Assembly: GCF_002993285.1 (NCBI RefSeq)
Contig: NZ_CP027433.1
Coordinates: 2,976,001-3,040,000, forward strand
Source of the DNA: Gordonia iterans
Lineage (GTDB): Bacteria; Actinomycetota; Actinomycetes; Mycobacteriales; Mycobacteriaceae
Reading direction: 5' to 3'
DNA: 64,000 nucleotides
The translations under genes were made by a program, and so were the position numbers. Of the stretch, positions 1 to 64,000 are shown piece after piece (the first letter of the stretch is position 1; every line of letters starts with the position of its first letter). A model generated the notes under the pieces. That model saw nothing but the letters and a program-made list of their open reading frames with translations, had not been told where the DNA came from and searched no databases.

Positions 1-659
1 AGTCTGGTCCCGGGACCGACGCCGGCAAGATCCAGCAGTCGGTCGATCTTGCGGCGCTGCGCCGCGGCCAGCTCGCTCCACGAGAACCGTGTGTCATGGG
101 CGGGCTCGGTCCCGAACACCGCCGCCGAGTAGCTCATCGTCTCATCGAGGAACGCCGCGAAAAGGTCGTTGGACAGGTCGTAGTGGTGCGCGACGTTCGC
201 GCGGGTGTTCACCGTCGTGTTCTCCTCGTCGTCGAGCTGCCGCGGGAGCAGCACACGCCGCAAGCCCTGCAACGGTCCGGGGACCAGCGCTGCCGCTTCG
301 CGGGCGAACGGGGTGAGGACGCCGACGAGATCGTCGCTGGTCCAGTCGCCCGCCATATAAGCCTCACCGAATCCGATCAGCCCCGTCGCGCCGATCCGGC
401 GTGCGAAGGGTCCGGGGCGTCGAATGATCATTCGCGGCGGAACATCGTCGGCACCTGAGGCGAGGAGCGAGCCGTCGGGGTACTCGACGCGAACGTCCGC
501 CCGCCGCGCGGCCCGGCGAAACAGCATCGCCGCGGCACGGCCCCGGGTGCGCGCCGCGATGCCGGTGGGCACAGCGGCCACGTCCGGCCACCGCTGCGCC
601 GCTTGCGCGGAGGCTTCATCGCAGGGTGTCGCTGCGTGGTAGATCGCATTGTTGCTCAT
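1..659 (-). CDS. ufaA1: Cyclopropane-fatty-acid/SAM-dependent methyltransferase, partial (UfaA1-like)
   Basis: The N-terminal 219 residues of a class I SAM-dependent methyltransferase of the cyclopropane-fatty-acid synthase family; the gene runs off the left edge. The motif HYDLSNDLFAAFLDETMSYS near residue 160 is typical of the CFA/mycolic acid methyltransferase family, which methylates double bonds of membrane phospholipid acyl chains. The SAM-binding glycine loop would begin at the cut end. Its start ATG overlaps the stop of the DUF1365 gene by 4 bases (ATGA), so it is translationally coupled. The trio FAD oxidoreductase-DUF1365-CFA synthase matches Rv0449c-Rv0448c-Rv0447c (ufaA1) of M. 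tuberculosis. UfaA1 is linked to tuberculostearic acid synthesis; that role here is inferred from synteny. Confidence 0.85.
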   Translation of the reverse strand, partial: MSNNAIYHAATPCDEASAQAAQRWPDVAAVPTGIAARTRGRAAAMLFRRAARRADVRVEYPDGSLLASGADDVPPRMIIRRPGPFARRIGATGLIGFGEAYMAGDWTSDDLVGVLTPFAREAAALVPGPLQGLRRVLLPRQLDDEENTTVNTRANVAHHYDLSNDLFAAFLDETMSYSAAVFGTEPAHDTRFSWSELAAAQRRKIDRLLDLAGVGPGTR

Positions 660-1465
660 CGTTGACTCTCACTCCTCGTGATCGGTTGGTCACTGGTGAC
701 GTGTTCGGTGGCGACCGTCGTCGTCCGCTCGGGGCTCGGCGAGCGAAGAATCGGAAGGCGCTTGAGCCACAGTCGGATTCCCTGAATGCGAATTCGGAGG
801 GCGACCACCCACGGCGCCAGGGGCGTCGTCACCTGGGCAAGCGCCACGCGGCGGGCCGTGACCGGCAGTGCGCGTCCGGCGAGAGTCGCGAGGAACGGTT
901 CTTCGTCCGGTCTTTCCAGCACGACCGACAGTCCGATCCGCCCGTCCTCGCGCGGCTCCGGCAGGTGCAGGCGATAGTGGCCGGTCAGGTCGTTGAACGG
1001 TGAGACGGGGAACTCCTTCTCCACCACGGCCCGCCCGAACTGATCGACGTCGAGCACGTAGCAGTGACGGCCCCCGTACGTGTTGTGCACTTCGGCGACG
1101 ACGTACGCGAGGGTGCCATCGGGCCGATGGCACCAGAACACGCTCAGTGGGTTGAACACGAATCCCGCGACCCGCGGAGACATCAGCGCTGTGACCGGTC
1201 CCGCCACCGGCTCGACACCGGCCCCACGCAGGTGACGTTCCAGCCGGCCGCGCAAAGTCTCGGCGACAGCGGGTGGCTCGGGGAAGTGGTCGGCAGCCCG
1301 AAATCGAGCGAACGGACGAAGCGGTGCCGCCAGCTGAGGCAGATCGTCGATGTCGATCAACCACGTGCGGCTGCGGTAGGAGAAGCGGTGGGTCACCGGA
1401 CCGGCCCGCCGGTGCGCCACCCGCACCTCCGCGATCGCCGGAAGAAGAGGTCTCGACGTGCTCAT
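656..1465 (-). CDS. DUF1365 domain protein
   Basis: A 269-residue DUF1365 protein, a family of unknown biochemical role that is almost always found between an FAD-dependent amine-oxidase-like protein and a CFA synthase. Conserved stretches are GFVFNPLSVFWCH and EVHNTYGGRHCYVLD in the middle and EKEFPVSPFNDLTGHY in the second half. The ATG at 1465 overlaps the upstream stop by 4 bases and is preferred to an upstream in-frame GTG at 1498, which would lie inside the oxidoreductase. Its stop overlaps the next gene in the same way. It probably takes part in modifying unsaturated lipids with its neighbours; the exact reaction is not known. Confidence 0.9.
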   Translation of the reverse strand: MSTSRPLLPAIAEVRVAHRRAGPVTHRFSYRSRTWLIDIDDLPQLAAPLRPFARFRAADHFPEPPAVAETLRGRLERHLRGAGVEPVAGPVTALMSPRVAGFVFNPLSVFWCHRPDGTLAYVVAEVHNTYGGRHCYVLDVDQFGRAVVEKEFPVSPFNDLTGHYRLHLPEPREDGRIGLSVVLERPDEEPFLATLAGRALPVTARRVALAQVTTPLAPWVVALRIRIQGIRLWLKRLPILRSPSPERTTTVATEHVTSDQPITRSESQR

Positions 1466-2787
1466 CGCACCGCCTCCCGCACGTCCGGGACCTTCCAACG
1501 GACGCCGAGCCGCGCGGCGGCACGAACGCCCGAGGACGCGCCGTCCTCATGGAACCCCCAGCCGTGATAGGCGCCGGCGAAGGCGATCCGGTCGGTGTCC
1601 AGTTCGGGCAGCCGGCCCTGAGCCGCCACCGATTCGAGCGTGTAGACCGGATGCTCATAGGTCATCTCGTCGACGACCGATCCCGGATCCACCAGGTCGG
1701 TCCGGCCCATCGTGACCAGCATCCTCGGTTCGTCGTTCGGCAGCCGCATGAGTCTGGTCAGGTCGTAGGTCACGACGATCGGCGAGGGCCTCCGGTCGTC
1801 GCCGGGACCCTCACCTCCCCGGATCTGGTAGTTCCACGAGGCTCGGGCACGGTGTGCCCGCGGCAGCACGGATTCGTCGGTGTGCAGTACCGCGTGTTTG
1901 CGCAGGTAGGGCATCGCGCCGAGGACAGCTCGCTGATCGGCGGAGGGCCGCTCGAACAGTGTCAGCGCCTGGTGCGGATGAGTGGCGACGACGACTCCGT
2001 CGAACGTGTCGGTGTGGACTGCCGTACCGCGTTGCGACACCACCTCGACGCCGGTACCGGACTCGCGCAGCATCCGTACCGGCGACGACAACCGGATCTC
2101 CCCGCGCGCGGCGATGCCCCGGGCGAGCGCGTCGACGTAGACGGCCGAACCGCCCACCACCGTGCGCCACGTCGGAGAGCCGAACACCGACAGCATCCCG
2201 TGATGGTCCAGGAAGGCGAATAGGTAGCGGGCCGGATAATCCGCCGCGGTATCGGCGTCGCACGACCACACCGCGGCCACCAGCGGAAGCAGGAAGTTCT
2301 CCTGGAAGTAGCTGGAGAACCCCTCGCGGTCGACGAAGTGCGCGAGCGATTCCTGCGCGCCGTCAGTGGCCAGCAGTCGGTGCGCCGACCGATGGAATCG
2401 CCGGACTTCTCCGAGCATCCGCAGATAGCGGGGCCGCGCGAGATTCGTCGCGGTCGGGAACAACCCGGACAGGCCCAATGCCCCGGCGTACTCGAGTCCG
2501 GTGATCTCCGACCGCACCGACATCGACATGTCGGTCTCCTGCGTGGCCACCCCCAACTCGGCGAACAACCGCTGCAACGTCGGGTACGTCCGGTCGTTGT
2601 GCACGATGAAGCCGGTGTCGACGGCGAGTTCCCTGCCCGACGGCGTGGTGACACGGTGTGTGTCAGCGTGGCCGCCGAGCCGGTCGTCGGCCTCGAACAG
2701 GGTCACCGAATGTGCCTTGGCGAGTACGTGCGCGGCGGTGAGACCTGCCACGCCGCTGCCCACGACGGCAAGTGATCGTCTTGTCAT
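1462..2787 (-). CDS. NAD(P)/FAD-dependent oxidoreductase of the fatty-acid modification operon
   Basis: A 441-residue flavin amine oxidase-like protein. It opens with a Rossmann ADP-binding loop (LAVVGSGVAGLTAAHVLA), followed by the acidic end of the second strand (LFEADDRLGGHADT), both hallmarks of FAD binding. It is the ortholog by context of Rv0449c and heads a three-gene, fully overlapping operon with DUF1365 and a CFA synthase. The start is placed at ATG 2787 because a SigK-like -10 element ends 7 bases before it, which suggests a leaderless transcript; no Shine-Dalgarno sequence is visible. Likely role: oxidation or reduction of an acyl chain intermediate. This is inferred from the operon, not from a known reaction. 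Confidence 0.85.
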   Translation of the reverse strand: MTRRSLAVVGSGVAGLTAAHVLAKAHSVTLFEADDRLGGHADTHRVTTPSGRELAVDTGFIVHNDRTYPTLQRLFAELGVATQETDMSMSVRSEITGLEYAGALGLSGLFPTATNLARPRYLRMLGEVRRFHRSAHRLLATDGAQESLAHFVDREGFSSYFQENFLLPLVAAVWSCDADTAADYPARYLFAFLDHHGMLSVFGSPTWRTVVGGSAVYVDALARGIAARGEIRLSSPVRMLRESGTGVEVVSQRGTAVHTDTFDGVVVATHPHQALTLFERPSADQRAVLGAMPYLRKHAVLHTDESVLPRAHRARASWNYQIRGGEGPGDDRRPSPIVVTYDLTRLMRLPNDEPRMLVTMGRTDLVDPGSVVDEMTYEHPVYTLESVAAQGRLPELDTDRIAFAGAYHGWGFHEDGASSGVRAAARLGVRWKVPDVREAVR

Positions 2788-2794
2788 GCCAGTG

Positions 2795-2821
2795 GTTCGG
2801 AGCCGACTCCGGCGCGGATGG
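2795..2821 (-). promoter_or_regulatory. SigK-like promoter of the FAD oxidoreductase operon
   Basis: Reading the minus strand, CCATCC (2821-2816) is followed after 15 bases by CCGAAC (2800-2795), and the start codon follows 7 bases later. Mycobacterial SigK promoters are CCATCC, 16-17 bases, CCGAAT, and one of them drives the Rv0449c operon. The spacer here is one or two bases shorter and the last -10 base differs. Confidence 0.6.
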
Positions 2822-2876
2822 GTGACGGCACCGGAAACGGCCGTCGTCGGTCGCTGAACCGTTTCGGCACGCGCAC

Positions 2877-2903
2877 CCATCCGCCGCGGTGGCGGCACCG
2901 AAT
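2877..2903 (+). promoter_or_regulatory. SigK-like promoter facing the lipocalin gene
   Basis: On the plus strand CCATCC (2877-2882) and CCGAAT (2898-2903) are separated by 15 bases, the same spacing as the divergent promoter on the other strand. Both hexamers match the mycobacterial SigK consensus exactly. The transcript would begin about 60 bases before the lipocalin start. Confidence 0.6.
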
Positions 2904-2968
2904 GACAAGTGACCAGCGACGGCGATCAACGACATCGTCCGTCGTTCACCTGGCAGTCAGGAGCACTC

Positions 2969-3601
2969 ATGACGATCCGGTCTCGCGCATTTCGGTACTT
3001 CGGGGCGGGGATACTCGCCGCACTGCTGACGGCGGTCCCAGCCATCACGCCCGCATCTGCCGCGCCCGCTACGCCGCTGCAGCCGGTGGACAAGCTCGAC
3101 GTGGAGAGGTATCTGGGCACCTGGTGGCAGCAGGCCGCGATTCCGGGCTTCTACAGCATTCGCTGCGCCCGGGACACCTCTGCCCGTTACGGTCTGATCG
3201 ACGAGACGACCATCTCCGTCGACAACACCTGCATCTCATCGACCGGCGCGCGTGACGGCGTTCGGGGACGCGCCAAGGTGGTCGATCCGGAATCCAGAGC
3301 ACAGCTCTCCGTGAGTTTCCCGGACGTCCCGTTCAGCGTCGACCCGCACGACCGACCGAACTACGTCGTCGCGTGGGTGGCGAGCGGCAACGATCCCGAC
3401 GGACCGTACGAATACGCCATCGTCGGTGATCCCGACCGGTTGTCGGGATTCATCCTCACGCGCGACCGGGTGATTCCCACGAGCACGCTGCTGGCGTTGC
3501 GCAGCGAAGTGAGCAGGCTCGGCTTCCACACCTGTTTGTTCCTCACCTCCCCGACGACCGGTGGCCGAAGCGACTACACCCCGCTGTGCCGCGTGGCCTG
3601 A
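2969..3601 (+). CDS. Secreted lipocalin-family protein (Blc-like)
   Basis: A 210-residue protein with an N-terminal signal peptide (arginines, a hydrophobic stretch AGILAALLTAVPAI and an A-S-A-A cleavage region near residue 31). The lipocalin signature follows: VERYLGTWWQQAAIPGFY, the family GxW motif. A late FILTRDR matches the second lipocalin motif. Such proteins bind small hydrophobic ligands or lipids in or outside the cell envelope. The ATG at 2969 has a good ribosome binding site (AGGAG, 7 bases upstream); an in-frame GTG at 2909 would add 20 residues in front of the signal peptide and is less likely. It is divergent from the lipid-modification operon, and the two share matched SigK-like promoters, so a common envelope-lipid function is plausible. 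Confidence 0.88.
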   Translation: MTIRSRAFRYFGAGILAALLTAVPAITPASAAPATPLQPVDKLDVERYLGTWWQQAAIPGFYSIRCARDTSARYGLIDETTISVDNTCISSTGARDGVRGRAKVVDPESRAQLSVSFPDVPFSVDPHDRPNYVVAWVASGNDPDGPYEYAIVGDPDRLSGFILTRDRVIPTSTLLALRSEVSRLGFHTCLFLTSPTTGGRSDYTPLCRVA

Positions 3602-3624
3602 CCTCCCCGCGCGGCGCCGGTGAT

Positions 3625-5010
3625 TCAGCACACCGGAACGTTGGCAGCGAGGCCTCCCAGCGACGTCTCCTTGTACTTCGCGTGCATGTCAGCGCCCACC
3701 TGAGCCATCGTCGTGACCGCCGTATCCAGCGACACCCGGTTGCGCGGTTCACCTTCGGCTAACGTCAACATCGCTGCCTGCACCGCGGTGACCGCCGCGA
3801 TCGCGTTGCGTTCTATGCACGGGACCTGGACCAGCCCGGCGACCGGATCGCAGGTGAGACCCAGGTGGTGCTCGATCCCGATCTCCGCGGCTTTGCCCAC
3901 CTGCGCCGGGGTTCCGCCGAGGGCCGAACAGAGCGCGCCCGCCGCCATCGCACAGGCGGTGCCGACCTCTCCCTGGCAGCCGATTTCCGCGCCCGAGACC
4001 GACGCGCCGGCCTTGACGATCGCGCCGATCGCGCTGGCCGTCAGCAGCATGCCGACGGCGCCCTGTGCCCCTGCCCCGGCCGACCTCAGGTAGAAGTCCA
4101 CGACGGCAGGAATGATGCCTGCCGCACCGTTCGTCGGCGCCGTCGCGACCCGGCGCCCAGCCGCGTTCTCCTCACTGACCGCCATCGCAGCGGCGTGCAG
4201 TCGCGAGAGCTCGGACACTGCTACCGGAGCGCCACCGGTGACCGCCGCGGTGAGACGCGGAGCTCGTCGCCGCAGTGCCAGGCTCCCCGGCAGGATGGAG
4301 TCGCTGGCGCTCGCGCCACGCTCGATGGCCGCATTCATCACCCCCCACACTCGTACGAGATGGTCGTCGGGACGGCGACCACGCGCCTCTTCGTTCTGCC
4401 GCACCACCTCGTCGATCGTCATCGAGTGACGCTCACAGATTTCGACGAGCTCAACGAAGCTGCCGAAATGCCACGGAATCGCACGCCGAGAGCCCGCCTG
4501 GTGCTCGCCCTCCATGAGTACCGTGCCTCCGCCGACCGACAGATACCGCCGCAGCAACAGCGGCCGCCCGTCGCCGTCGTAGGCGGCGATGTCGATCGCA
4601 TTCGGGTGCCCCGCAGACCGGTCCTTCGGATCGAGCCGCACATCCTCTGGCCGCAACAGGAGGGGGCCGGCAGGCGAACGCACCCACGGATCCTCCGCCA
4701 ACCGGTCCCATTGCCCCCGCACCAGGAGAGGGTCACAGTCCTCTGACCGCCACCCACGGAGTCCGGCTATCACGGCATCCGGTGTCCCATGGCCGACCCC
4801 GGTGGCGCCGAGTGCGCCAAGCAGGCGAACGGACACGCGATGGGGTCTGGGCCGACCTGGCAGACCGGCCAGCTCATCGACGAACGCACGCGCGGCCCGC
4901 ATCGGCCCGACGGTGTGGCTGCTCGACGGTCCGATTCCGATTTTGAACAGGTCGTCCACTGATACATCACATGGACATTGTTCTGCCGTACACCATGAAT
5001 TATTCAGCAC
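3625..5010 (-). CDS. sdaA: L-serine ammonia-lyase (iron-sulfur type)
   Basis: A 461-residue single-chain L-serine dehydratase that converts L-serine to pyruvate and ammonia through 2-aminoacrylate, using an oxygen-labile [4Fe-4S] cluster. The N-terminal domain carries GIGPSSSHTVGPMRAA. The C-terminal catalytic domain carries AEIGCQGEVGTACAMAAGAL and DPVAGLVQVPCIERNA, which hold cluster cysteines and substrate-binding residues. The start is GTG 5010, because a TANNNT box lies 6 bases upstream; GTG 4959 is an alternative nearer the family's usual start. It is divergent from an operon containing RidA, an enzyme family that clears 2-aminoacrylate, although RidA may instead belong to that operon's own pathway. 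Confidence 0.95.
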   Translation of the reverse strand: MLNNSWCTAEQCPCDVSVDDLFKIGIGPSSSHTVGPMRAARAFVDELAGLPGRPRPHRVSVRLLGALGATGVGHGTPDAVIAGLRGWRSEDCDPLLVRGQWDRLAEDPWVRSPAGPLLLRPEDVRLDPKDRSAGHPNAIDIAAYDGDGRPLLLRRYLSVGGGTVLMEGEHQAGSRRAIPWHFGSFVELVEICERHSMTIDEVVRQNEEARGRRPDDHLVRVWGVMNAAIERGASASDSILPGSLALRRRAPRLTAAVTGGAPVAVSELSRLHAAAMAVSEENAAGRRVATAPTNGAAGIIPAVVDFYLRSAGAGAQGAVGMLLTASAIGAIVKAGASVSGAEIGCQGEVGTACAMAAGALCSALGGTPAQVGKAAEIGIEHHLGLTCDPVAGLVQVPCIERNAIAAVTAVQAAMLTLAEGEPRNRVSLDTAVTTMAQVGADMHAKYKETSLGGLAANVPVC

Positions 5011-5016
5011 ACTTTG

Positions 5017-5022
5017 AGTGTA
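5017..5022 (-). promoter_or_regulatory. Candidate leaderless -10 box of sdaA
   Basis: On the minus strand TACACT ends 6 bases before GTG 5010, the layout of a leaderless actinobacterial transcript. The box overlaps an inverted repeat ACACT-TTG-AGTGT that could bind a regulator. Confidence 0.4.
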
Positions 5023-5103
5023 TTACTGACGAAGTATCTCCGCATGCCCCAGCTAGATAGGTTGTTTCCTGGATGTTAACGACTGTTCGCATCAGATTTC
5101 TGG

Positions 5104-5133
5104 ATCTACAGTTCCTACCGCACAGCTGTAGAT
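5104..5133. promoter_or_regulatory. Inverted repeat upstream of the permease operon
   Basis: ATCTACAG (5104-5111) and CTGTAGAT (5126-5133) are perfect inverted arms separated by 14 bases, in a locally AT-rich region 37 bases before the NCS1 permease start. Position and symmetry suggest an operator, most simply for the MerR/XRE/cupin regulator encoded in the same island. The link to that regulator is inference. Confidence 0.45.
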
Positions 5134-5169
5134 TTTAGATACACCACAGATCTAGCCACAGGAGTTCCC

Positions 5170-6564
5170 ATGCCAAGGAGCAATCCAGGGATCGTCGAAG
5201 AACTCACGATCCAACCCGTGCCCGCCGACCAGCGAACCGGCACCGCACGACATCTGTTCGCCGTCTGGTTCGGCGTTCAGGTGATGCCGTTGACCCTGGT
5301 GACCGGCGTGCTCGGGCCGACCGTCTTCGGATTGGGCGCCGCATCCTCGATCATCGCCATCGTCATCGGCAATCTGATCGGGGCCTTCTTCATGGCGCTG
5401 CACTCGGTACAGGGCGCCAAACTCGGAGTGCCGCAGATGATTCAGGCCCGGGCACAGTTCGGCTTCTACGGATCGTTACTGGTGATCGCCGTGGTCATCC
5501 TCATGTACCTGGGCTTCCTGGCCTCGATCATCGTGCTCGCCGCCGACACCCTGATCGCGCTGTTCCCGGATCTGGGCACCATCCCGGCCCTGGCCGTCAG
5601 CACCCTGATCACCCTGATGGTCGTCGTCTTCGGGTACGAGGTCATCCACCGCGTCAACCGGATCCTGCTGGGACTCTTCGCACTGGCGGTGCTCCTCATC
5701 GCCGTGTACGTCGCGGTCTCTGCCGGCCAGGAGCCCGCCGAAGTCGGCTCGTTCTCGCTCGTCGGCTTCATCGGAATGGCATCGACGGCCGCCATCTGGC
5801 AGATCGCGTACGCGCCTTATGTGTCCGACTATTCCCGATACCTCCCGAAGGACACCTCACCACGTGCCGCGTTCGGCTACACCTACGGCGGTGCCGTCAT
5901 CGGCGCGATTCCGATGATGATCCTCGGCTCGCTACTGGTGACCGTCGCCGGCGGCGCCGGTTCCGTCGCTCAGCTGACCGACATGATGCCGGGGCCGATC
6001 AGCGCGTTCGTTCTGATCATGCTGTTCCTCGGGGCGATCGACGCCGCCGTGATCAACCTCTATGGACCTGCGCTCTGTTCACTGTCTGTCGCCCAGACCT
6101 TCCGCCCCAGCTGGTCGCCGGGACCTGCCGCCCGAAACACCGTGGCCGCAGCCATCGCCGGGGTGGCGTTCTTCGTGGCCATGATGTTCGCCGACGACTT
6201 CCTCGTGAACTACTCGAACTTCATTCACTTCCTGATGTGCCTGCTGATCCCGTGGAGCATCGTGAACCTGGTCGACTACTACCTCGTCTCACACGGCCGG
6301 TACGACGTTCAGGCGTTCAACGATCCCAACGCCGGTTACGGCAAGTTCAACGTTCCGGCATTACTCACCTACGTCATCGGCTTCTGCGCTCAGCTCCCCT
6401 TCATGGCCGGCGCCTTCTACACCGGCTGGGTCTCAGAACGCATGAACTCCGCGGACCTGTCCTGGCTGGTCGGCTCCGTGGTGAGCCTCGTGGTCTACCT
6501 CGTGCTAGTGCGCCGGACCACCACCAGCCCGACTCTGCCGGCGAAGACCCCGACCTTCGTCTGA
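5170..6564 (+). CDS. NCS1-family nucleobase/cytosine-type permease
   Basis: A 464-residue integral membrane transporter of the purine-cytosine permease (NCS1) family, with about 12 hydrophobic helices and the family layout of a soluble N-terminus ending in RTGTARHLFAVWFGVQVMP. The segment WQIAYAPYVSDYSRYLP in helix 6 is conserved in NCS1 carriers. Family substrates are cytosine, purines, allantoin, hydantoins and related N-heterocycles, taken up with protons or sodium. ATG 5170 has AGGAG 6 bases upstream. It is the first gene of a five-gene operon and therefore points to a nitrogen heterocycle, or similar compound, as the imported substrate of the island; the substrate itself cannot be read from sequence. 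Confidence 0.9.
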   Translation: MPRSNPGIVEELTIQPVPADQRTGTARHLFAVWFGVQVMPLTLVTGVLGPTVFGLGAASSIIAIVIGNLIGAFFMALHSVQGAKLGVPQMIQARAQFGFYGSLLVIAVVILMYLGFLASIIVLAADTLIALFPDLGTIPALAVSTLITLMVVVFGYEVIHRVNRILLGLFALAVLLIAVYVAVSAGQEPAEVGSFSLVGFIGMASTAAIWQIAYAPYVSDYSRYLPKDTSPRAAFGYTYGGAVIGAIPMMILGSLLVTVAGGAGSVAQLTDMMPGPISAFVLIMLFLGAIDAAVINLYGPALCSLSVAQTFRPSWSPGPAARNTVAAAIAGVAFFVAMMFADDFLVNYSNFIHFLMCLLIPWSIVNLVDYYLVSHGRYDVQAFNDPNAGYGKFNVPALLTYVIGFCAQLPFMAGAFYTGWVSERMNSADLSWLVGSVVSLVVYLVLVRRTTTSPTLPAKTPTFV

Positions 6565-6597
6565 GCCACCCCATCGAACCCCAAGGAGGACACTTCC

Positions 6598-7047
6598 ATG
6601 ACTACGAGCACAGAACTGCTCGTCGGCGACGGCACCGATCGCCAGCGCCTGATGAACAGCACCTGGACGCACCACATCCCCACACCGTTCGCCCAGGGCT
6701 GGAGGGTGGGGCGGCTGGTGTTCACCGGCGGGCAGCTGTCGGCAGACGAGCACGGCAATGTCGTCGGAGCAGGCGACATCGAGGTGCAGACGCGCAACGT
6801 CTTCGATTCGCTCACCTCCGTTCTGCACGAGGCCGGCGCCACCTGGAACGACGTGGTGAAGCTCAACACCTACTACTGCTTCGACGGGAGCGGAGACGAG
6901 GTTCAGCAGAACTGGGAAACCATGACCCGGGTTCGGATGGAGTACCTGCCCGACGAAGGGCCCGCCGGAACCGGAGTTCGAGTGGCCGGGCTCATGTACG
7001 ACGGCTTCCTCATCGAAGTCGAGGCCATCGCCGTCATCGCCGGCTGA
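6598..7047 (+). CDS. RidA-family protein
   Basis: A 149-residue member of the RidA/YjgF family. These small trimeric proteins hydrolyse reactive enamines and imines such as 2-aminoacrylate; a paralog, RutC, acts in the Rut pyrimidine pathway. It shows VGRLVFTGGQLSADEHGNVVG near the front and the family pattern QTRNVFDSLTSVLHEAGATWNDVVKLNTY in the middle. The usual C-terminal arginine-glutamate pair appears as GVRVAGLMYDGFLIEVEAIAV. It has a strong AAGGAGG site before the ATG and sits 33 bases after the permease, so it is clearly part of the operon. It probably hydrolyses an imine or enamine made by the neighbouring monooxygenase step. Confidence 0.88.
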   Translation: MTTSTELLVGDGTDRQRLMNSTWTHHIPTPFAQGWRVGRLVFTGGQLSADEHGNVVGAGDIEVQTRNVFDSLTSVLHEAGATWNDVVKLNTYYCFDGSGDEVQQNWETMTRVRMEYLPDEGPAGTGVRVAGLMYDGFLIEVEAIAVIAG

Positions 7048-7107
7048 CGCCTGAGCACTCGCCACCCAAACCCCACCCATCTCTCGACTTCAAAGGAACG
7101 ATTCACG

Positions 7108-8622
7108 ATGACCTCCCTTACCCCAGCAACCACGTCACTGTCTCCAGAGACCGCCGCACGGCTCCGCGTGGACATGGTCACGTCCCAGCTCTCGGGGCCG
7201 ACCGACCACCTGCTCACCGGCGAGCAGTACAAGGCCTCACTGCGCGACGGCCGCCGGATCATCAGTTCCGCCGGTGAGGAAATCAGCGACGTCACCACCC
7301 ACCCGGACCTGCGGGCAGTCAACACCCTTGCCGCAGTCCAGGACGCACAGCTCGACCCCGAACTGCGCGACACGCTCACCTATGTCGGAGACGACGGCGG
7401 ACGACGAGCGATCGGCTGGCAGGTGCCGCGCACCCGCGCCGACCTGCTCGCCAAACGCGAGGCCACTCGGGTAATCACCCAGCGAACCATGGGAATGTAC
7501 GGTCGGCCCAATGATTACGGCGCCATGATGGCGCTGGGATTCCTTTCGACCATCGACCGAATCGAGGCCGAGAACCCGGAATTCGCTCAGAACATCCGCG
7601 ACTTCGTCAGACTCTCGGGCGACCTGAACCTGCTCAGCACCGACCTCATCGCCGATCCGCAATCCGACAAGCGCATCCCCCGCAATGAACGGCCTTCTCA
7701 ACTCAGGATCGTCGAGGACAAGCCCGAGGGAATCGTGCTCTCCGGAGCCAAGGTCGCCGGCAGTATCGGTTCGCTCACTCACTTCTTCACGCTGTCGACC
7801 ACACTCGGCGAAGGCGTGGGCCCCGAGGCTGCGATCTGGGCCGCGATCCCGGTGAACTCCCCCGGTCTTAGCCTGATCCTGCGCGAACCGACCGCCCGCA
7901 TGAATACTCCGCGCAACGACCACCCGCTCGACAATGCGGGCGAGGAACTCGATCAGACCATCCTCTTCGACAAGGTCTTCGTGCCGCGCGAGTTCGTGTT
8001 CAGCAAGTACAACCTGGATCTACTCACCCTCTACTACGAATCCTGCGCCTACTCACTTTGGTCGATCATGACGCGCCTGGCCTTCCGGGCCGAGATGTTC
8101 ACGGGCGTCGCACAGGTCATCACCGAGATCCTGGGCACCGACAAGATTCCCGGCGTACAGGCCGCGGTGGCAGACATCACCCTCTACGCGCAGACCCTCA
8201 AGGCCTACTCGCTGGCGACGATCCACGAGTCCGTCGAATGGTGCGGCCTGCAGGTGCCCAATCCTGAGCTGACGACTGCAGGGCGCCTGTACTCGATCGA
8301 GAACTACCCCCGGATCACCTACCTCCTTCGCGATCTCTGCGGCCAGGCCCTGATTGCTCGCTGGCCGGAGAAGGTGTGGGACCACCCCGAGTTCGGCCCG
8401 CGGATGAACGAGTTCTTCCCTGGCACCGGCGTCACCGCGCGGGAGAAGAACACCTTCTTCAACTTCGTCTGGGACCTGGTCTCCGGTGCGCATGCCGGTC
8501 GAGTCGACCTGTTCGAGAATGTGAACGCCACCCCTCCCGCTTTCGTGCGACACCTGGTGTACAGCAAGACCGACCGCTCGGCTGCGGCACGCCGCGTTCG
8601 CGACTACGTGGGGATCGAATGA
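7108..8622 (+). CDS. HpaB-type FADH2-dependent monooxygenase
   Basis: A 504-residue member of the 4-hydroxyphenylacetate 3-hydroxylase large-subunit family, an acyl-CoA dehydrogenase-like fold that uses reduced FAD supplied by a separate reductase. Family features include the N-terminal LLTGEQYKASLRDGRRI, the mid-region DLNLLSTDLIADPQSDK and AKVAGSIGSLTHFFTLST, and the C-terminal FFPGTGVTAREKNTFFNFVWDL. Family members hydroxylate phenols, chlorophenols and some heterocycles such as pyrrole-2-carboxylate. ATG 7108 has AAAGGAA upstream, and the stop overlaps the flavin reductase start by 4 bases, so the two subunits are made together. With an NCS1 permease rather than an aromatic-acid transporter beside it, an N-heterocycle is a more likely substrate than 4-hydroxyphenylacetate. 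Confidence 0.88.
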   Translation: MTSLTPATTSLSPETAARLRVDMVTSQLSGPTDHLLTGEQYKASLRDGRRIISSAGEEISDVTTHPDLRAVNTLAAVQDAQLDPELRDTLTYVGDDGGRRAIGWQVPRTRADLLAKREATRVITQRTMGMYGRPNDYGAMMALGFLSTIDRIEAENPEFAQNIRDFVRLSGDLNLLSTDLIADPQSDKRIPRNERPSQLRIVEDKPEGIVLSGAKVAGSIGSLTHFFTLSTTLGEGVGPEAAIWAAIPVNSPGLSLILREPTARMNTPRNDHPLDNAGEELDQTILFDKVFVPREFVFSKYNLDLLTLYYESCAYSLWSIMTRLAFRAEMFTGVAQVITEILGTDKIPGVQAAVADITLYAQTLKAYSLATIHESVEWCGLQVPNPELTTAGRLYSIENYPRITYLLRDLCGQALIARWPEKVWDHPEFGPRMNEFFPGTGVTAREKNTFFNFVWDLVSGAHAGRVDLFENVNATPPAFVRHLVYSKTDRSAAARRVRDYVGIE

Positions 8623-9224
8623 TGACCGTTCACCTCGCCCGGTCCACTCAGCTCACGCGCTCGACAGTGCCGGCTATGGCACAGGAGGCAGCCGTACCCG
8701 GACAGATCCTGGGGGCGGAGTCGTTCCGAGCCTCGATGAGCAAGCTCACAACGGGAGTAGTCCTGGTCACCGCGCTGATCGACGACAGGCCCTGGGGTGT
8801 CACCCTCAGTTCGGTCTCCTCGTTCTCCGCCGATCCCGCGCGCCTGTCACTGTCGGTGACACACCGAAGTGCGCTCGGGCAACATCTGAGCCGTCACCAC
8901 GCGGCTTTCGGCGTCTCGATCCTGACCGACAAGCTCGCTCCGCTCGCCCAGCAATTGGCGACCCCGGGCAAGCCGAAGTTCATCCCCGCACCGTATCTGG
9001 CCGAGGACGGCCCGACCACGCCACCGACGATCCAGGGTGCGATGGACAACCTGCACTGCCGCGTCGCCCACGTCGTCCAGGCACTCGACCACATTCTGGT
9101 GATCGCCGACGTCGTCGCCTCCGTGGTCGGCTCCGAAGTCGCTCACGCGCGTCCCTTGGCGTACTTCGACCGCAGCTTCGGCTCGTTCGCACCCAGCACC
9201 ACAGAAGGAGATCAGCAACAATGA
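8619..9224 (+). CDS. Flavin reductase domain protein (HpaC-like)
   Basis: A 201-residue flavin reductase-like FMN-binding-barrel protein, the usual partner of HpaB-type oxygenases. After a short N-terminal tail come SFRASMSKLTTGVVLVTA and WGVTLSSVSSFSADPARLSLSV, the flavin-binding core of this family, and a C-terminal AHARPLAYFDRSFGSF. It reduces FAD with NAD(P)H and hands FADH2 to the oxygenase. ATG 8619 overlaps the oxygenase stop; a second ATG follows immediately at 8622. Its stop overlaps the start of the cyclase-family gene (ATGA), so three genes are translationally chained. Confidence 0.92.
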   Translation: MMTVHLARSTQLTRSTVPAMAQEAAVPGQILGAESFRASMSKLTTGVVLVTALIDDRPWGVTLSSVSSFSADPARLSLSVTHRSALGQHLSRHHAAFGVSILTDKLAPLAQQLATPGKPKFIPAPYLAEDGPTTPPTIQGAMDNLHCRVAHVVQALDHILVIADVVASVVGSEVAHARPLAYFDRSFGSFAPSTTEGDQQQ

Positions 9225-10000
9225 CGTCCCTCGACCACGAGCGCCGCCAGCAGGCACCCACGCTCGGCACCGAACTGTTGACCAACCGGAAGAGAATCGT
9301 CGATCTGACACGGCCTCTCTACGAAGGGATGCCGATGTGGTTCGGGCATCAGCGCACCTTTACACCGGTCAACCAGACCCACGAACAGTTCAAGGAGCTT
9401 TACGGCACCGAGGACGGTTTCTACGCGCGAAACCTCGTGATCAGTGAGCACGCCGGTACCCATACCGACGCCACGATCGAATACGACCCTGACGGGTGCA
9501 CCATCGACAACACCCCGCTGAGCTACTACTACGGTTCGGCGGTCTGTTTGGACCTGTCACACGTGACATTCCGCTCTCCTGACCCGGACCGCACAGGTTA
9601 TGCCGGCCCCACAGACATTCAGAAGGCCGAGGAGAAGCTCGCCGCACAGGGCCAGCACATTCAACCCGGTGACATCGTTCTGGCCTGGTTCGACTACGGC
9701 GACCGCTGGTTTCCAGAACGCAAGTACATCGACGAGAATCCCGGATTCTCGTGGGAGGGTGCCGAGTATCTCGCCACAAAGGGGGTGGTAAACATCGGCA
9801 CCGATTGCAACGCCATCGACAACAGTCTCGACAGCACCTTCGCGGGGCACATGGTGTGCAAGAAGTACGGCATAGTCAACACCGAGCATCTGGCGAACCT
9901 GGGCGAGTTGGCGAGCACCCGATTCGACTTCTACGGCCTGCCACTGAACATCCGGGGCGGCACCGGGTCGCCGATCCGGGCGATCGCGGTTCTCGACTGA
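9221..10000 (+). CDS. Cyclase-family metal-dependent hydrolase
   Basis: A 259-residue protein of the cyclase/kynurenine formamidase superfamily, which hydrolyses amide or lactam-like bonds with a divalent metal. The signature HAGTHTDA (from residue 79), the H-x-G-T-H-x-D metal site, is intact. A further family element, GVVNIGTDCNAIDN, and FAGHM follow in the second half. Known members open isatin, cleave N-formylkynurenine or act on other cyclic amides. It has AAGGAGA upstream and is the last gene of the operon. In this context it could open a ring or remove an N-formyl group after oxidation; this is inference. Confidence 0.88.
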   Translation: MTSLDHERRQQAPTLGTELLTNRKRIVDLTRPLYEGMPMWFGHQRTFTPVNQTHEQFKELYGTEDGFYARNLVISEHAGTHTDATIEYDPDGCTIDNTPLSYYYGSAVCLDLSHVTFRSPDPDRTGYAGPTDIQKAEEKLAAQGQHIQPGDIVLAWFDYGDRWFPERKYIDENPGFSWEGAEYLATKGVVNIGTDCNAIDNSLDSTFAGHMVCKKYGIVNTEHLANLGELASTRFDFYGLPLNIRGGTGSPIRAIAVLD

Positions 10001-10037
10001 GTCGATGACGCCGTCACCCGCGCAATCGTCACCGGCC

Positions 10038-10895
10038 TCAGAACGTGGGCGGTGTGTTGACCCAGACCACGCGTGCGGTGACGGCGCCTCGATTCGTGTA
10101 GCTGTGCGGCCGCGTACTGGCGAAGGTCATCGAATCGCCGGTCCCGAGCACAACTCTTTCGATGCCGTCGAGAACCAACTCGATCTCCCCTTCGATCACC
10201 GTGAGGAACTCTTCTCCGGCGTGACTCATCGGGGCCCCGCTGCCGCGGCCGGGTTCCACCGTGACCAGCTGCGACTGCAGGACGGTCGACGCGTCGTACA
10301 GGTTCTCGATCACCACCCCGGGCGCGCCCAGCGGAAGTGTGGTCCGCCGGTCGGCACGCACTACCGAGCCGTTGCCGCCGACCGTCATGCCCAGCAGGTC
10401 CGGTGTCGTGGTACCCAGCGCATGCGCGATCTGCGTGATTCGTCCAATGCTCGGCGTACTGACGCCACGTTCGAAGGCACTCAGCGCAGAGGGACTCACA
10501 CCGATGCGCCGAGACAGTTCACGCAGGCTCATTCGTTGCCGACTCCGCAACTCCCGGACCCGGGCACCCAGCGCCGCCGAATCCTCGTGATCGACGGCAT
10601 CCTCGCGTTCGGGCTCGCCAAGTGCCTGCCGGACCCCGACGATGGTCATCGACTTGGTCGCAAGGAGCCGACGGATCCGCTCGAGTCGCCGGACATCCTC
10701 CATCGTGTACAGGCGCTGACCTGACGCCGTTCGCCGGGGAGCGATCAACCGCTCGTTCTCCCACTGACGCAGCCGCGACACCGACACGCCGACGATACGT
10801 GCGGCCTGCCCGATCTTGAGTAAGACCGACGATCGCGCGTCGAGAGGATCTGTCTCGGGCACCGCACCGTCACCCACAGTCATCTCGAATCTCAT
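10038..10895 (-). CDS. MerR-type HTH + XRE HTH + cupin regulator
   Basis: A 285-residue predicted transcription factor with three domains. Residues about 25-95 form a MerR-like winged HTH (LKIGQAARIVGVSVSRLRQWENERLI). Residues about 105-165 form an XRE/Cro HTH (VRELRSRQRMSLRELSRRIG, then SPSALSAFERG). The C-terminal third is a cupin sensor (HAGEEFLTVIEGEIELVLDG). XRE-cupin regulators commonly control catabolic and transport genes by binding a metabolite. The added MerR-like domain is unusual. It points against the permease operon and is only 16 bases from the divergent VOC gene, so it probably regulates both arms of the island. A second in-frame ATG at 10883 is possible. Confidence 0.85.
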   Translation of the reverse strand: MRFEMTVGDGAVPETDPLDARSSVLLKIGQAARIVGVSVSRLRQWENERLIAPRRTASGQRLYTMEDVRRLERIRRLLATKSMTIVGVRQALGEPEREDAVDHEDSAALGARVRELRSRQRMSLRELSRRIGVSPSALSAFERGVSTPSIGRITQIAHALGTTTPDLLGMTVGGNGSVVRADRRTTLPLGAPGVVIENLYDASTVLQSQLVTVEPGRGSGAPMSHAGEEFLTVIEGEIELVLDGIERVVLGTGDSMTFASTRPHSYTNRGAVTARVVWVNTPPTF

Positions 10896-10911
10896 TCACG
10901 GAAGGAACACC

Positions 10912-11502
10912 ATGACATTCACGAGCGTCGATCATATCGTTCTGGCATGTCCCGACCTAGAGCGCGCAGAACGCGTGTTCACCGACCGGCTCGGTGCGGC
11001 ATGCCGGGGCGGAGGCTCACATGACGGCATCGGCACTCGCAACCGGATACTGCCCCTCGGCGAGAGCTACCTGGAGTTCGTCACCATCGACGATTCAGCC
11101 GCCGCTCAGCAACACCCGTTCGGCCGGCTGGTGCTCGACGCGATCGACCGGAAGGCACTGTTCGCGGGGTGGGTCACCGCCGGTGAGGTGCGCGGCGACG
11201 ACCGCGCCCGGGTACAGCGCGCCGGGGTCTCGGTGTACTTGGAGGGTTGTCTGCGGGCCATCGACCGTCCAGACCTGCCGATCCGCCTCGCCCGGCCGGC
11301 CGAACAGGCCTTCCCCGGAGACACGCCTGCGCCACGAGCCCTGGTCGAGTTGGAAGTCCGCGGGCCCAGCGACCCGGAACCGGGCAATGGACCGACGCGC
11401 ATCGTCCACCGTCGTACGGCACAGTCCGAGATCCGGTCGTGCACGATACTGAACCACGCGGGCGACCGAGTGACGATCGACCAGACGTGGGCAGTCCGAT
11501 GA
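10912..11502 (+). CDS. VOC/glyoxalase-like domain protein
   Basis: A 196-residue protein beginning with a vicinal-oxygen-chelate fold (TFTSVDHIVLACPDLERAERVF, glyoxalase-like domain), where H9 would be the first metal ligand and E in GESYLEFV a second. VOC proteins include dioxygenases, isomerases and lyases, so the reaction cannot be named. ATG 10912 has GGAAGGA upstream and is preferred to the longer frame, which would overlap the divergent regulator. Its stop overlaps the M20 hydrolase start (ATGA), so the two form a second operon arm of the catabolic island. Confidence 0.8.
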   Translation: MTFTSVDHIVLACPDLERAERVFTDRLGAACRGGGSHDGIGTRNRILPLGESYLEFVTIDDSAAAQQHPFGRLVLDAIDRKALFAGWVTAGEVRGDDRARVQRAGVSVYLEGCLRAIDRPDLPIRLARPAEQAFPGDTPAPRALVELEVRGPSDPEPGNGPTRIVHRRTAQSEIRSCTILNHAGDRVTIDQTWAVR

Positions 11503-12674
11503 AGAGCATCGACATCGTCACCCTTCGTCACGAACTGCACCAGATCCCCGAAGTCGGCCTCCACCTGCCGATCACCCAGCGCTACCTGCTCGCGGTCCTG
11601 GACTCCGAGGGAATCGACTACCTCACCGGCGAATCCATGACGTCGGTCACGATCGTGATCCGCGGCGGTGCCGCGGACCGCCGGGCCACAGTGCCCACCG
11701 TGCTGGTGCGGTCTGACATGGACGCCCTGCCCGTCGCGGAAGAGACCAATCTTCCTTGGGCGTCCACCAACGGTGCCATGCATGCGTGCGGGCACGACGC
11801 CCACATGGCGATCGTGCTCGCCGCCACCGTCGCCACCCATCGTGCCCGTGCAACCCTGCAGGGCGACGCGATCTTCTTCTTTCAGCCCGGTGAAGAGGGC
11901 CACGGAGGAGCCCAGCTGGCCCTCGCCGAGGGTCTGCTGGACGTCGCGGGAACCAGACCGATCGCCGCACTCGGCCTCCACGTCCTCTCGAATCTACTCG
12001 ATGCCGGCCAACTAGCCGGCCGTCCGGGACCGATCCTCTCCGGATCGACTCTGGTCGACGTCAACGTCTCCGGTCGCGGCGGGCACGGCTCGACGCCGCA
12101 TCTCACGGCCAGCCCGTTGGCGGCCGCGGCGGCCATGGTCGGCGCCGTGGGTGCTGTCAGCGCGCACTCGGTCTCGATGTTCGAACCCGCGACGGTCGGA
12201 TTCGGCGCTCTGCGCTCGGGCGAGGCCCGGAACGTGGTTCCCGATCACGCCGTGCTCCAAGGCGTGATCCGCACGTTCGACACCGACACCGACAGCCACC
12301 TGCGGCAGTGCCTGGAACGCACGGTCAACGGAATCGCGATGGCGCACGACGTCGAAGCCACGGTGACCTACGCTCAGGACACCGTTCCGACCGAAAGCGA
12401 CCCCCGGGAGTTCGCTCTGCTGAGAGGCATCGCGCGCGGTCGCGGTATCCAGCTCACCGAACTGCCGCAGCCCATCGCCATCTCCGAGGACTTCTCCTGG
12501 ATTCTCCGGGCAGTACCGGGAGTCTTCGTCCTGATCGGCGCCGGACGGAGTGACTCCCCGGAGTCCAACCACTCGCCGCGCGCAACATTCTCCGACGACG
12601 TGCTGGCGCCTTCCGCCGATCTCGTGATCGCTTGGGTGCAGGACCGTCTCGCCGCGGGTGCGCAAAAGCCGTGA
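11499..12674 (+). CDS. M20D-family amidohydrolase (hippurate/N-acyl-amino-acid hydrolase type)
   Basis: A 391-residue M20 metallopeptidase family amidohydrolase. It starts with the typical LRHELHQIPEVGLHL, then shows VRSDMDALPVAE, HACGHDAHMA and FQPGEEGHGGAQLALAEGLLD, which hold the metal-binding Asp, His and Glu residues. The dimerisation domain with GRGGHGSTPHL follows, then SEDFSWILRAVPGVFVLIGAG at the end. Family members hydrolyse amide bonds of N-acyl amino acids, hippurate or carbamoyl compounds. In this island it would release an amino acid or ammonia from a late intermediate. Start ATG 11499 is fixed by the 4-base overlap with the VOC gene. Confidence 0.9.
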   Translation: MKSIDIVTLRHELHQIPEVGLHLPITQRYLLAVLDSEGIDYLTGESMTSVTIVIRGGAADRRATVPTVLVRSDMDALPVAEETNLPWASTNGAMHACGHDAHMAIVLAATVATHRARATLQGDAIFFFQPGEEGHGGAQLALAEGLLDVAGTRPIAALGLHVLSNLLDAGQLAGRPGPILSGSTLVDVNVSGRGGHGSTPHLTASPLAAAAAMVGAVGAVSAHSVSMFEPATVGFGALRSGEARNVVPDHAVLQGVIRTFDTDTDSHLRQCLERTVNGIAMAHDVEATVTYAQDTVPTESDPREFALLRGIARGRGIQLTELPQPIAISEDFSWILRAVPGVFVLIGAGRSDSPESNHSPRATFSDDVLAPSADLVIAWVQDRLAAGAQKP

Positions 12675-12716
12675 CGGACCGGTGATCGGCTGACGGGGAC
12701 TCACCCCGATACGCTG

Positions 12717-12746
12717 CGGCCGCCCCGGTGCCTGCCGGGACGGCCG
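12717..12746 (+). terminator. Hairpin downstream of the M20 hydrolase
   Basis: CGGCCGCCCCGG and CCGGGACGGCCG pair with one mismatch around a TGCCTG loop, 42 bases after the M20 stop. No T-run follows, so it may act as an actinobacterial intrinsic terminator without a U-tract. Confidence 0.4.
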
Positions 12747-12794
12747 TCTCCGTCGCACCGCGATACCTGCCGGCGCGGTGCCGCTTCGGCGGCG

Positions 12795-12950
12795 TCACCG
12801 AGTCCGTTGGCGATACATCCACACCCCGAGGATCACCAGCCACAGCGGCAGCACGAGCGCGAGCATGGCCCACTGCTTCTGCCCCACCATCATGGCGGCG
12901 GCGATGACCATCAGCACGCTGCTGAAGACCATCACGAACTTCGGATTCAC
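12795..12950 (-). CDS. Small two-helix membrane protein
   Basis: A 51-residue frame starting with GTG 12950 and ending with TGA at 12795. The translation begins VNPKFVMVFSSVLMVIAAAMM, then a charged-polar turn (GQKQW), then a second hydrophobic segment (ALVLPLWLVILGVWMY) and a basic end (RQRTR). The two clear transmembrane helices, the location 33 bases downstream of glyS on the same strand and the good codon pattern support a real gene. Function unknown. The start is moderately certain; only a weak purine-rich stretch precedes GTG. Confidence 0.6.
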   Translation of the reverse strand: MNPKFVMVFSSVLMVIAAAMMVGQKQWAMLALVLPLWLVILGVWMYRQRTR

Positions 12951-12983
12951 CCCTGACGCCCGTCCGGCTGCGACACGGCGAGG

Positions 12984-14375
12984 TCAGGCGCCGACGAGCT
13001 TGCCGGCGAGGTACTCCACCACGCCGGACAGCGGGATGCGCTCCTGCGCCATGGTGTCGCGCTCGCGGATGGTGACGGCGTCGTCGTCGAGCGTGTCGAA
13101 GTCGACGGTCACGCAGAACGGCGTGCCGATCTCGTCCTGGCGCCGGTAGCGCTTGCCGATGCCCTGGGCGTCGTCGAAGTCGATGGTCCAGTACTTGCGC
13201 AGTTCGTCGGCGAGGCCGCGGGCCTTCGGCGACAGCTTCTCGTTGCGCGAGAGCGGCAACACGGCCGCCTTGACCGGGGCGAGGCGGCGATCGAGCTTCA
13301 GGACGGTGCGGGTGTCGGTGCCGCCCTTGGCGTTCGGCACCTCCTCCTCGGTGTAGGCATCGCAGAGGAAGGCCATCATCGAACGGCCGAGGCCGGCGGC
13401 GGGCTCGATGACGTACGGCGTGTACTTCTCGCCGGTCGCCTGCTCGAAGTAGACCAGGTCCTCGCCGGAGGCCTTGCTGTGCGTGGAGAGGTCGTAGTCG
13501 GTGCGGTTGGCGATGCCCTCCAGCTCACCCCACGGATTCCCGGAGAAGCCGAACCGGTACTCGATGTCGGTGGTGCCCTTGGAGTAGTGCGACAGCTTCT
13601 CCAGCGGATGCACGAACAGGCGCAGGTTCTCCGGGTCGATGCCCAGATCGGTGTACCAGTCCATCCGCGTCGAGATCCAGTACTCGTGCCACTCGTCGTC
13701 GTCGCCCGGCTTGACGAAGAACTCCATCTCCATCTGCTCGAACTCACGAGTGCGGAAGATGAAGTTGCCGGGTGTGATCTCGTTGCGGAAGCTCTTGCCG
13801 ATCTGCGCGATGCCGAACGGCGGCTTCTTGCGCGCGGTGGTCATCACGTTCTTGAAATTGATGAAGATGCCCTGCGCGGTCTCCGGGCGCAGGTAGTGCA
13901 GCCCCTCCTCGTCGACGACAGGTCCGAGGAACGTCTTGAGCAGCCCGGAGAACTCCCGCGGCTCGGTCCACTGCCCCCGCGTCCCGCAGTCCGGGCAGAC
14001 CACCTCGCTCATCGGCACCTCATCCGGGTCGGCGATGCCCTTCTTCTCCGCGTACGCCTCCTGGAGATGGTCCTGCCGGTGGCGCTTGTGGCAGTTGGTG
14101 CACTCGACCAGCGGGTCGGTGAACACGTCCACGTGCCCGGATGCCTCCCAGACCTGCCGCGGAAGGATCACCGAGGAGTCCAGGCCCACCACGTCGTCGC
14201 GCGAGGTGACCATGCTGCGCCACCACTGGTCCTTGATGTTGTTCTTCAGCTCGACGCCCAGCGGCCCGTAGTCCCACGCCGACCGCGTTCCGCCGTAGAT
14301 CTCACCGCACGGGTACACCAGGCCCCGCCGCTTGGCGAGGTTGACGACGGCTTCGACTTTGGACTGCACGGCCAC
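12984..14375 (-). CDS. glyS: Glycine--tRNA ligase
   Basis: A 463-residue class II glycyl-tRNA synthetase of the dimeric eukaryal/actinobacterial type, which charges tRNA-Gly with glycine. Class II motif 1 region lies around [18 protein letters not shown], with [11 protein letters not shown] near residue 30. A zinc-binding cysteine set (CTNCHKRH and CPDCG) lies between residues 90 and 135. Motif 2 is seen at [28 protein letters not shown] and motif 3 near [14 protein letters not shown]. The anticodon-binding domain covers the last 100 residues. GTG 14375 is the start, with GGAG about 11 bases upstream. It is divergent from the smtB-zur operon. Confidence 0.98.
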
Positions 14376-14616
14376 GGCTGACTGATCTCCAGGATTGAGG
14401 ACGGGACTCGCTGCGCGCGCGTCGTCTTGAGAACACGCACCAGCGCTCTACAGGGTATCTCCCCGCACGCATGAAGATGGTCCCGGCCGTCTTGCCGCGC
14501 CGCACCGTCCGTCCGCGGCTCTCCCCGGCGCCGCGCACCACCGGCAACTCATGCGCAAATAGCCAAATGGCAACCACTGCTAATAAGATGGAGTAACCGT
14601 CCGGAAGGAACCCCGA

Positions 14617-14940
14617 ATGACCCACCCCGATGTCGCCCCCGCGCGCCCCAGCGCCGCCGACACCGCGGCCGCGAGCGACCTCCTGCGAGCCCTGGCCGCG
14701 CCCGCCCGCGTCGCGATCGTGCTGTCCCTGAAGGAGCGCGCGATGTGCGTGCACGAGCTCGTCGATGCGCTGCATCTCAACCAGCCCCAAGTGAGCCAGC
14801 ACCTCAAAGTGCTCAAGAACTCCGGTGTCGTGGCAGGCAACCGCCGCGGCCGCGAGGTGGAGTACACCCTGGTCGACGATCACATCGCCCACATCGTCAC
14901 CGACGCCCTCACGCACGCGACCGAAGGGCGTCACCCATGA
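14617..14940 (+). CDS. smtB: ArsR/SmtB-family metal-sensing repressor
   Basis: A 107-residue winged-helix repressor of the ArsR/SmtB family. Residues about 20-95 hold the fold, with the recognition helix in HLNQPQVSQHLKVLKNSGVVAGNRRGREVEYTL. The C-terminal helix contains DDHIAHIVTDALTHATEGRH, where Asp and His residues resemble the alpha-5 zinc site of SmtB. It is translationally coupled to zur (ATGA), as in the Rv2358-Rv2359 pair of M. tuberculosis, where zinc releases SmtB and lets Zur be made. GGAAGGA precedes the ATG, and TAAGAT (14584-14589) is a possible -10 box. Confidence 0.93.
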   Translation: MTHPDVAPARPSAADTAAASDLLRALAAPARVAIVLSLKERAMCVHELVDALHLNQPQVSQHLKVLKNSGVVAGNRRGREVEYTLVDDHIAHIVTDALTHATEGRHP

Positions 14941-15350
14941 CTCGCACCAAGCCGGTCACCGGCCAGCGCACGACGCGGCAGCGCTCGGCGATCGCCGACC
15001 TGCTCACCCGGACCGACGACTTCCTCTCCGCCCAGCAGCTGCACGACCAACTCGTCGCCCGCGGCGACTCGATCGGTCTCACCACCGTCTACCGCAACCT
15101 GCAGGCCCTCGTCGACGCCGGCCAGGTCGACGCCATCTGGGACGGCTCCGGCGAGACCCGCTACCGGCACTGCTCGGCCGAACACCACCACCATCTCGTC
15201 TGTCGCGACTGCGGCACCACCGTCGAGATCCAGGCCGATCCGGTCGAGAAGTGGGCGGCCACCGTCGCTCGCACCCACGGTTTCCAGGACATCTCGCACA
15301 CGGTCGAGATCTTCGGCACCTGCACCGACTGCGTCTCCGCCGCGGAGTGA
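14937..15350 (+). CDS. zur: Fur-family zinc uptake regulator
   Basis: A 137-residue Fur-family repressor, FurB/Zur by context. The winged helix covers QRTTRQRSAIADLLTRTDDFLSAQ to TVYRNLQALVDAGQVD, and the dimerisation domain has the metal-binding HCSAEHHHHLVCRDCG and a final CTDC that completes the structural zinc site. With zinc bound it represses zinc uptake genes and alternative ribosomal proteins. ATG 14937 overlaps the smtB stop. No Zur-like palindrome was seen in front of the operon. Confidence 0.95.
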   Translation: MTRTKPVTGQRTTRQRSAIADLLTRTDDFLSAQQLHDQLVARGDSIGLTTVYRNLQALVDAGQVDAIWDGSGETRYRHCSAEHHHHLVCRDCGTTVEIQADPVEKWAATVARTHGFQDISHTVEIFGTCTDCVSAAE

Positions 15351-15358
15351 CCTCAAGC

Positions 15359-15404
15359 GTCAACCCGTAGTTGACGATTCCACCCTCGTCAACTTAGTGT
15401 TGAC
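15359..15404 (+). promoter_or_regulatory. clpC2 promoter with two inverted-repeat operators
   Basis: Two copies of GTCAAC-5 bases-GTTGAC lie at 15359-15375 and 15388-15404, with centres 29 bases apart. Within them, TTGACG (15371-15376) and TAGTGT (15395-15400) make a -35/-10 pair with an 18-base spacer. The -10 ends 6 bases before ATG 15407, so the mRNA is likely leaderless. One operator therefore covers the -35 and the other the -10, an arrangement suited to tight repression. Confidence 0.75.
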
Positions 15405-15406
15405 GC

Positions 15407-16144
15407 ATGCCGGAGAACACACCCCTCAGCCCACCCGTCCGTCTCGACGATCTGATCGACGCCATAAAGAAGGTGCACGACGACCCCCTCGAGCAGCTCA
15501 CCGACGCCATGCTGGCCGCCGACCACCTCGGCGACGTCGCCGATCACCTGATCGGACACTTCGTCGACAACGCCCGTCGCACCGGCGCCTCGTGGACCGA
15601 GATCGGCGCCAGCATGGGCGTCACCAAACAGGCCGCGCAGAAGCGTTTCACGCCGAAGGATCCGGGCACCGCCTCCGATCTGGATCCCAACCAGGGCTTC
15701 AACGCCTTCACTCCCCGGGCTCGCAACGTCGCGGCCGCCGCCCACAACGCCGCCAAGGCCAACGGAAACGACGAGGTGACGCCGGTGCACCTCGCCCTCG
15801 GCATTCTCGACGATCCCGAATCGCTCGCCGTCGTGCTCCTCTCACAGGGCGGCCTCGCACCCGACGAGCTCCGCACCGCGCTGCAGGGCGCACTGCCCGC
15901 CCCGGCCGCAGAAGTCCCCGAGCTGATCCCCTACGACACCGCCGCGCGCAAGGCGCTGGAACTGACCTTCCGGCAGGCGCTGCGCCTGTGCCACAACTAC
16001 ATCGGCACCGAGCACATCCTGCTCGCGCTGCTCGACGCCGAGAGCGGTTCGGGTCCCCTCACCGCCGCCGGCGTGGACGCCGCCGATATCGAAACTCGCC
16101 TCGTCGAGCTCCTGGCGAGCATGCGGCCGGACGCCGAGCAGTGA
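15407..16144 (+). CDS. clpC2: ClpC2-type protein (HTH plus Clp N-domain)
   Basis: A 245-residue protein without an AAA+ domain. The N-terminal third contains a helix-turn-helix-like segment (TGASWTEIGASMGVTKQAAQKRF, residues about 65-90). The rest is a Clp N-terminal double repeat (FTPRARNVAAAAHNAAKANGNDEVTPVHLALGIL and NYIGTEHILLALLDAE). This is the architecture and size of mycobacterial ClpC2 (Rv2667), which binds compounds that poison the ClpC1 N-domain and represses its own gene. Two matching operators in its promoter fit autoregulation. No Shine-Dalgarno sequence precedes the ATG, in keeping with a leaderless start. The stop abuts the convergent lipoprotein gene with no gap. Confidence 0.88.
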   Translation: MPENTPLSPPVRLDDLIDAIKKVHDDPLEQLTDAMLAADHLGDVADHLIGHFVDNARRTGASWTEIGASMGVTKQAAQKRFTPKDPGTASDLDPNQGFNAFTPRARNVAAAAHNAAKANGNDEVTPVHLALGILDDPESLAVVLLSQGGLAPDELRTALQGALPAPAAEVPELIPYDTAARKALELTFRQALRLCHNYIGTEHILLALLDAESGSGPLTAAGVDAADIETRLVELLASMRPDAEQ

Positions 16145-16570
16145 CTACTCCGCCGCGGTGACGGTCACCGTGAACCGAATGGGCTCCGTGTCGGCGTCCT
16201 CGCTGGTCATCGTCACGGCGGTGGTGCCGGGCGCCACCGCCGTGACGCCGGGGTTGAATCGGACGCCGCCCTCGTCCCGTCCCCGCTCGAACTTGGCGAC
16301 GCGCCGATCCGCCACCTCACCGCGGTAGCTCTGCACCGGCACGTCCCCGGTGTCGATGTTGAGCACTCGGCCGACCGTGAGCTCCACTGTGGTTCCCCGC
16401 AACTCGTCCGCGCTCCGCGTCACCGGCCCGACCATCTCCACGCTCGACTCAGCCGCGCCGGAACGGCCGGCATCCGGATATCCGCTGTCGGTGGAACCTC
16501 CGCACGCGACCGTCCCCGTCATGAGCACCGCCGCACAGATTCCTGCTGCGATCCGCTGCCGCTTCCTCAT
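16145..16570 (-). CDS. Putative lipoprotein of unknown function
   Basis: A 141-residue secreted protein with a lipoprotein signal peptide: basic MRKRQR, hydrophobic IAAGICAAVLMTG and lipobox TVAC, with the lipidated cysteine near residue 23. The mature part is hydrophilic, rich in Thr and Val, and ends in what looks like an Ig-like beta fold (GVTAVAPGTTAVTMTSEDADTEPIRFTVTVTA). AGGAAG precedes the ATG. No function can be assigned. It is convergent and contiguous with clpC2. Confidence 0.75.
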   Translation of the reverse strand: MRKRQRIAAGICAAVLMTGTVACGGSTDSGYPDAGRSGAAESSVEMVGPVTRSADELRGTTVELTVGRVLNIDTGDVPVQSYRGEVADRRVAKFERGRDEGGVRFNPGVTAVAPGTTAVTMTSEDADTEPIRFTVTVTAAE

Positions 16571-16691
16571 CGTCCGCTTCCTCTCGATCCCGCCCCGCCG
16601 TCGCCGGCGACGGGACGCGGGCGCAACGCCGCTGAGACTACTCCCCGGTGACCTCTCGCGGAGACGGACGACCGCGGGGCTCCGAGTTGAC

Positions 16692-16765
16692 GGTGCCCGG
16701 CACCATCAACTCGTTCACGCACCCTCAGCTGAGGGTGCCATTCGGAGAGCACGGTGCCCGGCACC
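16692..16765. repeat. 74-bp interspersed hairpin element, copy 1
   Basis: Two copies of GGTGCCCGGCACC (16692-16704 and 16753-16765) flank a perfect 20-base palindrome GCACCCTCAG/CTGAGGGTGC (16719-16738). The same layout with the same 61-base spacing recurs at 30191-30264. It occupies the gap between the lipoprotein and acetyltransferase genes. Confidence 0.75.
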
Positions 16766-16804
16766 CGTACCTCGGTCGGTTCCCGCCCCTCGTCGTCACG
16801 GTGG

Positions 16805-17323
16805 TCACCGGGGATCCGAGCCGCAGGGCGGTGCCGCCTCCGGCAGCGTCTTCTCGAAGAAGTGGGTGGCGTAGGGGTTGTTGTTGTAGCGGTCGACCTG
16901 CGAGTAGCCGGCGCGACCGTACATCGCGATCGCCGTGGTCAGCGCTCCGTTCGTGTCCAGGCGCACCGTCGTGTGGCCGAGTTCGGCAGCGCGGCACTCC
17001 AGTTCGCGCAGCAGTCGTGACCCCAAGCCCAGCCCGCGCCAGTCGTCGTGCACCCACATCCGCTTGATCTCGCCGACCCCCGGAGCGATCGTCTGGACCG
17101 CGCCGCACCCCACGGGTCGCCCTCCGCTGGACGCCAGGACGAACACGCCGTTCGGCCCCCGGAACGAATCTCCGTGCGCGGGGTTCTTCACGTCGAAGCC
17201 GGTCGGGAAGCGGCGAGCCAACTCGGCAAAGTACTCGCCGACCGCGAACTGGGCACCCGGGGACCCGGGATCGACCACCTCCAGGAGGACCGACCCGGCC
17301 CGCGCGTCGCGTTCCCGACTCAT
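16805..17323 (-). CDS. GNAT-family N-acetyltransferase
   Basis: A 172-residue GNAT acetyltransferase. The acetyl-CoA binding motif is seen as EIKRMWVHDDWRGLGLGSRLLRELE (R-x-x-G-x-G/A), followed by LDTNGALTTAIAMYGRAGY and the typical end YNNNPYATHFFEKTL. Related proteins acetylate small molecules or residues; the substrate is unknown. The start ATG 17323 lies 13 bases after the uppS stop, so the gene is probably the last of the recO-uppS transcription unit. Confidence 0.88.
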   Translation of the reverse strand: MSRERDARAGSVLLEVVDPGSPGAQFAVGEYFAELARRFPTGFDVKNPAHGDSFRGPNGVFVLASSGGRPVGCGAVQTIAPGVGEIKRMWVHDDWRGLGLGSRLLRELECRAAELGHTTVRLDTNGALTTAIAMYGRAGYSQVDRYNNNPYATHFFEKTLPEAAPPCGSDPR

Positions 17324-17336
17324 CGCGTCGACGGCC

Positions 17337-18140
17337 TCAGGCACTGCCGAACCGCCGGTCGCGCTTCGCGTACTCCAGGCAGGCGGCCCACAGGTCCCGG
17401 CGATCGAAGTCGGGGAACAGCTTCTCCTGGTACACCATCTCGGCGTACGCGGACTGCCACAGCAGGAAGTTCGAGAGCCGCTGCTCGCCGGACGGCCGCA
17501 GGAACAGGTCCACGTCCGGCATGTCGGGCTCGTCCAGGTACCGCGCGAAGCTCGCCTCGGTGATCCGCTCCGGATCGATCTCCCCGGCCGCGGCCCGCCT
17601 CGCGATCTCCCGGGCGGCATCCGCGATCTCGGCGCGACCGCCGTAGTTGACGCACATCACCAGAGTGAGGACATCGTTGTCCTTGGTCAGTTCCTCGGCG
17701 ACCTCGAGCTCCTTGATCACACTGCGCCACAGGCGCGGCCGCCGCCCGGCCCACCGCACACGGACGCCCATCTCGTGCATCTCGTCCCGCCGCCGGCGGA
17801 TCACGTCCCGGTTGAAGCCCATCAGGAACTTCACCTCTTCGGGACTGCGCGACCAGTTCTCCGTGGAGAAGGCGTAGGCCGACAGCCACTTGACGCCGAT
17901 CTCGATCGACCCGCACACGGCGTCCATGAGCACGGCCTCGCCCCGCTTGTGGCCCTCGGTCCGCGGCAGCCCGCGGTCCTGCGCCCACCGGCCGTTGCCG
18001 TCCATCACCAGCGCCACGTGGTTCGGCACGAACTCGGCCGGAATCGCCGGGGGCACGGCCCCCGACGGATGCGGATCGGGCGGGCGGATCGCACGGCGAG
18101 CGGCCGGTGCCGGCTGCTGGCGGCGGGTCAGTCGTGCCAT
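17337..18140 (-). CDS. uppS: Isoprenyl transferase (cis-prenyltransferase)
   Basis: A 267-residue cis-prenyl diphosphate synthase that extends an allylic diphosphate with isopentenyl units to make the lipid carrier for peptidoglycan, arabinogalactan and other wall polymers. After a proline-rich N-terminal tail comes [17 protein letters not shown] with the catalytic Asp, then [12 protein letters not shown], and the C-terminal [24 protein letters not shown] that binds IPP. In this order of bacteria the ortholog makes decaprenyl diphosphate. It lies downstream of recO, as in mycobacteria. Confidence 0.96.
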
Positions 18141-18276
18141 CGGGTCGGCCTGCCCTTCCTCGGATCGGCTTCCGCGTCGCCCGTGCGACGCGTTCGTTCG
18201 TCAAGTCCCGGACACCAGCCTAGTGTCCCGTGCCGGAAGTTCTTCCGCGGCAGCGGACGAGGCCCGGGGCGGCCGG

Positions 18277-19059
18277 CTACGCCGTGGACGCGGTCCGGTC
18301 CCCGGAGGGCTGAACCGGTCCCGGCGGCGTCCGCCGTTCGATCAGCGGCAGCGTCCGGAGCCGCCGTTCCAGATGCCACTGCAGGTGCGCGGCGATCAGC
18401 CCGGTCGCTTGCCGCTGCTGCGCATCCGTGGCCGCGGCGACGTGCTCCCACTCCCCTCGCGCCAGAGCATCCATCAGTTCCAGCACCCCGACCGACGGTG
18501 TCGCCGATCCCGCCGGGCGGCAGTACGTGCACACCGCGCCACCGGCCGCAGCGTGAAAGGCCTTGAGCGGTCCGGGGTTCGCGCAGCGCGCGCAGACGTC
18601 GAGCGCAGGCATCCAGCCCGCCGAGCCCATCGCCCGCAGCAGGAACGCATCCAGGATCAGCTGGGTGCCGCGCCGGTCCTCCGCCAGCGCGGTGAGCGCT
18701 CCGACGGTCAGCCGATACAGGTGCCGGGCCGGTGCTCGCTCCTCACCGGCGAGACGCTCGGCGGTCTCCAGCACAGCGCAGGCTGTGGTGTAGCGGGTGT
18801 AGTCCTGCGCCATCGCCTCGCTGAACGCATCGATCGTGTGCGCCCCGGTGACCGTGTCGAGGTTGCGCCCCAGATAAAGGCTCACGTGAACATGTGCGAA
18901 GGGCTCCAGGCGCGCCCCGAACTTCGAGCGCGTCCGCCGGATCCCCTTCGCCACGGCCCGGACCAGGCCGTGCTCGGCGGTGAGGAAGGTGATGATGCGG
19001 TCGGCCTCCCCCAGCTTGTGCTGACGGATCACCACCGCCTCGTCCTGGTAATTCCTCAC
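18277..19059 (-). CDS. recO: DNA repair protein RecO
   Basis: A 260-residue RecO, the RecF-pathway mediator that helps load RecA onto single-stranded DNA and anneals complementary strands. The N-terminal OB-fold is seen as YQDEAVVIRQHKLGEADRIITFLTAEHGLVRAVAKGIR. The zinc-binding motif is intact: CARCANPG and CTYCRPAG, near residues 157 and 178. It has a normal length for actinobacteria. It is followed at 136 bases by uppS, the standard arrangement. Confidence 0.95.
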   Translation of the reverse strand: MRNYQDEAVVIRQHKLGEADRIITFLTAEHGLVRAVAKGIRRTRSKFGARLEPFAHVHVSLYLGRNLDTVTGAHTIDAFSEAMAQDYTRYTTACAVLETAERLAGEERAPARHLYRLTVGALTALAEDRRGTQLILDAFLLRAMGSAGWMPALDVCARCANPGPLKAFHAAAGGAVCTYCRPAGSATPSVGVLELMDALARGEWEHVAAATDAQQRQATGLIAAHLQWHLERRLRTLPLIERRTPPGPVQPSGDRTASTA

Positions 19060-19115
19060 CGCGACATTCTCTCACCGAGGGACGACAGAACCGCGCCCCG
19101 ACCCGCGGACAGGCG

Positions 19116-19574
19116 CTACTTCTCCTTCTTCGCCTTCTTCGCCTCACGACGGGCGAGAGCGGCATCGGCGGCCGCGTTCTCTGCTTCGGCCTCCTGCTTG
19201 CGGTCCCACCAGCGGGTCAGAATCAGGTAGCCCAGGCCCCAGCCGGCGAGTGCGGAGACCAACCAGACCACCACGGTCGACGCGATCCAGGCACTGACTC
19301 CGCTGATCGAGAGGGCGCCGCTGATGAGGGTCGTGATCCACAACGCGAGCAGCGTCGAGACCAGGCCGATCCCGCCGAGGATCGCTGACGCGTACTGCCG
19401 CGCGATGTTGAAGACGAACGGACCCAGCAGGGACTGGAGCGCCGTGAACAGCGCGACCGCGATGAAGAAGCCGCCCAGCGACAGATCGAAGCCGTCGATC
19501 ACCGCCCACGCGATCAGGAACGCCACCGCCGCGGAGACCAGGTTCACCGCGAAGTTCAAGAGAAATCGGATCAT
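19116..19574 (-). CDS. Membrane protein of the phage holin family 4 superfamily
   Basis: A 152-residue membrane protein with four predicted helices: LLNFAVNLVSAAVAFLIAWAV, GGFFIAVALFTALQSLLGP, SAILGGIGLVSTLLALWITTL and ASTVVVWLVSALAGWGLGYL. It ends in a charged tail with alternating Lys, Glu and Ala that could be coiled coil. The layout resembles the Mycobacterial phage holin superfamily 4/DUF360-like proteins often found on bacterial chromosomes. There is no sign of a prophage around it, so a holin role in lysis is not implied. Function unknown. Confidence 0.75.
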   Translation of the reverse strand: MIRFLLNFAVNLVSAAVAFLIAWAVIDGFDLSLGGFFIAVALFTALQSLLGPFVFNIARQYASAILGGIGLVSTLLALWITTLISGALSISGVSAWIASTVVVWLVSALAGWGLGYLILTRWWDRKQEAEAENAAADAALARREAKKAKKEK

Positions 19575-19620
19575 GCGGTGATTATCCCCCCACAGCGCCG
19601 CCGGCGACTCATCTTCGGCG

Positions 19621-19727
19621 GGTGGTCTCGATACGCGGACTCACTTCGTTCGCCGCTACTCGACCACCGAACAAAAGCCGCCCCGCCATCGACCCCAGAT
19701 ACCCGACCACCGAACAAAAGCCGCCCC
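19621..19727. repeat. Interspersed inverted/direct repeat between era and the holin-like gene
   Basis: GGTGGTCTCGATACGC (from 19621) and CTACTCGACCACC form hairpin arms around CTCACTTCGTTCGC, a repeat type common in this actinobacterial group. A 24-base direct repeat starting CGACCACCGAACAAAAGCC occurs at 19661-19684 and 19704-19727. No gene is seen in this gap. Confidence 0.65.
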
Positions 19728-19776
19728 CACCGTCGGCCCAGCGACTCGACCGCCGCCGAACTGCGAGACCGGTCGG

Positions 19777-20715
19777 TCAGAAGCCGAGGCGGCCCAACTG
19801 CTTCGGGTCGCGCTGCCAGTCCTTGGCCACCTTGACCCGGAGGTCCAGGTACACCTTGCAGCCGAGCAGCCGCTCGATCTGGCCGCGAGCGGCGGTGCCG
19901 ACCTCCTTCAGCCGGGCACCCTTCTTGCCGATGATGATCCCCTTCTGGCTGTCGCGTTCGACGAACAGATGTGCATACACGTCGACCATCGGCGGATCGG
20001 TGCCCTCGCGCGGAATCACCTCTTCGATGGTCACGGCGAGCGAGTGCGGCAGCTCGTCGCGCACACCCTCCAGCGCGGCCTCACGGATGAACTCGGCCAT
20101 GAGGACCTGCTCGGGCTCGTCGGTCAGCTCACCGTCGGGATAGAACGCGGGCCCCGGCTCGCAGAGCGACACCAGCAGGTCGCTGAGCACGTCGAGCTGC
20201 TTGCCGCTCTTGGCCGACACCGGGATCACCTCGGCGTCGTCGCCCAGCAGCTGCGAGAGCTTGATCAACTGATCGCCCACCTTGTCCGGGGTCACCTTGT
20301 CGAGCTTGGTGACGATGCCGACCACCGCGGCGCCGGGAGCGGAGCGAGCGGACCGGTCGCCCCGGGCGCGTCTCGCGAGCGGCTTGATCTGCTCGATGAT
20401 CCACTTGTCCCCCGGGCCGATCGGCTCGTCGGCAGGAATGCACAGGCAGATGATGTCGACCTCCGACAGCGTGTCGAGGACCAGGTCGTTCAAGCGCTTA
20501 CCGAGCAGCGTCCGCGGGCGATGCAGGCCGGGCGTATCGACCAGGACCAGCTGCGCGTCGGGCAGGTTCACGATGCCGCGGATGGCATGGCGCGTGGTCT
20601 GCGGCCGGTTCGACGTGATGGCGATCTTGTCGCCCACCAGCGCATTGGTGAGCGTCGACTTGCCGGTGTTCGGCCGGCCGACGAAGCAGATGAACCCCGA
20701 TCGGAACTCGGTCAC
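19777..20715 (-). CDS. era: GTPase Era
   Basis: A 312-residue Era GTPase, required for 16S rRNA maturation and 30S assembly. G1 is GRPNTGKST near residue 13, G3 is DTPG, and G4 is TKLD. The C-terminal KH domain holds [23 protein letters not shown], which binds the 3' end of 16S rRNA. Between G3 and G4 there is a small insert ([16 protein letters not shown]) that is not typical. The ATG overlaps the stop of the upstream CBS-domain gene by 4 bases. Confidence 0.97.
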
Positions 20716-22079
20716 TGCACTTCTCCTGTCGTCTCGGCCGTGCGTGTGGCCTCGTCGTCCTTGACTCTGCCCTGAGGCGCCGCGTTGCCGGCCGACTTCT
20801 CCTTGGCCGTCTTGTCCTTCTTGCGTCGCACCAGCACGGAGGTGATCCGCTGCCGTCCGACCCGGTTCGGGCCGCCCTCGGCGGTGAGCATCAGTCCGGC
20901 GATCTTCACGCGAGCTCCCGGCAACGGAACTCGCCCGAGCTTCCAGGCGAGCAGGCCGCCGACGGTCTCCACGTCGTCGTCGGTGAGGTCGACGCCGTAC
21001 AGCTCGCCCAGATCTTCGACGGGAAGCCGCGACGAGACCCGGTAGACGCCCTCGGAGACCTCCTCGACGGGCGCCACCTCGTCGGTGTCGTACTCGTCGG
21101 CGATCTCCCCGACGATCTCCTCCAGCACGTCCTCGATGGTCACCAGACCGGCGATGCCGCCGTACTCGTCGACCAGCATCGCCATGTGGTTGTGCTGGGC
21201 CTGCATGTCTTCGAGCAGATCGTCGAGCCGCTTGGAGTCGGGCACGAACCAGGCCTCGCGCATCACGTCGGCGACGGTGAGCTCGGTCTGGACCCGGCCC
21301 TGCGGCAGCATGCGTTCGACGACGTCTTTGAGGTAGACGACCCCGAGGATGTCATCGGGGTTGTCGCCGATCACCGGGATGCGCGAATGTCCCGACCGGA
21401 CCGCCAGGCTCATCGCCTGCGTCGCGGACTTCTCCGCCTCGATCCAGACCATCTCGGGACGCGGCACCATCACCTCGCGCGCGTTGGTCTCGTCGAGCTC
21501 GAACACCGACTGGATCATCCGACGCTCGTCGTCGTCGACCACGCCCTGCGACTGAGCCAGGTCGACGATCTCGCGGACCTCCACCTCCGTCGCGAACGGG
21601 CCGTTGCGGAAACCCTTGCCCGGAGTCAGCGCGTTGCCCAGCACGATCAGAATCCGGGTGACCGGCCGCAACAGGACGCCGATCACTGTCAGCAGCGGCG
21701 CGGCGAACAGGGAGAGCGAGTACGCGTGCTGGCGGCCCACCGTGCGCGGGCCGACGCCCACCGCGACGAAGGAGACCACCATCATCACCAGGACCGCCAC
21801 CACGATCCCCCAGGTCATCCCCAGATGTTCGGTCGCGACGAGGGCGACCAGCACCGTGGACGCGGTCTCGAATCCGATCCGGAGCAGCACGGTGAGACCG
21901 ATGTACGCCGGCCGCTGCTCCACGACGCGGATGAGGCGTTTGGCGCCGAAGCGATCGTCCTTGATCAGATCCTCGACGCGGGCCACGGACACCGTCGCCA
22001 GCGCCGAGTCGATGGCGGCGAACAGTCCGCCGATCACGGTGAACGCCGCGGCGACGACGAGGAACACGATGTCTCGCAA
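20712..22079 (-). CDS. CNNM/CorC-family CBS-domain membrane protein
   Basis: A 455-residue protein with an N-terminal transmembrane CNNM domain (about residues 1-190, with several hydrophobic helices), a CBS pair in the middle ([36 protein letters not shown], then [27 protein letters not shown]) and a CorC/HlyC transporter-associated domain at the end ([18 protein letters not shown]). The tail is charged. Members are linked to magnesium and cobalt efflux. It sits between ybeY and era, as in other actinobacteria. Confidence 0.92.
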
Positions 22080-22085
22080 CGGGAC

Positions 22086-22631
22086 TCAGCTCGTACCGGG
22101 TTCGGCGTCGAACCCGATGTTGCGCAGCAGCCGGCCGTCCTTCTCCGCCTGCCGCTGCTCGGTCGCCCGTTGGTCGCGTGCGTCGTACCAGTCGGCGAGG
22201 ATCCGGTTCTGCAACCCGAACATCTCCTTCTCCTCGGCCGGCTCGGCGTGATCGAAGCCCAGCAGGTGCAGCACACCGTGCACGGTGAGGACCGCGAGCT
22301 CGTGGTCGTAGCTGTGTCGCTGCTTGCGGGCCTGGTCGGCCGCGAACGCCGGGCACAGCACGATGTCACCGAGCATGGCCGGCCCGGGATCGGCCGCATC
22401 CGGCCGCCCGCCGGGGGTCAGCTCGTCCATCGGGAAGCTCATCACGTCGGTGGGCCCGGGCAGATCCATCCACTGCATGTGCAGATCCGCCATGGTGTCG
22501 AGATCGACCAACTGGATCGAGAGTTCGGCCGCCGGGTGCACGTCCATCGCGCCCATCGCGAACCGAGCCACCTCGATGATCCGGTCTTCCGGCGCGTCCT
22601 CGCCGGACTCGTTGAACAGTTCGATGCTCAT
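22086..22631 (-). CDS. ybeY: Endoribonuclease YbeY
   Basis: A 181-residue YbeY, a zinc endoribonuclease for 16S rRNA 3'-end processing and ribosome quality control. The metal motif [11 protein letters not shown] lies near residue 118, and [11 protein letters not shown] is the second conserved motif. The ATG overlaps the phoH stop by 4 bases, and the CBS-domain gene follows after 6 bases. The phoH-ybeY-corC-era order is a conserved RNA maturation cluster. Confidence 0.97.
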
Positions 22632-23665
22632 CGACGACGGCCCGCCTGCACTGCGGCACGACGGTCCGCTCGGTTGCCCGCCGGTCTGCCGTTCTCCTCG
22701 GCGCGCCCGTAGGCGTCGACGATGTCTGCCACCAGCCGGTGGCGCACCACGTCGGCGCTGGTCAGCTCGGCGAAGTGGATGTCGTCGATGCCGTCGAGGA
22801 TCTTCGCGGCGATGCGCAGTCCACTCCTGGCGCCGCCCGGCAGGTCCACCTGGGTGATGTCGCCGGTGACGACCATCTTGGCGCCGAAACCGAGTCGGGT
22901 GAGGAACATCTTCATCTGCTCGCCGGTGGTGTTCTGCGCCTCGTCGAGGATGATGAACGCGTCGTTGAGAGTGCGGCCGCGCATGTACGCCAGCGGGGCC
23001 ACCTCGATGACCCCGGCCTCCATCAGCTTCGGGATCGCCTCGGGGTCCATCATGTCGTGCAGGGCATCGTAGAGCGGCCGCAGATACGGGTCGATCTTCT
23101 CGCTCAGCGAGCCCGGCAGAAAGCCCAGCCGCTCGCCGGCCTCGACCGCGGGGCGCGTCAGGATGATCCGGCTGACCTCCTTGCGCTGCAGCGCCTGCAC
23201 GGCCTTGGCCATCGCGAGGTAGGTCTTGCCGGTGCCGGCCGGGCCGAGCCCGAAAACGATCGTGTTCTCGTCGATCGCGTCGACGTAGCGCTTCTGGTTG
23301 AGCGTCTTGGGCCGGATCGCCTTGCCGCGCCGGGCGATGATGTCCAGGCTCAGGACCTGAGCGGGTGATTCGGCCCCGTCCTGGTCGGACAGGATCGTCA
23401 TCGACTCGCGGACCAGGTCCGGGGTCAGCGGGGTGCCGGTGCGCACCAGCGCGACCAGTTCGGCGATCACCCGCTCGGACGCCGCGATGTCGGCCGGCTG
23501 TCCGCTCAGAGTGAGTCTGTTGCCGCGCACATGGACGTCGGCCGGCAGTTGAGATTCCAGCGTTCGCAGATTGACATCGGCCGCTCCCAGCAGCCCGACC
23601 ACCAACTCGTGCGGGATCTCCATGCTCGAAGTCGCCACGCGGGGTGTGTCGTCGTGGTCAGTCAC
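22628..23665 (-). CDS. phoH: PhoH-family ATPase
   Basis: About 345 residues with an N-terminal KH-like region ([24 protein letters not shown]) and a PhoH ATPase domain. Walker A is [15 protein letters not shown], and Walker B is [15 protein letters not shown] 23665 is chosen because AGGAG lies 11 bases upstream; GTG 23677 is also in frame but directly abuts that site. Its partner ybeY overlaps it, which supports a role in RNA or ribosome maturation. Confidence 0.94.
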
Positions 23666-23810
23666 TAAGGGTTTCACTCCTGAAATCTCGACTCCGCTCG
23701 ATCAGCGTGGTCGTCTCGTTCGATCAGCGCGATCATTGCGATTGATTCTATCCCGGCGGCATACCGGTATACACACAGCATTTCGACACGACTCGTCACT
23801 GCGTTCCTCG

Positions 23811-23943
23811 TCGGCTCAATGAGCGATCGGGGGACGTCACCTCACGAGAGGCGCGAGCGGCCCGTCGGCTCAATGAGCGATCGGGGGACGTCACCTCACG
23901 AGAGGCGCGAGCGGCCCGTCGGCTCAGTGAGCGATCGGGCGAG
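23811..23943. repeat. 54-bp tandem repeat, about 2.4 copies
   Basis: A unit beginning TCGGCTCAATGAGCGATCGG repeats at 23811, 23865 and 23919 with an exact 54-base period; the third copy is incomplete. The unit length is a multiple of three, and the frame stays open on the plus strand, but no ribosome site or family match supports a gene. Upstream (23695-23760) lie more CGATCAGCG repeat fragments. Confidence 0.8.
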
Positions 23944-23963
23944 GAGGTTGTCGGAATCTCCGC

Positions 23964-24722
23964 CTACAGGGCGAGCGCGCGCAGCGTCGCGCGGTGCGCG
24001 GGGGTCTTCGGATCCACAAAGCACGCATGTCCGCCCGGCACCGCCGTGAGCGTCGTGTTCTGTCCGCGCGCCGTCATCACCTGTACGTAGTGCTCGCTCA
24101 TCGCGAGCGGAACCGCGTGATCGCCGCTCGTGTGCACGAGGGCGACGGTCGCATCGACCACGGGCGCGTGAGCGGGTGAGGCATCGACGAAGCGGGCGGG
24201 CGCGTCGTCGTACGTCGCGCCCAGGAAGGCGACGACCGACTCCTTGTCACGCGCCCCGGGCACGGTGAAGTCCAGCACCGCCGACTGCGGGACCACGGTG
24301 GTGATGCGGTGTCCCGAGGTCCGGGCACCGAGTTGCGCGACAGCCCACGCGGCGAGTTGCCCGCCGGCCGAATGCCCGACGACGGCCACGTGCCGCCGGT
24401 CCACCGCGACTCCCGCCGACGCGAGTTCCCCGGCGACGGGACCGTCGAGCGCAGCGATCGCGGCGACCACGTCGCGTCCGGTCTGCGGCCATCCCCCGCC
24501 CTCTTCGCGGCGACGGTATTCGACGTTCCAGACCACGGCGCCGTGGGCGACGAGGTCGCGCGCGACCGCCGAGTACACGACCAATGCGTACTCCGTCGAC
24601 CACGAACCGCCGTGCACCAGCACCATGAGCGGAGCGCGGCCCTCGGCCGGATCCCAGTCCGGCAGATACAGGTGGCCGTACTGCGAGCGATGCTCGCCGT
24701 AGGGGACCTTGACGCGCTTCAT
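23964..24722 (-). CDS. Alpha/beta hydrolase (esterase/kynurenine formamidase-like fold)
   Basis: A 252-residue alpha/beta hydrolase. The oxyanion motif HGGSW is followed by the nucleophile elbow GHSAGGQ, and a late Asp (TSGDHAVPL) and His (GGHACF) complete a plausible Ser-Asp-His triad. The arrangement resembles the BD-FAE/esterase-lipase group. The ATG at 24722 overlaps the rsmE stop by 4 bases, so it is co-translated at the end of the hrcA-dnaJ2-rsmE operon. Substrate unknown. Confidence 0.88.
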   Translation of the reverse strand: MKRVKVPYGEHRSQYGHLYLPDWDPAEGRAPLMVLVHGGSWSTEYALVVYSAVARDLVAHGAVVWNVEYRRREEGGGWPQTGRDVVAAIAALDGPVAGELASAGVAVDRRHVAVVGHSAGGQLAAWAVAQLGARTSGHRITTVVPQSAVLDFTVPGARDKESVVAFLGATYDDAPARFVDASPAHAPVVDATVALVHTSGDHAVPLAMSEHYVQVMTARGQNTTLTAVPGGHACFVDPKTPAHRATLRALAL

Positions 24723-25471
24723 GCGTCCCAGCGGTCGGTCACCGCGCCGAGGGCGCCCAGCGCTACCGCGCCCGCGGCGGCGGTCCGCAGCACCTGCGGC
24801 CCCAGCACCACGCTGCGGCCGCCCAGCGCGGTCAAGTCGGCCACTTCCTGCTCGGTCAGCCCGCCTTCGGGTCCGATGACGAACACCACTTCTGGCGCCG
24901 CGGAGAAGTCCACCGACCGGAACGGCGTGGCACCGTCCTCGTGGAGCAGTGCCACCACACCTCCGGCGGCGTGCACCCGTGCGCAGACGTCGCGGACGTC
25001 GATGGTGGCGGACAGATCGTGAACTTCCGGGATCCAGGCCCGTCGTGCCTGCTTGGCGGCCGTCGCGGCGGTGGTGCGCCACTTCTCGACACCCTTGGCG
25101 GCCTTGGCGCCCGACCAGCGCGCGATGCTCCGCGCCGCCTGCCAGGGCACGATCACGTCGGCCCCGGCCTCGGTCATCAGGTCCACGGCGAGCTCGGACC
25201 GCTCGGCCTTGGGCAGCGCCTGCACGATCGTGACCAGCGGAGTGCGCCGCGCGACGAACTCGACGCGCCCGGCCCGCACCGTCAGCCGGTCCTTGCCGGA
25301 CACCTCGGTCACCGTGCAGTCCGCGCGCGTGCCGCGCCCGTCCCCGAGGATCACCGGCTCGCCGGGTCGGAGCCGGGTCACCGTCACCGCGTGGCGGCCT
25401 TCCGGCCCGCTCACCAGCGCGGTCTCGCCCGCGCGGGGAACGTCGTCGACCCAGAAGACCGGAGGCGTCAT
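24719..25471 (-). CDS. rsmE: 16S rRNA m3U1498 methyltransferase RsmE
   Basis: A 250-residue SPOUT methyltransferase that makes m3U1498 in 16S rRNA from SAM. The N-terminal PUA-like domain is followed by the knotted SPOUT domain with [21 protein letters not shown], then the SAM site [12 protein letters not shown] and [12 protein letters not shown]. The start ATG 25471 overlaps the dnaJ2 stop; a much longer frame upstream is only the antisense-like extension through dnaJ2 and is rejected. Confidence 0.96.
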
Positions 25472-26616
25472 CGTCCGGCGAAGGCGTTGCGCAGCCGGGA
25501 GAAGACCCCGGACTTGGCACCGGACTTGGACGTCGCGGTCACCAGTTCGACGTCGTCGTTCGCCGCGGCCCGCAGTTCGGTGAGCAGGTCCTTCTGGGCC
25601 CCGTCGAGCTTGGCGGGCACCACCACCTCCAGGTGCGCGTGCAGGCTTCCGCGCAGGCCGGTGTTCAGGTGCGGCAGGCCCTGTCCCTTGACGGTGACCA
25701 CGGTCCCTGGCTGGGTGCCGGGCTCGATGTCGATGTGCGCGGTGCCGCCCAGCACGGTGTCGATGTCGAGCGACGATCCGAGCGCGGCGTCGACCATCGG
25801 GACGCGCAGAGTGCAGTGCAGGTCGTCCTTGTCGCGGACGAAGACGTCGTCGGGCTTCTCGCTGATCTCCACATAGAGGTCGCCGGCCGGTCCGCCGCCG
25901 GGGCCCACCTCGCCCTTGCCTGCCAGCCGGACGCGCATGCCCTGCTCCACCCCGGCCGGGATCTTCACCGTCAGGGTGCGCCGGGAGCGGACCCGGCCGT
26001 CGCCGCCGCACTTGAGGCACGGATCGGGGATCACCTCACCGGCGCCGTGGCACTCGGGACACTCGCGCACCGACATCACCTGGCCGAGGAACGACCGCTG
26101 CACGGTCTGGATCTCGCCCTGACCGCGGCACGTCGGGCAGGTGACCGGCTTGGAGTTGTCGCGGGTGCCCGCGCCGTCGCAGCTGTCGCAGAGGATCGCG
26201 GTGTCGACCGTGATCTCACGTTCGGCGCCCGCAGCGATCTCCTCGAGATCGAGCGTCAGGCCGACCAGAGCCGGTTCACCGGGGCGGACGCGCCCACGCG
26301 GTCCTCGGCCTCCGCCGCCGAAGCCACCGCCGCCGCCGCCGAAAAAAGTGTTGAAGATGTCCCCGAGACCGCCGAAGTCGCCGCCGAAGCCGCCCATCCC
26401 ACTCGCGGCCATCGGGTCGCCGCCGGCGTCGACGATCCGGCGCTTCTCCGGATCCGACAGCACCTCGTAGGCCGTGGTGACCTCTTTGAACCGCTCCTCT
26501 TCCAGCGGATTCACATCGGGATGCAGCTCCCGCGCCAGGCGGCGGTACGCGCGCTTGAGTTCCTGATCGGAGACGTTCCTGGGCACACCCAGAATTCCGT
26601 AGTAATCACGAGCCAC
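25468..26616 (-). CDS. dnaJ: Chaperone DnaJ (DnaJ2 type)
   Basis: A 382-residue type I DnaJ. The J-domain (residues 1-65) has the HPD tripeptide in [11 protein letters not shown] Gly/Phe-rich region with poly-glycine follows, then four zinc-finger repeats ([36 protein letters not shown]), and C-terminal substrate-binding domains. It stimulates DnaK ATPase activity. Coupled with hrcA, it is the DnaJ2 copy of the hrcA-dnaJ2 operon rather than the dnaK-operon copy. Confidence 0.97.
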
Positions 26617-26643
26617 GTGAGTCGAGTCCTTACTTGCGTTCGA

Positions 26644-27678
26644 TTACCGGCCGGCGAGCACTTCGCCGACGTAGCGGGCCACCGCGGCGACGGCGGCCAT
26701 GGTCCCCGGGTAGTCCATCCGCGTCGGGCCGACCACGCCGACCCCGCCTAAGACGGTGCCCGAAGCACCGTACCCGGTCGACACCACCGAGGTGCTGCGC
26801 AGGTTCTCCACCTCGGTCTCCTCGCCGATCCGCACGGTGACGCTGTCGCTCCCGCGCGTGTGGGCGAGCAGCCGCAGAATCACGACCTGTTCTTCCAACG
26901 CCTCCAGCACGGTGTCCATTCCGCCGGTCGCGGGCGCGAAGTCTCCGGCGCTCCGTGCCAGGTTCGACGTCCCGCCGAGCACCAGCCGGTCTTCGCTGCG
27001 CTCGACGAGCGTCTCGATCAGGACCGAGGCGATCTCCAGGATCGGGCGCTGCAGTTCCGGCGGGGCGTCGTCGGTGAGCGCGGTCACCGCGGCCGATGCC
27101 TCCTCGAGGCGCTTGCCGTCGAGCGCCGCACCGAACAGCGAGCGCGCCCGGGAGAGGTCGTCGTCGTTCAGTGGTTCGCGGAGCGAGACGATCCGCTGTT
27201 CCACCCGCCCGGTGTCGGTGATCACCACCAGCAGCAGCCGCTGCGGACTCAGCGCCACCACCTCCAGGTGGCGGACCAGCGCGCTGGACAGGACCGGGTA
27301 CTGAATCACCGCGACCTGATGGGTCAGTTCGGAGAGCAGCCGCACCGAGCGGCGCAGGACGTCGTCCAGATCGACCGCGGTATCGAGGAAGGTCAGGATG
27401 GCGCGGCGTTCGGCGGCCGAGAGCGGCTTGATCTCGTGGATACGGTCGACGAACAGCCGGTAGCCCTTGTCCGTCGGCACGCGGCCGGAGCTGGTGTGCG
27501 GCTGAGTGATCAGCCCCTCGGCTTCCAGCACCGCCATGTCGTTGCGCACGGTGGCGCTCGAGACACCGAGTCGGTGCCGGTCCACCAGTGCCTTTGACGC
27601 GATCGGCTCCTGGGTGGCGACGAAGTCGGTCACGATCGCCCGCAGGATCTCGAAGCGACGATCATCCGTGCTCGACAC
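26644..27678 (-). CDS. hrcA: Heat-inducible transcription repressor HrcA
   Basis: A 344-residue HrcA, the repressor of groE-type heat-shock genes that binds CIRCE elements. The N-terminal winged helix shows [46 protein letters not shown]. The C-terminal domain ends with [23 protein letters not shown], the family signature. GTG 27678, with GGAGAGG upstream, is preferred to an upstream in-frame start at 27792, which would overlap the divergent gene. No CIRCE sequence was seen in front of it. Confidence 0.96.
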
Positions 27679-27781
27679 TCTTCCACCTCTCCTCCGACGA
27701 TCTTGCCTACAGTGGTCATCGGCGGCCGCATCCACGGCCCCCTCGGCAATTCTAGTGAATCGATTCAAGGGACCGCGCACG

Positions 27782-28267
27782 ATGATCTTCAAGGGCGTCC
27801 AGGAAGGCCGACCGTATCCGGAGTTCTCGCTGTCGGCCCGCGAATGGGCGCAGATCCCGCCCCGTCAGATCCGGCTGGACCAGCTCGTCACCATCACCAC
27901 CGTGCTAGCCCTGGACAAGCTCCTGTCCGAGGACTCCACGTTCTACGGCGACCTGTTCGCGCACGTCGTCCAGTACCGCGGCGAACTGTACCTGGAAGAC
28001 GGGCTGCACCGCGCGGTGCGGTCCGCGTTGCGAAACCGTACGGTGATCCACGCCCGCCTGCTCGACCTCGACGAGCGGATCGCCGCAGGCGCCTTCGACT
28101 CGGCCACCGGCGCCGCGGCCGCCGCACCGCCCGCACCCGGTCCGGCGTTGCCGGGCGCACCCAGCGACCCGATCTCGATGGGCAACACCGACCAGCTCCC
28201 ACCGGTGCCGACGCGGCCGGTTCACCCGCGCCGCGCGGGCCGCACCGCGCGGCACAGCGCCGACTGA
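27782..28267 (+). CDS. Conserved actinobacterial protein next to hrcA (Rv2375-like)
   Basis: A 161-residue protein whose first 105 residues are well ordered ([35 protein letters not shown], then [28 protein letters not shown]). This resembles a ParB/sulfiredoxin-like domain family of actinobacteria, and a gene of this type lies beside hrcA in mycobacteria. The end is a proline- and alanine-rich tail. Its biochemical role is unknown. The start ATG 27782 is the most plausible; the frame is open further upstream but would overlap hrcA. About 370 bases of its 3' part lie opposite the apparent C-terminal extension of the HD-domain gene. Confidence 0.75.
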
Positions 28268-29024
28268 CGACGCGCCGACCGACACCTCTCAGCCTCGCCG
28301 CGCCCGGGTCGCCGGATCGATCCGCGGCGCGCTGCAGCGGATTCATCCGGATCGGCAGGGCCGCGCCGGCCCGCCAGAGCACCGCGGCGGCCGACCGCGG
28401 GCGCCGCTGGGCCTCGATCGCGAGCGCGGCGGTGAACGCCGGGACGAAGGCGGTGCGCGGATGGGCGCGTTCGACGGCATCGACCAGCCCCGGGTCGACG
28501 TCGTCCAGCCGGCGTCCGACCACATCCAGATTCACTGCGCTGTGCAGCACCGCGGCCACCGGATCGTCCGGCGCCCAGGGCAGGAAGTGCGCGGAGATCG
28601 CGTCGCGGACCGTCGCCGCGGCCTGCGGTCCCCGATGACGGGTGACGAGTTCGCCCGCGCGCGCTCCGCTCAGCGCCGCGAAGCATCCGTACTCGGGGTC
28701 CTCCGGGGCGCCGAGGGCGAGGTCGTGCAGCAGGGCGGCCACGAACATCGACTCCGGATCGGGCGCCAGCCGATCGATCTCGGCGAACGCGACCGACCAC
28801 TGCCAGCACCGGTAGCTGTGCGCCAGCACGACGGGGTCCAGCTCGTCGACGGCCTGTTCGGCGGCCGCCCGGGCCAGCCGTGAATCGGGCGGTGCCGCTG
28901 TCGCCGCGGACCCGGCCGTGCCGCGCGTCCCGCGCAGGGCCCGCGGGAGATCGAGAGCGGCCCGCACCGACCCGGTCGCAGCGCAGCGGATCCGATCGGC
29001 CCTGCCCAGTTCTCCGATCTTCAC
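27894..29024 (-). CDS. HD-domain protein with an extended C-terminal reading frame
   Basis: The N-terminal 250 residues form an HD-domain protein: HSYRCWQWSVAFA and FVAALLHDLAL hold the metal-binding histidines and the HD pair near residue 103, followed by ISAHFLPWAPDD. Related proteins are metal-dependent phosphohydrolases or cyanamide-hydratase-like. GTG 29024 overlaps the TetR stop (GTGA). After about residue 245 the frame continues 125 codons as Arg/Pro/Ser-rich sequence directly antisense to the 27782-28267 gene, so the true protein may be shorter with a lost stop or a frameshift near 28270-28290. The HD part is reliable; the tail is not. Confidence 0.7.
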   Translation of the reverse strand: MKIGELGRADRIRCAATGSVRAALDLPRALRGTRGTAGSAATAAPPDSRLARAAAEQAVDELDPVVLAHSYRCWQWSVAFAEIDRLAPDPESMFVAALLHDLALGAPEDPEYGCFAALSGARAGELVTRHRGPQAAATVRDAISAHFLPWAPDDPVAAVLHSAVNLDVVGRRLDDVDPGLVDAVERAHPRTAFVPAFTAALAIEAQRRPRSAAAVLWRAGAALPIRMNPLQRAADRSGDPGAARLRGVGRRVVSRRCAARCGPRGAGEPAASAPVGAGRCCPSRSGRWVRPATPDRVRAVRRPRRRWPSRRRLRRSARRGRAGGRGSPYGFATRTAPRGAARLPGTVRRGTGRRARTGRRRTWSPRTGACPGLARW

Positions 29025-29611
29025 GACGAGGTTCCCGGACGCAGGTCGTCGAGGAGCTGCGCGTACTCGGTCGCGTCGACGAACCCCTGGCTCCGGAGCC
29101 CGAGCAGACCGTTGATCGTCGCCCACATCTGCAGAATCTCGCGCCGGGTTCCGCCCGGGTCGCCGCCGGCCGCGGCGATCACCTCGTCGACCAGCCCGGT
29201 GAGACGGCCGGCGATCCGGCGGCGCGCTGGACCGTACAGCTCCGTGTCCGAGGGTTCGATGTCGACCAGTCCCAGCAATCGGAACGCCAGGGGGTTCTCC
29301 CGGTGATACCGGCAGTACTCGTCGAACACCGCCGCGGTGAAATCACCGCGCGCGACGCCGTCGATCGCCGTCCGCATGGCCGTCACGTGCTCGTCCGCCG
29401 ACCGGCACGCCAGGACCGCGTAGACGTCGGCCTTTCCGCCGGGGAAGTTCGCATAGATCGAGCTCAGCGCGACGTCCGCCGCCTCGGCGAGCTGTTCCAC
29501 GGCGGTCCTCCGGAATCCGTTCGCGGCGAACAGCGCATCCGCGGCATCCAGGATCGCGGCTCTGGTGCGCCGGCGCCGCCGGTCGGCCGGTTCTTCGAGT
29601 GCGTGCGTCAT
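29021..29611 (-). CDS. TetR/AcrR-family transcriptional regulator
   Basis: A 196-residue TetR repressor. The N-terminal HTH is RRTRAAILDAADALFAANGFRRTAVEQLAEAADVALSSIYANFPGGKADVY; the rest is a variable ligand-binding region. ATG 29611 has GGAG just upstream; an earlier ATG at 29635 overlaps a likely -10 box (TAATGT) and is less likely. It is divergent from a thioesterase gene with two near-identical repeats between them and is coupled to the HD-domain gene. It probably controls the thioesterase and itself. Confidence 0.9.
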   Translation of the reverse strand: MTHALEEPADRRRRRTRAAILDAADALFAANGFRRTAVEQLAEAADVALSSIYANFPGGKADVYAVLACRSADEHVTAMRTAIDGVARGDFTAAVFDEYCRYHRENPLAFRLLGLVDIEPSDTELYGPARRRIAGRLTGLVDEVIAAAGGDPGGTRREILQMWATINGLLGLRSQGFVDATEYAQLLDDLRPGTSS

Positions 29612-29632
29612 GACTCCGAGTTTACCTAGTGA

Positions 29633-29668
29633 CATTACGATTTCAAAGTGTCATTATGTTTTCGAAGT
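29633..29668. promoter_or_regulatory. Direct-repeat operator between TetR and thioesterase genes
   Basis: CATTACGATTTCAAAGT (29633-29649) and CATTATGTTTTCGAAGT (29652-29668) match at 14 of 17 positions with a 19-base period, in an AT-rich stretch between divergent genes. Two helical turns of spacing fit co-operative binding of a TetR-type dimer pair. Confidence 0.5.
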
Positions 29669-29694
29669 ACGAGTTCGATTATGGAGGAGTCCTC

Positions 29695-30147
29695 ATGTCC
29701 GACACCGCCCCCGCTTCCAGCGTCTTCGCTTCCGCGCCCGCCACCGGTTCCGAAGCCATGCGCGCCTTCTTTCCCCAGTCGCCGTTCATCGGCGTGCTCG
29801 GCGTGGAACTGATCGACATCGAGGAGGGTCGCGCCCACCTGCGCCTTCCCTTCGCCGAGGCCAACACCACCGTCGGCCCGATGGTGCACGGCGGCGCGAT
29901 CAGCGCATGCGCGGACCTCGGGATCATGGCCGCCGCCTGGAGCGGCGAGCAGCTGCCGGAGAACCTGCGCGGCGTCACGGTGTCGATGTCGGTGAACTTC
30001 GTCGCACCCGCCATGAACGACGACATCGAGATCCACGGCACCCGCCTGCGCAAGGGGCGCAAGCTGTCGCACTGCAGCGTCGAGATCCGCACCCGGACGT
30101 CCGGCGACCTCGTCGCGACCGGGTCGGGTGTGTACCAGGTCGGCTGA
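29695..30147 (+). CDS. PaaI-family hotdog thioesterase
   Basis: A 150-residue hotdog-fold acyl-CoA thioesterase of the PaaI/YbgC type. The conserved segments are FIGVLGVELIDIEEGRAHLRLPF and VHGGAISACADLGIMAAAW, where H-G-G is the family active-site turn, and a C-terminal VSMSVNFVAPAMNDDIEIHG. ATG 29695 has GGAGGAG upstream, and this start removes a non-conserved 22-residue extension. It is divergently paired with the TetR gene and probably controlled by it. The acyl-CoA substrate is unknown. Confidence 0.9.
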   Translation: MSDTAPASSVFASAPATGSEAMRAFFPQSPFIGVLGVELIDIEEGRAHLRLPFAEANTTVGPMVHGGAISACADLGIMAAAWSGEQLPENLRGVTVSMSVNFVAPAMNDDIEIHGTRLRKGRKLSHCSVEIRTRTSGDLVATGSGVYQVG

Positions 30148-30190
30148 ACGGTCGAGGCCGCAACAGCGGAACGGCCCCGGCCGGAACGCG

Positions 30191-30264
30191 GGTTCCGGGC
30201 ACCCTGAGATCGTTCTGGCACCCTCGGCCGAAGGTGCCAGATCGAGATGAGGGTGCCGGGCACC
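30191..30264. repeat. 74-bp interspersed hairpin element, copy 2
   Basis: GGTTCCGGGCACC (30191-30203) and GGTGCCGGGCACC (30252-30264) flank a 26-base near-palindrome CTGGCACC...GGTGCCAG (30215-30240). Size and internal spacing equal the element at 16692-16765. Confidence 0.75.
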
Positions 30265-30335
30265 CCGGCTTCGGGACCCTCGCGATGACAACCGGGGTCG
30301 CGCCCGGGGACCTCAGCCCCCGGGAAGACGGGTGG

Positions 30336-31751
30336 CTACTCGACCAGGATGTCCCGGATCACGCCGTCGGCCAGCAACCGGCCCGGATCGGTCAGCACAT
30401 ACGCATCGTCGACGACGACGAGCAGCCCGTCGGACACCGCCCGCTCAGCGCGCCGAGCCTCGTCGTCGGACAACTCGCCCACCGGCAGCCCGGACCGCAT
30501 CCGGGTGCGCAGCATCACGGCTTCGGTGTGCACGTCGTCGTCGGAGAGGACCTCGAAACCGCCGACCGGGAGCGACCCGTCGTCTAGCGAGGCCGCGTAC
30601 GTGGCCGGGTGCTTCTGGTTCCACCAGCGCACCCCGTTGACGTGCGAGTGCGCTCCGGGACCGATTCCCCACCAGTCGTCGCTGCGCCAGTACGCCTCGT
30701 TGTGCCGGCACACCGAGGCCGGATCGGGCGTTTCGACAGGCTCAACGAGCTGAGGCGCGAGCCGGCACACCGAGCCCGGATCAGGCGTTTCGACAAGCTC
30801 AACGAGCTCAGTGGCGGGCCGGCACACCGAGCCCGGATCAGGCGTTTCGACAAGCTCAACGAGCTCAGTGGCGGGCCGGCGCACCGAGGCCGGAACGGGC
30901 GTTTCGACAGGCTCAACGAGCTGAGCCCCAGGCCGGCGCACCGAAGCCCAGTTCGACACCTCGTACCAGGTCAGGCCCGCCGCCGACAGCCGCGCATCGA
31001 TCAGCTCGTACCGGGCGGCGAGCACGTCGTCGTCGGGCATCGGCACTTCTCCGCGCCGCACCTTCCGGGCGAACGCGGTGCCGTCTTCGACGATCAGGGC
31101 GTAGGCCGACACATGGTCCACCGGGGTGGCGAGCACCGCATCCAGCGAGGCGGCGAGATCGTCGTCGGTCTCCCCCGGCGTGCCGTAGATCAGGTCCAGA
31201 TTCACGTGCTCGAAGCCCGCCGCTGCGGCTTCGTGCGCCGCGGCCGGCGCCCGCCCCGGCGTGTGGCGGCGTTCCAGGATCCGCAGCACGTGCGGCGCCG
31301 CGGACTGCATGCCGAGTGAGATGCGCGTGTACCCGGCCTCGCGCAGCGCGGCGAAGAACTCCGGCGAGGTGGACTCGGGGTTGGATTCGGTGGTCACCTC
31401 CGCACCCGGCGCGAGGTCGAACGAGGAACGCACCGCGCCGAGCAGGTCAGCCAGCCCGTCCGCGCCGAGCAACGACGGCGTCCCGCCGCCGACGAACACC
31501 GTCTCGACCGGTCGCGCCGGAGCGAGCAGCGCGGCGGCCTCGTCGAGCTCGCGCCGTACCGCCTCGGCCCAGGCCGCCGGCGAGGTGGACGATCCGAGCT
31601 CACCGGCGGTGTAGGTGTTGAAGTCGCAATAGCCGCACCGCGTCGCACAAAAGGGCACGTGCAGATACAGACCGAACGGCCGCGCCCGCCCTGACCTCAG
31701 ACGATCCACGGCCGCGGCGGACAGCGGAATCGAGGGCGTGCGCAGGGACAT
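30336..31751 (-). CDS. hemW: HemW-type radical SAM heme chaperone with an internal repeat expansion
   Basis: A 471-residue HemW (formerly called oxygen-independent coproporphyrinogen oxidase-like) of the radical SAM family; family members bind heme and deliver it to respiratory proteins. The cluster motif CATRCGYC is at residues 35-42; GGGTPSLLG and ESNPES are other family elements. RHNEAYWRSDDWWGIGPGAHSHVNG follows later. Residues about 266-341 are a fourfold 19-residue repeat (core LVELVETPDPGSVCRPATE) absent from typical HemW, inserted just before the CRHN motif. The rest of the protein looks intact. ATG 31751 is chosen over an upstream start that lacks family sequence. Confidence 0.9.
   Translation of the reverse strand: MSLRTPSIPLSAAAVDRLRSGRARPFGLYLHVPFCATRCGYCDFNTYTAGELGSSTSPAAWAEAVRRELDEAAALLAPARPVETVFVGGGTPSLLGADGLADLLGAVRSSFDLAPGAEVTTESNPESTSPEFFAALREAGYTRISLGMQSAAPHVLRILERRHTPGRAPAAAHEAAAAGFEHVNLDLIYGTPGETDDDLAASLDAVLATPVDHVSAYALIVEDGTAFARKVRRGEVPMPDDDVLAARYELIDARLSAAGLTWYEVSNWASVRRPGAQLVEPVETPVPASVRRPATELVELVETPDPGSVCRPATELVELVETPDPGSVCRLAPQLVEPVETPDPASVCRHNEAYWRSDDWWGIGPGAHSHVNGVRWWNQKHPATYAASLDDGSLPVGGFEVLSDDDVHTEAVMLRTRMRSGLPVGELSDDEARRAERAVSDGLLVVVDDAYVLTDPGRLLADGVIRDILVE
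30728..30955. repeat. 57-bp tandem repeat inside hemW, four copies
   Basis: Units start at 30728, 30785, 30842 and 30899, each opening with GCGTTTCGACAGGCTCAACG or one variant base. The period of 57 is 19 codons, so hemW stays in frame. The core is an interspersed repeat type seen between genes in this group. Confidence 0.9.
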
Positions 31752-31853
31752 GCATCCATCATGACCCACGACCAGCGCCGACAGTTAAAATCACCCTGCG
31801 GCAAAATAAGCCCAAGTAGACGAGACGGGCGCGAACGTGGCACCATGGTCGGC

Positions 31854-31934
31854 GTGACTCCTTCCGGCATCCGCCTCATCGCGCGGCGGCACATCGACCT
31901 GATGCGCTGCGACAGCGCATCGTGTCTCCGCTAG
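31854..31934 (+). CDS. Cysteine-containing leader peptide of the sulfur operon
   Basis: A 26-residue frame from GTG 31854 to TAG 31934 (an in-frame ATG at 31845 would add three residues), 145 bases before the sulfite reductase gene. Its centre RRHIDLMRCDSASCLR matches the actinobacterial leader peptides found in front of sulfur assimilation genes, with two Cys codons close to the end. In mycobacteria such small cysteine-rich frames act as attenuators: when cysteine is scarce, ribosome stalling changes expression of the downstream operon. A short palindrome CCGAGCTCGG follows the stop immediately (31935-31944). The attenuation role here is inferred. Confidence 0.75.
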   Translation: MTPSGIRLIARRHIDLMRCDSASCLR

Positions 31935-32078
31935 CCGAGCTCGGCCGCGAAGAATCCCTCTCGCCGGTCACCGGACGGAACTGCCCTTCCGCGGTGCCGG
32001 AGCCCCTGGATGCCGATCCTCATCCCCCGGTACAGCCCCCGTTGACGTGCCGCACTGCGCGGTGCGCGAGGAGAATCG

Positions 32079-33842
32079 ATGACGCTCACCACCCCCGAGT
32101 CCACCGGCGACACCGCCGCGGCTCCGACCGAGCAGACCCGCGAGCGCCCGGCGCGCGGCGAACGACCGGCTCCGCGTAAACGCACCCGTCCGGTCAAGAA
32201 GCGCGCCGAAGGCCAGTGGGCTCTCGGCTACCGCGAACCCCTGAACCCGAACGAGCAGACCAAGAAGGACGACAATCCGCTCAACGTCAAGAGCCGGATC
32301 GTCGACATCTACTCCAAGGTCGGCTTCGACGGCATCGACAAGGCCGACCTGCGGGGACGTTTCCGCTGGTGGGGCCTGTACACCCAGCGCACCGAAGGGT
32401 ACGACGGCACCTACACCGGCGATGAGAACATCGACCTGCTCGAGGCCCCGTACTTCATGATGCGCGTCCGCTGCGACGGCGGCGCCCTCACGGCGACGCA
32501 ACTGCGGACCCTCGGCGAGCTGTCCACCGAGTTCGGCCGCGACACCGCCGACCTGTCCGACCGCGAGAACGTCCAGTTCCACTGGATCCGCGTCGAGGAC
32601 GTTCCCACCATCTGGGACCGCCTGGAGGCGGTCGGACTCAAGACCACCGAGGCCTGCGGCGACTGCCCGCGAGTGGTCCTCGGCTCGCCGATGGCCGGCG
32701 AGTCGGTCGACGAGGTGCTCGACCCGACGCCCGCCATCGACGAGATCGTCCAGCGCTACATCGGCGATCCGAAGTACTCGAACCTGCCGCGCAAGTTCAA
32801 GACGGCCATCTCCGGACTGCAAGACGTCGCCCACGAGATCAACGACGTCGCCTTCATCGGCGTCGAGCATCCCGAGCACGGTCCGGGTCTGGACCTCTGG
32901 GTGGGCGGTGGCCTCTCCACCAACCCGATGCTCGCGCAGCGCGTCGGCGTATGGGTCCCCCTCGACGAGGTTCCCGACGTCTGGGAGGGCGTCGTCTCGA
33001 TCTTCCGCGACTACGGTTACCGCCGCCTGCGTTCCAAAGCGCGCCTGAAGTTCCTGATCAAGGACTGGGGAATCGAGAAGTTCCGCGAGGTGCTGGAGAC
33101 CGAGTACCTCAAGCGCCCGCTGATCGACGGCCCCGCCCCCGAGGCGCTGCCGCACCCGATCGACCACGTCGGCGTCACCAGGCAGAAGAACGGTCTCAAC
33201 GCCGTCGGCTTCTCGCCCATCGCCGGGCGGGTGTCGGGCACCATCCTGCAGGCCGTCGCCGATGCGGTGGAAAAGGTCGGCTCCGACCGGGTTCGGTTCA
33301 CCCCCTACCAGAAGCTCATCGTGCTCGACGTCCCCGACGACCACGTCGAGGCCCTGATCGCCGAGCTCGCCAAGCACGGCCTGTCCGGGCGCCCGTCCAA
33401 CTGGCGCCGGAACCTGATGGCGTGCAGCGGGATCGAGTTCTGCAAGCTCAGCTTCACCGAGACCCGCAAGCGCTCGCAGGACCTGGTGCCCGAGCTCGAG
33501 CGGCGCCTCGCCGACGTCAACGAGAAGCTCGACGTGCCGATCACCGTCAACATCAACGGCTGCCCCAACTCGTGCGCCCGTTCGCAGATCGCCGACATCG
33601 GGTTCAAGGGTCAGCTGATCGACGACGACGAGGGCAACCAGGTCGAAGGTTTCCAGGTCCACCTGGGCGGGAGCCTCGGGCTCGATTCCGGCTTCGGGCG
33701 CAAGCTGCGCCAGCACAAGGTGCCCACCGGCGAGCTCGGCGACTACATCGACCGCGTCGTGCGCAACTTCGTCGAGCACTCGGACGAGGGTGAGCGCTTC
33801 GCACAGTGGGCCGTCCGAGCCGAAGAGGAGTGGCTGCGATGA
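32079..33842 (+). CDS. sirA: Ferredoxin-dependent sulfite reductase
   Basis: A 587-residue nitrite/sulfite reductase family protein with siroheme and a [4Fe-4S] cluster, reducing sulfite to sulfide. The cluster cysteines are in CSGIEFCKL (near residue 447) and INGCPNSCARSQ (near residue 490). The N-terminal half shows GRFRWWGLYTQR and NVQFHWIRVEDVP. It has a 45-residue basic, disordered N-terminal extension. ATG 32079 has GAGGAG upstream. It is the first enzyme gene of the operon and overlaps cysH by 4 bases; the APS reductase context makes sulfite, not nitrite, the substrate, as for the M. tuberculosis ortholog Rv2391. Confidence 0.95.
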   Translation: MTLTTPESTGDTAAAPTEQTRERPARGERPAPRKRTRPVKKRAEGQWALGYREPLNPNEQTKKDDNPLNVKSRIVDIYSKVGFDGIDKADLRGRFRWWGLYTQRTEGYDGTYTGDENIDLLEAPYFMMRVRCDGGALTATQLRTLGELSTEFGRDTADLSDRENVQFHWIRVEDVPTIWDRLEAVGLKTTEACGDCPRVVLGSPMAGESVDEVLDPTPAIDEIVQRYIGDPKYSNLPRKFKTAISGLQDVAHEINDVAFIGVEHPEHGPGLDLWVGGGLSTNPMLAQRVGVWVPLDEVPDVWEGVVSIFRDYGYRRLRSKARLKFLIKDWGIEKFREVLETEYLKRPLIDGPAPEALPHPIDHVGVTRQKNGLNAVGFSPIAGRVSGTILQAVADAVEKVGSDRVRFTPYQKLIVLDVPDDHVEALIAELAKHGLSGRPSNWRRNLMACSGIEFCKLSFTETRKRSQDLVPELERRLADVNEKLDVPITVNINGCPNSCARSQIADIGFKGQLIDDDEGNQVEGFQVHLGGSLGLDSGFGRKLRQHKVPTGELGDYIDRVVRNFVEHSDEGERFAQWAVRAEEEWLR

Positions 33843-34570
33843 CCGCCAGCACGCTGAACACCAAGCACCTGCGCGAACTCGCCCAGGAGGGCGCGCAACG
33901 CCTCGGCCCGGATGCCTCGGCCGAGGACCTGCTGCGCTGGACCGCCGAGACCTTCGGCACCGACTTCGTGATCGCGGCCAACATGCAGGACGCCGTCCTG
34001 ATCGACGTCGCGAGCACAGCGATCGACAGGTCGGTGATCGACGACGAGAAGCTGAAGGTCCTGTTCCTCGACACGGGCTATCACTTCGTCGAGACGCTCG
34101 GCACCCGGGACGCGGTGGTCGACGTCTACGACCTCGAGCTGATCAACGCCGTGCCCGAGCACACCGTCGAGCAGCAGGACGCGCTGCTCGGCAAGAACCT
34201 GTTCGCCTCCGACCCGGGCGAGTGCTGCCGGCTGCGCAAGGTGGTTCCACTGCGTGCGGCCCTCGCACCGTTCCGCGCCTGGGTCACCGGCATCCGTCGC
34301 GTGGAGGCCCCCACCCGGGCCGGAGCGCCGCTCATCTCCTTCGACGAGGGCTTCGGGCTGGTCAAGATCAACCCGCTCGCCGCATGGAGCGATGAGCAGT
34401 TCCAGGACTACATCGACACCCACGGAGTCCTGGTCAATCCGCTGGTCGACGACGGTTACCCGTCGATCGGGTGCGCCCCGTGCACCCAGAAGCCAGCCCC
34501 GGGAGCAGATCCGCGCAGCGGCCGTTGGGCCGGCAGCGCCAAGACAGAATGCGGGTTGCACGTCTCATGA
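33839..34570 (+). CDS. cysH: Adenylylsulfate (APS) reductase
   Basis: A 243-residue CysH that reduces activated sulfate to sulfite with thioredoxin. KVLFLDTGYHFVETL is the nucleotide-loop region. The cysteine pattern ECCRLRK plus CAPC binds a [4Fe-4S] cluster, which marks the APS-using type rather than the PAPS type. The C-terminal catalytic cysteine is in KTECGLH. Start and stop overlap neighbours by 4 bases each. Confidence 0.96.
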   Translation: MTASTLNTKHLRELAQEGAQRLGPDASAEDLLRWTAETFGTDFVIAANMQDAVLIDVASTAIDRSVIDDEKLKVLFLDTGYHFVETLGTRDAVVDVYDLELINAVPEHTVEQQDALLGKNLFASDPGECCRLRKVVPLRAALAPFRAWVTGIRRVEAPTRAGAPLISFDEGFGLVKINPLAAWSDEQFQDYIDTHGVLVNPLVDDGYPSIGCAPCTQKPAPGADPRSGRWAGSAKTECGLHVS

Positions 34571-35514
34571 GCATCACTTCTGACACCCACCCTTCCCTCG
34601 TCGAGCCGACTTCGGCGCCGAAGGACTTCACCACCCTCGACGCGCTGGAGTCCGAGTCGATCCACATCTTCCGCGAGGTGGCCGGCGAGTTCGAGCGTCC
34701 GGTGATCCTGTTCTCCGGCGGCAAGGACTCCACCCTGCTGCTGCACCTGGCGCTCAAAGCCTTCTGGCCGGCGCCGCTGCCGTTCTCACTGCTGCACGTG
34801 GACACCGGGCACAACCTGCCCGAGATCATCGCGTTCCGCGACGAGATCGTCGAGCGGCACAACTTGCGCCTGCACGTAGCCAAGGTGGAGGACTATCTCG
34901 CCGACGGCCGCCTCACCGAGCGGCCCGACGGGATCCGCAATCCGCTGCAGACCATTCCGCTGCTCGACGGCATCACCGAGAACCGGTTCGACGCCGTGTT
35001 CGGCGGCGCCCGCCGCGACGAAGAGCGGGCCCGTGCCAAGGAGCGGATCTTCTCGCTGCGCAACGCCTTCGGCCAGTGGGACCCGAAGCGTCAGCGACCG
35101 GAGCTGTGGAACCTGTACAACGGTCGCCACGCTCCGGGCGAGCACGTGCGCGTGTTCCCGCTGAGCAACTGGACCGAGCTGGACGTGTGGCGGTACATCG
35201 CCCGCGAGCAGGTGCTGCTGGCTCCGCTGTACTACGCGCACGAGCGTGAGGTGTACCAGCGCGACGGCATGTGGATGACGTCCGGTCCGTGGGGCGGCCC
35301 CCGCGAGGACGAGGTGGTTCAGACCCGCACCGTGCGCTACCGCACCGTGGGCGACGGCTCCACCACCGGCGCCGTGCTGTCCGACGCCGCCGACAACGAG
35401 GCCGTGCTGGCCGAGGTGGCCGCTTCCCGACTGACCGAACGCGGCGCGACCCGCGGCGACGACCGCGTGTCCGAGGCCGCCATGGAAGACCGCAAGCGCG
35501 AAGGATACTTCTGA
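34567..35514 (+). CDS. cysD: Sulfate adenylyltransferase subunit 2
   Basis: A 315-residue CysD, the ATP-sulfurylase catalytic subunit that joins sulfate and ATP to APS. The PP-loop is ILFSGGKDSTLLLHLALKAF near residue 45. Other conserved segments are GGARRDEERARAKERIFS and FPLSNWTELDVWRYI. ATG 34567 overlaps the cysH stop, and its stop shares one base with the cysN start (TGATG), so the CysDN heterodimer is made in a coupled way. Confidence 0.97.
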   Translation: MSITSDTHPSLVEPTSAPKDFTTLDALESESIHIFREVAGEFERPVILFSGGKDSTLLLHLALKAFWPAPLPFSLLHVDTGHNLPEIIAFRDEIVERHNLRLHVAKVEDYLADGRLTERPDGIRNPLQTIPLLDGITENRFDAVFGGARRDEERARAKERIFSLRNAFGQWDPKRQRPELWNLYNGRHAPGEHVRVFPLSNWTELDVWRYIAREQVLLAPLYYAHEREVYQRDGMWMTSGPWGGPREDEVVQTRTVRYRTVGDGSTTGAVLSDAADNEAVLAEVAASRLTERGATRGDDRVSEAAMEDRKREGYF

Positions 35515-36830
35515 TGACCGCTCCCACCCTGCAAGACGGTGGAGACCTGCTCCGGATCGCGACCGCGGGCAGCGTGGACGACGGCAAGTCGACCCTCGTC
35601 GGCCGGCTGCTCTACGACACCAAATCCGTTCTCGCCGACCAGATCGACGCCGTCACCAAGGCCTCGGTCGATCGCGGCATGGACACGCCCGACCTGTCGC
35701 TGCTGGTCGACGGCCTGCGCGCTGAGCGCGAGCAGGGCATCACGATCGACGTGGCCTATCGCTACTTCGCCACTCCGGCGCGCAGCTTCGTGCTCGCCGA
35801 CACCCCGGGCCACGTCCAGTACACCCGCAACACCGTGTCCGGCGCGTCGACCGCACAGCTGGTGATCCTGCTGGTGGACGCTCGCAACGGCGTCGTCGCC
35901 CAGACGCGCCGGCACGCCGCGGTGATGGCGCTGCTCGGTGTTCCGCGCCTGGTGCTGGCGGTCAACAAGATCGATCTGGTGGACGACCCGGCCACGGTGT
36001 TCGCCGACATCTCCGCGGAGTTCAACGAGATCACCCGATCGCTCGGCTACGCCGCCGACCAGGTAGTCGAGATCCCCGTCTCCGCGCTGCACGGTGACAA
36101 CATCGCGATCCGCAGCGACAAGACCCCGTTCTACGACGGGCCCACGCTGATCGAGCATCTGGAGACGGTGCCGAACGAGCCCGATCGCCGACCCGTCGGA
36201 TTCCGGTTCCCGGTGCAGTACGTGATCCGCCCGCGCACGGCCGAATACCCGGACTACCGCGGGTACGCGGGCCAGGTGGCTGCGGGCACGGTCCACGTGG
36301 GAGACGAGATCGTGGTGCAGCCCTCCGGGCAACGATCGCGCGTCGCCACGATCGACACCCCGGACGGTGAGCTGGCCGACGCCCACACCGGCCGCAGCGT
36401 GACACTCCTGCTCGAGGACGACATCGACATCTCGCGCGGCGACCTGATCGCCGCCGCCACCGACGCCCCCGAACCCGCCCAGCAGTTCACCGCCACCGTC
36501 TGCTGGCTCGGCGACAAACCGCTGCGGCCCGGTGCTCGACTGCTCCTGAAGCACGGCACCAAGACCACGCAGGTGATCGTCGGCGACTTGGAGACCTTGT
36601 TCGACGAACAGCGGCTGGCCCTGATCGACGGTCCGGAAGCGGTGGAGCTCAACCAGATCGGCCGTATCTCGCTGACCACCGCCGAACCGATCGCTGCCGA
36701 CGACTACCAGGTGAACCGCGAGACCGGCAGCTTCCTGCTGATCGATCCACAGGGCGGCAACACCCTCGGGGCAGGCCTGATCGGCGACGCGCTGGAAAGC
36801 CTGCACCTCACGCGCGCCGCACTCGCCTGA
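35514..36830 (+). CDS. cysN: Sulfate adenylyltransferase subunit 1 (GTPase), no CysC fusion
   Basis: A 438-residue CysN, the EF-Tu-like GTPase that drives APS synthesis by CysD. G1 is GSVDDGKSTLVGRLL, G2/G3 are REQGITIDVAYR and DTPGH, G4 is NKID. Domains 2 and 3 follow to the end at a length normal for CysN alone. In M. tuberculosis the protein is fused to APS kinase (CysNC); that domain is absent here. The stop shares a base with the ATG of the next gene. Confidence 0.96.
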   Translation: MTAPTLQDGGDLLRIATAGSVDDGKSTLVGRLLYDTKSVLADQIDAVTKASVDRGMDTPDLSLLVDGLRAEREQGITIDVAYRYFATPARSFVLADTPGHVQYTRNTVSGASTAQLVILLVDARNGVVAQTRRHAAVMALLGVPRLVLAVNKIDLVDDPATVFADISAEFNEITRSLGYAADQVVEIPVSALHGDNIAIRSDKTPFYDGPTLIEHLETVPNEPDRRPVGFRFPVQYVIRPRTAEYPDYRGYAGQVAAGTVHVGDEIVVQPSGQRSRVATIDTPDGELADAHTGRSVTLLLEDDIDISRGDLIAAATDAPEPAQQFTATVCWLGDKPLRPGARLLLKHGTKTTQVIVGDLETLFDEQRLALIDGPEAVELNQIGRISLTTAEPIAADDYQVNRETGSFLLIDPQGGNTLGAGLIGDALESLHLTRAALA

Positions 36831-37885
36831 TGTCCGACGACGAAGGTCGCGGTCGAGAAAGCACCCGAGGCGCGGAAGCTGGTGGTCGAGACAGCACCCG
36901 AGGCGCGGAAGCTGCTGGTCGAGACAGCACCCGAGGCGCGGAAGCTGCTGGTCGAGACAGTGCCCGAGGCGCGGAAGCTGGTGGTCGAGACAGCACCCGA
37001 GGCGCGGAAGCTGGTGGTCGAGACAGCACCCGAGGCGCGGAAGCTGGTGGTCGAGACAGCACCCGAGGCGCGGGAGTCGGTCGTCGAGAAGTTTCCCGAG
37101 GCGCGGGAGTTGGTGGTCGAGTAGGCGAGGCGCTAGCCGAGCCGTATCGAGACCATCGAGACCATCGAGACCAGGTGCTCTTGCTTGCCGCACACGGCAG
37201 CCGGGACGTGCGTTTCGCGGCGACCGCCGAGCGGGTCGCCGAGGCCGCGGCGCATGCACTTCCCGATGTCCGCGTCGAGCTCGCCTATCTCGATCTGAAC
37301 GAGCCGCTGATCGACCGGGTCCTCGACACCCTGACCGGCGAGGTGACCGTGGTCCCCCTCCTGTTCGGCGACGGCTACCACTCCAAGCACGACCTCCCGG
37401 CGATTCTCGCCCGTGCCCGGTCCCGCGATCGGGGGCTGCGCACCACGCAGACGCCCGTCGTCGGCCGGCACACGCCCGTGCCCGCGCTCGTCGACCGCCT
37501 GTGCGAGGCCGGCCTGCGCGCCGGCGACGGTATCCTCATGTACGCCGTCGGGTCGTCCGATCCGGGGTCGGATGCGTCGATCCGCGAGCGCGGCCGCGAA
37601 CTGTCCGCAGTCCTCGGCATGCCGGTGGAGACGGTGTTCGCGACCAGGCTGGGCGGCGGGGCCGCCGTCCGCGGCGCCGTGGAACGCCTCCGGTCCGGCG
37701 GCGCCACGCGGATCGCCGCCGCTCCCCTGTTCCTCGCCGCAGGTCTGCTCACCGAGCGCGTCGAACGCGACCTCGACGCGGCGACCTCCGGTGCCCTGGT
37801 CGCCGGCCCGATCGGCGCGCACCCCGCGCTGATCGCCGCGATCTCCGCCCTGTATCGCACCGCGGCGCCCGCACCGGTCAGCTGA
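36830..37885 (+). CDS. Sirohydrochlorin chelatase (CbiX type) with a repeat-expanded N-terminus
   Basis: The C-terminal 236 residues are a CbiX/SirB-family chelatase that inserts a metal into sirohydrochlorin: VLLLAAHGSRD carries the metal-binding His, and VVPLLFGDGYHSKHDLP the second conserved His region. It would make siroheme for the sulfite reductase of the same operon. ATG 36830 shares a base with the cysN stop, so coupling supports this start. It gives a 115-residue N-terminus made of about eight copies of an 11-residue unit (GGRDSTRGAEA), then three HRD-type units. GTG 37175, directly before the chelatase core, is the alternative start; if used, the repeats are untranslated. Confidence 0.85.
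   Translation: MSDDEGRGRESTRGAEAGGRDSTRGAEAAGRDSTRGAEAAGRDSARGAEAGGRDSTRGAEAGGRDSTRGAEAGGRDSTRGAGVGRREVSRGAGVGGRVGEALAEPYRDHRDHRDQVLLLAAHGSRDVRFAATAERVAEAAAHALPDVRVELAYLDLNEPLIDRVLDTLTGEVTVVPLLFGDGYHSKHDLPAILARARSRDRGLRTTQTPVVGRHTPVPALVDRLCEAGLRAGDGILMYAVGSSDPGSDASIRERGRELSAVLGMPVETVFATRLGGGAAVRGAVERLRSGGATRIAAAPLFLAAGLLTERVERDLDAATSGALVAGPIGAHPALIAAISALYRTAAPAPVS
36851..37114 (+). repeat. 33-bp minisatellite, eight copies plus a partial ninth
   Basis: A unit starting GGTCGAGACAGCACCCGAGG repeats with an exact 33-base period from 36851; the last two copies are more diverged. Another 9-base unit (ATCGAGACC) is repeated three times at about 37146-37172. The unit shares the GGTCGAGA core of the interspersed repeats elsewhere in the window. 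Confidence 0.92.
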
Positions 37886-37960
37886 CGCCGGCTCTGAACC
37901 GAGATCGGGCCAGACTTCGGCGGTCGCCCTGCGGAGACGCAGCCAGGATAGACCGGGTGT

Positions 37961-37966
37961 TAGCTT
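37961..37966 (+). promoter_or_regulatory. Leaderless -10 box of the MFS gene
   Basis: TAGCTT ends 7 bases before ATG 37974, the spacing of a leaderless transcript; no Shine-Dalgarno sequence is present and no clear -35 is seen. Confidence 0.45.
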
Positions 37967-37973
37967 CCCCCTC

Positions 37974-38942
37974 ATGGGGATTGGACATACTGCGCCGGCC
38001 ACGATCGCCGAGCCGGGAGGGCAGCGAATCGGCAGTTTGTTCAGGCAAGGCTACTTACCACCGTGGCTGAGCGGATACGCGCTCATCGGTCTGGTGGTCA
38101 GCGGCATCGTGCCCGTGCTGCTACCGCTCAGCGTGGACCCCAAGGGAGCGATCGCCGTCAGCCTGGTGGTCGCCGGCTTCTACCTCGGCATGCTGATCGC
38201 CCCGGCCTTCGGTGCGCTGGCCGATAGCACCGATTCGCATCGGACTCTCTTCCTCGCCAGCTTCCCGATCGCCGCAGCGGGCGCGCTGGGCTTCGCCTTC
38301 TCACATCAGACCTGGCTCATGTTCCTGTGCATCTTCGTGGTCGCCGCCGCCGCCGGCGCGGCACAGACCGTGGCGAGCATGTTCATCGTCGAAGGCCGTC
38401 CCGCTACGGAGTGGCCCGACCGACTGGGCTGGATGCGCCTCGCCTTCGGCACCGGCCAGGTCATCGGCCTGGCGGTCTCGGCCTATTTCGCCCACAGCCT
38501 CGAGTCGGGGTGGATCGTCGTGGCCGTCCTGCTGGCTCTCGGGATGATCGGCGGTGCGATCCATCTGCCGCGGATCGCTCCGAAGACAAGGGCGGTCGAG
38601 TCCGGATCTCGCTCCACGACGGTGCCGGCCAGTCTCCGTCACACCCTGCTCAGCCGCTTCGGGCTCTTCCTGGGATGCTGGTTCTTCGCGATGCTCGGCC
38701 TGATGACCTTCTACAACGTGGTGCCGATGGTGCTCAAGGACTCGTTCGGCACCGATGCCCGCACCAGCTCGCTCGTGTTCCTCGTGGGCTCGGCCATCGG
38801 TGCGATCCTCTACCCGGTGTCCGGCCGGCTGTCCCGGCGGCTGGGATCGGCCAGGGTGCTGGCGGTCGGCCTCGCCGTGACCCTGGCCTTCGGTCTGCTC
38901 CTCGCCAGGGTGCTGCGACGCGCACCGGTCAGCGGCGTCTGA
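37974..38942 (+). CDS. MFS transporter, apparently C-terminally truncated
   Basis: A 322-residue major facilitator with about nine membrane helices. Helices 1-6 are complete, with the loop-2/3 motif GALADSTDSHR and GRPATEWPDRLGWMRLAFGTGQ; helices 7-9 follow the central loop. Typical MFS proteins have 12 helices and at least 390 residues, so about three helices are missing at the end. The last residues LARVLRRAPVSGV do not look like an MFS end, and the acyl-CoA ligase stop is only 26 bases away, so an ancestral 3' part may have been deleted. Possibly a non-functional remnant. Substrate unknown. Confidence 0.75.
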   Translation: MGIGHTAPATIAEPGGQRIGSLFRQGYLPPWLSGYALIGLVVSGIVPVLLPLSVDPKGAIAVSLVVAGFYLGMLIAPAFGALADSTDSHRTLFLASFPIAAAGALGFAFSHQTWLMFLCIFVVAAAAGAAQTVASMFIVEGRPATEWPDRLGWMRLAFGTGQVIGLAVSAYFAHSLESGWIVVAVLLALGMIGGAIHLPRIAPKTRAVESGSRSTTVPASLRHTLLSRFGLFLGCWFFAMLGLMTFYNVVPMVLKDSFGTDARTSSLVFLVGSAIGAILYPVSGRLSRRLGSARVLAVGLAVTLAFGLLLARVLRRAPVSGV

Positions 38943-38968
38943 GCCCGAGACCACCCGTTCGCGACGCC

Positions 38969-40594
38969 TCAGCCCTGGATGCGGGTGCGGGTGTCTCCCC
39001 AGGCGGCGTCACGCAGGTCGTTCTTGCGGGTCTTGCCGGTCGAGGTCTTCGGGAGCACGTCGAGGAACTCCACCTCGCGGGGCGCCTTGTACGAGGCGAT
39101 CCGGCTCTTCACGTGCGCGATGATCTCCTCGGCGGTGACCGCCGCTCCGTCGGCCAGCTGCACATAGGCCTTGGGACGCTCGCCCCACTTCTCGTCCGGA
39201 ACGCCGATCACCGCGACGTCGAGCACGGCCGGATGACTGACGACGGCCTGCTCCACCTCGATGGTCGAGATGTTCTCGCCGCCGGAGATCACCACGTCCT
39301 TCGCACGGTCGAGGAGCTGCACGTAGCCGTCCGGGTGCATCACGCCCAGGTCGCCGGAGTGGAACCACCCGCCGGCGAAGGCCTCGGCCGTCTGCTCCGG
39401 CGCATCCAGATAGCCCTTCATCACGACATTGCCCCGCATGACGATCTCACCCATCTCCACGCCGTCCGGCGCCACGTCCACCAGCTCGCCGTCCACCGGC
39501 TCGGTGCGCACCACCCGCAGCCGCTCGGCGGTCAGCATGCCCACTCCCTGGCGCGCCATCAACACCGACAGTTCCTCCCCGGAGAGGTCCGACCAGCTCG
39601 GATCGGGTTCGCACACCGCGTACGGCCCGTAGGTCTCGGTCAGGCCGTACACGTGGACGATGTCGATCCCCAGGTGCCGGATCGCCTTGATGACCGTTGG
39701 GCTCGGCGGGGCGCCCGCAGTCGCGATGGCCATCGGAGCGGCCATCGGATGCGCTTCCGGAGCAGTCGCCAGGGTCGTGAGGACCGTCGGCGCGCCGGAC
39801 ATCTGATTGATGCCTTCGGTGTCGATCAACCGCCACATGTCGTCGCCCCGCACCGCGCGCAGACACACCTGGGTGGCCGCCACCGACGTGAGGGCCCACG
39901 GACCGCACCAGCCGTTGCAGTGGAACATCGGCAGGGTCCACAAGTACTTCGTGTCGATGCCGAAGCCCTGGGTCACCACGTTCCCCAGCGACGCGAGGTA
40001 CGCGCCCCGGTGGGTGTACATGACGCCTTTCGGTTTGCCCGTGGTACCCGAGGTGTAGTTGATCGAGATGACCGCGTCCTCGTCGTCGACCCCCCAGCCG
40101 AACCGCTGGGCGGTCTCGGCGCGCGCCGTCAGTTCGTCGTACCGGGTGACGTGCCCGGAGTATTCGCCGTCCTGGCCGGGCACTTCGATTCGTTCGCGCA
40201 CCGTCGCGAGCGAGACCTCCTCCAGCGCGGCCAGCAGCGGACCGTCCCCGAGCAGCAGTACCGCACCGGAGTGGTCGCAGATGTAGCGGACCTCTTCGGC
40301 GGCCAGCCGGGTGTTGACCGCGACCAGGACACCGCCGGCCAGGGGCACCGCGAAGTGCGCGGCCAGCAGTTCCGCCGAGTTGGTGCCGAGGAACGCTACC
40401 CGATCGCCGGGTTCCACGCCCGAGGCCCGGAGCGCACTCGCCAGGGCGGTGACGTCCGCGGCCAGCTCGGCATAGGTGAGACGGCGTCCGCCGTCGATCA
40501 CCGCGAGCTTGCGCGGGTGCACCTCGGCGGCGCGCTCCAGGAATCGCAGCGGTGTAAGTGCGGTGTCGAGTCCGGACCGGACGGATTGAGTCAT
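38969..40594 (-). CDS. Acyl-CoA synthetase (AMP-dependent ligase)
   Basis: A 541-residue adenylate-forming enzyme that activates a carboxylic acid with ATP and joins it to CoA. The core motifs are INYTSGTTGKPKGVMYTHRG (near residue 185), YGLTETYGP, GWFHSGDLGVMHPDGYVQLLDRAKDVVISGGENIS and the C-terminal lysine motif PKTSTGKTRKNDL. The sequence type is close to medium-chain/fatty-acid ligases (FadD). ATG 40594 is chosen over the longer frame, because AGGGGAAG lies upstream and the extension has no conserved sequence. Confidence 0.93.
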   Translation of the reverse strand: MTQSVRSGLDTALTPLRFLERAAEVHPRKLAVIDGGRRLTYAELAADVTALASALRASGVEPGDRVAFLGTNSAELLAAHFAVPLAGGVLVAVNTRLAAEEVRYICDHSGAVLLLGDGPLLAALEEVSLATVRERIEVPGQDGEYSGHVTRYDELTARAETAQRFGWGVDDEDAVISINYTSGTTGKPKGVMYTHRGAYLASLGNVVTQGFGIDTKYLWTLPMFHCNGWCGPWALTSVAATQVCLRAVRGDDMWRLIDTEGINQMSGAPTVLTTLATAPEAHPMAAPMAIATAGAPPSPTVIKAIRHLGIDIVHVYGLTETYGPYAVCEPDPSWSDLSGEELSVLMARQGVGMLTAERLRVVRTEPVDGELVDVAPDGVEMGEIVMRGNVVMKGYLDAPEQTAEAFAGGWFHSGDLGVMHPDGYVQLLDRAKDVVISGGENISTIEVEQAVVSHPAVLDVAVIGVPDEKWGERPKAYVQLADGAAVTAEEIIAHVKSRIASYKAPREVEFLDVLPKTSTGKTRKNDLRDAAWGDTRTRIQG

Positions 40595-40725
40595 GGCGGG
40601 TGATCTTCCCCTCGCGAAAGCCGGTGTTGTGCCGACGATCACGATAGCCCACTGGCACGGAGTGCCACAATTGTTCGCCGCGCGTTGCGACGAACGGTCC
40701 GGTGACTGCGATCAGCGGCGGCGGC

Positions 40726-40932
40726 TCACACCAGATCGGGCCGCGGCTTCGGCACCGGATCAGGTCCGGGTCCGGGGGTGCCCGGCGACGGTCCGGGTTC
40801 CGGCCCACCGGGCGCCGGCCGCGGCACCGACGGCGGGACGATCATCGGGTCCGGTTCCGGCTCCGGGATCGGCCGCTCCCCCGGGGGCATCGGTATCGGC
40901 GGCGGCTCGGGGTCGTTCGGTACAGCGGGCAT
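40726..40932 (-). CDS. Small proline-rich protein
   Basis: A 68-residue protein with about 40 percent proline, in runs such as PEPPPIPMPPGERPIPEPEPDPM and GPGPDPVPKPRPDLV. A strong GGAGG lies 5 bases before ATG 40932, which is the main support for a real gene. It has no signal peptide or helix; it should be disordered. Similar small Pro-rich proteins occur in related actinobacteria. Function unknown. Confidence 0.55.
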   Translation of the reverse strand: MPAVPNDPEPPPIPMPPGERPIPEPEPDPMIVPPSVPRPAPGGPEPGPSPGTPGPGPDPVPKPRPDLV

Positions 40933-41126
40933 CGGAGCCTCCTCGCTACGGTCTGCGAACTCGGAACACAGAAGCCCGGAGGCTCCTGAACTCCGGATAC
41001 CCAGGTCGCCGGGATTTCAATCGCCCGGCGGTCCGGCGCGACCCCCGGCGAGGAGCAAGCCGGTGAGCGACGTGAGCATGGACTGTGCCGGTCGGTCCCA
41101 CGTCTGAATGGGCCCGCCGGATACGG

Positions 41127-42122
41127 CTATTCGCCCACGACTCCCGGAACTGCGGTCGCCCGCGCGTACACCGTCTGGCCTGCACTCAGTTCCAATGCGT
41201 TCTGATCGCCCCGGGTGATCTGCGCGATGAAGTCCTCGCCGGTGTTCGCGGCCGTCAGTTCGACACGAGTCTCGAACCCGAGATTCACCACGCGATTGAC
41301 CGTCGCTCGCACCACCCCGGTGTCCAGATCCGAGTCAGCCGGCGGGTAGGTCATCTCCGGCGTGCGACCGATCCGGATGTCGTGCGGGCGGACGAGCTGA
41401 CCGTTCAGCCGCGAGACCGAGCCCAGGAACGACGCCACGAACACGTTCTCCGGCCGGTCGTAGAGATCGTCTGGCGTCCCGATCTGCTCGATGCGCCCCT
41501 TGTTGAGCACCGCGATCCGATCGGAGACGTCCAGCGCCTCCTGCTGATCGTGGGTCACCAGCACGGTCGTCACGTGGACCTCCTCGTGCAACTGGCGCAG
41601 CCAGCGGCGCAGGTCGTCGCGCACCTTCGCATCGAGTGCACCGAAGGGCTCGTCGAGCAGCAGCACCTGCGGATCCACGGCAAGCGCCCTTGCCAGCGCC
41701 ATGCGCTGACGCTGCCCGCCGGACAGCTGGGACGGGTACCGGTTCTGGAAGACCTCCAGGCCGACGATCTCCAGAAGGTCGTTGACCTTCTTCTCGACCT
41801 CTGCCTTCGGCCGCTTGCGGATCTTGAGTCCGAAGGCGATGTTGTCGCGCACCGTCATGTGCTTGAAGGCCGCGTAGTGCTGAAAGACGAACCCGATGTC
41901 GCGATTCTGGGGCGAGGCGGTGGACACGTCCCGGCCGTTGATCACGACAGTTCCCGAGTCCAGGGTGTCGAGACCGGCGATCGCACGCAGCAGCGTCGAC
42001 TTCCCCGACCCCGACGGTCCCAGGAGCGAGGTCAGCGACCCCTCCGGGATGTCGATCGAGACATTGTCGAGTGCAGCGAAGTCGCCGTAGTGCTTGTTGG
42101 CTCCGATGACTGAGATGGACAC
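41127..42122 (-). CDS. cysA: Sulfate/thiosulfate ABC transporter ATP-binding protein
   Basis: A 331-residue ABC ATPase for sulfate import. Walker A is GPSGSGKST near residue 36, the signature [16 protein letters not shown] near 135, and Walker B is [13 protein letters not shown]-terminal TOBE-like regulatory region follows. It is the last gene of sbp-cysT-cysW-cysA and starts 2 bases after the cysW stop. Confidence 0.96.
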
Positions 42123-42124
42123 GT

Positions 42125-43090
42125 CTATTTCTCCTCGGCTGCGGTGCGTTCGTGAGCGGATCGGTCTCGGCGCATCCCCCGGTCGGGGGGATTCGACGCC
42201 TCGGATTCTTCCGGTCGCGGACCGTCGAGACGCTCCCCCTCAGGCATCAGGGCCTGCGGCGCCACGATGGTCGCGGCGTCGGCCACTCGGCCCTGCGCAC
42301 GCCGCTCGATGACGGTCATGGCGACGAGCACAGCTATGGCGACCAGCATAAGCAGGGTCGCCGCCGCGTAGGCGCCGTACTCGTTGTAGTCGTCGGTGTA
42401 GCGCGAGTGAACCAGCAGAGTCAGCGTCTGCGACACACCCGGCATATTCGACGACACCATGGTCACCGCGCCGTACTCGCCCAGCGAACGAGCGACGGTG
42501 AGCACGATGCCGTAGGTCAGCCCCCACCGGATCGCCGGCAGAGTGATCCGCCAGAAGGTCTGCCAGCCGCTCGCGCCCAGGGTCGCCGCCGCTTCCTCCT
42601 GTTCGGTACCGATCTCGTGCAGGACCGGCTCGACTTCTCGCACCACGAAGGGCAGGGTGACGAAGATCGTCGCCAGCACCATCCCGGGAAGACCGAAGAT
42701 CACCCGGAAGCCGAGAGACTCGACACCGCCGAACCATCCGTGGCTGCCCCACAGCGCGATCAGCGCGACACCCGCGACCACCGGGGAGACTGCGAACGGC
42801 AGATCCACGACGGCCTGCATGAGGCCCCGACCGCGGAACCGCCCGCGCGCCAGGGCGAGCGCGGTGATCACGCCGAACACGACGTTCAGCGGCACCACGA
42901 TCGCCACGATGATCAACGACAACTGCAGCGCGGAGATGGCGGCCGGCGTGGTGATCCAGTCCCAGAACTGCCCGAATCCGGGCTCGAACGCGCGCCAGAA
43001 GATCAGGCCGACCGGGACGACCAGCAGAACGAACAGGTAGACGAGGGCGATCGCCCTCAGCCCGTATCGCGCCGGATTGGAGATGTTCAT
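42125..43090 (-). CDS. cysW: Sulfate ABC transporter permease CysW
   Basis: A 321-residue permease with six membrane helices and the EAA loop ([28 protein letters not shown]) that docks with CysA. A charged, Pro-rich 50-residue tail follows the last helix. Its start overlaps the cysT stop by 4 bases. Confidence 0.95.
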
Positions 43091-43953
43091 TCCGAAGCCT
43101 CCTCACGACGCTGCTGGAAACGCCCGGCGACGCGCAGCACCAGCAACACGACGAAGGCGATCAGCAGCAGCATCACCGAGACGGCCGACGCATCCACCGG
43201 CTCGTCGATCTCGATCTGTTGCTGGATGTACTGGGAGGCCACCTGGGTCTTGCCCGGAATGTTCCCACCGATGAGCACCACGGAGCCGAACTCGCCGATC
43301 GCGCGCGTGAACGCCAGTCCGGCGCCGGTCAGGACGGCGGGCATCAGGGCGGGCAACACGATCCGGAAGAAGATGGTGCTGTTGCGGGCGCCGAGCACGG
43401 CGGCGGCCTCTTCGACGTCGCGGTCGACCTCCATCAGCACCGGCTGGACCTGGCGCACCACGAACGGAAGGGTGACGAAGGTCAGCGCGATGATCACACC
43501 GGGCTCGGTGGCGGCCAGGTGCACGTCGATCGGACTGTTGGGCCCGTACAGCGCGAGGAGCACCAGTGAGGCGACGATGGTCGGCAACGCGAAGGGCAGG
43601 TCGATGATGGCGTTGACGACGCCCTTGCCCCAGAAGTCGTCGCGGACCAGCACCCACGCGATGATCGTGCCGAAGACGACGTTGATCAGTGCCACCACCA
43701 GCGACATGATCGCCGTGATCCGCAGCGTGTCGACGGCGCCGGGAGCAATGATCGCATCCCAGAATCCCGACCAGCCGTCGTCGAACGCGGTGGAGGTGAT
43801 GGCGGCCAACGGCAGGAGCACGATGACGGTGAGCCACAGCGCGGCCACGCCGAGGGTGAGCGGATTGTCCGCGCGCCAGCGCCGCCCGCTCGCCGGCGTC
43901 CGTTCGGGTGAAGCCGGTTCGACGGCGGAGCCCTGCGCCTGTGGAGCGGTCAT
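43087..43953 (-). CDS. cysT: Sulfate ABC transporter permease CysT
   Basis: A 288-residue permease with six membrane helices; the EAA loop reads VEEAAAVLGARNSTIFFRIVLPALMPAVL. A 40-residue cytoplasmic head precedes helix 1. ATG 43953 overlaps the sbp stop by 4 bases and is preferred to the upstream frame, which lies inside sbp. It forms the channel with CysW. Confidence 0.95.
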   Translation of the reverse strand: MTAPQAQGSAVEPASPERTPASGRRWRADNPLTLGVAALWLTVIVLLPLAAITSTAFDDGWSGFWDAIIAPGAVDTLRITAIMSLVVALINVVFGTIIAWVLVRDDFWGKGVVNAIIDLPFALPTIVASLVLLALYGPNSPIDVHLAATEPGVIIALTFVTLPFVVRQVQPVLMEVDRDVEEAAAVLGARNSTIFFRIVLPALMPAVLTGAGLAFTRAIGEFGSVVLIGGNIPGKTQVASQYIQQQIEIDEPVDASAVSVMLLLIAFVVLLVLRVAGRFQQRREEASE

Positions 43954-45002
43954 CGGCCCGCTTCCTCGTTGTAGATCTCGGTGATCGCACCGGACTTGCC
44001 GAACAGTTTCTTGTCGACATCCGGCCATCCGCCCAGATCGTCGATCGTCCACAGCTCGTCGATCCGGCCGGGGAAGTCGCCCCCGGTCTCGGCGATGATC
44101 TCCGGAAGCACCGGGCGGAAGCCGGCCTGCGCCCAGAGTCGCTGAGCCGGAGGAGTGAACAAGTAGTCGACGAAGCTCTTCGCCGCAGCCTTGTCGTTGC
44201 TCGTGGTGACGATGGCGACCGGGTTCTCGATCTTGAAGGTCTGCGAGGGCACGACGTAGTCCACTCGCTGGCCGGCCCGGGCGGTGTCGTTGTGACGCTT
44301 GAGCATGATCGCCTCGTTCTCGTAGCTGATCAGCACGTCACCCTGGCCCTGTTCGAACGCGGACGTGGCCTCCCTGCCGGACTTGGGCAGAATCCGCACG
44401 TGATCGCGCACGAGCTGCCGGACGTAGGTCAAGCCCGCCTCCGGATTCTTGCCGCCGTCGCTCTTGGCCGCGTACGGCGCGAGCAGATTCCACTTGGCCG
44501 AACCGGAGCTTCCCGGATTGGGGGTCACCACCGTGACTCCGGGTTTGAGCAGGTCGTCCCAGGTCTGGATGTTCTTCGGGTTCCCTTCACGGACGACGAA
44601 CGCGACCACCGAGCCGAAGGGGATCGAGTCGTTGGGCGCCTGGGATTCCCAGTCCTGGTCCACCACGCCGGCATCGACCAGTCGAGTGACGTCCGGTGCA
44701 ACGGAGAAGTTCACGACGTCGGTGGGCAGTCCGCGCGCCACCTTGCGCGACTGGTCGCCGGAGGCGCCGTAGGACTGCGAGAAGCCGATGCCGTGACCTT
44801 CCGGGGTGTCCCGGAACGCGGGGATGATCAGGTCGAAGCCGGGCTTGGGGACGGCGTAGGCGACGAGGTTGAGATGACGGTCGCCCGAGGAGATGTCGTG
44901 GCCGCCGGGCTCGTCGGTGGAGCCGCCGCCGCAGGCGGTGACCAGCATCAGCAGCGCTGCCGTGGCGACAGCCACGAGTCGGTGAGGGCGGTTCGGTTGC
45001 AC
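43950..45002 (-). CDS. subI: Sulfate-binding lipoprotein of the ABC transporter
   Basis: A 350-residue extracytoplasmic sulfate-binding protein. The N-terminal lipoprotein signal has a basic head, hydrophobic VAVATAALLMLV and lipobox TAC near residue 24. LNLVAYAVPKPGFDLIIPAF and VTVVTPNPGSSGSAKWN are typical of the Sbp family ligand site, and ISYENEAIML appears later. GTG 45002 lies 6 bases after a TAGCTT box, so the transcript is probably leaderless. It delivers sulfate to CysT-CysW-CysA. Confidence 0.95.
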   Translation of the reverse strand: MQPNRPHRLVAVATAALLMLVTACGGGSTDEPGGHDISSGDRHLNLVAYAVPKPGFDLIIPAFRDTPEGHGIGFSQSYGASGDQSRKVARGLPTDVVNFSVAPDVTRLVDAGVVDQDWESQAPNDSIPFGSVVAFVVREGNPKNIQTWDDLLKPGVTVVTPNPGSSGSAKWNLLAPYAAKSDGGKNPEAGLTYVRQLVRDHVRILPKSGREATSAFEQGQGDVLISYENEAIMLKRHNDTARAGQRVDYVVPSQTFKIENPVAIVTTSNDKAAAKSFVDYLFTPPAQRLWAQAGFRPVLPEIIAETGGDFPGRIDELWTIDDLGGWPDVDKKLFGKSGAITEIYNEEAGR

Positions 45003-45008
45003 GTGAGA

Positions 45009-45038
45009 AAGCTAGCAACGGGGCCGCGGGCCGCTCAA
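45009..45038 (-). promoter_or_regulatory. Promoter of the sulfate transporter operon
   Basis: On the minus strand, TTGAGC (45038-45033) and TAGCTT (45014-45009) form a -35/-10 pair with an 18-base spacer. Transcription would begin at or next to GTG 45002. Confidence 0.6.
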
Positions 45039-45088
45039 CGCTCGCGAGCGTGGCGCAACCAAGGCTTCTCCGGACCCCGCCGAGTGTG

Positions 45089-45166
45089 CTAACGGGTGAT
45101 GAGCCAGGCGATGAGAACCAGGACGAGCAGGGCGATCAGCGCCCAGGTCACCTTCGAACGAAACAT
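45089..45166 (-). CDS. 25-residue single-helix membrane peptide
   Basis: An ATG-TAG frame of 25 codons: a basic head MFRSKV, one hydrophobic helix (WALIALLVLVLIAWLI) and a short TR end. It begins 3 bases after the stop of the 66-residue membrane protein, with GAGAG just upstream. The compact arrangement supports a real small protein, but there is no family evidence. Confidence 0.45.
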   Translation of the reverse strand: MFRSKVTWALIALLVLVLIAWLITR

Positions 45167-45169
45167 CTC

Positions 45170-45370
45170 TCAGATCCCTACTCCGTGGTCGTCGCCGACT
45201 TCCCGGCGGTCGAACAGTGAAAACACCCAGGCGACCAGGAAGTTCACCACCCAGGCGATTGCCGTCGCGAGGGGCAGGAGGATCGCCGCCACCACCAGAA
45301 GCTGGGGGACGAACGGGAGGGCTGTGAGCCACTCCTCGACTCCGTCCCACCACGACAGGATCGCGCTCAT
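45170..45370 (-). CDS. Small membrane protein upstream of the sulfate transporter
   Basis: A 66-residue protein with a strong GGGAGG site before ATG 45370. It has a Trp-rich start (MSAILSWWDGVEEWLTALP), then a long hydrophobic region (LLVVAAILLPLATAIAWVVNFLVAWVF) with one or two helices, and a charged end. A similar small membrane gene (Rv2401A) lies near subI in M. tuberculosis. Function unknown. Confidence 0.65.
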   Translation of the reverse strand: MSAILSWWDGVEEWLTALPFVPQLLVVAAILLPLATAIAWVVNFLVAWVFSLFDRREVGDDHGVGI

Positions 45371-45431
45371 CGACACCTCCCGGTTCGGCGGTCACTTATT
45401 CTCACGCTGACTTAAAACGCCGGCTCTCGCG

Positions 45432-45457
45432 ACCGGAGTTCGAACTGGAACTCCGGT
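45432..45457 (-). terminator. Intrinsic terminator after the M3 peptidase
   Basis: ACCGGAGTTC and GAACTCCGGT form a perfect 10-base stem with a six-base loop, 28 bases beyond the M3 peptidase stop. Further downstream on the minus strand a GCCGGCG is followed by TTTT, consistent with termination. Confidence 0.6.
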
Positions 45458-45485
45458 GCTGAAAAGACCGGCGTCCGACACCAGG

Positions 45486-47651
45486 CTACCCGGCGGTCGG
45501 AGCCAACCCGCGGCGGCGCAGGAGTGGCGCGATCTCAGCGGGATGTCCGAGCATCTCCGCGTGCGCGGCGACCGGGTCCACGCTGTCGCCGCGCGCCAGC
45601 ACCGCTTCGGCGAACGCGCGTCCCAGTTCGCGCCGCAGACCGCCTCCGCGCAGGAACCACTGCTCGGTCTCGGCGTCGAGGACCTCGGACCAGATGTACG
45701 AGTAGTACGCCGACGAGTATCCGCCGCCGAAGACGTGGTTGAAGTACGTGCTCCGGTACCGGGGCGGGATCAGCGGGTGCGCCAGTCCCGCTTCGTCGAG
45801 GGCGAGCGCTTCGAACTCTGCCACGTCGTGCGGAATGCTCTCCGGCGTCAGACGGTGCCAGGCCAGATCCAGCGCGGCGGCGGCCAGGTACTCGACGGTC
45901 GCGTGCGCCGGCTCCACGTCGGCGGCCTCGCGCACCGCGGCGATCAACTCGGTCGGCGCCGGTTCGCCGGTCTTCCAGTGCCGGGCGTAGCGGGTCACCA
46001 CGTCGGGGTGCAGTGCCCACATCTCGTTCACCTGCGACGGGAACTCGACGAAGTCGCGCGGTACCGAGGTGCCCGATTGCGAGCCGAACTCCACCGCCGA
46101 CAGCAGTCCGTGCAATGCGTGACCGAACTCGTGGAAGAGGGTCGTGAGCTGGTCGGCCGTGAGCAGACACGGCTCCCCCGGTTCGGGCTCGGTCAGGTTG
46201 AGCACGTTCACGATCACCGGCCGCGCGCCCAGTTGCGCCGACTGGTCGACGATGTTGTTCATCCACGCTCCGCCGCGCTTGGACGGGCGCGCATAGAAGT
46301 CGCCGAGGAACAGTCCCACGCCGCGGCCGTCCGCGCCGTCGAGGACCTCCCACACCCGTACGTCGGGGTGGTAGCCCTTCAGGTCCGGGCGTTCGGTGAA
46401 GGTCAGGCCGTACAGGGCGGTGGCGGCGGCGAACACCCCGTCGTTCAGCACCGCGTCGAGTTCGCAGTACTGCTCGAACTCGTCCGTCCTCACCTCCTGC
46501 GCATCGTTGCGTCGCTGATCGGGTGCGCCGTCACCTCGATGATCGGGTGCACCGTGTTCTCGCTGATCGAGCGAGTCCTGTCGATGATTGAGCGAGCGCA
46601 GCGAGTCGACATCGTCCTTCCCGGTCCGCCGGGCAGCGGCGAGCGCGAAGGACACGTCCCAGGGCTCCAGCGGTCCCCCGAAATCCTCTGTCAGGCACGC
46701 GATCTCGGCGTCAGCCGCCGCCGTCGCGGCCGATCCCAGTTCGCGGAGCAGGTCGGCCACCGCCGCGGGATCCGGTGCCGTCTCCTCGGCGATGGTGTAC
46801 GCGGCGTGGTCGTCGTACCCGAGCAGTCGTGCACGACGGGCCCGCAGTTCGACGATCTCCAGGATCATCGCCCGGGTGTCGTGACTGTTCCCTCGTGCGC
46901 ACCGGTCGACGGAAGCCTCGAAGACGCGTTGGCGCACATTCCGATTCGTCAGCTTGCCGACCGCGGACTGACTGGACGGCAGTTCCAGGGAGATCAGATG
47001 GCCCTCGCGCCCCTCGGCGCGGGCGAGGCGACGGGCTGCGGCGATCTCGGCATCGGACAGCCCGTCCAGGTCGGCCGCGTCCAGCACGTGCACCGCCGAC
47101 GCGTTGGTGTCGTCGAGCAGGTACTGGGAGAACTCGGTGGTGAGCGTCGCCAATCGGGCGGAGATCGCCCGCATCTCCGCTTGGCCGTCGGCGTCGAGTC
47201 CCGCCCCGGCGCGGACTGCGCTGCGGTAGCGCTTCTCCAGCAGCCGGCGCTGCGGCTCGGTGAGCTCGAGCCGGTCGATCTGCTCGTGCAGGGCCGCGAT
47301 GCGGGCGTACAGCCCCGGGTGCATCCCGACGGTGTTGGCATGCGCCGTGAGCCGCACCGCGAGTTCCTGCGCGATCTCCGCCCGGCGCGGATTGCTGTCC
47401 GCCCCTTCGAGATTGAAGAAGATCCCGTTCGCCCGCGCCAGTGAGCGGCCCGAGGCTTCGAGCGCGGCCAGAGTGTTGTCGAAGGTGGACGGCTCGCTGT
47501 TCGACGCGATCGCCTCCACCTCGGCGAGGTGTTCGGCCAAGGCGACGTCGTACGCGGGCAGGAAGTCCTCGTCGGAGATCGTCGCGAAGTCGGGCAGGTC
47601 GTACGGGAGCCCGGAATCGGCGAGCACGGGGTTCACAGCATCATCGGCCAT
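45486..47651 (-). CDS. M3-family oligopeptidase / dipeptidyl carboxypeptidase
   Basis: A 721-residue zinc peptidase of the M3 family (Dcp/oligopeptidase A type) that cleaves short peptides. The zinc site HEFGHALH is near residue 506, and the downstream glutamate lies in the following helix (FVEFPSQVNEMW). FGGGYSSAYYSYIWSEVLDAE is the conserved C-terminal segment. Near residues 345-385 there is a 35-residue Asp/Arg/Gln-rich insert (for example SLNHRQDSLDQREHGAPDHR) encoded by repeat-like DNA, right before the family sequence ELDAVLNDGVFAAATALYGL. It otherwise looks full length. Confidence 0.93.
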   Translation of the reverse strand: MADDAVNPVLADSGLPYDLPDFATISDEDFLPAYDVALAEHLAEVEAIASNSEPSTFDNTLAALEASGRSLARANGIFFNLEGADSNPRRAEIAQELAVRLTAHANTVGMHPGLYARIAALHEQIDRLELTEPQRRLLEKRYRSAVRAGAGLDADGQAEMRAISARLATLTTEFSQYLLDDTNASAVHVLDAADLDGLSDAEIAAARRLARAEGREGHLISLELPSSQSAVGKLTNRNVRQRVFEASVDRCARGNSHDTRAMILEIVELRARRARLLGYDDHAAYTIAEETAPDPAAVADLLRELGSAATAAADAEIACLTEDFGGPLEPWDVSFALAAARRTGKDDVDSLRSLNHRQDSLDQREHGAPDHRGDGAPDQRRNDAQEVRTDEFEQYCELDAVLNDGVFAAATALYGLTFTERPDLKGYHPDVRVWEVLDGADGRGVGLFLGDFYARPSKRGGAWMNNIVDQSAQLGARPVIVNVLNLTEPEPGEPCLLTADQLTTLFHEFGHALHGLLSAVEFGSQSGTSVPRDFVEFPSQVNEMWALHPDVVTRYARHWKTGEPAPTELIAAVREAADVEPAHATVEYLAAAALDLAWHRLTPESIPHDVAEFEALALDEAGLAHPLIPPRYRSTYFNHVFGGGYSSAYYSYIWSEVLDAETEQWFLRGGGLRRELGRAFAEAVLARGDSVDPVAAHAEMLGHPAEIAPLLRRRGLAPTAG
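46495..46615 (-). repeat. Repeat-derived insert inside the M3 peptidase gene
   Basis: Copies of GATCGGGTGC (twice), GATCGAGCGAGTC and GATTGAGCGAGCGCAGCGAG lie in a row. They match the interspersed GATCGAGCG-type repeats between other genes, and the insert keeps the reading frame. Confidence 0.7.
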
Positions 47652-47709
47652 GCGACCACTGTGCCACGATGACCGGGCACCGTCCGCCGCGCGTCAGCGC
47701 CCCGACGGC

Positions 47710-49584
<1,875 letters not shown>

Positions 49585-49637
49585 GGCGGCTCGGGGCTCC
49601 GGTCGGACCCAGGGGCCGCAGGTCTGCCCCTAGTTTG

Positions 49638-50090
49638 TCACGAGGCGGCCGCCGGACTCGACCCGCCGTCTCGCCGTCCGGCCAAAGCGCTCCTCACCAG
49701 ACCTCCCGCGAACAGCAGAGCGAGCGTGCCGATCACCACGACGACGATCGGGCCGAGCCAGACGGCGTACCAGTCGGTCGTCGCCTTGTCGAGGTGCATC
49801 GGGTCGTAGTAGACGCGGATCCGAGCATCGGAGCGGCTGTCCCGATCGTTGGTGTCCGCGGCGCCGGGGGCGGGAATCGACTGTTCCTCGCCGCCGGCGG
49901 GCCGGAAGTAGAGCCTCTCGTTCAGGTAGTAGCCGGGGGCGGTCGAGGTGTTGATCGCCCGTACACCGAGCCATCCGATACCGGCGATCAGGGCGACCAG
50001 CCCAAGTATCGCCACCACGAAAGCCATGTCCGGGACTGTTCGCGTGTCGTCGTCGGAGAGTCTCCGGGGAGTGCGGTCGTCGCGGGGCAT
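49638..50090 (-). CDS. DUF3592-like membrane protein
   Basis: A 150-residue protein with two hydrophobic helices (MAFVVAILGLVALIAGIGWLGV and WLGPIVVVVIGTLALLFAGGL) around an extracytoplasmic region that ends RIRVYYDPMHLDKAT, the pattern of DUF3592 proteins. ATG 50090 has GGAG upstream; a shorter start at the MAFVVA methionine is possible. Function unknown. Confidence 0.7.
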   Translation of the reverse strand: MPRDDRTPRRLSDDDTRTVPDMAFVVAILGLVALIAGIGWLGVRAINTSTAPGYYLNERLYFRPAGGEEQSIPAPGAADTNDRDSRSDARIRVYYDPMHLDKATTDWYAVWLGPIVVVVIGTLALLFAGGLVRSALAGRRDGGSSPAAAS

Positions 50091-50145
50091 GGCCTGACTC
50101 CATCTCGGTTCGCAGCGGTCGGCGGGCACGTAGGCTCGCATCATC

Positions 50146-50811
50146 ATGCACGACGACGACGATGCCTCCGAGCAACTGCACGACGACGGTGTCGCCGCCT
50201 CGATCGACCGGCCCGCGAGCGACTCGCGCGGACTGGTGATCCTGGCGCACGGCGCGGGTAGCGACCGAGAATCCGTTCTGCTGCGCACCCTCTCGGCGGC
50301 GCTCACCGCGCGCGGCCTCACCGTCGCACGCATCGACCTCCCCTATCGGCAGCAGCGGCCGAAGGGGCCGCCCTCGCCGTCGAAGGCCGCCGCCGATCGG
50401 GACGGGATCCGCGCCGCCGTCGCCGCGCTCCGGCCGCTCGCACCGAAGGGCCCGCTGATCGTCGGAGGGCAGTCGTACGGCGGGCGGCAGGCATCGATGG
50501 TCGTCGCCGACGATCCCGCGTTTGCCGACGCGCTGCTGCTGACGTCGTACCCGTTGCACCCGCCGGGCAAGCCCGAGAAGCTGCGCACCGAACACCTGCC
50601 GGAGATCGCGGCCCCGACGGTGATCGTGCACGGCCGCAGCGATGCCTTTGCCGCCTCCGACGAGCTCGCGGCCGCGGCGACGCTGTTCGCCGGGCCCGTG
50701 CACATCGTCGAGGTGGACAAGGCCGACCACGGCCTCAAACCCGAGCGCTCCGGGGTCGGCGAGCTCACCGCGGACGCCGTCGAGCAGTACCTCCTGACCG
50801 AGACGCCGTGA
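50146..50811 (+). CDS. Alpha/beta hydrolase (dienelactone hydrolase-like)
   Basis: A 221-residue alpha/beta hydrolase of the KANL3/Tex30-like group. The oxyanion segment is LVILAHGAGSDRES, the nucleophile elbow GGQSYGGRQ near residue 110, and the triad Asp and His appear in HGRSDAFA and KADHGLK. Its stop overlaps the GTG of the PemK-like gene (GTGA). Substrate unknown. Confidence 0.85.
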   Translation: MHDDDDASEQLHDDGVAASIDRPASDSRGLVILAHGAGSDRESVLLRTLSAALTARGLTVARIDLPYRQQRPKGPPSPSKAAADRDGIRAAVAALRPLAPKGPLIVGGQSYGGRQASMVVADDPAFADALLLTSYPLHPPGKPEKLRTEHLPEIAAPTVIVHGRSDAFAASDELAAAATLFAGPVHIVEVDKADHGLKPERSGVGELTADAVEQYLLTETP

Positions 50812-51230
50812 CCGGCCACGAGTACCGCCGTCGCCCCGGCCGCACGCGGCCGACACCCGAGTTGGCGCGCCGGATCACCTACGCGCCCGACCTCGACGGC
50901 GCTGCCGATCCCGGGGAGATCGTGTGGACCTGGGTCCCGTACGAGGAGGACCCCGGCCAGGGCAAGGATCGCCCGGTCCTGATCGTCGGACGCCAGGGCG
51001 CCGAGCTGGTCGGCCTGATGCTCTCGTCGCAGGCGCATCATCGCGACGACGAGAACTGGCTGCCGGTCGGTTCCGGCGCCTGGGACTACAACGGCCGCGA
51101 GAGCTACGTCCGGCTCGACCGGGTGATCGTGGTCGACGAGCACGGCATCCGCCGGGAGGGGTCGATCTGCCGGCGAGACACCTTCGACGCCGTCGCCGAC
51201 GAGCTGCGCCGCGACTACGGCTGGCGATAG
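50808..51230 (+). CDS. PemK/MazF-like domain protein
   Basis: A 140-residue protein with the core of the PemK/MazF (CcdB-like) fold: PGEIVWTWVPYEEDPGQGKDRPVLIVGRQG, then GSICRRDTFDAVADELRRDY. Family members are mRNA-cutting toxins, but no antitoxin gene is adjacent; the upstream partner is a hydrolase. The GTG start is fixed by the overlap. In M. tuberculosis a related gene lies at the same place (Rv2405 region). Toxin activity is not established. Confidence 0.65.
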   Translation: MTGHEYRRRPGRTRPTPELARRITYAPDLDGAADPGEIVWTWVPYEEDPGQGKDRPVLIVGRQGAELVGLMLSSQAHHRDDENWLPVGSGAWDYNGRESYVRLDRVIVVDEHGIRREGSICRRDTFDAVADELRRDYGWR

Positions 51231-51350
51231 TCGCAGGAAAGGACTCGGCCTGAGTAGAACTACGCAGACCGTTCGTGCGCTTCTACCCGAATCTCTCGGG
51301 GAATCTGCTCAAACCGCAGTTCACAGGAGTGTTCTCAGTGAGTGCTCAGG

Positions 51351-51356
51351 TAGCTT
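51351..51356 (+). promoter_or_regulatory. Leaderless -10 box of the DUF4189 gene
   Basis: TAGCTT ends 7 bases before ATG 51364, the same sequence and spacing as before the MFS gene at 37974. No Shine-Dalgarno sequence precedes the ATG. Confidence 0.5.
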
Positions 51357-51363
51357 TCCCGGC

Positions 51364-51753
51364 ATGAAAACTCGTCGCTTCTTCGCCGGACTCGGCATCG
51401 CCGTCTCCGTCGCCACCGCCGGATCCCTGCTCCCCGCCACGGCCCCCGCCGCCGACGCCCGCGCCTACAACTACGGTGCGATCGCCTGGAACTACAACGG
51501 CAAGACCTCCTACGCGGTGAACTACGGCAGCCGCGCCGCCGCCAAGAACCGGGCCAAGCGCCTGTGCGGACCGCGCTGCGGGTACTTCACCTTCTACAAC
51601 TCGTGCGGCGCCGTGGCGTACAAGTTCGGCCGCACCCGCACCACCGTCGGCACCGCCAGCGGTTTCCCGACGCGCGCCGCCGCCCAGCGCGCCGCCAAGC
51701 GCAAGGCCGGTCCCGGTTCACACATCCGCGCCTGGGCCTGCACCTCCCGCTGA
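51364..51753 (+). CDS. Secreted DUF4189 protein
   Basis: A 129-residue secreted protein. The signal peptide has basic KTRR, hydrophobic FFAGLGIAVSVATAGSLL and an A-D-A cleavage region near residue 33. The mature part is a DUF4189 domain (YGAIAWNYNGKTSYAVNYGSRAAAKNRAKRLC, then CGYFTFYNSCGAVAYKFG), with four cysteines able to form disulfides. Such proteins occur as small cell-wall or secreted factors. Function unknown. Confidence 0.85.
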   Translation: MKTRRFFAGLGIAVSVATAGSLLPATAPAADARAYNYGAIAWNYNGKTSYAVNYGSRAAAKNRAKRLCGPRCGYFTFYNSCGAVAYKFGRTRTTVGTASGFPTRAAAQRAAKRKAGPGSHIRAWACTSR

Positions 51754-51773
51754 TTCCGATCCGCCACCAAAGC

Positions 51774-51808
51774 CCGAAGCCCGCCGTCCCCGAGACAGCG
51801 GGCTTCGG
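51774..51808. terminator. Bidirectional terminator hairpin
   Basis: CCGAAGCCCGC and GCGGGCTTCGG form a perfect 11-base stem around a 13-base loop, between two convergent genes (DUF4189 and sulfotransferase). Confidence 0.7.
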
Positions 51809-51838
51809 TGCGTGGCGGGACGCCCGCCGGCACGCGGA

Positions 51839-52978
51839 TCAGCCCTTCAGGCGATCGCGCAATCCCACGGCCCGTCGCTTGACCCTTCGTGCCACGTCCT
51901 TGGCCCGGGTCGCGGCCGACCGCTGATCCACGGGTTCGGGCATCGCCGCGATCCAGTACGCCAGCGCGTCCAGGCCCGCGTTCGCGACGGCCTCGTCCGT
52001 CGGCTCCGGCGTCTCGGCGACGTCGACGCTCAGATCGACGCGGAGGTCGTCGAGCGTGCCGGTGATGCGGCAGCCCGCTGCGGCGATCGCGTCGATCAGC
52101 CGCACAGACTCGGTCGCCGCCCATTCACGCTGCTGCGCAGACAGTCCCAGCGGCTTGCCCTGGCTCGTGTTGCGCAGCGCGATCCCGATGAACCGCCGCT
52201 TGACGATGTTCTCGTAGCGCGTCCACGGGATCACACCCGACGGAATCCGGGTGTTGAGACGTCTCAGGAACTCGGTCTGCGCGGCCGACAGCGACATGTT
52301 GTGCCGCTCGCCGGTCTTCGGCAGCAACGCCGGGTCGACGCCCAGGACCGACAGGAAGCGATCCCACAGCGAGTCACCCTGTGCGGCGGTGCCCGGAGCG
52401 GGCACGGTGACCAGATGGATCCGGTCGGCCGGCACCAACGTCGACCACTTGCCCACCACCGCCGTGTAGTCCTGGAACTCCCAGAACGGCTCTTCGTGCA
52501 GTTCGCCGGTTCCCCCACCACCTGGAGCATGATCGGCGACCGAAGCCAGGAAGGTCGCGAAGTCGGTCGGACGCTGGTTCTTGACGTTCTCCTGGTACAC
52601 CGACGGCAATTGCCGGGCCAGGTCGCGCACGGTGAGGATCACGTGGACCTCCTCGGCGAAGGCCAGATCGTCGACCAGCCGCCTCAGGTCCTCCACCCCG
52701 GCGTTGGCGAACAACTCGTGCGAGACGATCGACGTACCCGGCCAGGCTTTCATCTGGGCCACCATCCGGGGCCAGGCTCCGGCGTGCTCGGGCGCGGCCC
52801 AGCTCAGGTAGCGCTCCGGCTGCAGATGCGCGGCGGCGTGGAAGTGGTCTTCGGGGTGGACGCCCGGATAGAGCAGTCCGGCGTTCTCCAGCGCGAGGTC
52901 GCGGTTCACCCAAAGACGATCCTGGATGTGCGTAGTACCGGTCTTGGGAAGTCCGACGTGGACGTAGACGATCGACAT
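51839..52978 (-). CDS. Sulfotransferase-family protein
   Basis: A 379-residue protein with the PAPS 5'-phosphosulfate loop at the start (YVHVGLPKTGTTHIQDRLW), then EVHVILTVRDLARQLPSVYQENVK, which matches the 3'-phosphate-binding arginine region of sulfotransferases. The C-terminal part is helical and ends in a basic tail. It would transfer sulfate from PAPS to an unknown acceptor. TAGACT lies 9 bases before the ATG and may be its -10 box. Confidence 0.8.
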   Translation of the reverse strand: MSIVYVHVGLPKTGTTHIQDRLWVNRDLALENAGLLYPGVHPEDHFHAAAHLQPERYLSWAAPEHAGAWPRMVAQMKAWPGTSIVSHELFANAGVEDLRRLVDDLAFAEEVHVILTVRDLARQLPSVYQENVKNQRPTDFATFLASVADHAPGGGGTGELHEEPFWEFQDYTAVVGKWSTLVPADRIHLVTVPAPGTAAQGDSLWDRFLSVLGVDPALLPKTGERHNMSLSAAQTEFLRRLNTRIPSGVIPWTRYENIVKRRFIGIALRNTSQGKPLGLSAQQREWAATESVRLIDAIAAAGCRITGTLDDLRVDLSVDVAETPEPTDEAVANAGLDALAYWIAAMPEPVDQRSAATRAKDVARRVKRRAVGLRDRLKG

Positions 52979-53059
52979 AGTGGGCTCAGTCTAGGGTTTC
53001 GCCCACGGGGTATCTCCTCGACTCACCGCCGCTCACGCGGCCGCCTCGAATCCACGGAT

Positions 53060-53088
53060 TTGGGGGCCGCCGCCACCGCTGGTAATCT
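53060..53088 (+). promoter_or_regulatory. rpsT promoter
   Basis: TTGGGG (53060-53065) and TAATCT (53083-53088) are separated by 17 bases, a usual housekeeping promoter layout. It implies a leader of about 100 bases before rpsT, in which S20 autoregulation could act. Confidence 0.5.
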
Positions 53089-53198
53089 TGTCTGCTGTTG
53101 CGAAACACGCTGGTCGCCGACCGATCGCGAATCGCACTGCTCCGAACAGAACACCAGGTCGCCCACCGCGGCCGCACCAACGATGTAAGGGATTACGC

Positions 53199-53459
53199 GT
53201 GGCAAACATCAAGTCGCAGATCAAGCGGAACAAGACCAACGAGCGTCGTCGCCAGCGGAATCAGTCGATCCGCAGCGCGCTGCGCACCGCTCTCCGCAAC
53301 TTCCGCGAGACCGTCGCCGCCGGCGACAAGGAGAAGGCCACCGAGCTGCTCGCGAGCACCAGCCGCCAGCTGGACAAGGCCGCCACCAAGGGCGTCATCC
53401 ACAAGAACCAGGCGGCCAACAAGAAGTCGGCCATGGCTCTCGCGGTCAACAAGCTCTGA
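53199..53459 (+). CDS. rpsT: 30S ribosomal protein S20
   Basis: An 86-residue S20: [21 protein letters not shown] at the start, helical [23 protein letters not shown] in the middle, and [19 protein letters not shown] at the end. GTG 53199 is the start, with AAGGG upstream. It binds 16S rRNA early in assembly. It is followed by a strong terminator. Confidence 0.98.
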
Positions 53460-53514
53460 TCCTCCCGCGGCTCACGCCGCACCCGGACCGCAGCGGTCCG
53501 ATGCACAGGTCTCA

Positions 53515-53557
53515 CGATCACCCCGACGATTACCACGCGGTCGTCGGGGTGATCGTC
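53515..53557 (+). terminator. rpsT terminator
   Basis: ACGATCACCCCGACGA and TCGTCGGGGTGATCGT form a perfect 16-base stem with an 11-base loop, 55 bases after the rpsT stop. Confidence 0.85.
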
Positions 53558-53585
53558 GTCTGTCCTCACTGTCGTGCCGGACATT

Positions 53586-53640
53586 CGCGACAACGGCAAG
53601 GCAGGCGCGACAACGGTAAGGCAGGCGCGACAACCGGCTG
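53586..53640 (+). repeat. 20-bp tandem repeat, about 2.7 copies
   Basis: CGCGACAACGGCAAGGCAGG starts at 53586 and 53606 (one base changed), with a partial third copy at 53626. It lies in the non-coding stretch 53460-53844, which holds only the rpsT terminator and repeats. Confidence 0.75.
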
Positions 53641-53728
53641 GAGACGAGACACCTGGGAGTGTCGCCTCTGCACCTGGCTGTCGCAACGTCGCACCGGCTG
53701 TCGCGGGGACACCCCCGAGACTGCCCCT

Positions 53729-53816
53729 CGCTGATCGAGCCCGCCCCCTTCGCTGATCGAGACAACCCCGCGCCGATCGAGCCCGCCCCCCTCGCTGATC
53801 GAGCGAAGTCGAGATC
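53729..53816. repeat. Interspersed GATCGAG-type repeat cluster
   Basis: GATCGAG occurs at 53733, 53755, 53775 and 53797, the last as GATCGAGCGAAGTCGAGATC, the full form of the interspersed repeat. No gene is seen here. Confidence 0.65.
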
Positions 53817-53844
53817 CCAGCGGTCACCCGCTCCCTGCCTCCCT

Positions 53845-54468
53845 TCAGGTGTCCGACGGCGTGCCGCGGTACACGGCTGCGGCGAACATCAGACCCGCCG
53901 CCGCGCACAGCACCCCGAAGACCATCCGCCCCCACGGCGGGAGGAAGAACTGCGGCAGGACGAGCGCGATCAGCACGCCGAGCGGCCACGCCGCCGCACT
54001 CCGCCGCTGGCGCTGCCAGACCACGGCGGCCAGCACCCCGGACACCGCGAGCAGCAGCAGTCCGGCTCCGAACGCGGTCACCGCGACCGGCTGATTCCGG
54101 ACCTGATCGACCAGATCCAGCACCGCCTCGTCCCCGCCCGTCGCCGCGCGGCCGATCGCGTGCAGCCCGAAGGTCTCCGCGCCGTAGTACGGAAGCACCA
54201 GCACCACGCCGGCGAATCCCGCCGCAGCAGCTGTCGCGGCCGATCGCCCGGGAGCGTCCCGCGCGAGCAGCACGGCGAACCAGGCGAACGAGGCGAGCCC
54301 GAGCGCTCCGCAGGCGTGCGCGACGATCCAGGCCGGTGCCGCGAACGCCTCCGCCGCGTCTGCGGTCTCCGGCCCCGCCGCATCGTCGTACGGCCGAATC
54401 AGCAGGTAGACGGCCATCAACAGACCGGCAGTCAGCGCAGGCAGAACGATGCGTGCGTCAGGGCGCAT
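53845..54468 (-). CDS. Multi-helix membrane protein of unknown function
   Basis: A 207-residue protein with about six hydrophobic helices (for example IVLPALTAGLLMAVYLLI, AAAAGFAGVVLVLPYY and PLGVLIALVLPQFFL). There is no signal of a known transporter or enzyme family. It stands alone between rpsT and holA. Confidence 0.7.
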   Translation of the reverse strand: MRPDARIVLPALTAGLLMAVYLLIRPYDDAAGPETADAAEAFAAPAWIVAHACGALGLASFAWFAVLLARDAPGRSAATAAAAGFAGVVLVLPYYGAETFGLHAIGRAATGGDEAVLDLVDQVRNQPVAVTAFGAGLLLLAVSGVLAAVVWQRQRRSAAAWPLGVLIALVLPQFFLPPWGRMVFGVLCAAAGLMFAAAVYRGTPSDT

Positions 54469-54639
54469 GGTGATCTCCTCGAATTTCCGAGAGCGGCGCT
54501 CTCTTCTACTCGACCGTAGCCCGAACGGCGGCGCAGAAGAAGAGCAGTGCTCGCGAATTCCGGGTGAACCCTGACCGACCCGCTATGGTCGACGACGCCT
54601 CCGATCAGCGTCGGCGTCGGGATCTAGCGCCGACCCGAT

Positions 54640-55611
54640 TCAGCGTCCGCGGCGCGGTCGCAGCTGCGCGACGGTCGAGACCGCGTGCTCCAGGGCGTAC
54701 TCCGGGTCGGCGGCCTGCCCCTTCACCGCACCGTTGAGTTCGGCGACCACGAGTACCGCCTGCCCGATCGACGTCGCGTCCCACGCACGTGCCTGCGATT
54801 GGATCTTGCCCACGCGGCCCGGCGGCATGCCCAGTTCCGACGCGATCGAGTACTTGTCCGCCGGGCCCATCGAACGGACCCGCGCGATGGCGTGCACGGC
54901 TTCGGCCAGCGCATCCGCGAGAAGGACGCGGGCGGTGCCGTGATGCTGTGCCCACGCGAGAGATTCCATCGCCCCGGCGAGATCGCCGGTGACCGCCTTG
55001 TCCGCCACCTCGAAGCCGGTCACCTCGGGGCGCCCCACGTAGTACGTGCGCACCGCAGACTCGTCGACTTTGCCTCCGGTGTCGGAGACCAATTGATGGC
55101 AGGCCGCCGACAGCTCTCGCAGATCGGAGCCGACGAGCTCTGTCACGAGTTCCACCACATCGGGACCGACGCGCACTCCCAGGCCGCGAAACTCCTTGCG
55201 CACGAAGTCGACCCGGTCGGAATGCCACTTCGGCGCGGCGCACTCGAACTCGGCCGCACCAGCCTTCCGGAGCTCCCCCACCATCGACTTCTGCCGGCCG
55301 CCGCCGGTGTGGATGACCATCAGGGTGATGCCGTCGGGCAGCGCCTTCGCGGTGGCGGTGATCAACGCGGCCGGGTCCTTGCCCGCCTCGGCGGCGGCCT
55401 CGATCACCACGATCCGCTCCTCGGCGAACAACGACGGACTCAACAGTTCGGCGAGCTCGGGACCGGTCACTTCGCCGCAGCGGATCCGCGTGACCGGCAC
55501 GTCTTCGCCGGAGTCGCGCGAGCGCTCCTGAGCGACCCGCTTGATGACGCGCCCGGTCAAGAAGTCGTCGTCGCCCAGCAGCAGGAACAGCCGATCACTC
55601 ACAGCCACCAT
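54640..55611 (-). CDS. holA: DNA polymerase III subunit delta
   Basis: A 323-residue HolA, the clamp-loader delta subunit that opens the beta clamp. The N-terminal LFLLLGDDDFLTGRVIKRV and the C-terminal helical domain (GMPPGRVGKIQSQARAWDATSIGQAVLVVAELNGAVKG) fit the family. Position beside comEC, comEA and rpsT matches related genomes. Confidence 0.95.
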   Translation of the reverse strand: MVAVSDRLFLLLGDDDFLTGRVIKRVAQERSRDSGEDVPVTRIRCGEVTGPELAELLSPSLFAEERIVVIEAAAEAGKDPAALITATAKALPDGITLMVIHTGGGRQKSMVGELRKAGAAEFECAAPKWHSDRVDFVRKEFRGLGVRVGPDVVELVTELVGSDLRELSAACHQLVSDTGGKVDESAVRTYYVGRPEVTGFEVADKAVTGDLAGAMESLAWAQHHGTARVLLADALAEAVHAIARVRSMGPADKYSIASELGMPPGRVGKIQSQARAWDATSIGQAVLVVAELNGAVKGQAADPEYALEHAVSTVAQLRPRRGR

Positions 55612-55701
55612 GGTGCCACGCCCCTACGACGCGGCTCACCGGCCCGGGGCCCCTGCCCGGTGAGCGCGCCACACGGCGTCGTCCGCGTACTGTCTGTCGG
55701 T

Positions 55702-56271
55702 ATGCGATGCGACGGCTGGCTGTGGACTCCGTCGGTGATCGGGAGTCTGATCCCGCCGGCGCTGGCCGGGACGTCGCCGGCAGAGATCCCCGACGACGGC
55801 TACGACCACCCGGACTACGACCCCGATGACTATGCCGACCGCAGTGAACGAGCCCGTGTCCGATGGACGGTCGACGCTCCCGGGGCCGGCGGCCAGGCAT
55901 CCCTTGTGGTCCGGGAGCGACCTGCCGGGGAGCCACTGACCGAGGACGATGTCGACTCCGATGCCCACCTCTACGACGACGGTGAGAAGTCCTTCGTTCG
56001 GCGAGTCCCGAAGGAGCAGCGCGCGGTTTTCGGGACCTGGGCGTACGTCATCGACCGTGCCGCCGTCGTGGGGAGATCGTGGACGCTGTCCGGCGACCGA
56101 CTGCACTATCAGTGCCGATTCCCCACCGGCTCTGAGTCCCGACACCCGGTTCCGGAACCCCAGCTCTTCGCCTCGGCCGAGAAGGCGCTCGCGCTGATCG
56201 AGAATCCACCCGCCGTCCGAGTGCGGCCGTCCGTCCGGGTGCCCGCACCGTCGGACTACCGGTGGCGATGA
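55702..56271 (+). CDS. Hypothetical acidic protein
   Basis: A 189-residue protein with an acidic segment (DDGYDHPDYDPDDYADR) near residue 30 and a mixed remainder rich in Val, Arg and Pro. TACTGT lies 8 bases before ATG 55702, fitting a leaderless start. It has no recognisable domain. It lies divergent to holA. Moderately likely to be a gene. Confidence 0.55.
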   Translation: MRCDGWLWTPSVIGSLIPPALAGTSPAEIPDDGYDHPDYDPDDYADRSERARVRWTVDAPGAGGQASLVVRERPAGEPLTEDDVDSDAHLYDDGEKSFVRRVPKEQRAVFGTWAYVIDRAAVVGRSWTLSGDRLHYQCRFPTGSESRHPVPEPQLFASAEKALALIENPPAVRVRPSVRVPAPSDYRWR

Positions 56272-56353
56272 CACACCGCGGCCCACGTTCACGGCGCCGG
56301 GACACCGCCGATCTGCCACCGTGTGCCCCCGATTCGCCGTGTCCCGCGCCAGA

Positions 56354-57835
56354 TCAGGTGGGGTCCCGCGAACGGTGCGCGCGCCAGACCCCATAGCCGA
56401 AGGCACCCGTCAGAGTCAGCACGATCGCGGCCTGCCAGCCCGGGACCTCCGGCGCCGACCAATTCCGGCCGCCGAGTGCATCCGCGCACCCGACCAGCCA
56501 CCACATCTCCGGCCCCGTCGCCCGGATCAGCAGTTCCCCGGCCAGCGAGCCCGGACCGTCGGGCGGACCGATCGCGCCGATCACCGCGGCCAGTGTCCCG
56601 AGCAAGGAGATCGGGCCCACCACCGGTGACACCAGCAGATTGGCCGGAAGGGACACCAGACTGACCCGATCGGAGATCGCGATCACCAGCGGAGTGGTCA
56701 GGATCTGCGCGGCCAGCGTCATCGCGAGCAGCACGGCCAACACCTCCGGCACCCCGCGCCGGATCAGTCGCTGCCGGATCGGAGCCGCCCACAACACCAG
56801 GCCCAGTGTCGCCAGCACCGACAGCGCGAAGCCCGGCGCAAGCGCCATCTGCGGCCAGAACAGCAGCACCACGACGACCGCCGCCCCCAGAGCCGGCAGC
56901 GCCGAAGCACGGCGCGCCGCCAGCGCTCCCGCCAGCCCGATGCCGCCCATCACCGCCGCTCTCAGCACGCTGTCGGTCGGCCGCACCAGGACCACGAACC
57001 CGAGCATCGACAACAGCCCCAGCGCGACCGTGGAACGCGTCGACGCCCCGAGCATCCGCAGCGAGAGAACCACTGCGCCGCAGACGATCGCGAAGTTGCT
57101 CCCGGAGACGGCGGTAAGGTGTGTCAGCCCGGCGGCCCGGAAGTGGTCGCGGAGCTCGCCGTCGAGATCACCGGTGTCGCCCAGCACCAGCCCGGGAAAC
57201 AGGCCCGCAGCCCGCGGCGGCAGCGATCGAGCAGCCAGAAGCCGCAGTCGCGCGCGCACCCGGCCGGCCCATCTCTGCCAGACCGGCGCGGGCGACACGG
57301 TCGCGATGTCGCCGACTGCCGTCAGTCTGGCCGCCACCAACCTCCGCCCCACTCCGTCCGGGGGAGGTCGCACGCGAACGCGCAGCGCCATCCGCTGCCC
57401 CGGCACGGTGTCGCCGATCGCCTCCGCCCCGGCGACGAGTTCGGCGGCGACGGGCGCGTGCGGTCTCCGGTCCAGCTCGACCACCCTCACCGGAGTGCGC
57501 ACCTCGCCGCTGTGTCGCAGCATCACCGGGTCGCCCGTCACCTGGACGACGACCACCGGCAGACCGCGTGCCTGCGCGATCGGCGCGCTTTCGGTGATCG
57601 ATATCCGGAGGACGCACGCCGCCCCCGCGGCCGCCGCCACTCCGCACACTGCGGCTGCAGTCGCCGCCACCGCCGGCCGCGAGGCGCGCAACGCTACCCA
57701 TGCGAGGACCGCGACGCTCACCAGCCCTGCCGTGATCACCACGGTGATCGTCAGCGGCAACACGAGGGCGGACCCGGTCAGCACCCAGCACGCTGCGGCC
57801 GGGCCGGCCAAGCGCAGATCGACGGTCATCAGCAC
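56354..57835 (-). CDS. comEC: ComEC/Rec2 DNA-uptake channel
   Basis: A 493-residue ComEC with a competence domain (HLTAVSGSNFAIVCGAVVLSLR, the family signature) and about ten membrane helices. It lacks the C-terminal metallo-beta-lactamase domain found in longer ComEC proteins, as is usual in this order. An N-terminal DUF4131-like region lies around residues 70-200. GGAGG precedes GTG 57835 closely; ATG 57829 is the alternative. ComEA follows upstream in the same transcription unit. Confidence 0.92.
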   Translation of the reverse strand: MLMTVDLRLAGPAAACWVLTGSALVLPLTITVVITAGLVSVAVLAWVALRASRPAVAATAAAVCGVAAAAGAACVLRISITESAPIAQARGLPVVVVQVTGDPVMLRHSGEVRTPVRVVELDRRPHAPVAAELVAGAEAIGDTVPGQRMALRVRVRPPPDGVGRRLVAARLTAVGDIATVSPAPVWQRWAGRVRARLRLLAARSLPPRAAGLFPGLVLGDTGDLDGELRDHFRAAGLTHLTAVSGSNFAIVCGAVVLSLRMLGASTRSTVALGLLSMLGFVVLVRPTDSVLRAAVMGGIGLAGALAARRASALPALGAAVVVVLLFWPQMALAPGFALSVLATLGLVLWAAPIRQRLIRRGVPEVLAVLLAMTLAAQILTTPLVIAISDRVSLVSLPANLLVSPVVGPISLLGTLAAVIGAIGPPDGPGSLAGELLIRATGPEMWWLVGCADALGGRNWSAPEVPGWQAAIVLTLTGAFGYGVWRAHRSRDPT

Positions 57836-57893
57836 GGAACCTCCACAATCCCGGGCCTGCGACCCGCCGACACCGCAACCGGACGTCGTCGCG

Positions 57894-59135
57894 TCAGCCC
57901 ACGGTCACCGCGTCGCGGAGTTTCGCCAGGCGTGCCGGACCGATCCCCTCCACCTCGGCGAGTTGATCGACCGAGGCGAATCCACCGTTCCGCTCGCGCC
58001 ACGCGATGATCGCCTTCGCGGTCACCGGCCCGACACCGGGCAACGTGTCGAGCTCGGCTTCGGTGGCGGTGTTCAGGTTCACCGTGCCGCTCTGCGGTGC
58101 CGCTCCGGGCACTGTGCCGGGGCTCGTATCCGGCGCGGTGCCCGGCGCGGACGACACCACTGCACTGCGGACCGCGCCGGCCCCGCCCTCGCGCGTGCCG
58201 ACCAGTACCTGGTCTCCGTCGTGCAGGATCTGTGCGAGATTCAGACTCAGCAGATCGGCGTTCTCCCGGGCCCCGCCCGCACGGTCGAGCGCTTCGGCGA
58301 CCCGGGAGTTCGGCGGCAGCCGGACCAGGCCGGGACGGCGCACCAGTCCCGCGACGCTGACCACGATCTCCGCCGGCGTCTCGGCGGACGGCGCACCGGG
58401 AGCAGCCTGCGACGACGGTCCCGCCGACGCCGGGAAGTCGACCAGCGGCGCGACCGGCTCGGTTCCGCGCAACAGCGAGAACCCCGCGATCACACAGGCG
58501 ATCACCCCGACCCCGATCAGCCCGATCGCGGCCGGCGGCAGCATGGTGAGCCGGCGGCGCGGCGGGTCTTCCCAGTCCTCGTCCTCGTCCCACTCGCCGT
58601 CGTCCCAGTCCTCGGGTTCGGTGCCCGGCTCGGCGTACGCATCCTCGTGCCCCCGGTCGGCGAACTCACCGTCACCCGGCGATCCGGAGCGGTCGAGTAC
58701 CTCGTCCCAGTGCCCCGTGTCGTCGCCGGCGGCACCGCTGTCGTCCCCAGCGCCCTCGTTCCCATCACGGTCGTTCCGGTCACGGTCGTTCCAGTCGCCG
58801 CCGTCCGAGGACGCTTCCTCCCTGGCGACGCCGCCGGCGCGTCTCGGGACACGCCGGGGCTCGCCGTCGGCGCGAGTCTCCGCGCGATCACCCGAGTCGT
58901 CGTCCCGATGCTCGACCTCCCGGTCGCCGGACCAGGCCCGACGGCCCGCGGCGGTGTCGAGCCAATCCGGGATCCTGGTGGCGCCCCAGTCGTCTCCGGC
59001 GGCCGGCCTGGGCGAGGCGGCACCGCGCGCGCGATCGGCGTGCGGGCGCCCGCGAGGTGCCCGAGCGCGGGGGTCGTCCCGCGGCAAGATGCGATCGAGT
59101 CCGCCGCGCTGCGTCGTGCGTGTTCTCCTGGCCAT
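57894..59135 (-). CDS. comEA: ComEA family helix-hairpin-helix DNA-binding protein
   Basis: A 413-residue protein. The first 190 residues are charged and low-complexity, with DRNDRDRNDRDGNEG-like runs and an acidic segment before a single membrane helix (LPPAAIGLIGVGVIACVIAGFSLL). The outer part has a SLBB-like region (VSVAGLVRRPGLVRLPPNSRVAEALDRAGG) and a C-terminal double HhH domain (NLNTATEAELDTLPGVGPVTAKAIIAWRE). It binds DNA for uptake through ComEC, which follows 58 bases downstream. Confidence 0.92.
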   Translation of the reverse strand: MARRTRTTQRGGLDRILPRDDPRARAPRGRPHADRARGAASPRPAAGDDWGATRIPDWLDTAAGRRAWSGDREVEHRDDDSGDRAETRADGEPRRVPRRAGGVAREEASSDGGDWNDRDRNDRDGNEGAGDDSGAAGDDTGHWDEVLDRSGSPGDGEFADRGHEDAYAEPGTEPEDWDDGEWDEDEDWEDPPRRRLTMLPPAAIGLIGVGVIACVIAGFSLLRGTEPVAPLVDFPASAGPSSQAAPGAPSAETPAEIVVSVAGLVRRPGLVRLPPNSRVAEALDRAGGARENADLLSLNLAQILHDGDQVLVGTREGGAGAVRSAVVSSAPGTAPDTSPGTVPGAAPQSGTVNLNTATEAELDTLPGVGPVTAKAIIAWRERNGGFASVDQLAEVEGIGPARLAKLRDAVTVG

Positions 59136-59218
59136 GGCGCGACCGTAGGCCGCTCCACCCGGGCCGGGCTACGTCCCGGACGGGCATCCTGTGGACAACT
59201 CGCGTTGTCCACAACAGC

Positions 59219-60067
59219 TCAGTCCAGGGGTAGCAATCCGTGGCCGGTTGCGATACCGACGGCGCCGCGCCCGACGTGCACCCCGAGCACCTGCCCCAGA
59301 TCAACCACCAGCGAGGACGTCACCTTCGGCAACCGGTCGCAGACTCGTTCGAGCACCTCGACGGCGAGCCCCGGCGCCTGGCAGTGCTGCACGGCGACCG
59401 TCACCTCGTCGGCGCCGACGTGCTCGACGATCGAGTCGATCATCCGGTTGATCGCCTTGGTAGTGGTCCGCTGACGTTCCTTCAGAGCCAGCACGCCGTC
59501 CTCCATGTGCAGGATCGGCTTGATCGACAGCGCCGAGCCGAGCAGATGGCTCGCCGCACTGATGCGTCCGCTGTTACGGAGGTTCTCCAGAGTCTGCACG
59601 CACAGCAGCGACTCGGCGGTGGCGGCCGCGCGCACCGCGACCTCGTACACCTGGTCCCGGTCGGCGCCTCCTTCGGCGGCCTGCGCCGCGGCGAGCACCG
59701 TCAAGCCCACCGAGACGCCCGCGGCCCGCGAGTCGACGATCCGCAGACTCTCGCCGAACTCCTCGGAGACCAGTCGCGCCGCGGCCCAGGTCCCGGACAG
59801 TCTGCGCGACATGTGCACGGCCACCACGCCGTCGCCGTCGCTGCGGGCGAGGGCCTCGGCGTAGAACTTCTCCAGATCCTGCGGATTGGCCCCGGAGGTG
59901 GAGACTCCCGGAGTCGCGATCACTTCACTGGGGATGGGGTCGACCCCCTCCAGATACTCCGAGCCGTCGGGCATCGTCACGTGCAACGGGACCTGGGTGA
60001 TCCCGTAGCGGTCGGCAAGTGACGCGGGCAACCGCGACGACGAGTCGGTGACGACGATGACAGACAC
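59219..60067 (-). CDS. DegV-family lipid-binding protein
   Basis: A 282-residue DegV protein; family members bind a fatty acid and act with fatty-acid kinase FakA. The N-terminal VIVVTDSSSRLPASLADRYGI and TSGANPQDLEKFYAEA hold the conserved motifs. GTG 60067 lies 6 bases after TAAGTT, a likely leaderless -10 box. Confidence 0.93.
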   Translation of the reverse strand: MSVIVVTDSSSRLPASLADRYGITQVPLHVTMPDGSEYLEGVDPIPSEVIATPGVSTSGANPQDLEKFYAEALARSDGDGVVAVHMSRRLSGTWAAARLVSEEFGESLRIVDSRAAGVSVGLTVLAAAQAAEGGADRDQVYEVAVRAAATAESLLCVQTLENLRNSGRISAASHLLGSALSIKPILHMEDGVLALKERQRTTTKAINRMIDSIVEHVGADEVTVAVQHCQAPGLAVEVLERVCDRLPKVTSSLVVDLGQVLGVHVGRGAVGIATGHGLLPLD

Positions 60068-60189
60068 CCCTACAACTTAGCGGCCCGCACCGAACCGCCC
60101 ACGCGCCGGTGTGGATTGCGGCATTCACGACGCTCCCGACGGCTCGATTCGGCGGTGCGCCGGTCCCGCCCCCGCTGCCCGGGCGAAGA

Positions 60190-60228
60190 GTGCTGGGAAA
60201 TGGTTCCTGGAGAACCACTTCCCAGCAC
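60190..60228. repeat. Hairpin element left of the AbiEi-DUF559 gene
   Basis: GTGCTGGGAAATGGTTC and GAACCACTTCCCAGCAC form a 17-base stem with one mismatch around CTGGA. A related element sits on the other side of the gene at 61202-61238. Confidence 0.7.
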
Positions 60229-60288
60229 ACTGCACCGCCGGGACGCCGGCGATGGAACCGCAACGGCGGCCCGTGCGTCAGATAGGAC

Positions 60289-61182
60289 ATGAGAGACGAC
60301 GCACGGCTCGCCCGTACCATCGCCGACAACGACGGCATCATCACCTCTGCCCAGGCCCGGGCACTCGGCCTCACCCGGGGAGCTATCCGCGGCCGGGAAC
60401 AGCGGCAGGAATGGCAGCGCCTGGTCGGCGGGGTCTACCTCTGCAACACCCACGACTTCACCGCTGCCGCACGTCTGCGCGCCGCCGTCGCCGTCCACCG
60501 CGGTGTCGCCGACCGGACGGCCGCCGCGTACTGGCACGGCATGATCGACGACCTGCCCGCGGTGGTGACCCTGTCGGTCGCCAGATCCACCGCCGCCAAG
60601 GCCAACGCACCCTTCGACACGTCGGTCGTCCGGCGCACCTTCGCCGCCGAGGACCTGGAGGTGGTGCGCGGTCTCGAGGTGACTCGTCGGCCGCTCACCG
60701 TCTTGATGGCCGCACCCCTGCTCGACGATCCCCAGGCCTTCCTCGACCGGAGGCTGCAACTCGGCGAAGTGACCCTCGAATCGCTCCAGCGCGCATTCGA
60801 ACGGAACTCGCGACGGCCCGGCATGACGGAGATCGCACCACTCCTGGCCGCGGCTTCCACGGCCAGCGAAGCCGAATCGGAGCGTGCCTTCGCCGAGCGC
60901 CTCGACGACGAACAGATCGGCGGCTGGGTGCAGCAGTTCGCCTTCGGCAGGTGGTTGATCGACTTCGCGTGGCCGGCCGAGGGCATCGCCGTGGAGATCC
61001 ACGGCTGGGCCTACCATCGCGACCGGCGGCGCTTCGAGTCCGACAACGCCAAGGCCGCCGCACTCGCCGCCGCCGGGTGGCTGGTGATCCCGTTCACCTG
61101 GCGGCAGCTCGCCGACGACCCGATCGGCTGCATCGAGAAGCTGGTGTCGGCGCTCCGAATTCGGCGTGAGCTCCTCGGGTGA
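60289..61182 (+). CDS. AbiEi-like N-terminal domain plus DUF559 nuclease-like domain protein
   Basis: A 297-residue protein. Residues about 8-50 (IADNDGIITSAQARALGLTRGAI) match the AbiEi antitoxin N-terminal domain. The C-terminal 90 residues are a DUF559/Vsr-like PD-(D/E)XK fold (WLIDFAWPAEGIAVEIHGWAYHRD), with the D-x(n)-E-x-H arrangement. Such proteins are common in actinobacteria; no AbiEii toxin is adjacent. A DNA-related or phage-defence role is possible but not shown. It lies between two related hairpins. Confidence 0.75.
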   Translation: MRDDARLARTIADNDGIITSAQARALGLTRGAIRGREQRQEWQRLVGGVYLCNTHDFTAAARLRAAVAVHRGVADRTAAAYWHGMIDDLPAVVTLSVARSTAAKANAPFDTSVVRRTFAAEDLEVVRGLEVTRRPLTVLMAAPLLDDPQAFLDRRLQLGEVTLESLQRAFERNSRRPGMTEIAPLLAAASTASEAESERAFAERLDDEQIGGWVQQFAFGRWLIDFAWPAEGIAVEIHGWAYHRDRRRFESDNAKAAALAAAGWLVIPFTWRQLADDPIGCIEKLVSALRIRRELLG

Positions 61183-61201
61183 GCCTGCCCGGCGCCTCGC
61201 T

Positions 61202-61238
61202 TGCTGAAAAGTGGCTGCTGGAGAACCGTTTCCCAGCA
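61202..61238. repeat. Hairpin element right of the AbiEi-DUF559 gene
   Basis: TGCTGAAAAGTGGCTG and GAACCGTTTCCCAGCA with the loop CTGGA correspond to the left element at 60190-60228, but the stem is more diverged. Confidence 0.6.
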
Positions 61239-61261
61239 CCCGGCGCGCCGTTGGCCGGGGT

Positions 61262-62020
61262 TCAGCCCGGCGATTGCGCGATCAGGTCGGCGACAGCGGG
61301 TGCGACGAGGCCGGCGATCGCCTCGTGCGTGTGCAGACCCCAATGGATCCCGTCCGGATTCATGCGGTCCGCCCCGTCAGCGAAGTGCGCCGCCGTGATC
61401 GGATAGAAATCGACCGTGGGCAGGCGGTGCGCGGCAGCCCAGCGAGCGATCGCGGCACTCGTCGGCACACGGCCGTGGTGCGCGTATCCGTAGTACGGAC
61501 TCGCATGCGTGGGAGGAAGCGCTACCAGGATAGGCAGCTCGGGCCGCAGCTGACTGATCGAGGAGCGCACCTTCTCGAAGTAGTCGACCGTCACCCGCGG
61601 GGGCAGCACCATCGGCCAGCCCAGTCCGGACAGCCGGGGCTGCAGCCACCCGTACGTGTTCCGGACCCGCTCACGCAACGCCGACGGCCGGACGTACCGG
61701 ATCTGCTCCCGCAGCGCCGTCGGCAGCGGTGACGGCAGCGAGTCCATCCCGCCGTAGGCGAGCACCACCACCTCGGCCTTCGGCAGCGCGGCCCAGATGC
61801 GCGGATCCTGCGTGACCGCCCACCAGATGTCCCGGCTGGTCCAGCCGATCCGCGCGAACAGATCGACGGGACGACTCACCCCGGAGGCGACCAGGTTCGG
61901 CCAGATCCGGGCATCGTCGGCGGCGAGTCCGCCGGTGGGACCGTAGAACGAGAGCGAGTCGGCCAGCACCAGCACGCGTCCGGGGCCGGTGTCCGCAACC
62001 GGCGCCCCCTCCCCCGGCAC
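61262..62020 (-). CDS. octT: SGNH-hydrolase-type diglucosylglycerate octanoyltransferase (OctT-like)
   Basis: A 252-residue SGNH-fold protein with the GDSL-like block VLVLADSLSFYGP near residue 16 and a late D-x-x-H (DGIHWG). Synteny with gpgP, rsfS and nadD matches Rv2418c-Rv2421c, where OctT octanoylates diglucosylglycerate during methylglucose lipopolysaccharide synthesis. GTG 62020 starts 2 bases after the gpgP stop. Confidence 0.85.
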   Translation of the reverse strand: MPGEGAPVADTGPGRVLVLADSLSFYGPTGGLAADDARIWPNLVASGVSRPVDLFARIGWTSRDIWWAVTQDPRIWAALPKAEVVVLAYGGMDSLPSPLPTALREQIRYVRPSALRERVRNTYGWLQPRLSGLGWPMVLPPRVTVDYFEKVRSSISQLRPELPILVALPPTHASPYYGYAHHGRVPTSAAIARWAAAHRLPTVDFYPITAAHFADGADRMNPDGIHWGLHTHEAIAGLVAPAVADLIAQSPG

Positions 62021-62022
62021 CG

Positions 62023-62751
62023 CTACTGCACCCCGGTGTCGGCCAGCGGGGTGTCGGCGGCCGCGCTGGCGGCGTTCCACACGTCCAGCCGCCAGGTAGG
62101 TTCCTCCCCCGGCAGACTGTGCCCGGACAACTGCACCCAGCTGGTGTTCGCCAGCCCACCGAGGATCGGCCAGTTCTCGACAGGAAGTTCCAGCAAGCCG
62201 GCGGTCAGCGCGGCGATGACCCCACCGTGCGCCACCAGCACCACGGGGCGCTCGGATTGGTCGCCCTCGCCCCAGCCGTCGAGTTGCTCGACGAGCTCGG
62301 CCACCACCGGCACCGCGCGGGCGGCCACGTCGACGCGGCTCTCTCCGCCCGGCGGAGTCCATGTCGCGTCGTCGCGCCAGATCCGCCGGGCCCCCGGCAT
62401 GGCCGCGTCCACCTCGGAGTGCGAGAGACCCTGCCAGTCGCCCAGGTGCGTCTCGCGGAGCCGGGGATCGGTCACCACGTCGAGTCCGGTGACGGCGGCC
62501 AGCGCCAGCGCGGTGTCGTGCGCGCGACGCAGATCCGAGGACCGGATCAGCCGGGGCGACCGGGCCCCGATCACCCGCGCGGCCTCCGCTGCCTGCGCCA
62601 CCCCCAGGTCCGAGAGTTCGGTGTCCAGATGTCCCTGCATGCGCCGGGTCGCATTGTACTCGGTCTGGCCGTGCCGCAGCAGCACCAGACGCCGCACGAT
62701 CGGCGTGAGCCGCTCGACGCTGGTGTCGCCCTGGTCCGGTTCGACGGTCAC
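62023..62751 (-). CDS. gpgP: Glucosyl-3-phosphoglycerate phosphatase (histidine phosphatase family)
   Basis: A 242-residue histidine phosphatase. The active-site motif is LVLLRHGQTEYN near residue 24, with a further His in VLVAHGGVIAAL. By synteny with Rv2419c it dephosphorylates glucosyl-3-phosphoglycerate in methylglucose lipopolysaccharide synthesis. GTG 62751 overlaps the rsfS stop. Confidence 0.9.
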   Translation of the reverse strand: MTVEPDQGDTSVERLTPIVRRLVLLRHGQTEYNATRRMQGHLDTELSDLGVAQAAEAARVIGARSPRLIRSSDLRRAHDTALALAAVTGLDVVTDPRLRETHLGDWQGLSHSEVDAAMPGARRIWRDDATWTPPGGESRVDVAARAVPVVAELVEQLDGWGEGDQSERPVVLVAHGGVIAALTAGLLELPVENWPILGGLANTSWVQLSGHSLPGEEPTWRLDVWNAASAAADTPLADTGVQ

Positions 62752-63137
62752 GGGGTGTCCGGGTCGTCCGCCGGGCGCTCCAGGCCGTCGACCTCGATCA
62801 CCGGGCAGTCCTTCCACAACCGTTCCAGTCCGTAGAAGTCGCGTTCGTCCGAGTGCTGCACGTGCACGACGACGTCGCCGTAGTCGAGCAAGGCCCACCG
62901 GCCCTCCCGAACGCCCTCGCGGCGCAGGGCCTGACGTCCGGCCTCGCGGAGCTTGTCCTCGATCTCCTCGGTAATCGCGTTCACCTGGCGCTCGTTGTCG
63001 GCCGAGGCGATCACGAACAGGTCCGTGATGACCAGCGGCTCGGACACGTCGAGCACGACGATGTTCTCGGCTTTGCGGTCCGCCGCGGCGTGGGCGGCGA
63101 TCACCGCGGCCTCGCGCGCTTCTGCTGTGGCGGTCAC
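62748..63137 (-). CDS. rsfS: Ribosome silencing factor RsfS
   Basis: A 129-residue RsfS that binds L14 of the 50S subunit and blocks subunit joining under starvation. Family segments are [23 protein letters not shown] and [16 protein letters not shown] 63137 overlaps the nadD stop and has AAAGGAA upstream. Confidence 0.95.
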
Positions 63138-63787
63138 GTGGTTTCCTTTCGGTACAGGCTGTGCTTGCTGATGTACTGGACCACTCCGTCGGGTACCAGA
63201 TACCAGACCGGGCGACCGTCCTGCGCACGCTTGCGGCAGTCGGTCGACGAGATCGCCAGGGCGGGGATCTCCATCATCTGCAGCGCGTGGTCGGGCTTGG
63301 TCGCCAGGTGTTCGGCCAGGTGGGTCGCATCCAGGGCGTATCCCGGGCGGGAGACGCCGATGAAGTTCGACAGCTCGAACAGCTCCTCCCAATTCTGCCA
63401 GGTCAGGATGGTTTCGAGTGCATCGGCTCCGGTGATGAAATAGAGCTCGGCGTCGGGGTACACGCGTCGCAGGTCGCGCAGGGTGTCGACGGTGTAGGTG
63501 ACGCCCGCGCGGTCGATATCGACGCGGCTGACGGTGAACTGCGGGTTCGACGCCGTCGCGATCACCGTCATCAGGTAACGGTGCTCGGCAGGGGTCACGT
63601 CCCGGGCGGACGGGCCCGCCTCGGGCCCCTCCTTCTGCCACGGGCGGCCGGTAGGGACGAAGATCACCTCGTCCAGACCGAACCGGTGCGCCACCTCGCT
63701 GCCGGCCACCAGGTGCCCGTTATGGATCGGGTCGAACGTGCCGCCCATGACGCCGATGCGGCGCGGGAAGGTCGGGTCGTCGGACAT
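63134..63787 (-). CDS. nadD: Nicotinate-nucleotide adenylyltransferase
   Basis: A 217-residue NadD that makes deamido-NAD from nicotinate mononucleotide. The motifs are [12 protein letters not shown] and the C-terminal [12 protein letters not shown] 63787 is chosen because TAAAGT lies 8 bases upstream, fitting a leaderless transcript; ATG 63793 is also possible. Confidence 0.95.
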
Positions 63788-63853
63788 GTCCATCGACTTT
63801 ACGCACTGTGCCGATCGGCTCCGCACGCGCGCTCTCGTTCGGCGCCGGACACG

Positions 63854-64000
63854 TCAGACCGGAAGCAGGTTGCCGATCACCTGGCCGAGCTGCTCGGCGT
63901 TGCGGCATTCGTACATCTCGATCACCTCGCCGTACTTGCTCGCGATGGAGTCGCCGGTGTCCCAGTTCTCCTTGCGTTCCGGGTTGAGCCAGTAGGCGTT
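63854..64000 (-). CDS. C-terminus of a VWA-domain (CoxE-like) protein, partial
   Basis: The last 48 residues of a gene that continues beyond the right edge: NAYWLNPERKENWDTGDSIA, then ECRNAEQLGQVIGNLLPV before TGA. This ending is typical of VWA-domain CoxE-like proteins, which are found near nadD in related genomes. Start and N-terminus are outside the window. Confidence 0.6.
   Translation of the reverse strand, partial: NAYWLNPERKENWDTGDSIASKYGEVIEMYECRNAEQLGQVIGNLLPV

Follow-up and report, generated by a model that had tools for sequence, protein, structure and literature searches.

A block of nine genes in Gordonia iterans, including one for an L-serine ammonia-lyase, appears from sequence comparison to be a catabolic island that moves horizontally among actinobacteria. 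We put at about even the chance that it serves to take up a small nitrogen-containing heteroaromatic compound and to break it down in steps, with an exit from serine to pyruvate. The genes lie in a 64,000-nucleotide stretch that was analysed as a whole (the window) and are listed in Table 1.

Gene content, insertion and recurrence

Domain searches confirmed the place and strand of the permease, Rid, HpaB, flavin reductase, cyclase, regulator and M20 genes named in the initial annotation, which had correctly described two arms around a regulator. The extent it gave, 5170-12674, holds for these genes; the VOC and serine lyase genes had been omitted and the unit is larger. Stop and start codons overlap at 8619, where the flavin reductase start overlaps the HpaB stop codon, and at 9221 and 11499, consistent with an operon structure.

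Table 1. Genes and limits of the island in the window
Feature	Position	Strand	Domain or other evidence
Inserted segment (island)	3602-12794		Absent at the same locus in relative G008
L-serine ammonia-lyase (SDH_alpha/SDH_beta, sda_mono)	3628-5010	-	TIGR00720 476.7 bits
NCS1-family permease	5170-6564	+	PF02133 172.9 bits, whole model covered
Rid-family protein	6598-7047	+	PF01042; Gly124 where RidA/RutC have the catalytic arginine
HpaB-type (group D) flavin-dependent monooxygenase, subgroup A	7108-8622	+	PF11794 182 bits, PF03241 110.5 bits
Flavin reductase (reductase component)	8619-9224	+	PF01613 85.5 bits
Cyclase-family metal hydrolase (isatin hydrolase/kynurenine formamidase fold)	9221-10000	+	PF04199 104.4 bits
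Three-domain regulator, MerR + XRE HTH + cupin	10038-10895	-	PF13411, PF01381, PF07883
VOC/Glyoxalase_3 protein, presumed epimerase	10912-11502	+	PF13468 84.9 bits
M20 amidohydrolase (N-acyl amino acid hydrolase type)	11499-12674	+	PF01546; TIGR01891

The serine lyase scores above the cut-off of its curated equivalog model (345.1 bits), and the M20 protein above that of its curated subfamily model (222.2 against 153.75 bits). Relatives of the latter in the PDB are YxeP, IAA-amino acid hydrolase and N-acyl-glutamine aminoacylase; an ectoine-type M20 identity (DoeB2) was ruled out by score (215/550 bits). The permease does not reach the narrower NCS1 model TIGR00800 (91.6 bits, cut-off 353.1), and a comparison of its sequence with solved structures returned no match. 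Methylmalonyl-CoA epimerases are among the closest folds to the AlphaFold model of the VOC protein at a Z of about 12, a match common to several VOC enzymes that does not fix the function. The MerR, XRE and cupin architecture of the regulator is also found in Paracoccus p5.

Using blastn and tblastn of the window against the corresponding region of a same-genus relative (G008), we found that the lipocalin and glyS flanks match with nothing between them but a gap of about 0.24 kb. This is a site without the island, which was inserted as one unit, and since the relative lacks the whole segment the serine lyase is part of the insert. R. erythropolis NBRC 15567, G. desulfuricans, G. alkanivorans and M. 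komossense all share the order permease-rid-hpaB-flavin reductase-cyclase, reverse-strand regulator, voc-m20. Because of this conserved order and the empty site in the relative, the grouping of these genes is not due to chance. A rearranged set occurs in a Mycolicibacterium MAG and on an Arthrobacter plasmid, the latter with VOC and M20 fused in one ORF. At one locus (L020) the serine lyase lies downstream of M20 in the same direction. The search for genomes with the co-occurring set that had been proposed at the outset thus recovers it in Rhodococcus, Gordonia, Mycolicibacterium and an Arthrobacter plasmid. A search of both ends of the island revealed neither a tRNA nor clear flanking repeats.

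Of 59 same-genus genomes, four have the HpaB gene, and precisely these four also have a serine lyase of at least 55% identity, a coincidence expected for 1 in 455,126 random sets of four. The lyase is single copy in its genome and sporadic in the genus (14/59 genomes). Given this distribution, its position inside the insert and its co-occurrence with HpaB, we rejected the idea that it is a neighbouring housekeeping gene. The two parts of the island nevertheless differ in composition and rate. The GC content of the serine lyase, VOC and M20 genes is 0.68, which is normal, against 0.61-0.64 for the permease, HpaB and cyclase genes, and across carriers the former diverge faster (41-66% identity, compared with 75-90% for the latter). 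Moreover, many distant clusters with a related HpaB (subgroup A, below) have neither the serine lyase nor the VOC-M20 pair. These differences would fit two independent functions, with the permease-to-cyclase arm degrading a ring and the other three proteins travelling along to serve an unrelated conjugate. However, no same-genus carrier has one set without the other, and members of other families also keep both, variously arranged; we consider such a division unlikely. The serine lyase and VOC-M20 pair may serve a side group rather than the ring.

The HpaB-type oxygenase and its sister subgroup

The oxygenase carries HpaB_N and HpaB domains and falls short of both HpaB equivalog models (203.4/480.2 and 137.2/885.2 bits). 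Its closest solved relatives are phenol hydroxylases, whose substrate residues R100, Y104 and H142 (Thermus numbering) correspond to R133, Y137 and D179. Alignments place it in a subgroup, A, with R133, Y137, S177, D179 and S299, and Asp179 stands at the His142 equivalent throughout. The fold could be read as that of an ordinary phenol ortho-hydroxylase in a phenol or aminophenol pathway, in which the Rid protein would act like 2-aminomuconate deaminase. To this reading we give very little credence: Asp179 and the unreached cut-offs speak against it, the island holds no ring-cleavage dioxygenase, and the arginine present in 2-aminomuconate deaminase is missing from its Rid (PMC6742747).

In the HpaB tree, subgroup A is separated by one split with support 100 from a sister subgroup, B, that has L137, E179 and N299. 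A NicX-type gene is found at every subgroup B locus, and Rid, cyclase and PuuE-like models at none; the B partner matches the solved NicX at 3.6e-69. Conversely, wherever the flank of a subgroup A locus is long enough, it carries a cyclase or a PuuE-like hydrolase and no NicX-type gene. Because the sister oxygenases adjoin NicX-type 2,5-dihydroxypyridine dioxygenases, a nitrogen-containing heteroaromatic substrate is supported for the island as well. The subgroup B clusters (Brucella, Ochrobactrum, Rhizobium, Paracoccus) resemble it in the related HpaB, the flavin reductase and the N-ring chemistry that NicX implies. They differ in opening their own ring with a NicX-type dioxygenase followed by amidases, where the island has a cyclase, and in lacking Rid.

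These patterns suggest a sequence rule, with D179 accompanying hydrolytic partners and E179 accompanying NicX-type partners, although the split is one evolutionary event and the link between residue and ring-opening enzyme is unreplicated. In annotation the rule would tell N-ring oxygenases apart from phenol hydroxylases that currently carry the label 4-hydroxyphenylacetate monooxygenase. Across the HpaB tree the cyclase and PuuE-like partners have been swapped more than once, and therefore they probably carry out the same step. Each of these two families includes enzymes acting on linear amides.

The cyclase-family hydrolase and the Rid protein

The cyclase is presumed to be a ring or amide hydrolase. 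Its AlphaFold model is closest to isatin hydrolases (Z 24.7), with KynB at Z 23, and it shares with isatin hydrolase and bacterial kynurenine formamidase the fold and the HxGTHxD metal ligands, H77/H81/D83 being invariant in our alignment. Isatin hydrolases are marked by the motifs HxG[T/A]HxDxPxH and GLQC/GLAS (PMC6117287). In contrast, the island motif ends in T-x-E (T85/E87) rather than PxH, so that Glu87 replaces the proton-accepting His, and the GLQC/GLAS site holds an invariant Glu222, the KynB-type residue. Even with this Glu, the protein scores 61 bits against a cut-off of 223.05 for the KynB model TIGR03035. Given the linear-amide relatives, the KynB-type Glu222 and the replacement of His by Glu87, ring opening by the cyclase is not certain.

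The hydroxylase of the nicotine and 2-hydroxypyridine lower pathways is of another type than HpaB. After flavin-dependent hydroxylation in these pathways, a PF04199 hydrolase (PKC/HpoH) is proposed to open 2,3,6-trihydroxypyridine, and an (omega-)amidase follows (PMC6214936). This proposed role of cyclase-family enzymes in opening hydroxylated pyridines favours an N-heterocycle for the island too. The N-heterocycle substrate put forward in the initial annotation is thus favoured by this precedent and the NicX-adjoining sister HpaB, whilst isatin, one of its candidates, becomes less likely with the signature missing (PMC6117287). A pyridine route proper, with HpaB hydroxylating a hydroxypyridine and the cyclase hydrolysing the N1-C6 bond in the manner proposed for PKC/HpoH, would draw on the same two observations. 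It would be expected to yield a dicarboxylic or ketoglutarate-type product, however, leaving M20, VOC and the serine lyase unexplained, and the island lacks an omega-amidase; we regard such a route as decidedly unlikely. No set of Rid, NCS1, VOC, M20 and serine lyase is known to be described for the nicotine and 2-hydroxypyridine pathways.

The Rid protein scores 50.5 bits against a cut-off of 169.1 for the RutC model TIGR03610. At the position of the catalytic arginine, Gly124 here, nearly all aligned island relatives have G, A or T. Arg105 is required for RidA activity (PMC4433059) and R104A RutC is inactive (PMC8113886); the island protein has neither this arginine nor RutC Arg104/105. It keeps the IExE region. 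The Rid4-Rid7 subfamilies, to which it may belong, have the Rid fold without the arginine and retain the glutamate. Rid proteins without the arginine have no known reaction, and those who first delimited the subfamilies described them as 'mysterious' (PMC4433059); deaminase activity is reported for none of them (PMC8113886). The Rid protein is nonetheless among the most strictly conserved members of the island (85-90% identity across genera). Its place in a compact set whose partners have predictable chemistry brings its reaction within reach of a handful of assays.

A candidate pathway and its relation to known systems

The chemistry and sequence of the following steps are inferred throughout. 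The compound would be imported by the NCS1 permease, and HpaB, supplied with FADH2 by the flavin reductase, would hydroxylate the ring beside the nitrogen to give a cyclic amide, the tautomer of a hydroxy-heteroarene, which the cyclase-family metal hydrolase would open. The arginine-less Rid might then act on the ring-opened product, speeding its hydrolysis or tautomerisation, a step that is without precedent (PMC8113886) and would not be the classical 2-/3-aminoacrylate reaction. The VOC protein could epimerise, M20 remove whatever N-acyl group is left (formyl, carbamoyl or acyl) to yield L-serine, and the ammonia-lyase convert serine to pyruvate and ammonia. The cupin regulator would sense the substrate or an intermediate.

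Related clusters hold agmatinase- or adenine deaminase-type enzymes. Because of these, and of the two successive amide hydrolases, an N-C-N ring of the imidazole or pyrimidine class is weakly favoured. More doubtful is the full proposal of an undescribed oxidative-hydrolytic route for such a ring, which would join a D179 HpaB, a Glu-for-His cyclase, the first defined reaction of an arginine-less Rid and an exit through L-serine to pyruvate. With these data the pyrimidine, purine, hydantoin and pyrrole types cannot be told apart.

A two-component flavin-dependent pyrrole-2-carboxylate monooxygenase of Rhodococcus belongs to the older biochemical literature. On this model HpaB would hydroxylate C5 of pyrrole-2-carboxylate, the cyclase open the lactam and the enamine go to 2-oxoglutarate and ammonia, once M20, VOC and the lyase had stripped serine or another amino acid conjugate. 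The order of roles fits, Rhodococcus is among the carriers and the enzyme's name occurs once in a review (PMC6165268); our literature search found no sequence of the Rhodococcus enzyme. A Rid without the arginine for enamine hydrolysis and a serine arm left over nevertheless make this route highly unlikely.

The likeness to the Rut pathway (RutA-RutG) claimed for this region survives as an analogy of general roles: both have a permease, a Rid protein, hydrolases and a flavin oxygenase paired with a reductase. It does not extend to role-for-role identity. The luciferase-like RutA is absent, the island oxygenase having HpaB_N and HpaB only; the Rid lacks the RutC arginine; and the flavin reductase scores 31.7 bits on the RutF model TIGR03615 (cut-off 254.75). 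RutG is an NCS2 permease, in contrast to the NCS1 permease here. The further claim that no described pathway has exactly this set agrees with our full-text literature search, which covered HpaB with dihydroxypyridine, Rid4-7 and pyrrole-2-carboxylate, left many relevant journals outside its coverage, and returned no paper assigning the gene set. A Rhodococcus skatole cluster (PMC13101512) was rejected as a match, its oxygenase being of group E.

Hydantoin utilisation proceeds by an NCS1 permease, a hydantoinase, a racemase and an L-carbamoylase. The island follows the same logic in the same order, with a permease of this family, an amide hydrolase, a presumed epimerase and an M20 amidohydrolase; its hydrolase and epimerase come from other families, and it adds an oxygenase in front.

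Insertion, gene content and conservation of the island

In the compared genome G008, the lipocalin and glycyl-tRNA synthetase genes are separated by ~0.24 kb. Between the matching flanks in the window lie 9.2 kb (~3602 to 12794), containing nine island genes (see table). Taken alone, the empty site in G008 fits insertion or loss equally. Against this stands the GC content, at 65.2% in the island and 69.1% elsewhere in the window; moreover, the permease, HpaB and cyclase genes are at 61-64%, and no 1.5-kb block in the right flank is lower than 66.1%. The nine genes are one inserted unit. Of 301 genomes sampled from the family, just 6 gave a match to HpaB at E 1e-60 or better, and three of these copies (the window's own, G276 and G097) are 87-100% identical. 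G276 is of the same genus as the window's genome, and its island matches the one in G. desulfuricans NBRC 100010, which points to Gordonia as the genus.

Genes of the island, with positions in the window
Gene	Position	Strand
L-serine ammonia-lyase	3628-5010	minus
NCS1 permease	5170-6564	plus
Rid-family protein	6598-7047	plus
HpaB-type monooxygenase	7108-8622	plus
Flavin reductase	8619-9224	plus
Cyclase-family hydrolase	9221-10000	plus
MerR-XRE-cupin regulator	10038-10895	minus
VOC protein	10912-11502	plus
M20 amidohydrolase	11499-12674	plus

Gene-by-gene annotation bore out every gene named in the initial annotation, which had not mentioned the VOC gene and had left out the serine lyase. The latter is present as a single copy in the window's genome. 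HpaB of the island type occurs in 4 of 59 genomes of the genus (G000, G276, G661 and G687), and serine lyases of at least 55% identity occur in the same four, with only a more distant type in ten others. A random four-genome set would coincide with a chance of 1 in 455,126, although the four genomes include a near-identical pair and the threshold was set post hoc. At locus L020 the lyase follows M20 in the same direction, whilst the G687 copy is 3 kb downstream. It is therefore found with the island in differing arrangements, keeps company with it and is part of it.

The gene order is kept in R. erythropolis NBRC 15567, G. desulfuricans, G. alkanivorans and M. komossense, and the set recurs in rearranged order in a Mycolicibacterium MAG and on a plasmid of Arthrobacter sp. 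NicSoilE8. Conservation of the gene set is thus beyond chance. Between the nearest four islands and the window, identity is 75-90% for Rid, HpaB and cyclase, and 41-66% for flavin reductase, VOC, M20 and serine lyase.

The oxygenase and its hydrolase partner

Solved relatives of HpaB, all of low similarity, are chlorophenol, nitrophenol and 4-hydroxyphenylacetate monooxygenases. Three residues bind the substrate in HpaB. In alignment with the Thermus enzyme (2yyg), two of them are conserved (R100 as R133, Y104 as Y137), and the third, H142, becomes D179. Loci from the genome scan and annotated plasmids fell into subgroup A, which includes the island and carries Y137, S177, D179 and S299 (Gly at 299 in one member), and subgroup B (L137, E179, N299). 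The island oxygenase thus belongs to a distinct HpaB subgroup. All 31 B rows have a NicX-type neighbour, which is annotated leucyl aminopeptidase and matches a solved 2,5-dihydroxypyridine 5,6-dioxygenase at 3.6e-69; models for Rid, cyclase and PuuE-like proteins found nothing beside any of them. A cyclase or PuuE-like hydrolase adjoins HpaB, and no NicX-type gene does, at every A locus with enough flank (L010/L028, L024 and L036 were too short for neighbour scoring). These neighbourhoods are good evidence that A and B both function in N-ring pathways but that the ring is opened differently in each. On the HpaB tree A and B form one split (support 100), so the correlation between residues and partner is unreplicated. 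Among other clusters, L039-L058 (Brucella, Ochrobactrum, Rhizobium, Paracoccus) hold a well conserved HpaB-NicX-amidase-carboxymuconolactone decarboxylase set. Plasmid records label its oxygenase a 4-hydroxyphenylacetate hydroxylase, but a pyridine is the probable substrate.

Placing the three partner labels (cyclase, PuuE-like, NicX) on the tree needs three changes, one of which sets the NicX group apart. Well supported branches give more than one origin each to the cyclase and PuuE-like labels, and Leucobacter and Nocardioides copies with a PuuE-like partner nest in the cyclase clade. The partner is therefore exchangeable, and the presence of two unrelated amide hydrolases in one slot suggests that they catalyse the same reaction. 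Each family contains cyclic-amide enzymes (isatin hydrolase, allantoinase) and linear-amide ones (KynB, polysaccharide deacetylases), so the swap shows amide hydrolysis, not ring opening itself. Among matches to the predicted cyclase structure (mean pLDDT 76), isatin hydrolases (Z 24.7) and KynB (Z 23) come first, nearly tied, and the metal-binding residues H77, H81 and D83 show no variation. Its motifs set the enzyme apart from isatin hydrolases: the PxH end of the motif reads T85-x-E87 in the island, and E222 occupies the GLQC/GLAS site (motifs from PMC6117287). PKC and HpoH, two enzymes of the cyclase family, have trihydroxypyridine as their substrate when nicotine and 2-hydroxypyridine are degraded, and PKC is thought to hydrolyse its N1-C6 bond (PMC6214936). 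This is the closest precedent in known chemistry for the step order proposed here.

The Rid protein and a candidate pathway

The position of RidA Arg105 is Gly124 in the island Rid, and none of the aligned island relatives has arginine there. RutC R104A is inactive (PMC8113886), deaminase activity has not been reported for any Rid protein that lacks this residue (PMC8113886, PMC4433059), and 2-aminomuconate deaminase retains an arginine (PMC6742747). The proposed equation of Rid with RutC therefore fails. In Streptosporangiaceae-type clusters a profile search found no Rid, and 3 of 4 carry an agmatinase/formimidoylglutamase-family gene. The HpaB subgroup A clusters L030, L032 and L033 have a gene of that family and no detected Rid, and look as if one had replaced the other.

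On the Arthrobacter plasmid VOC and M20 are a single ORF, supporting consecutive steps. M20 scores above the TIGR01891 cut-off and has N-acyl amino acid enzymes among its solved relatives. The predicted VOC structure (mean pLDDT 74) has methylmalonyl-CoA epimerases among its closest matches at Z ~12, a level at which function is unreadable; H8, H37 and E55 are invariant. An epimerase-amidohydrolase fusion together with an L-serine lyase may be read as N-acyl-serine to L-serine to pyruvate.

Under a general model, the compound would be taken up and its ring hydroxylated to a cyclic amide, which would be hydrolysed; a putative Rid-assisted step would follow, before removal of the N-acyl group yields serine and then pyruvate. 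For this whole course, from uptake through pyruvate, we consider the case evenly balanced. Two successive amide hydrolases, the NCS1 permease, and the agmatinase- and adenine-deaminase-type enzymes present in related clusters weakly favour a substrate with an N-C-N ring. The initial observation is thus confirmed and extended: its outline of an uncharacterised, probably N-heterocycle-degrading island stands, whilst its Rut-like detail does not, as the defining Rut features that were tested did not bear it out. Its remark of knowing no described pathway with exactly this set agrees with the literature searched, in which we found no published assignment of the set.

Related gene sets on other replicons

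On the Arthrobacter plasmid (L002, 3666-7286), the permease is separated from HpaB by an alanine dehydrogenase gene and a molybdopterin gene resembling formate dehydrogenase, which may deal with formate and an amino acid product. In a Thermoleophilia MAG (L021, 10649-18007), genes for a soluble di-iron monooxygenase, with a GroEL-like gene among them, separate HpaB from additional Rid and cyclase genes. A 4939-base contig, with one and the same gene set and an identical HpaB, occurs in two genomes (L028 and L086; G207:C378), one titled Acidobacteriaceae and the other placed in the window's family; the naming or binning is doubtful. A small Paracoccus plasmid (L069, NZ_CP115763.1, 7838-13452) has no HpaB but carries Rid (68%), cyclase (50%), M20, an amidohydrolase resembling adenine deaminase, and the three-domain regulator seen in the island.

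Lastly, a cytosine-permease-like gene ~42% identical to the island permease is found on Klebsiella (205 of the matched records) and Acetobacter plasmids. On the two plasmids examined for its neighbours (L070, CP107226.1, 2857-11533; and L072), it adjoins Rid, ArgE, DUF1028, FAD oxidoreductase, GMC oxidoreductase and aldehyde dehydrogenase genes, another putative catabolic set.
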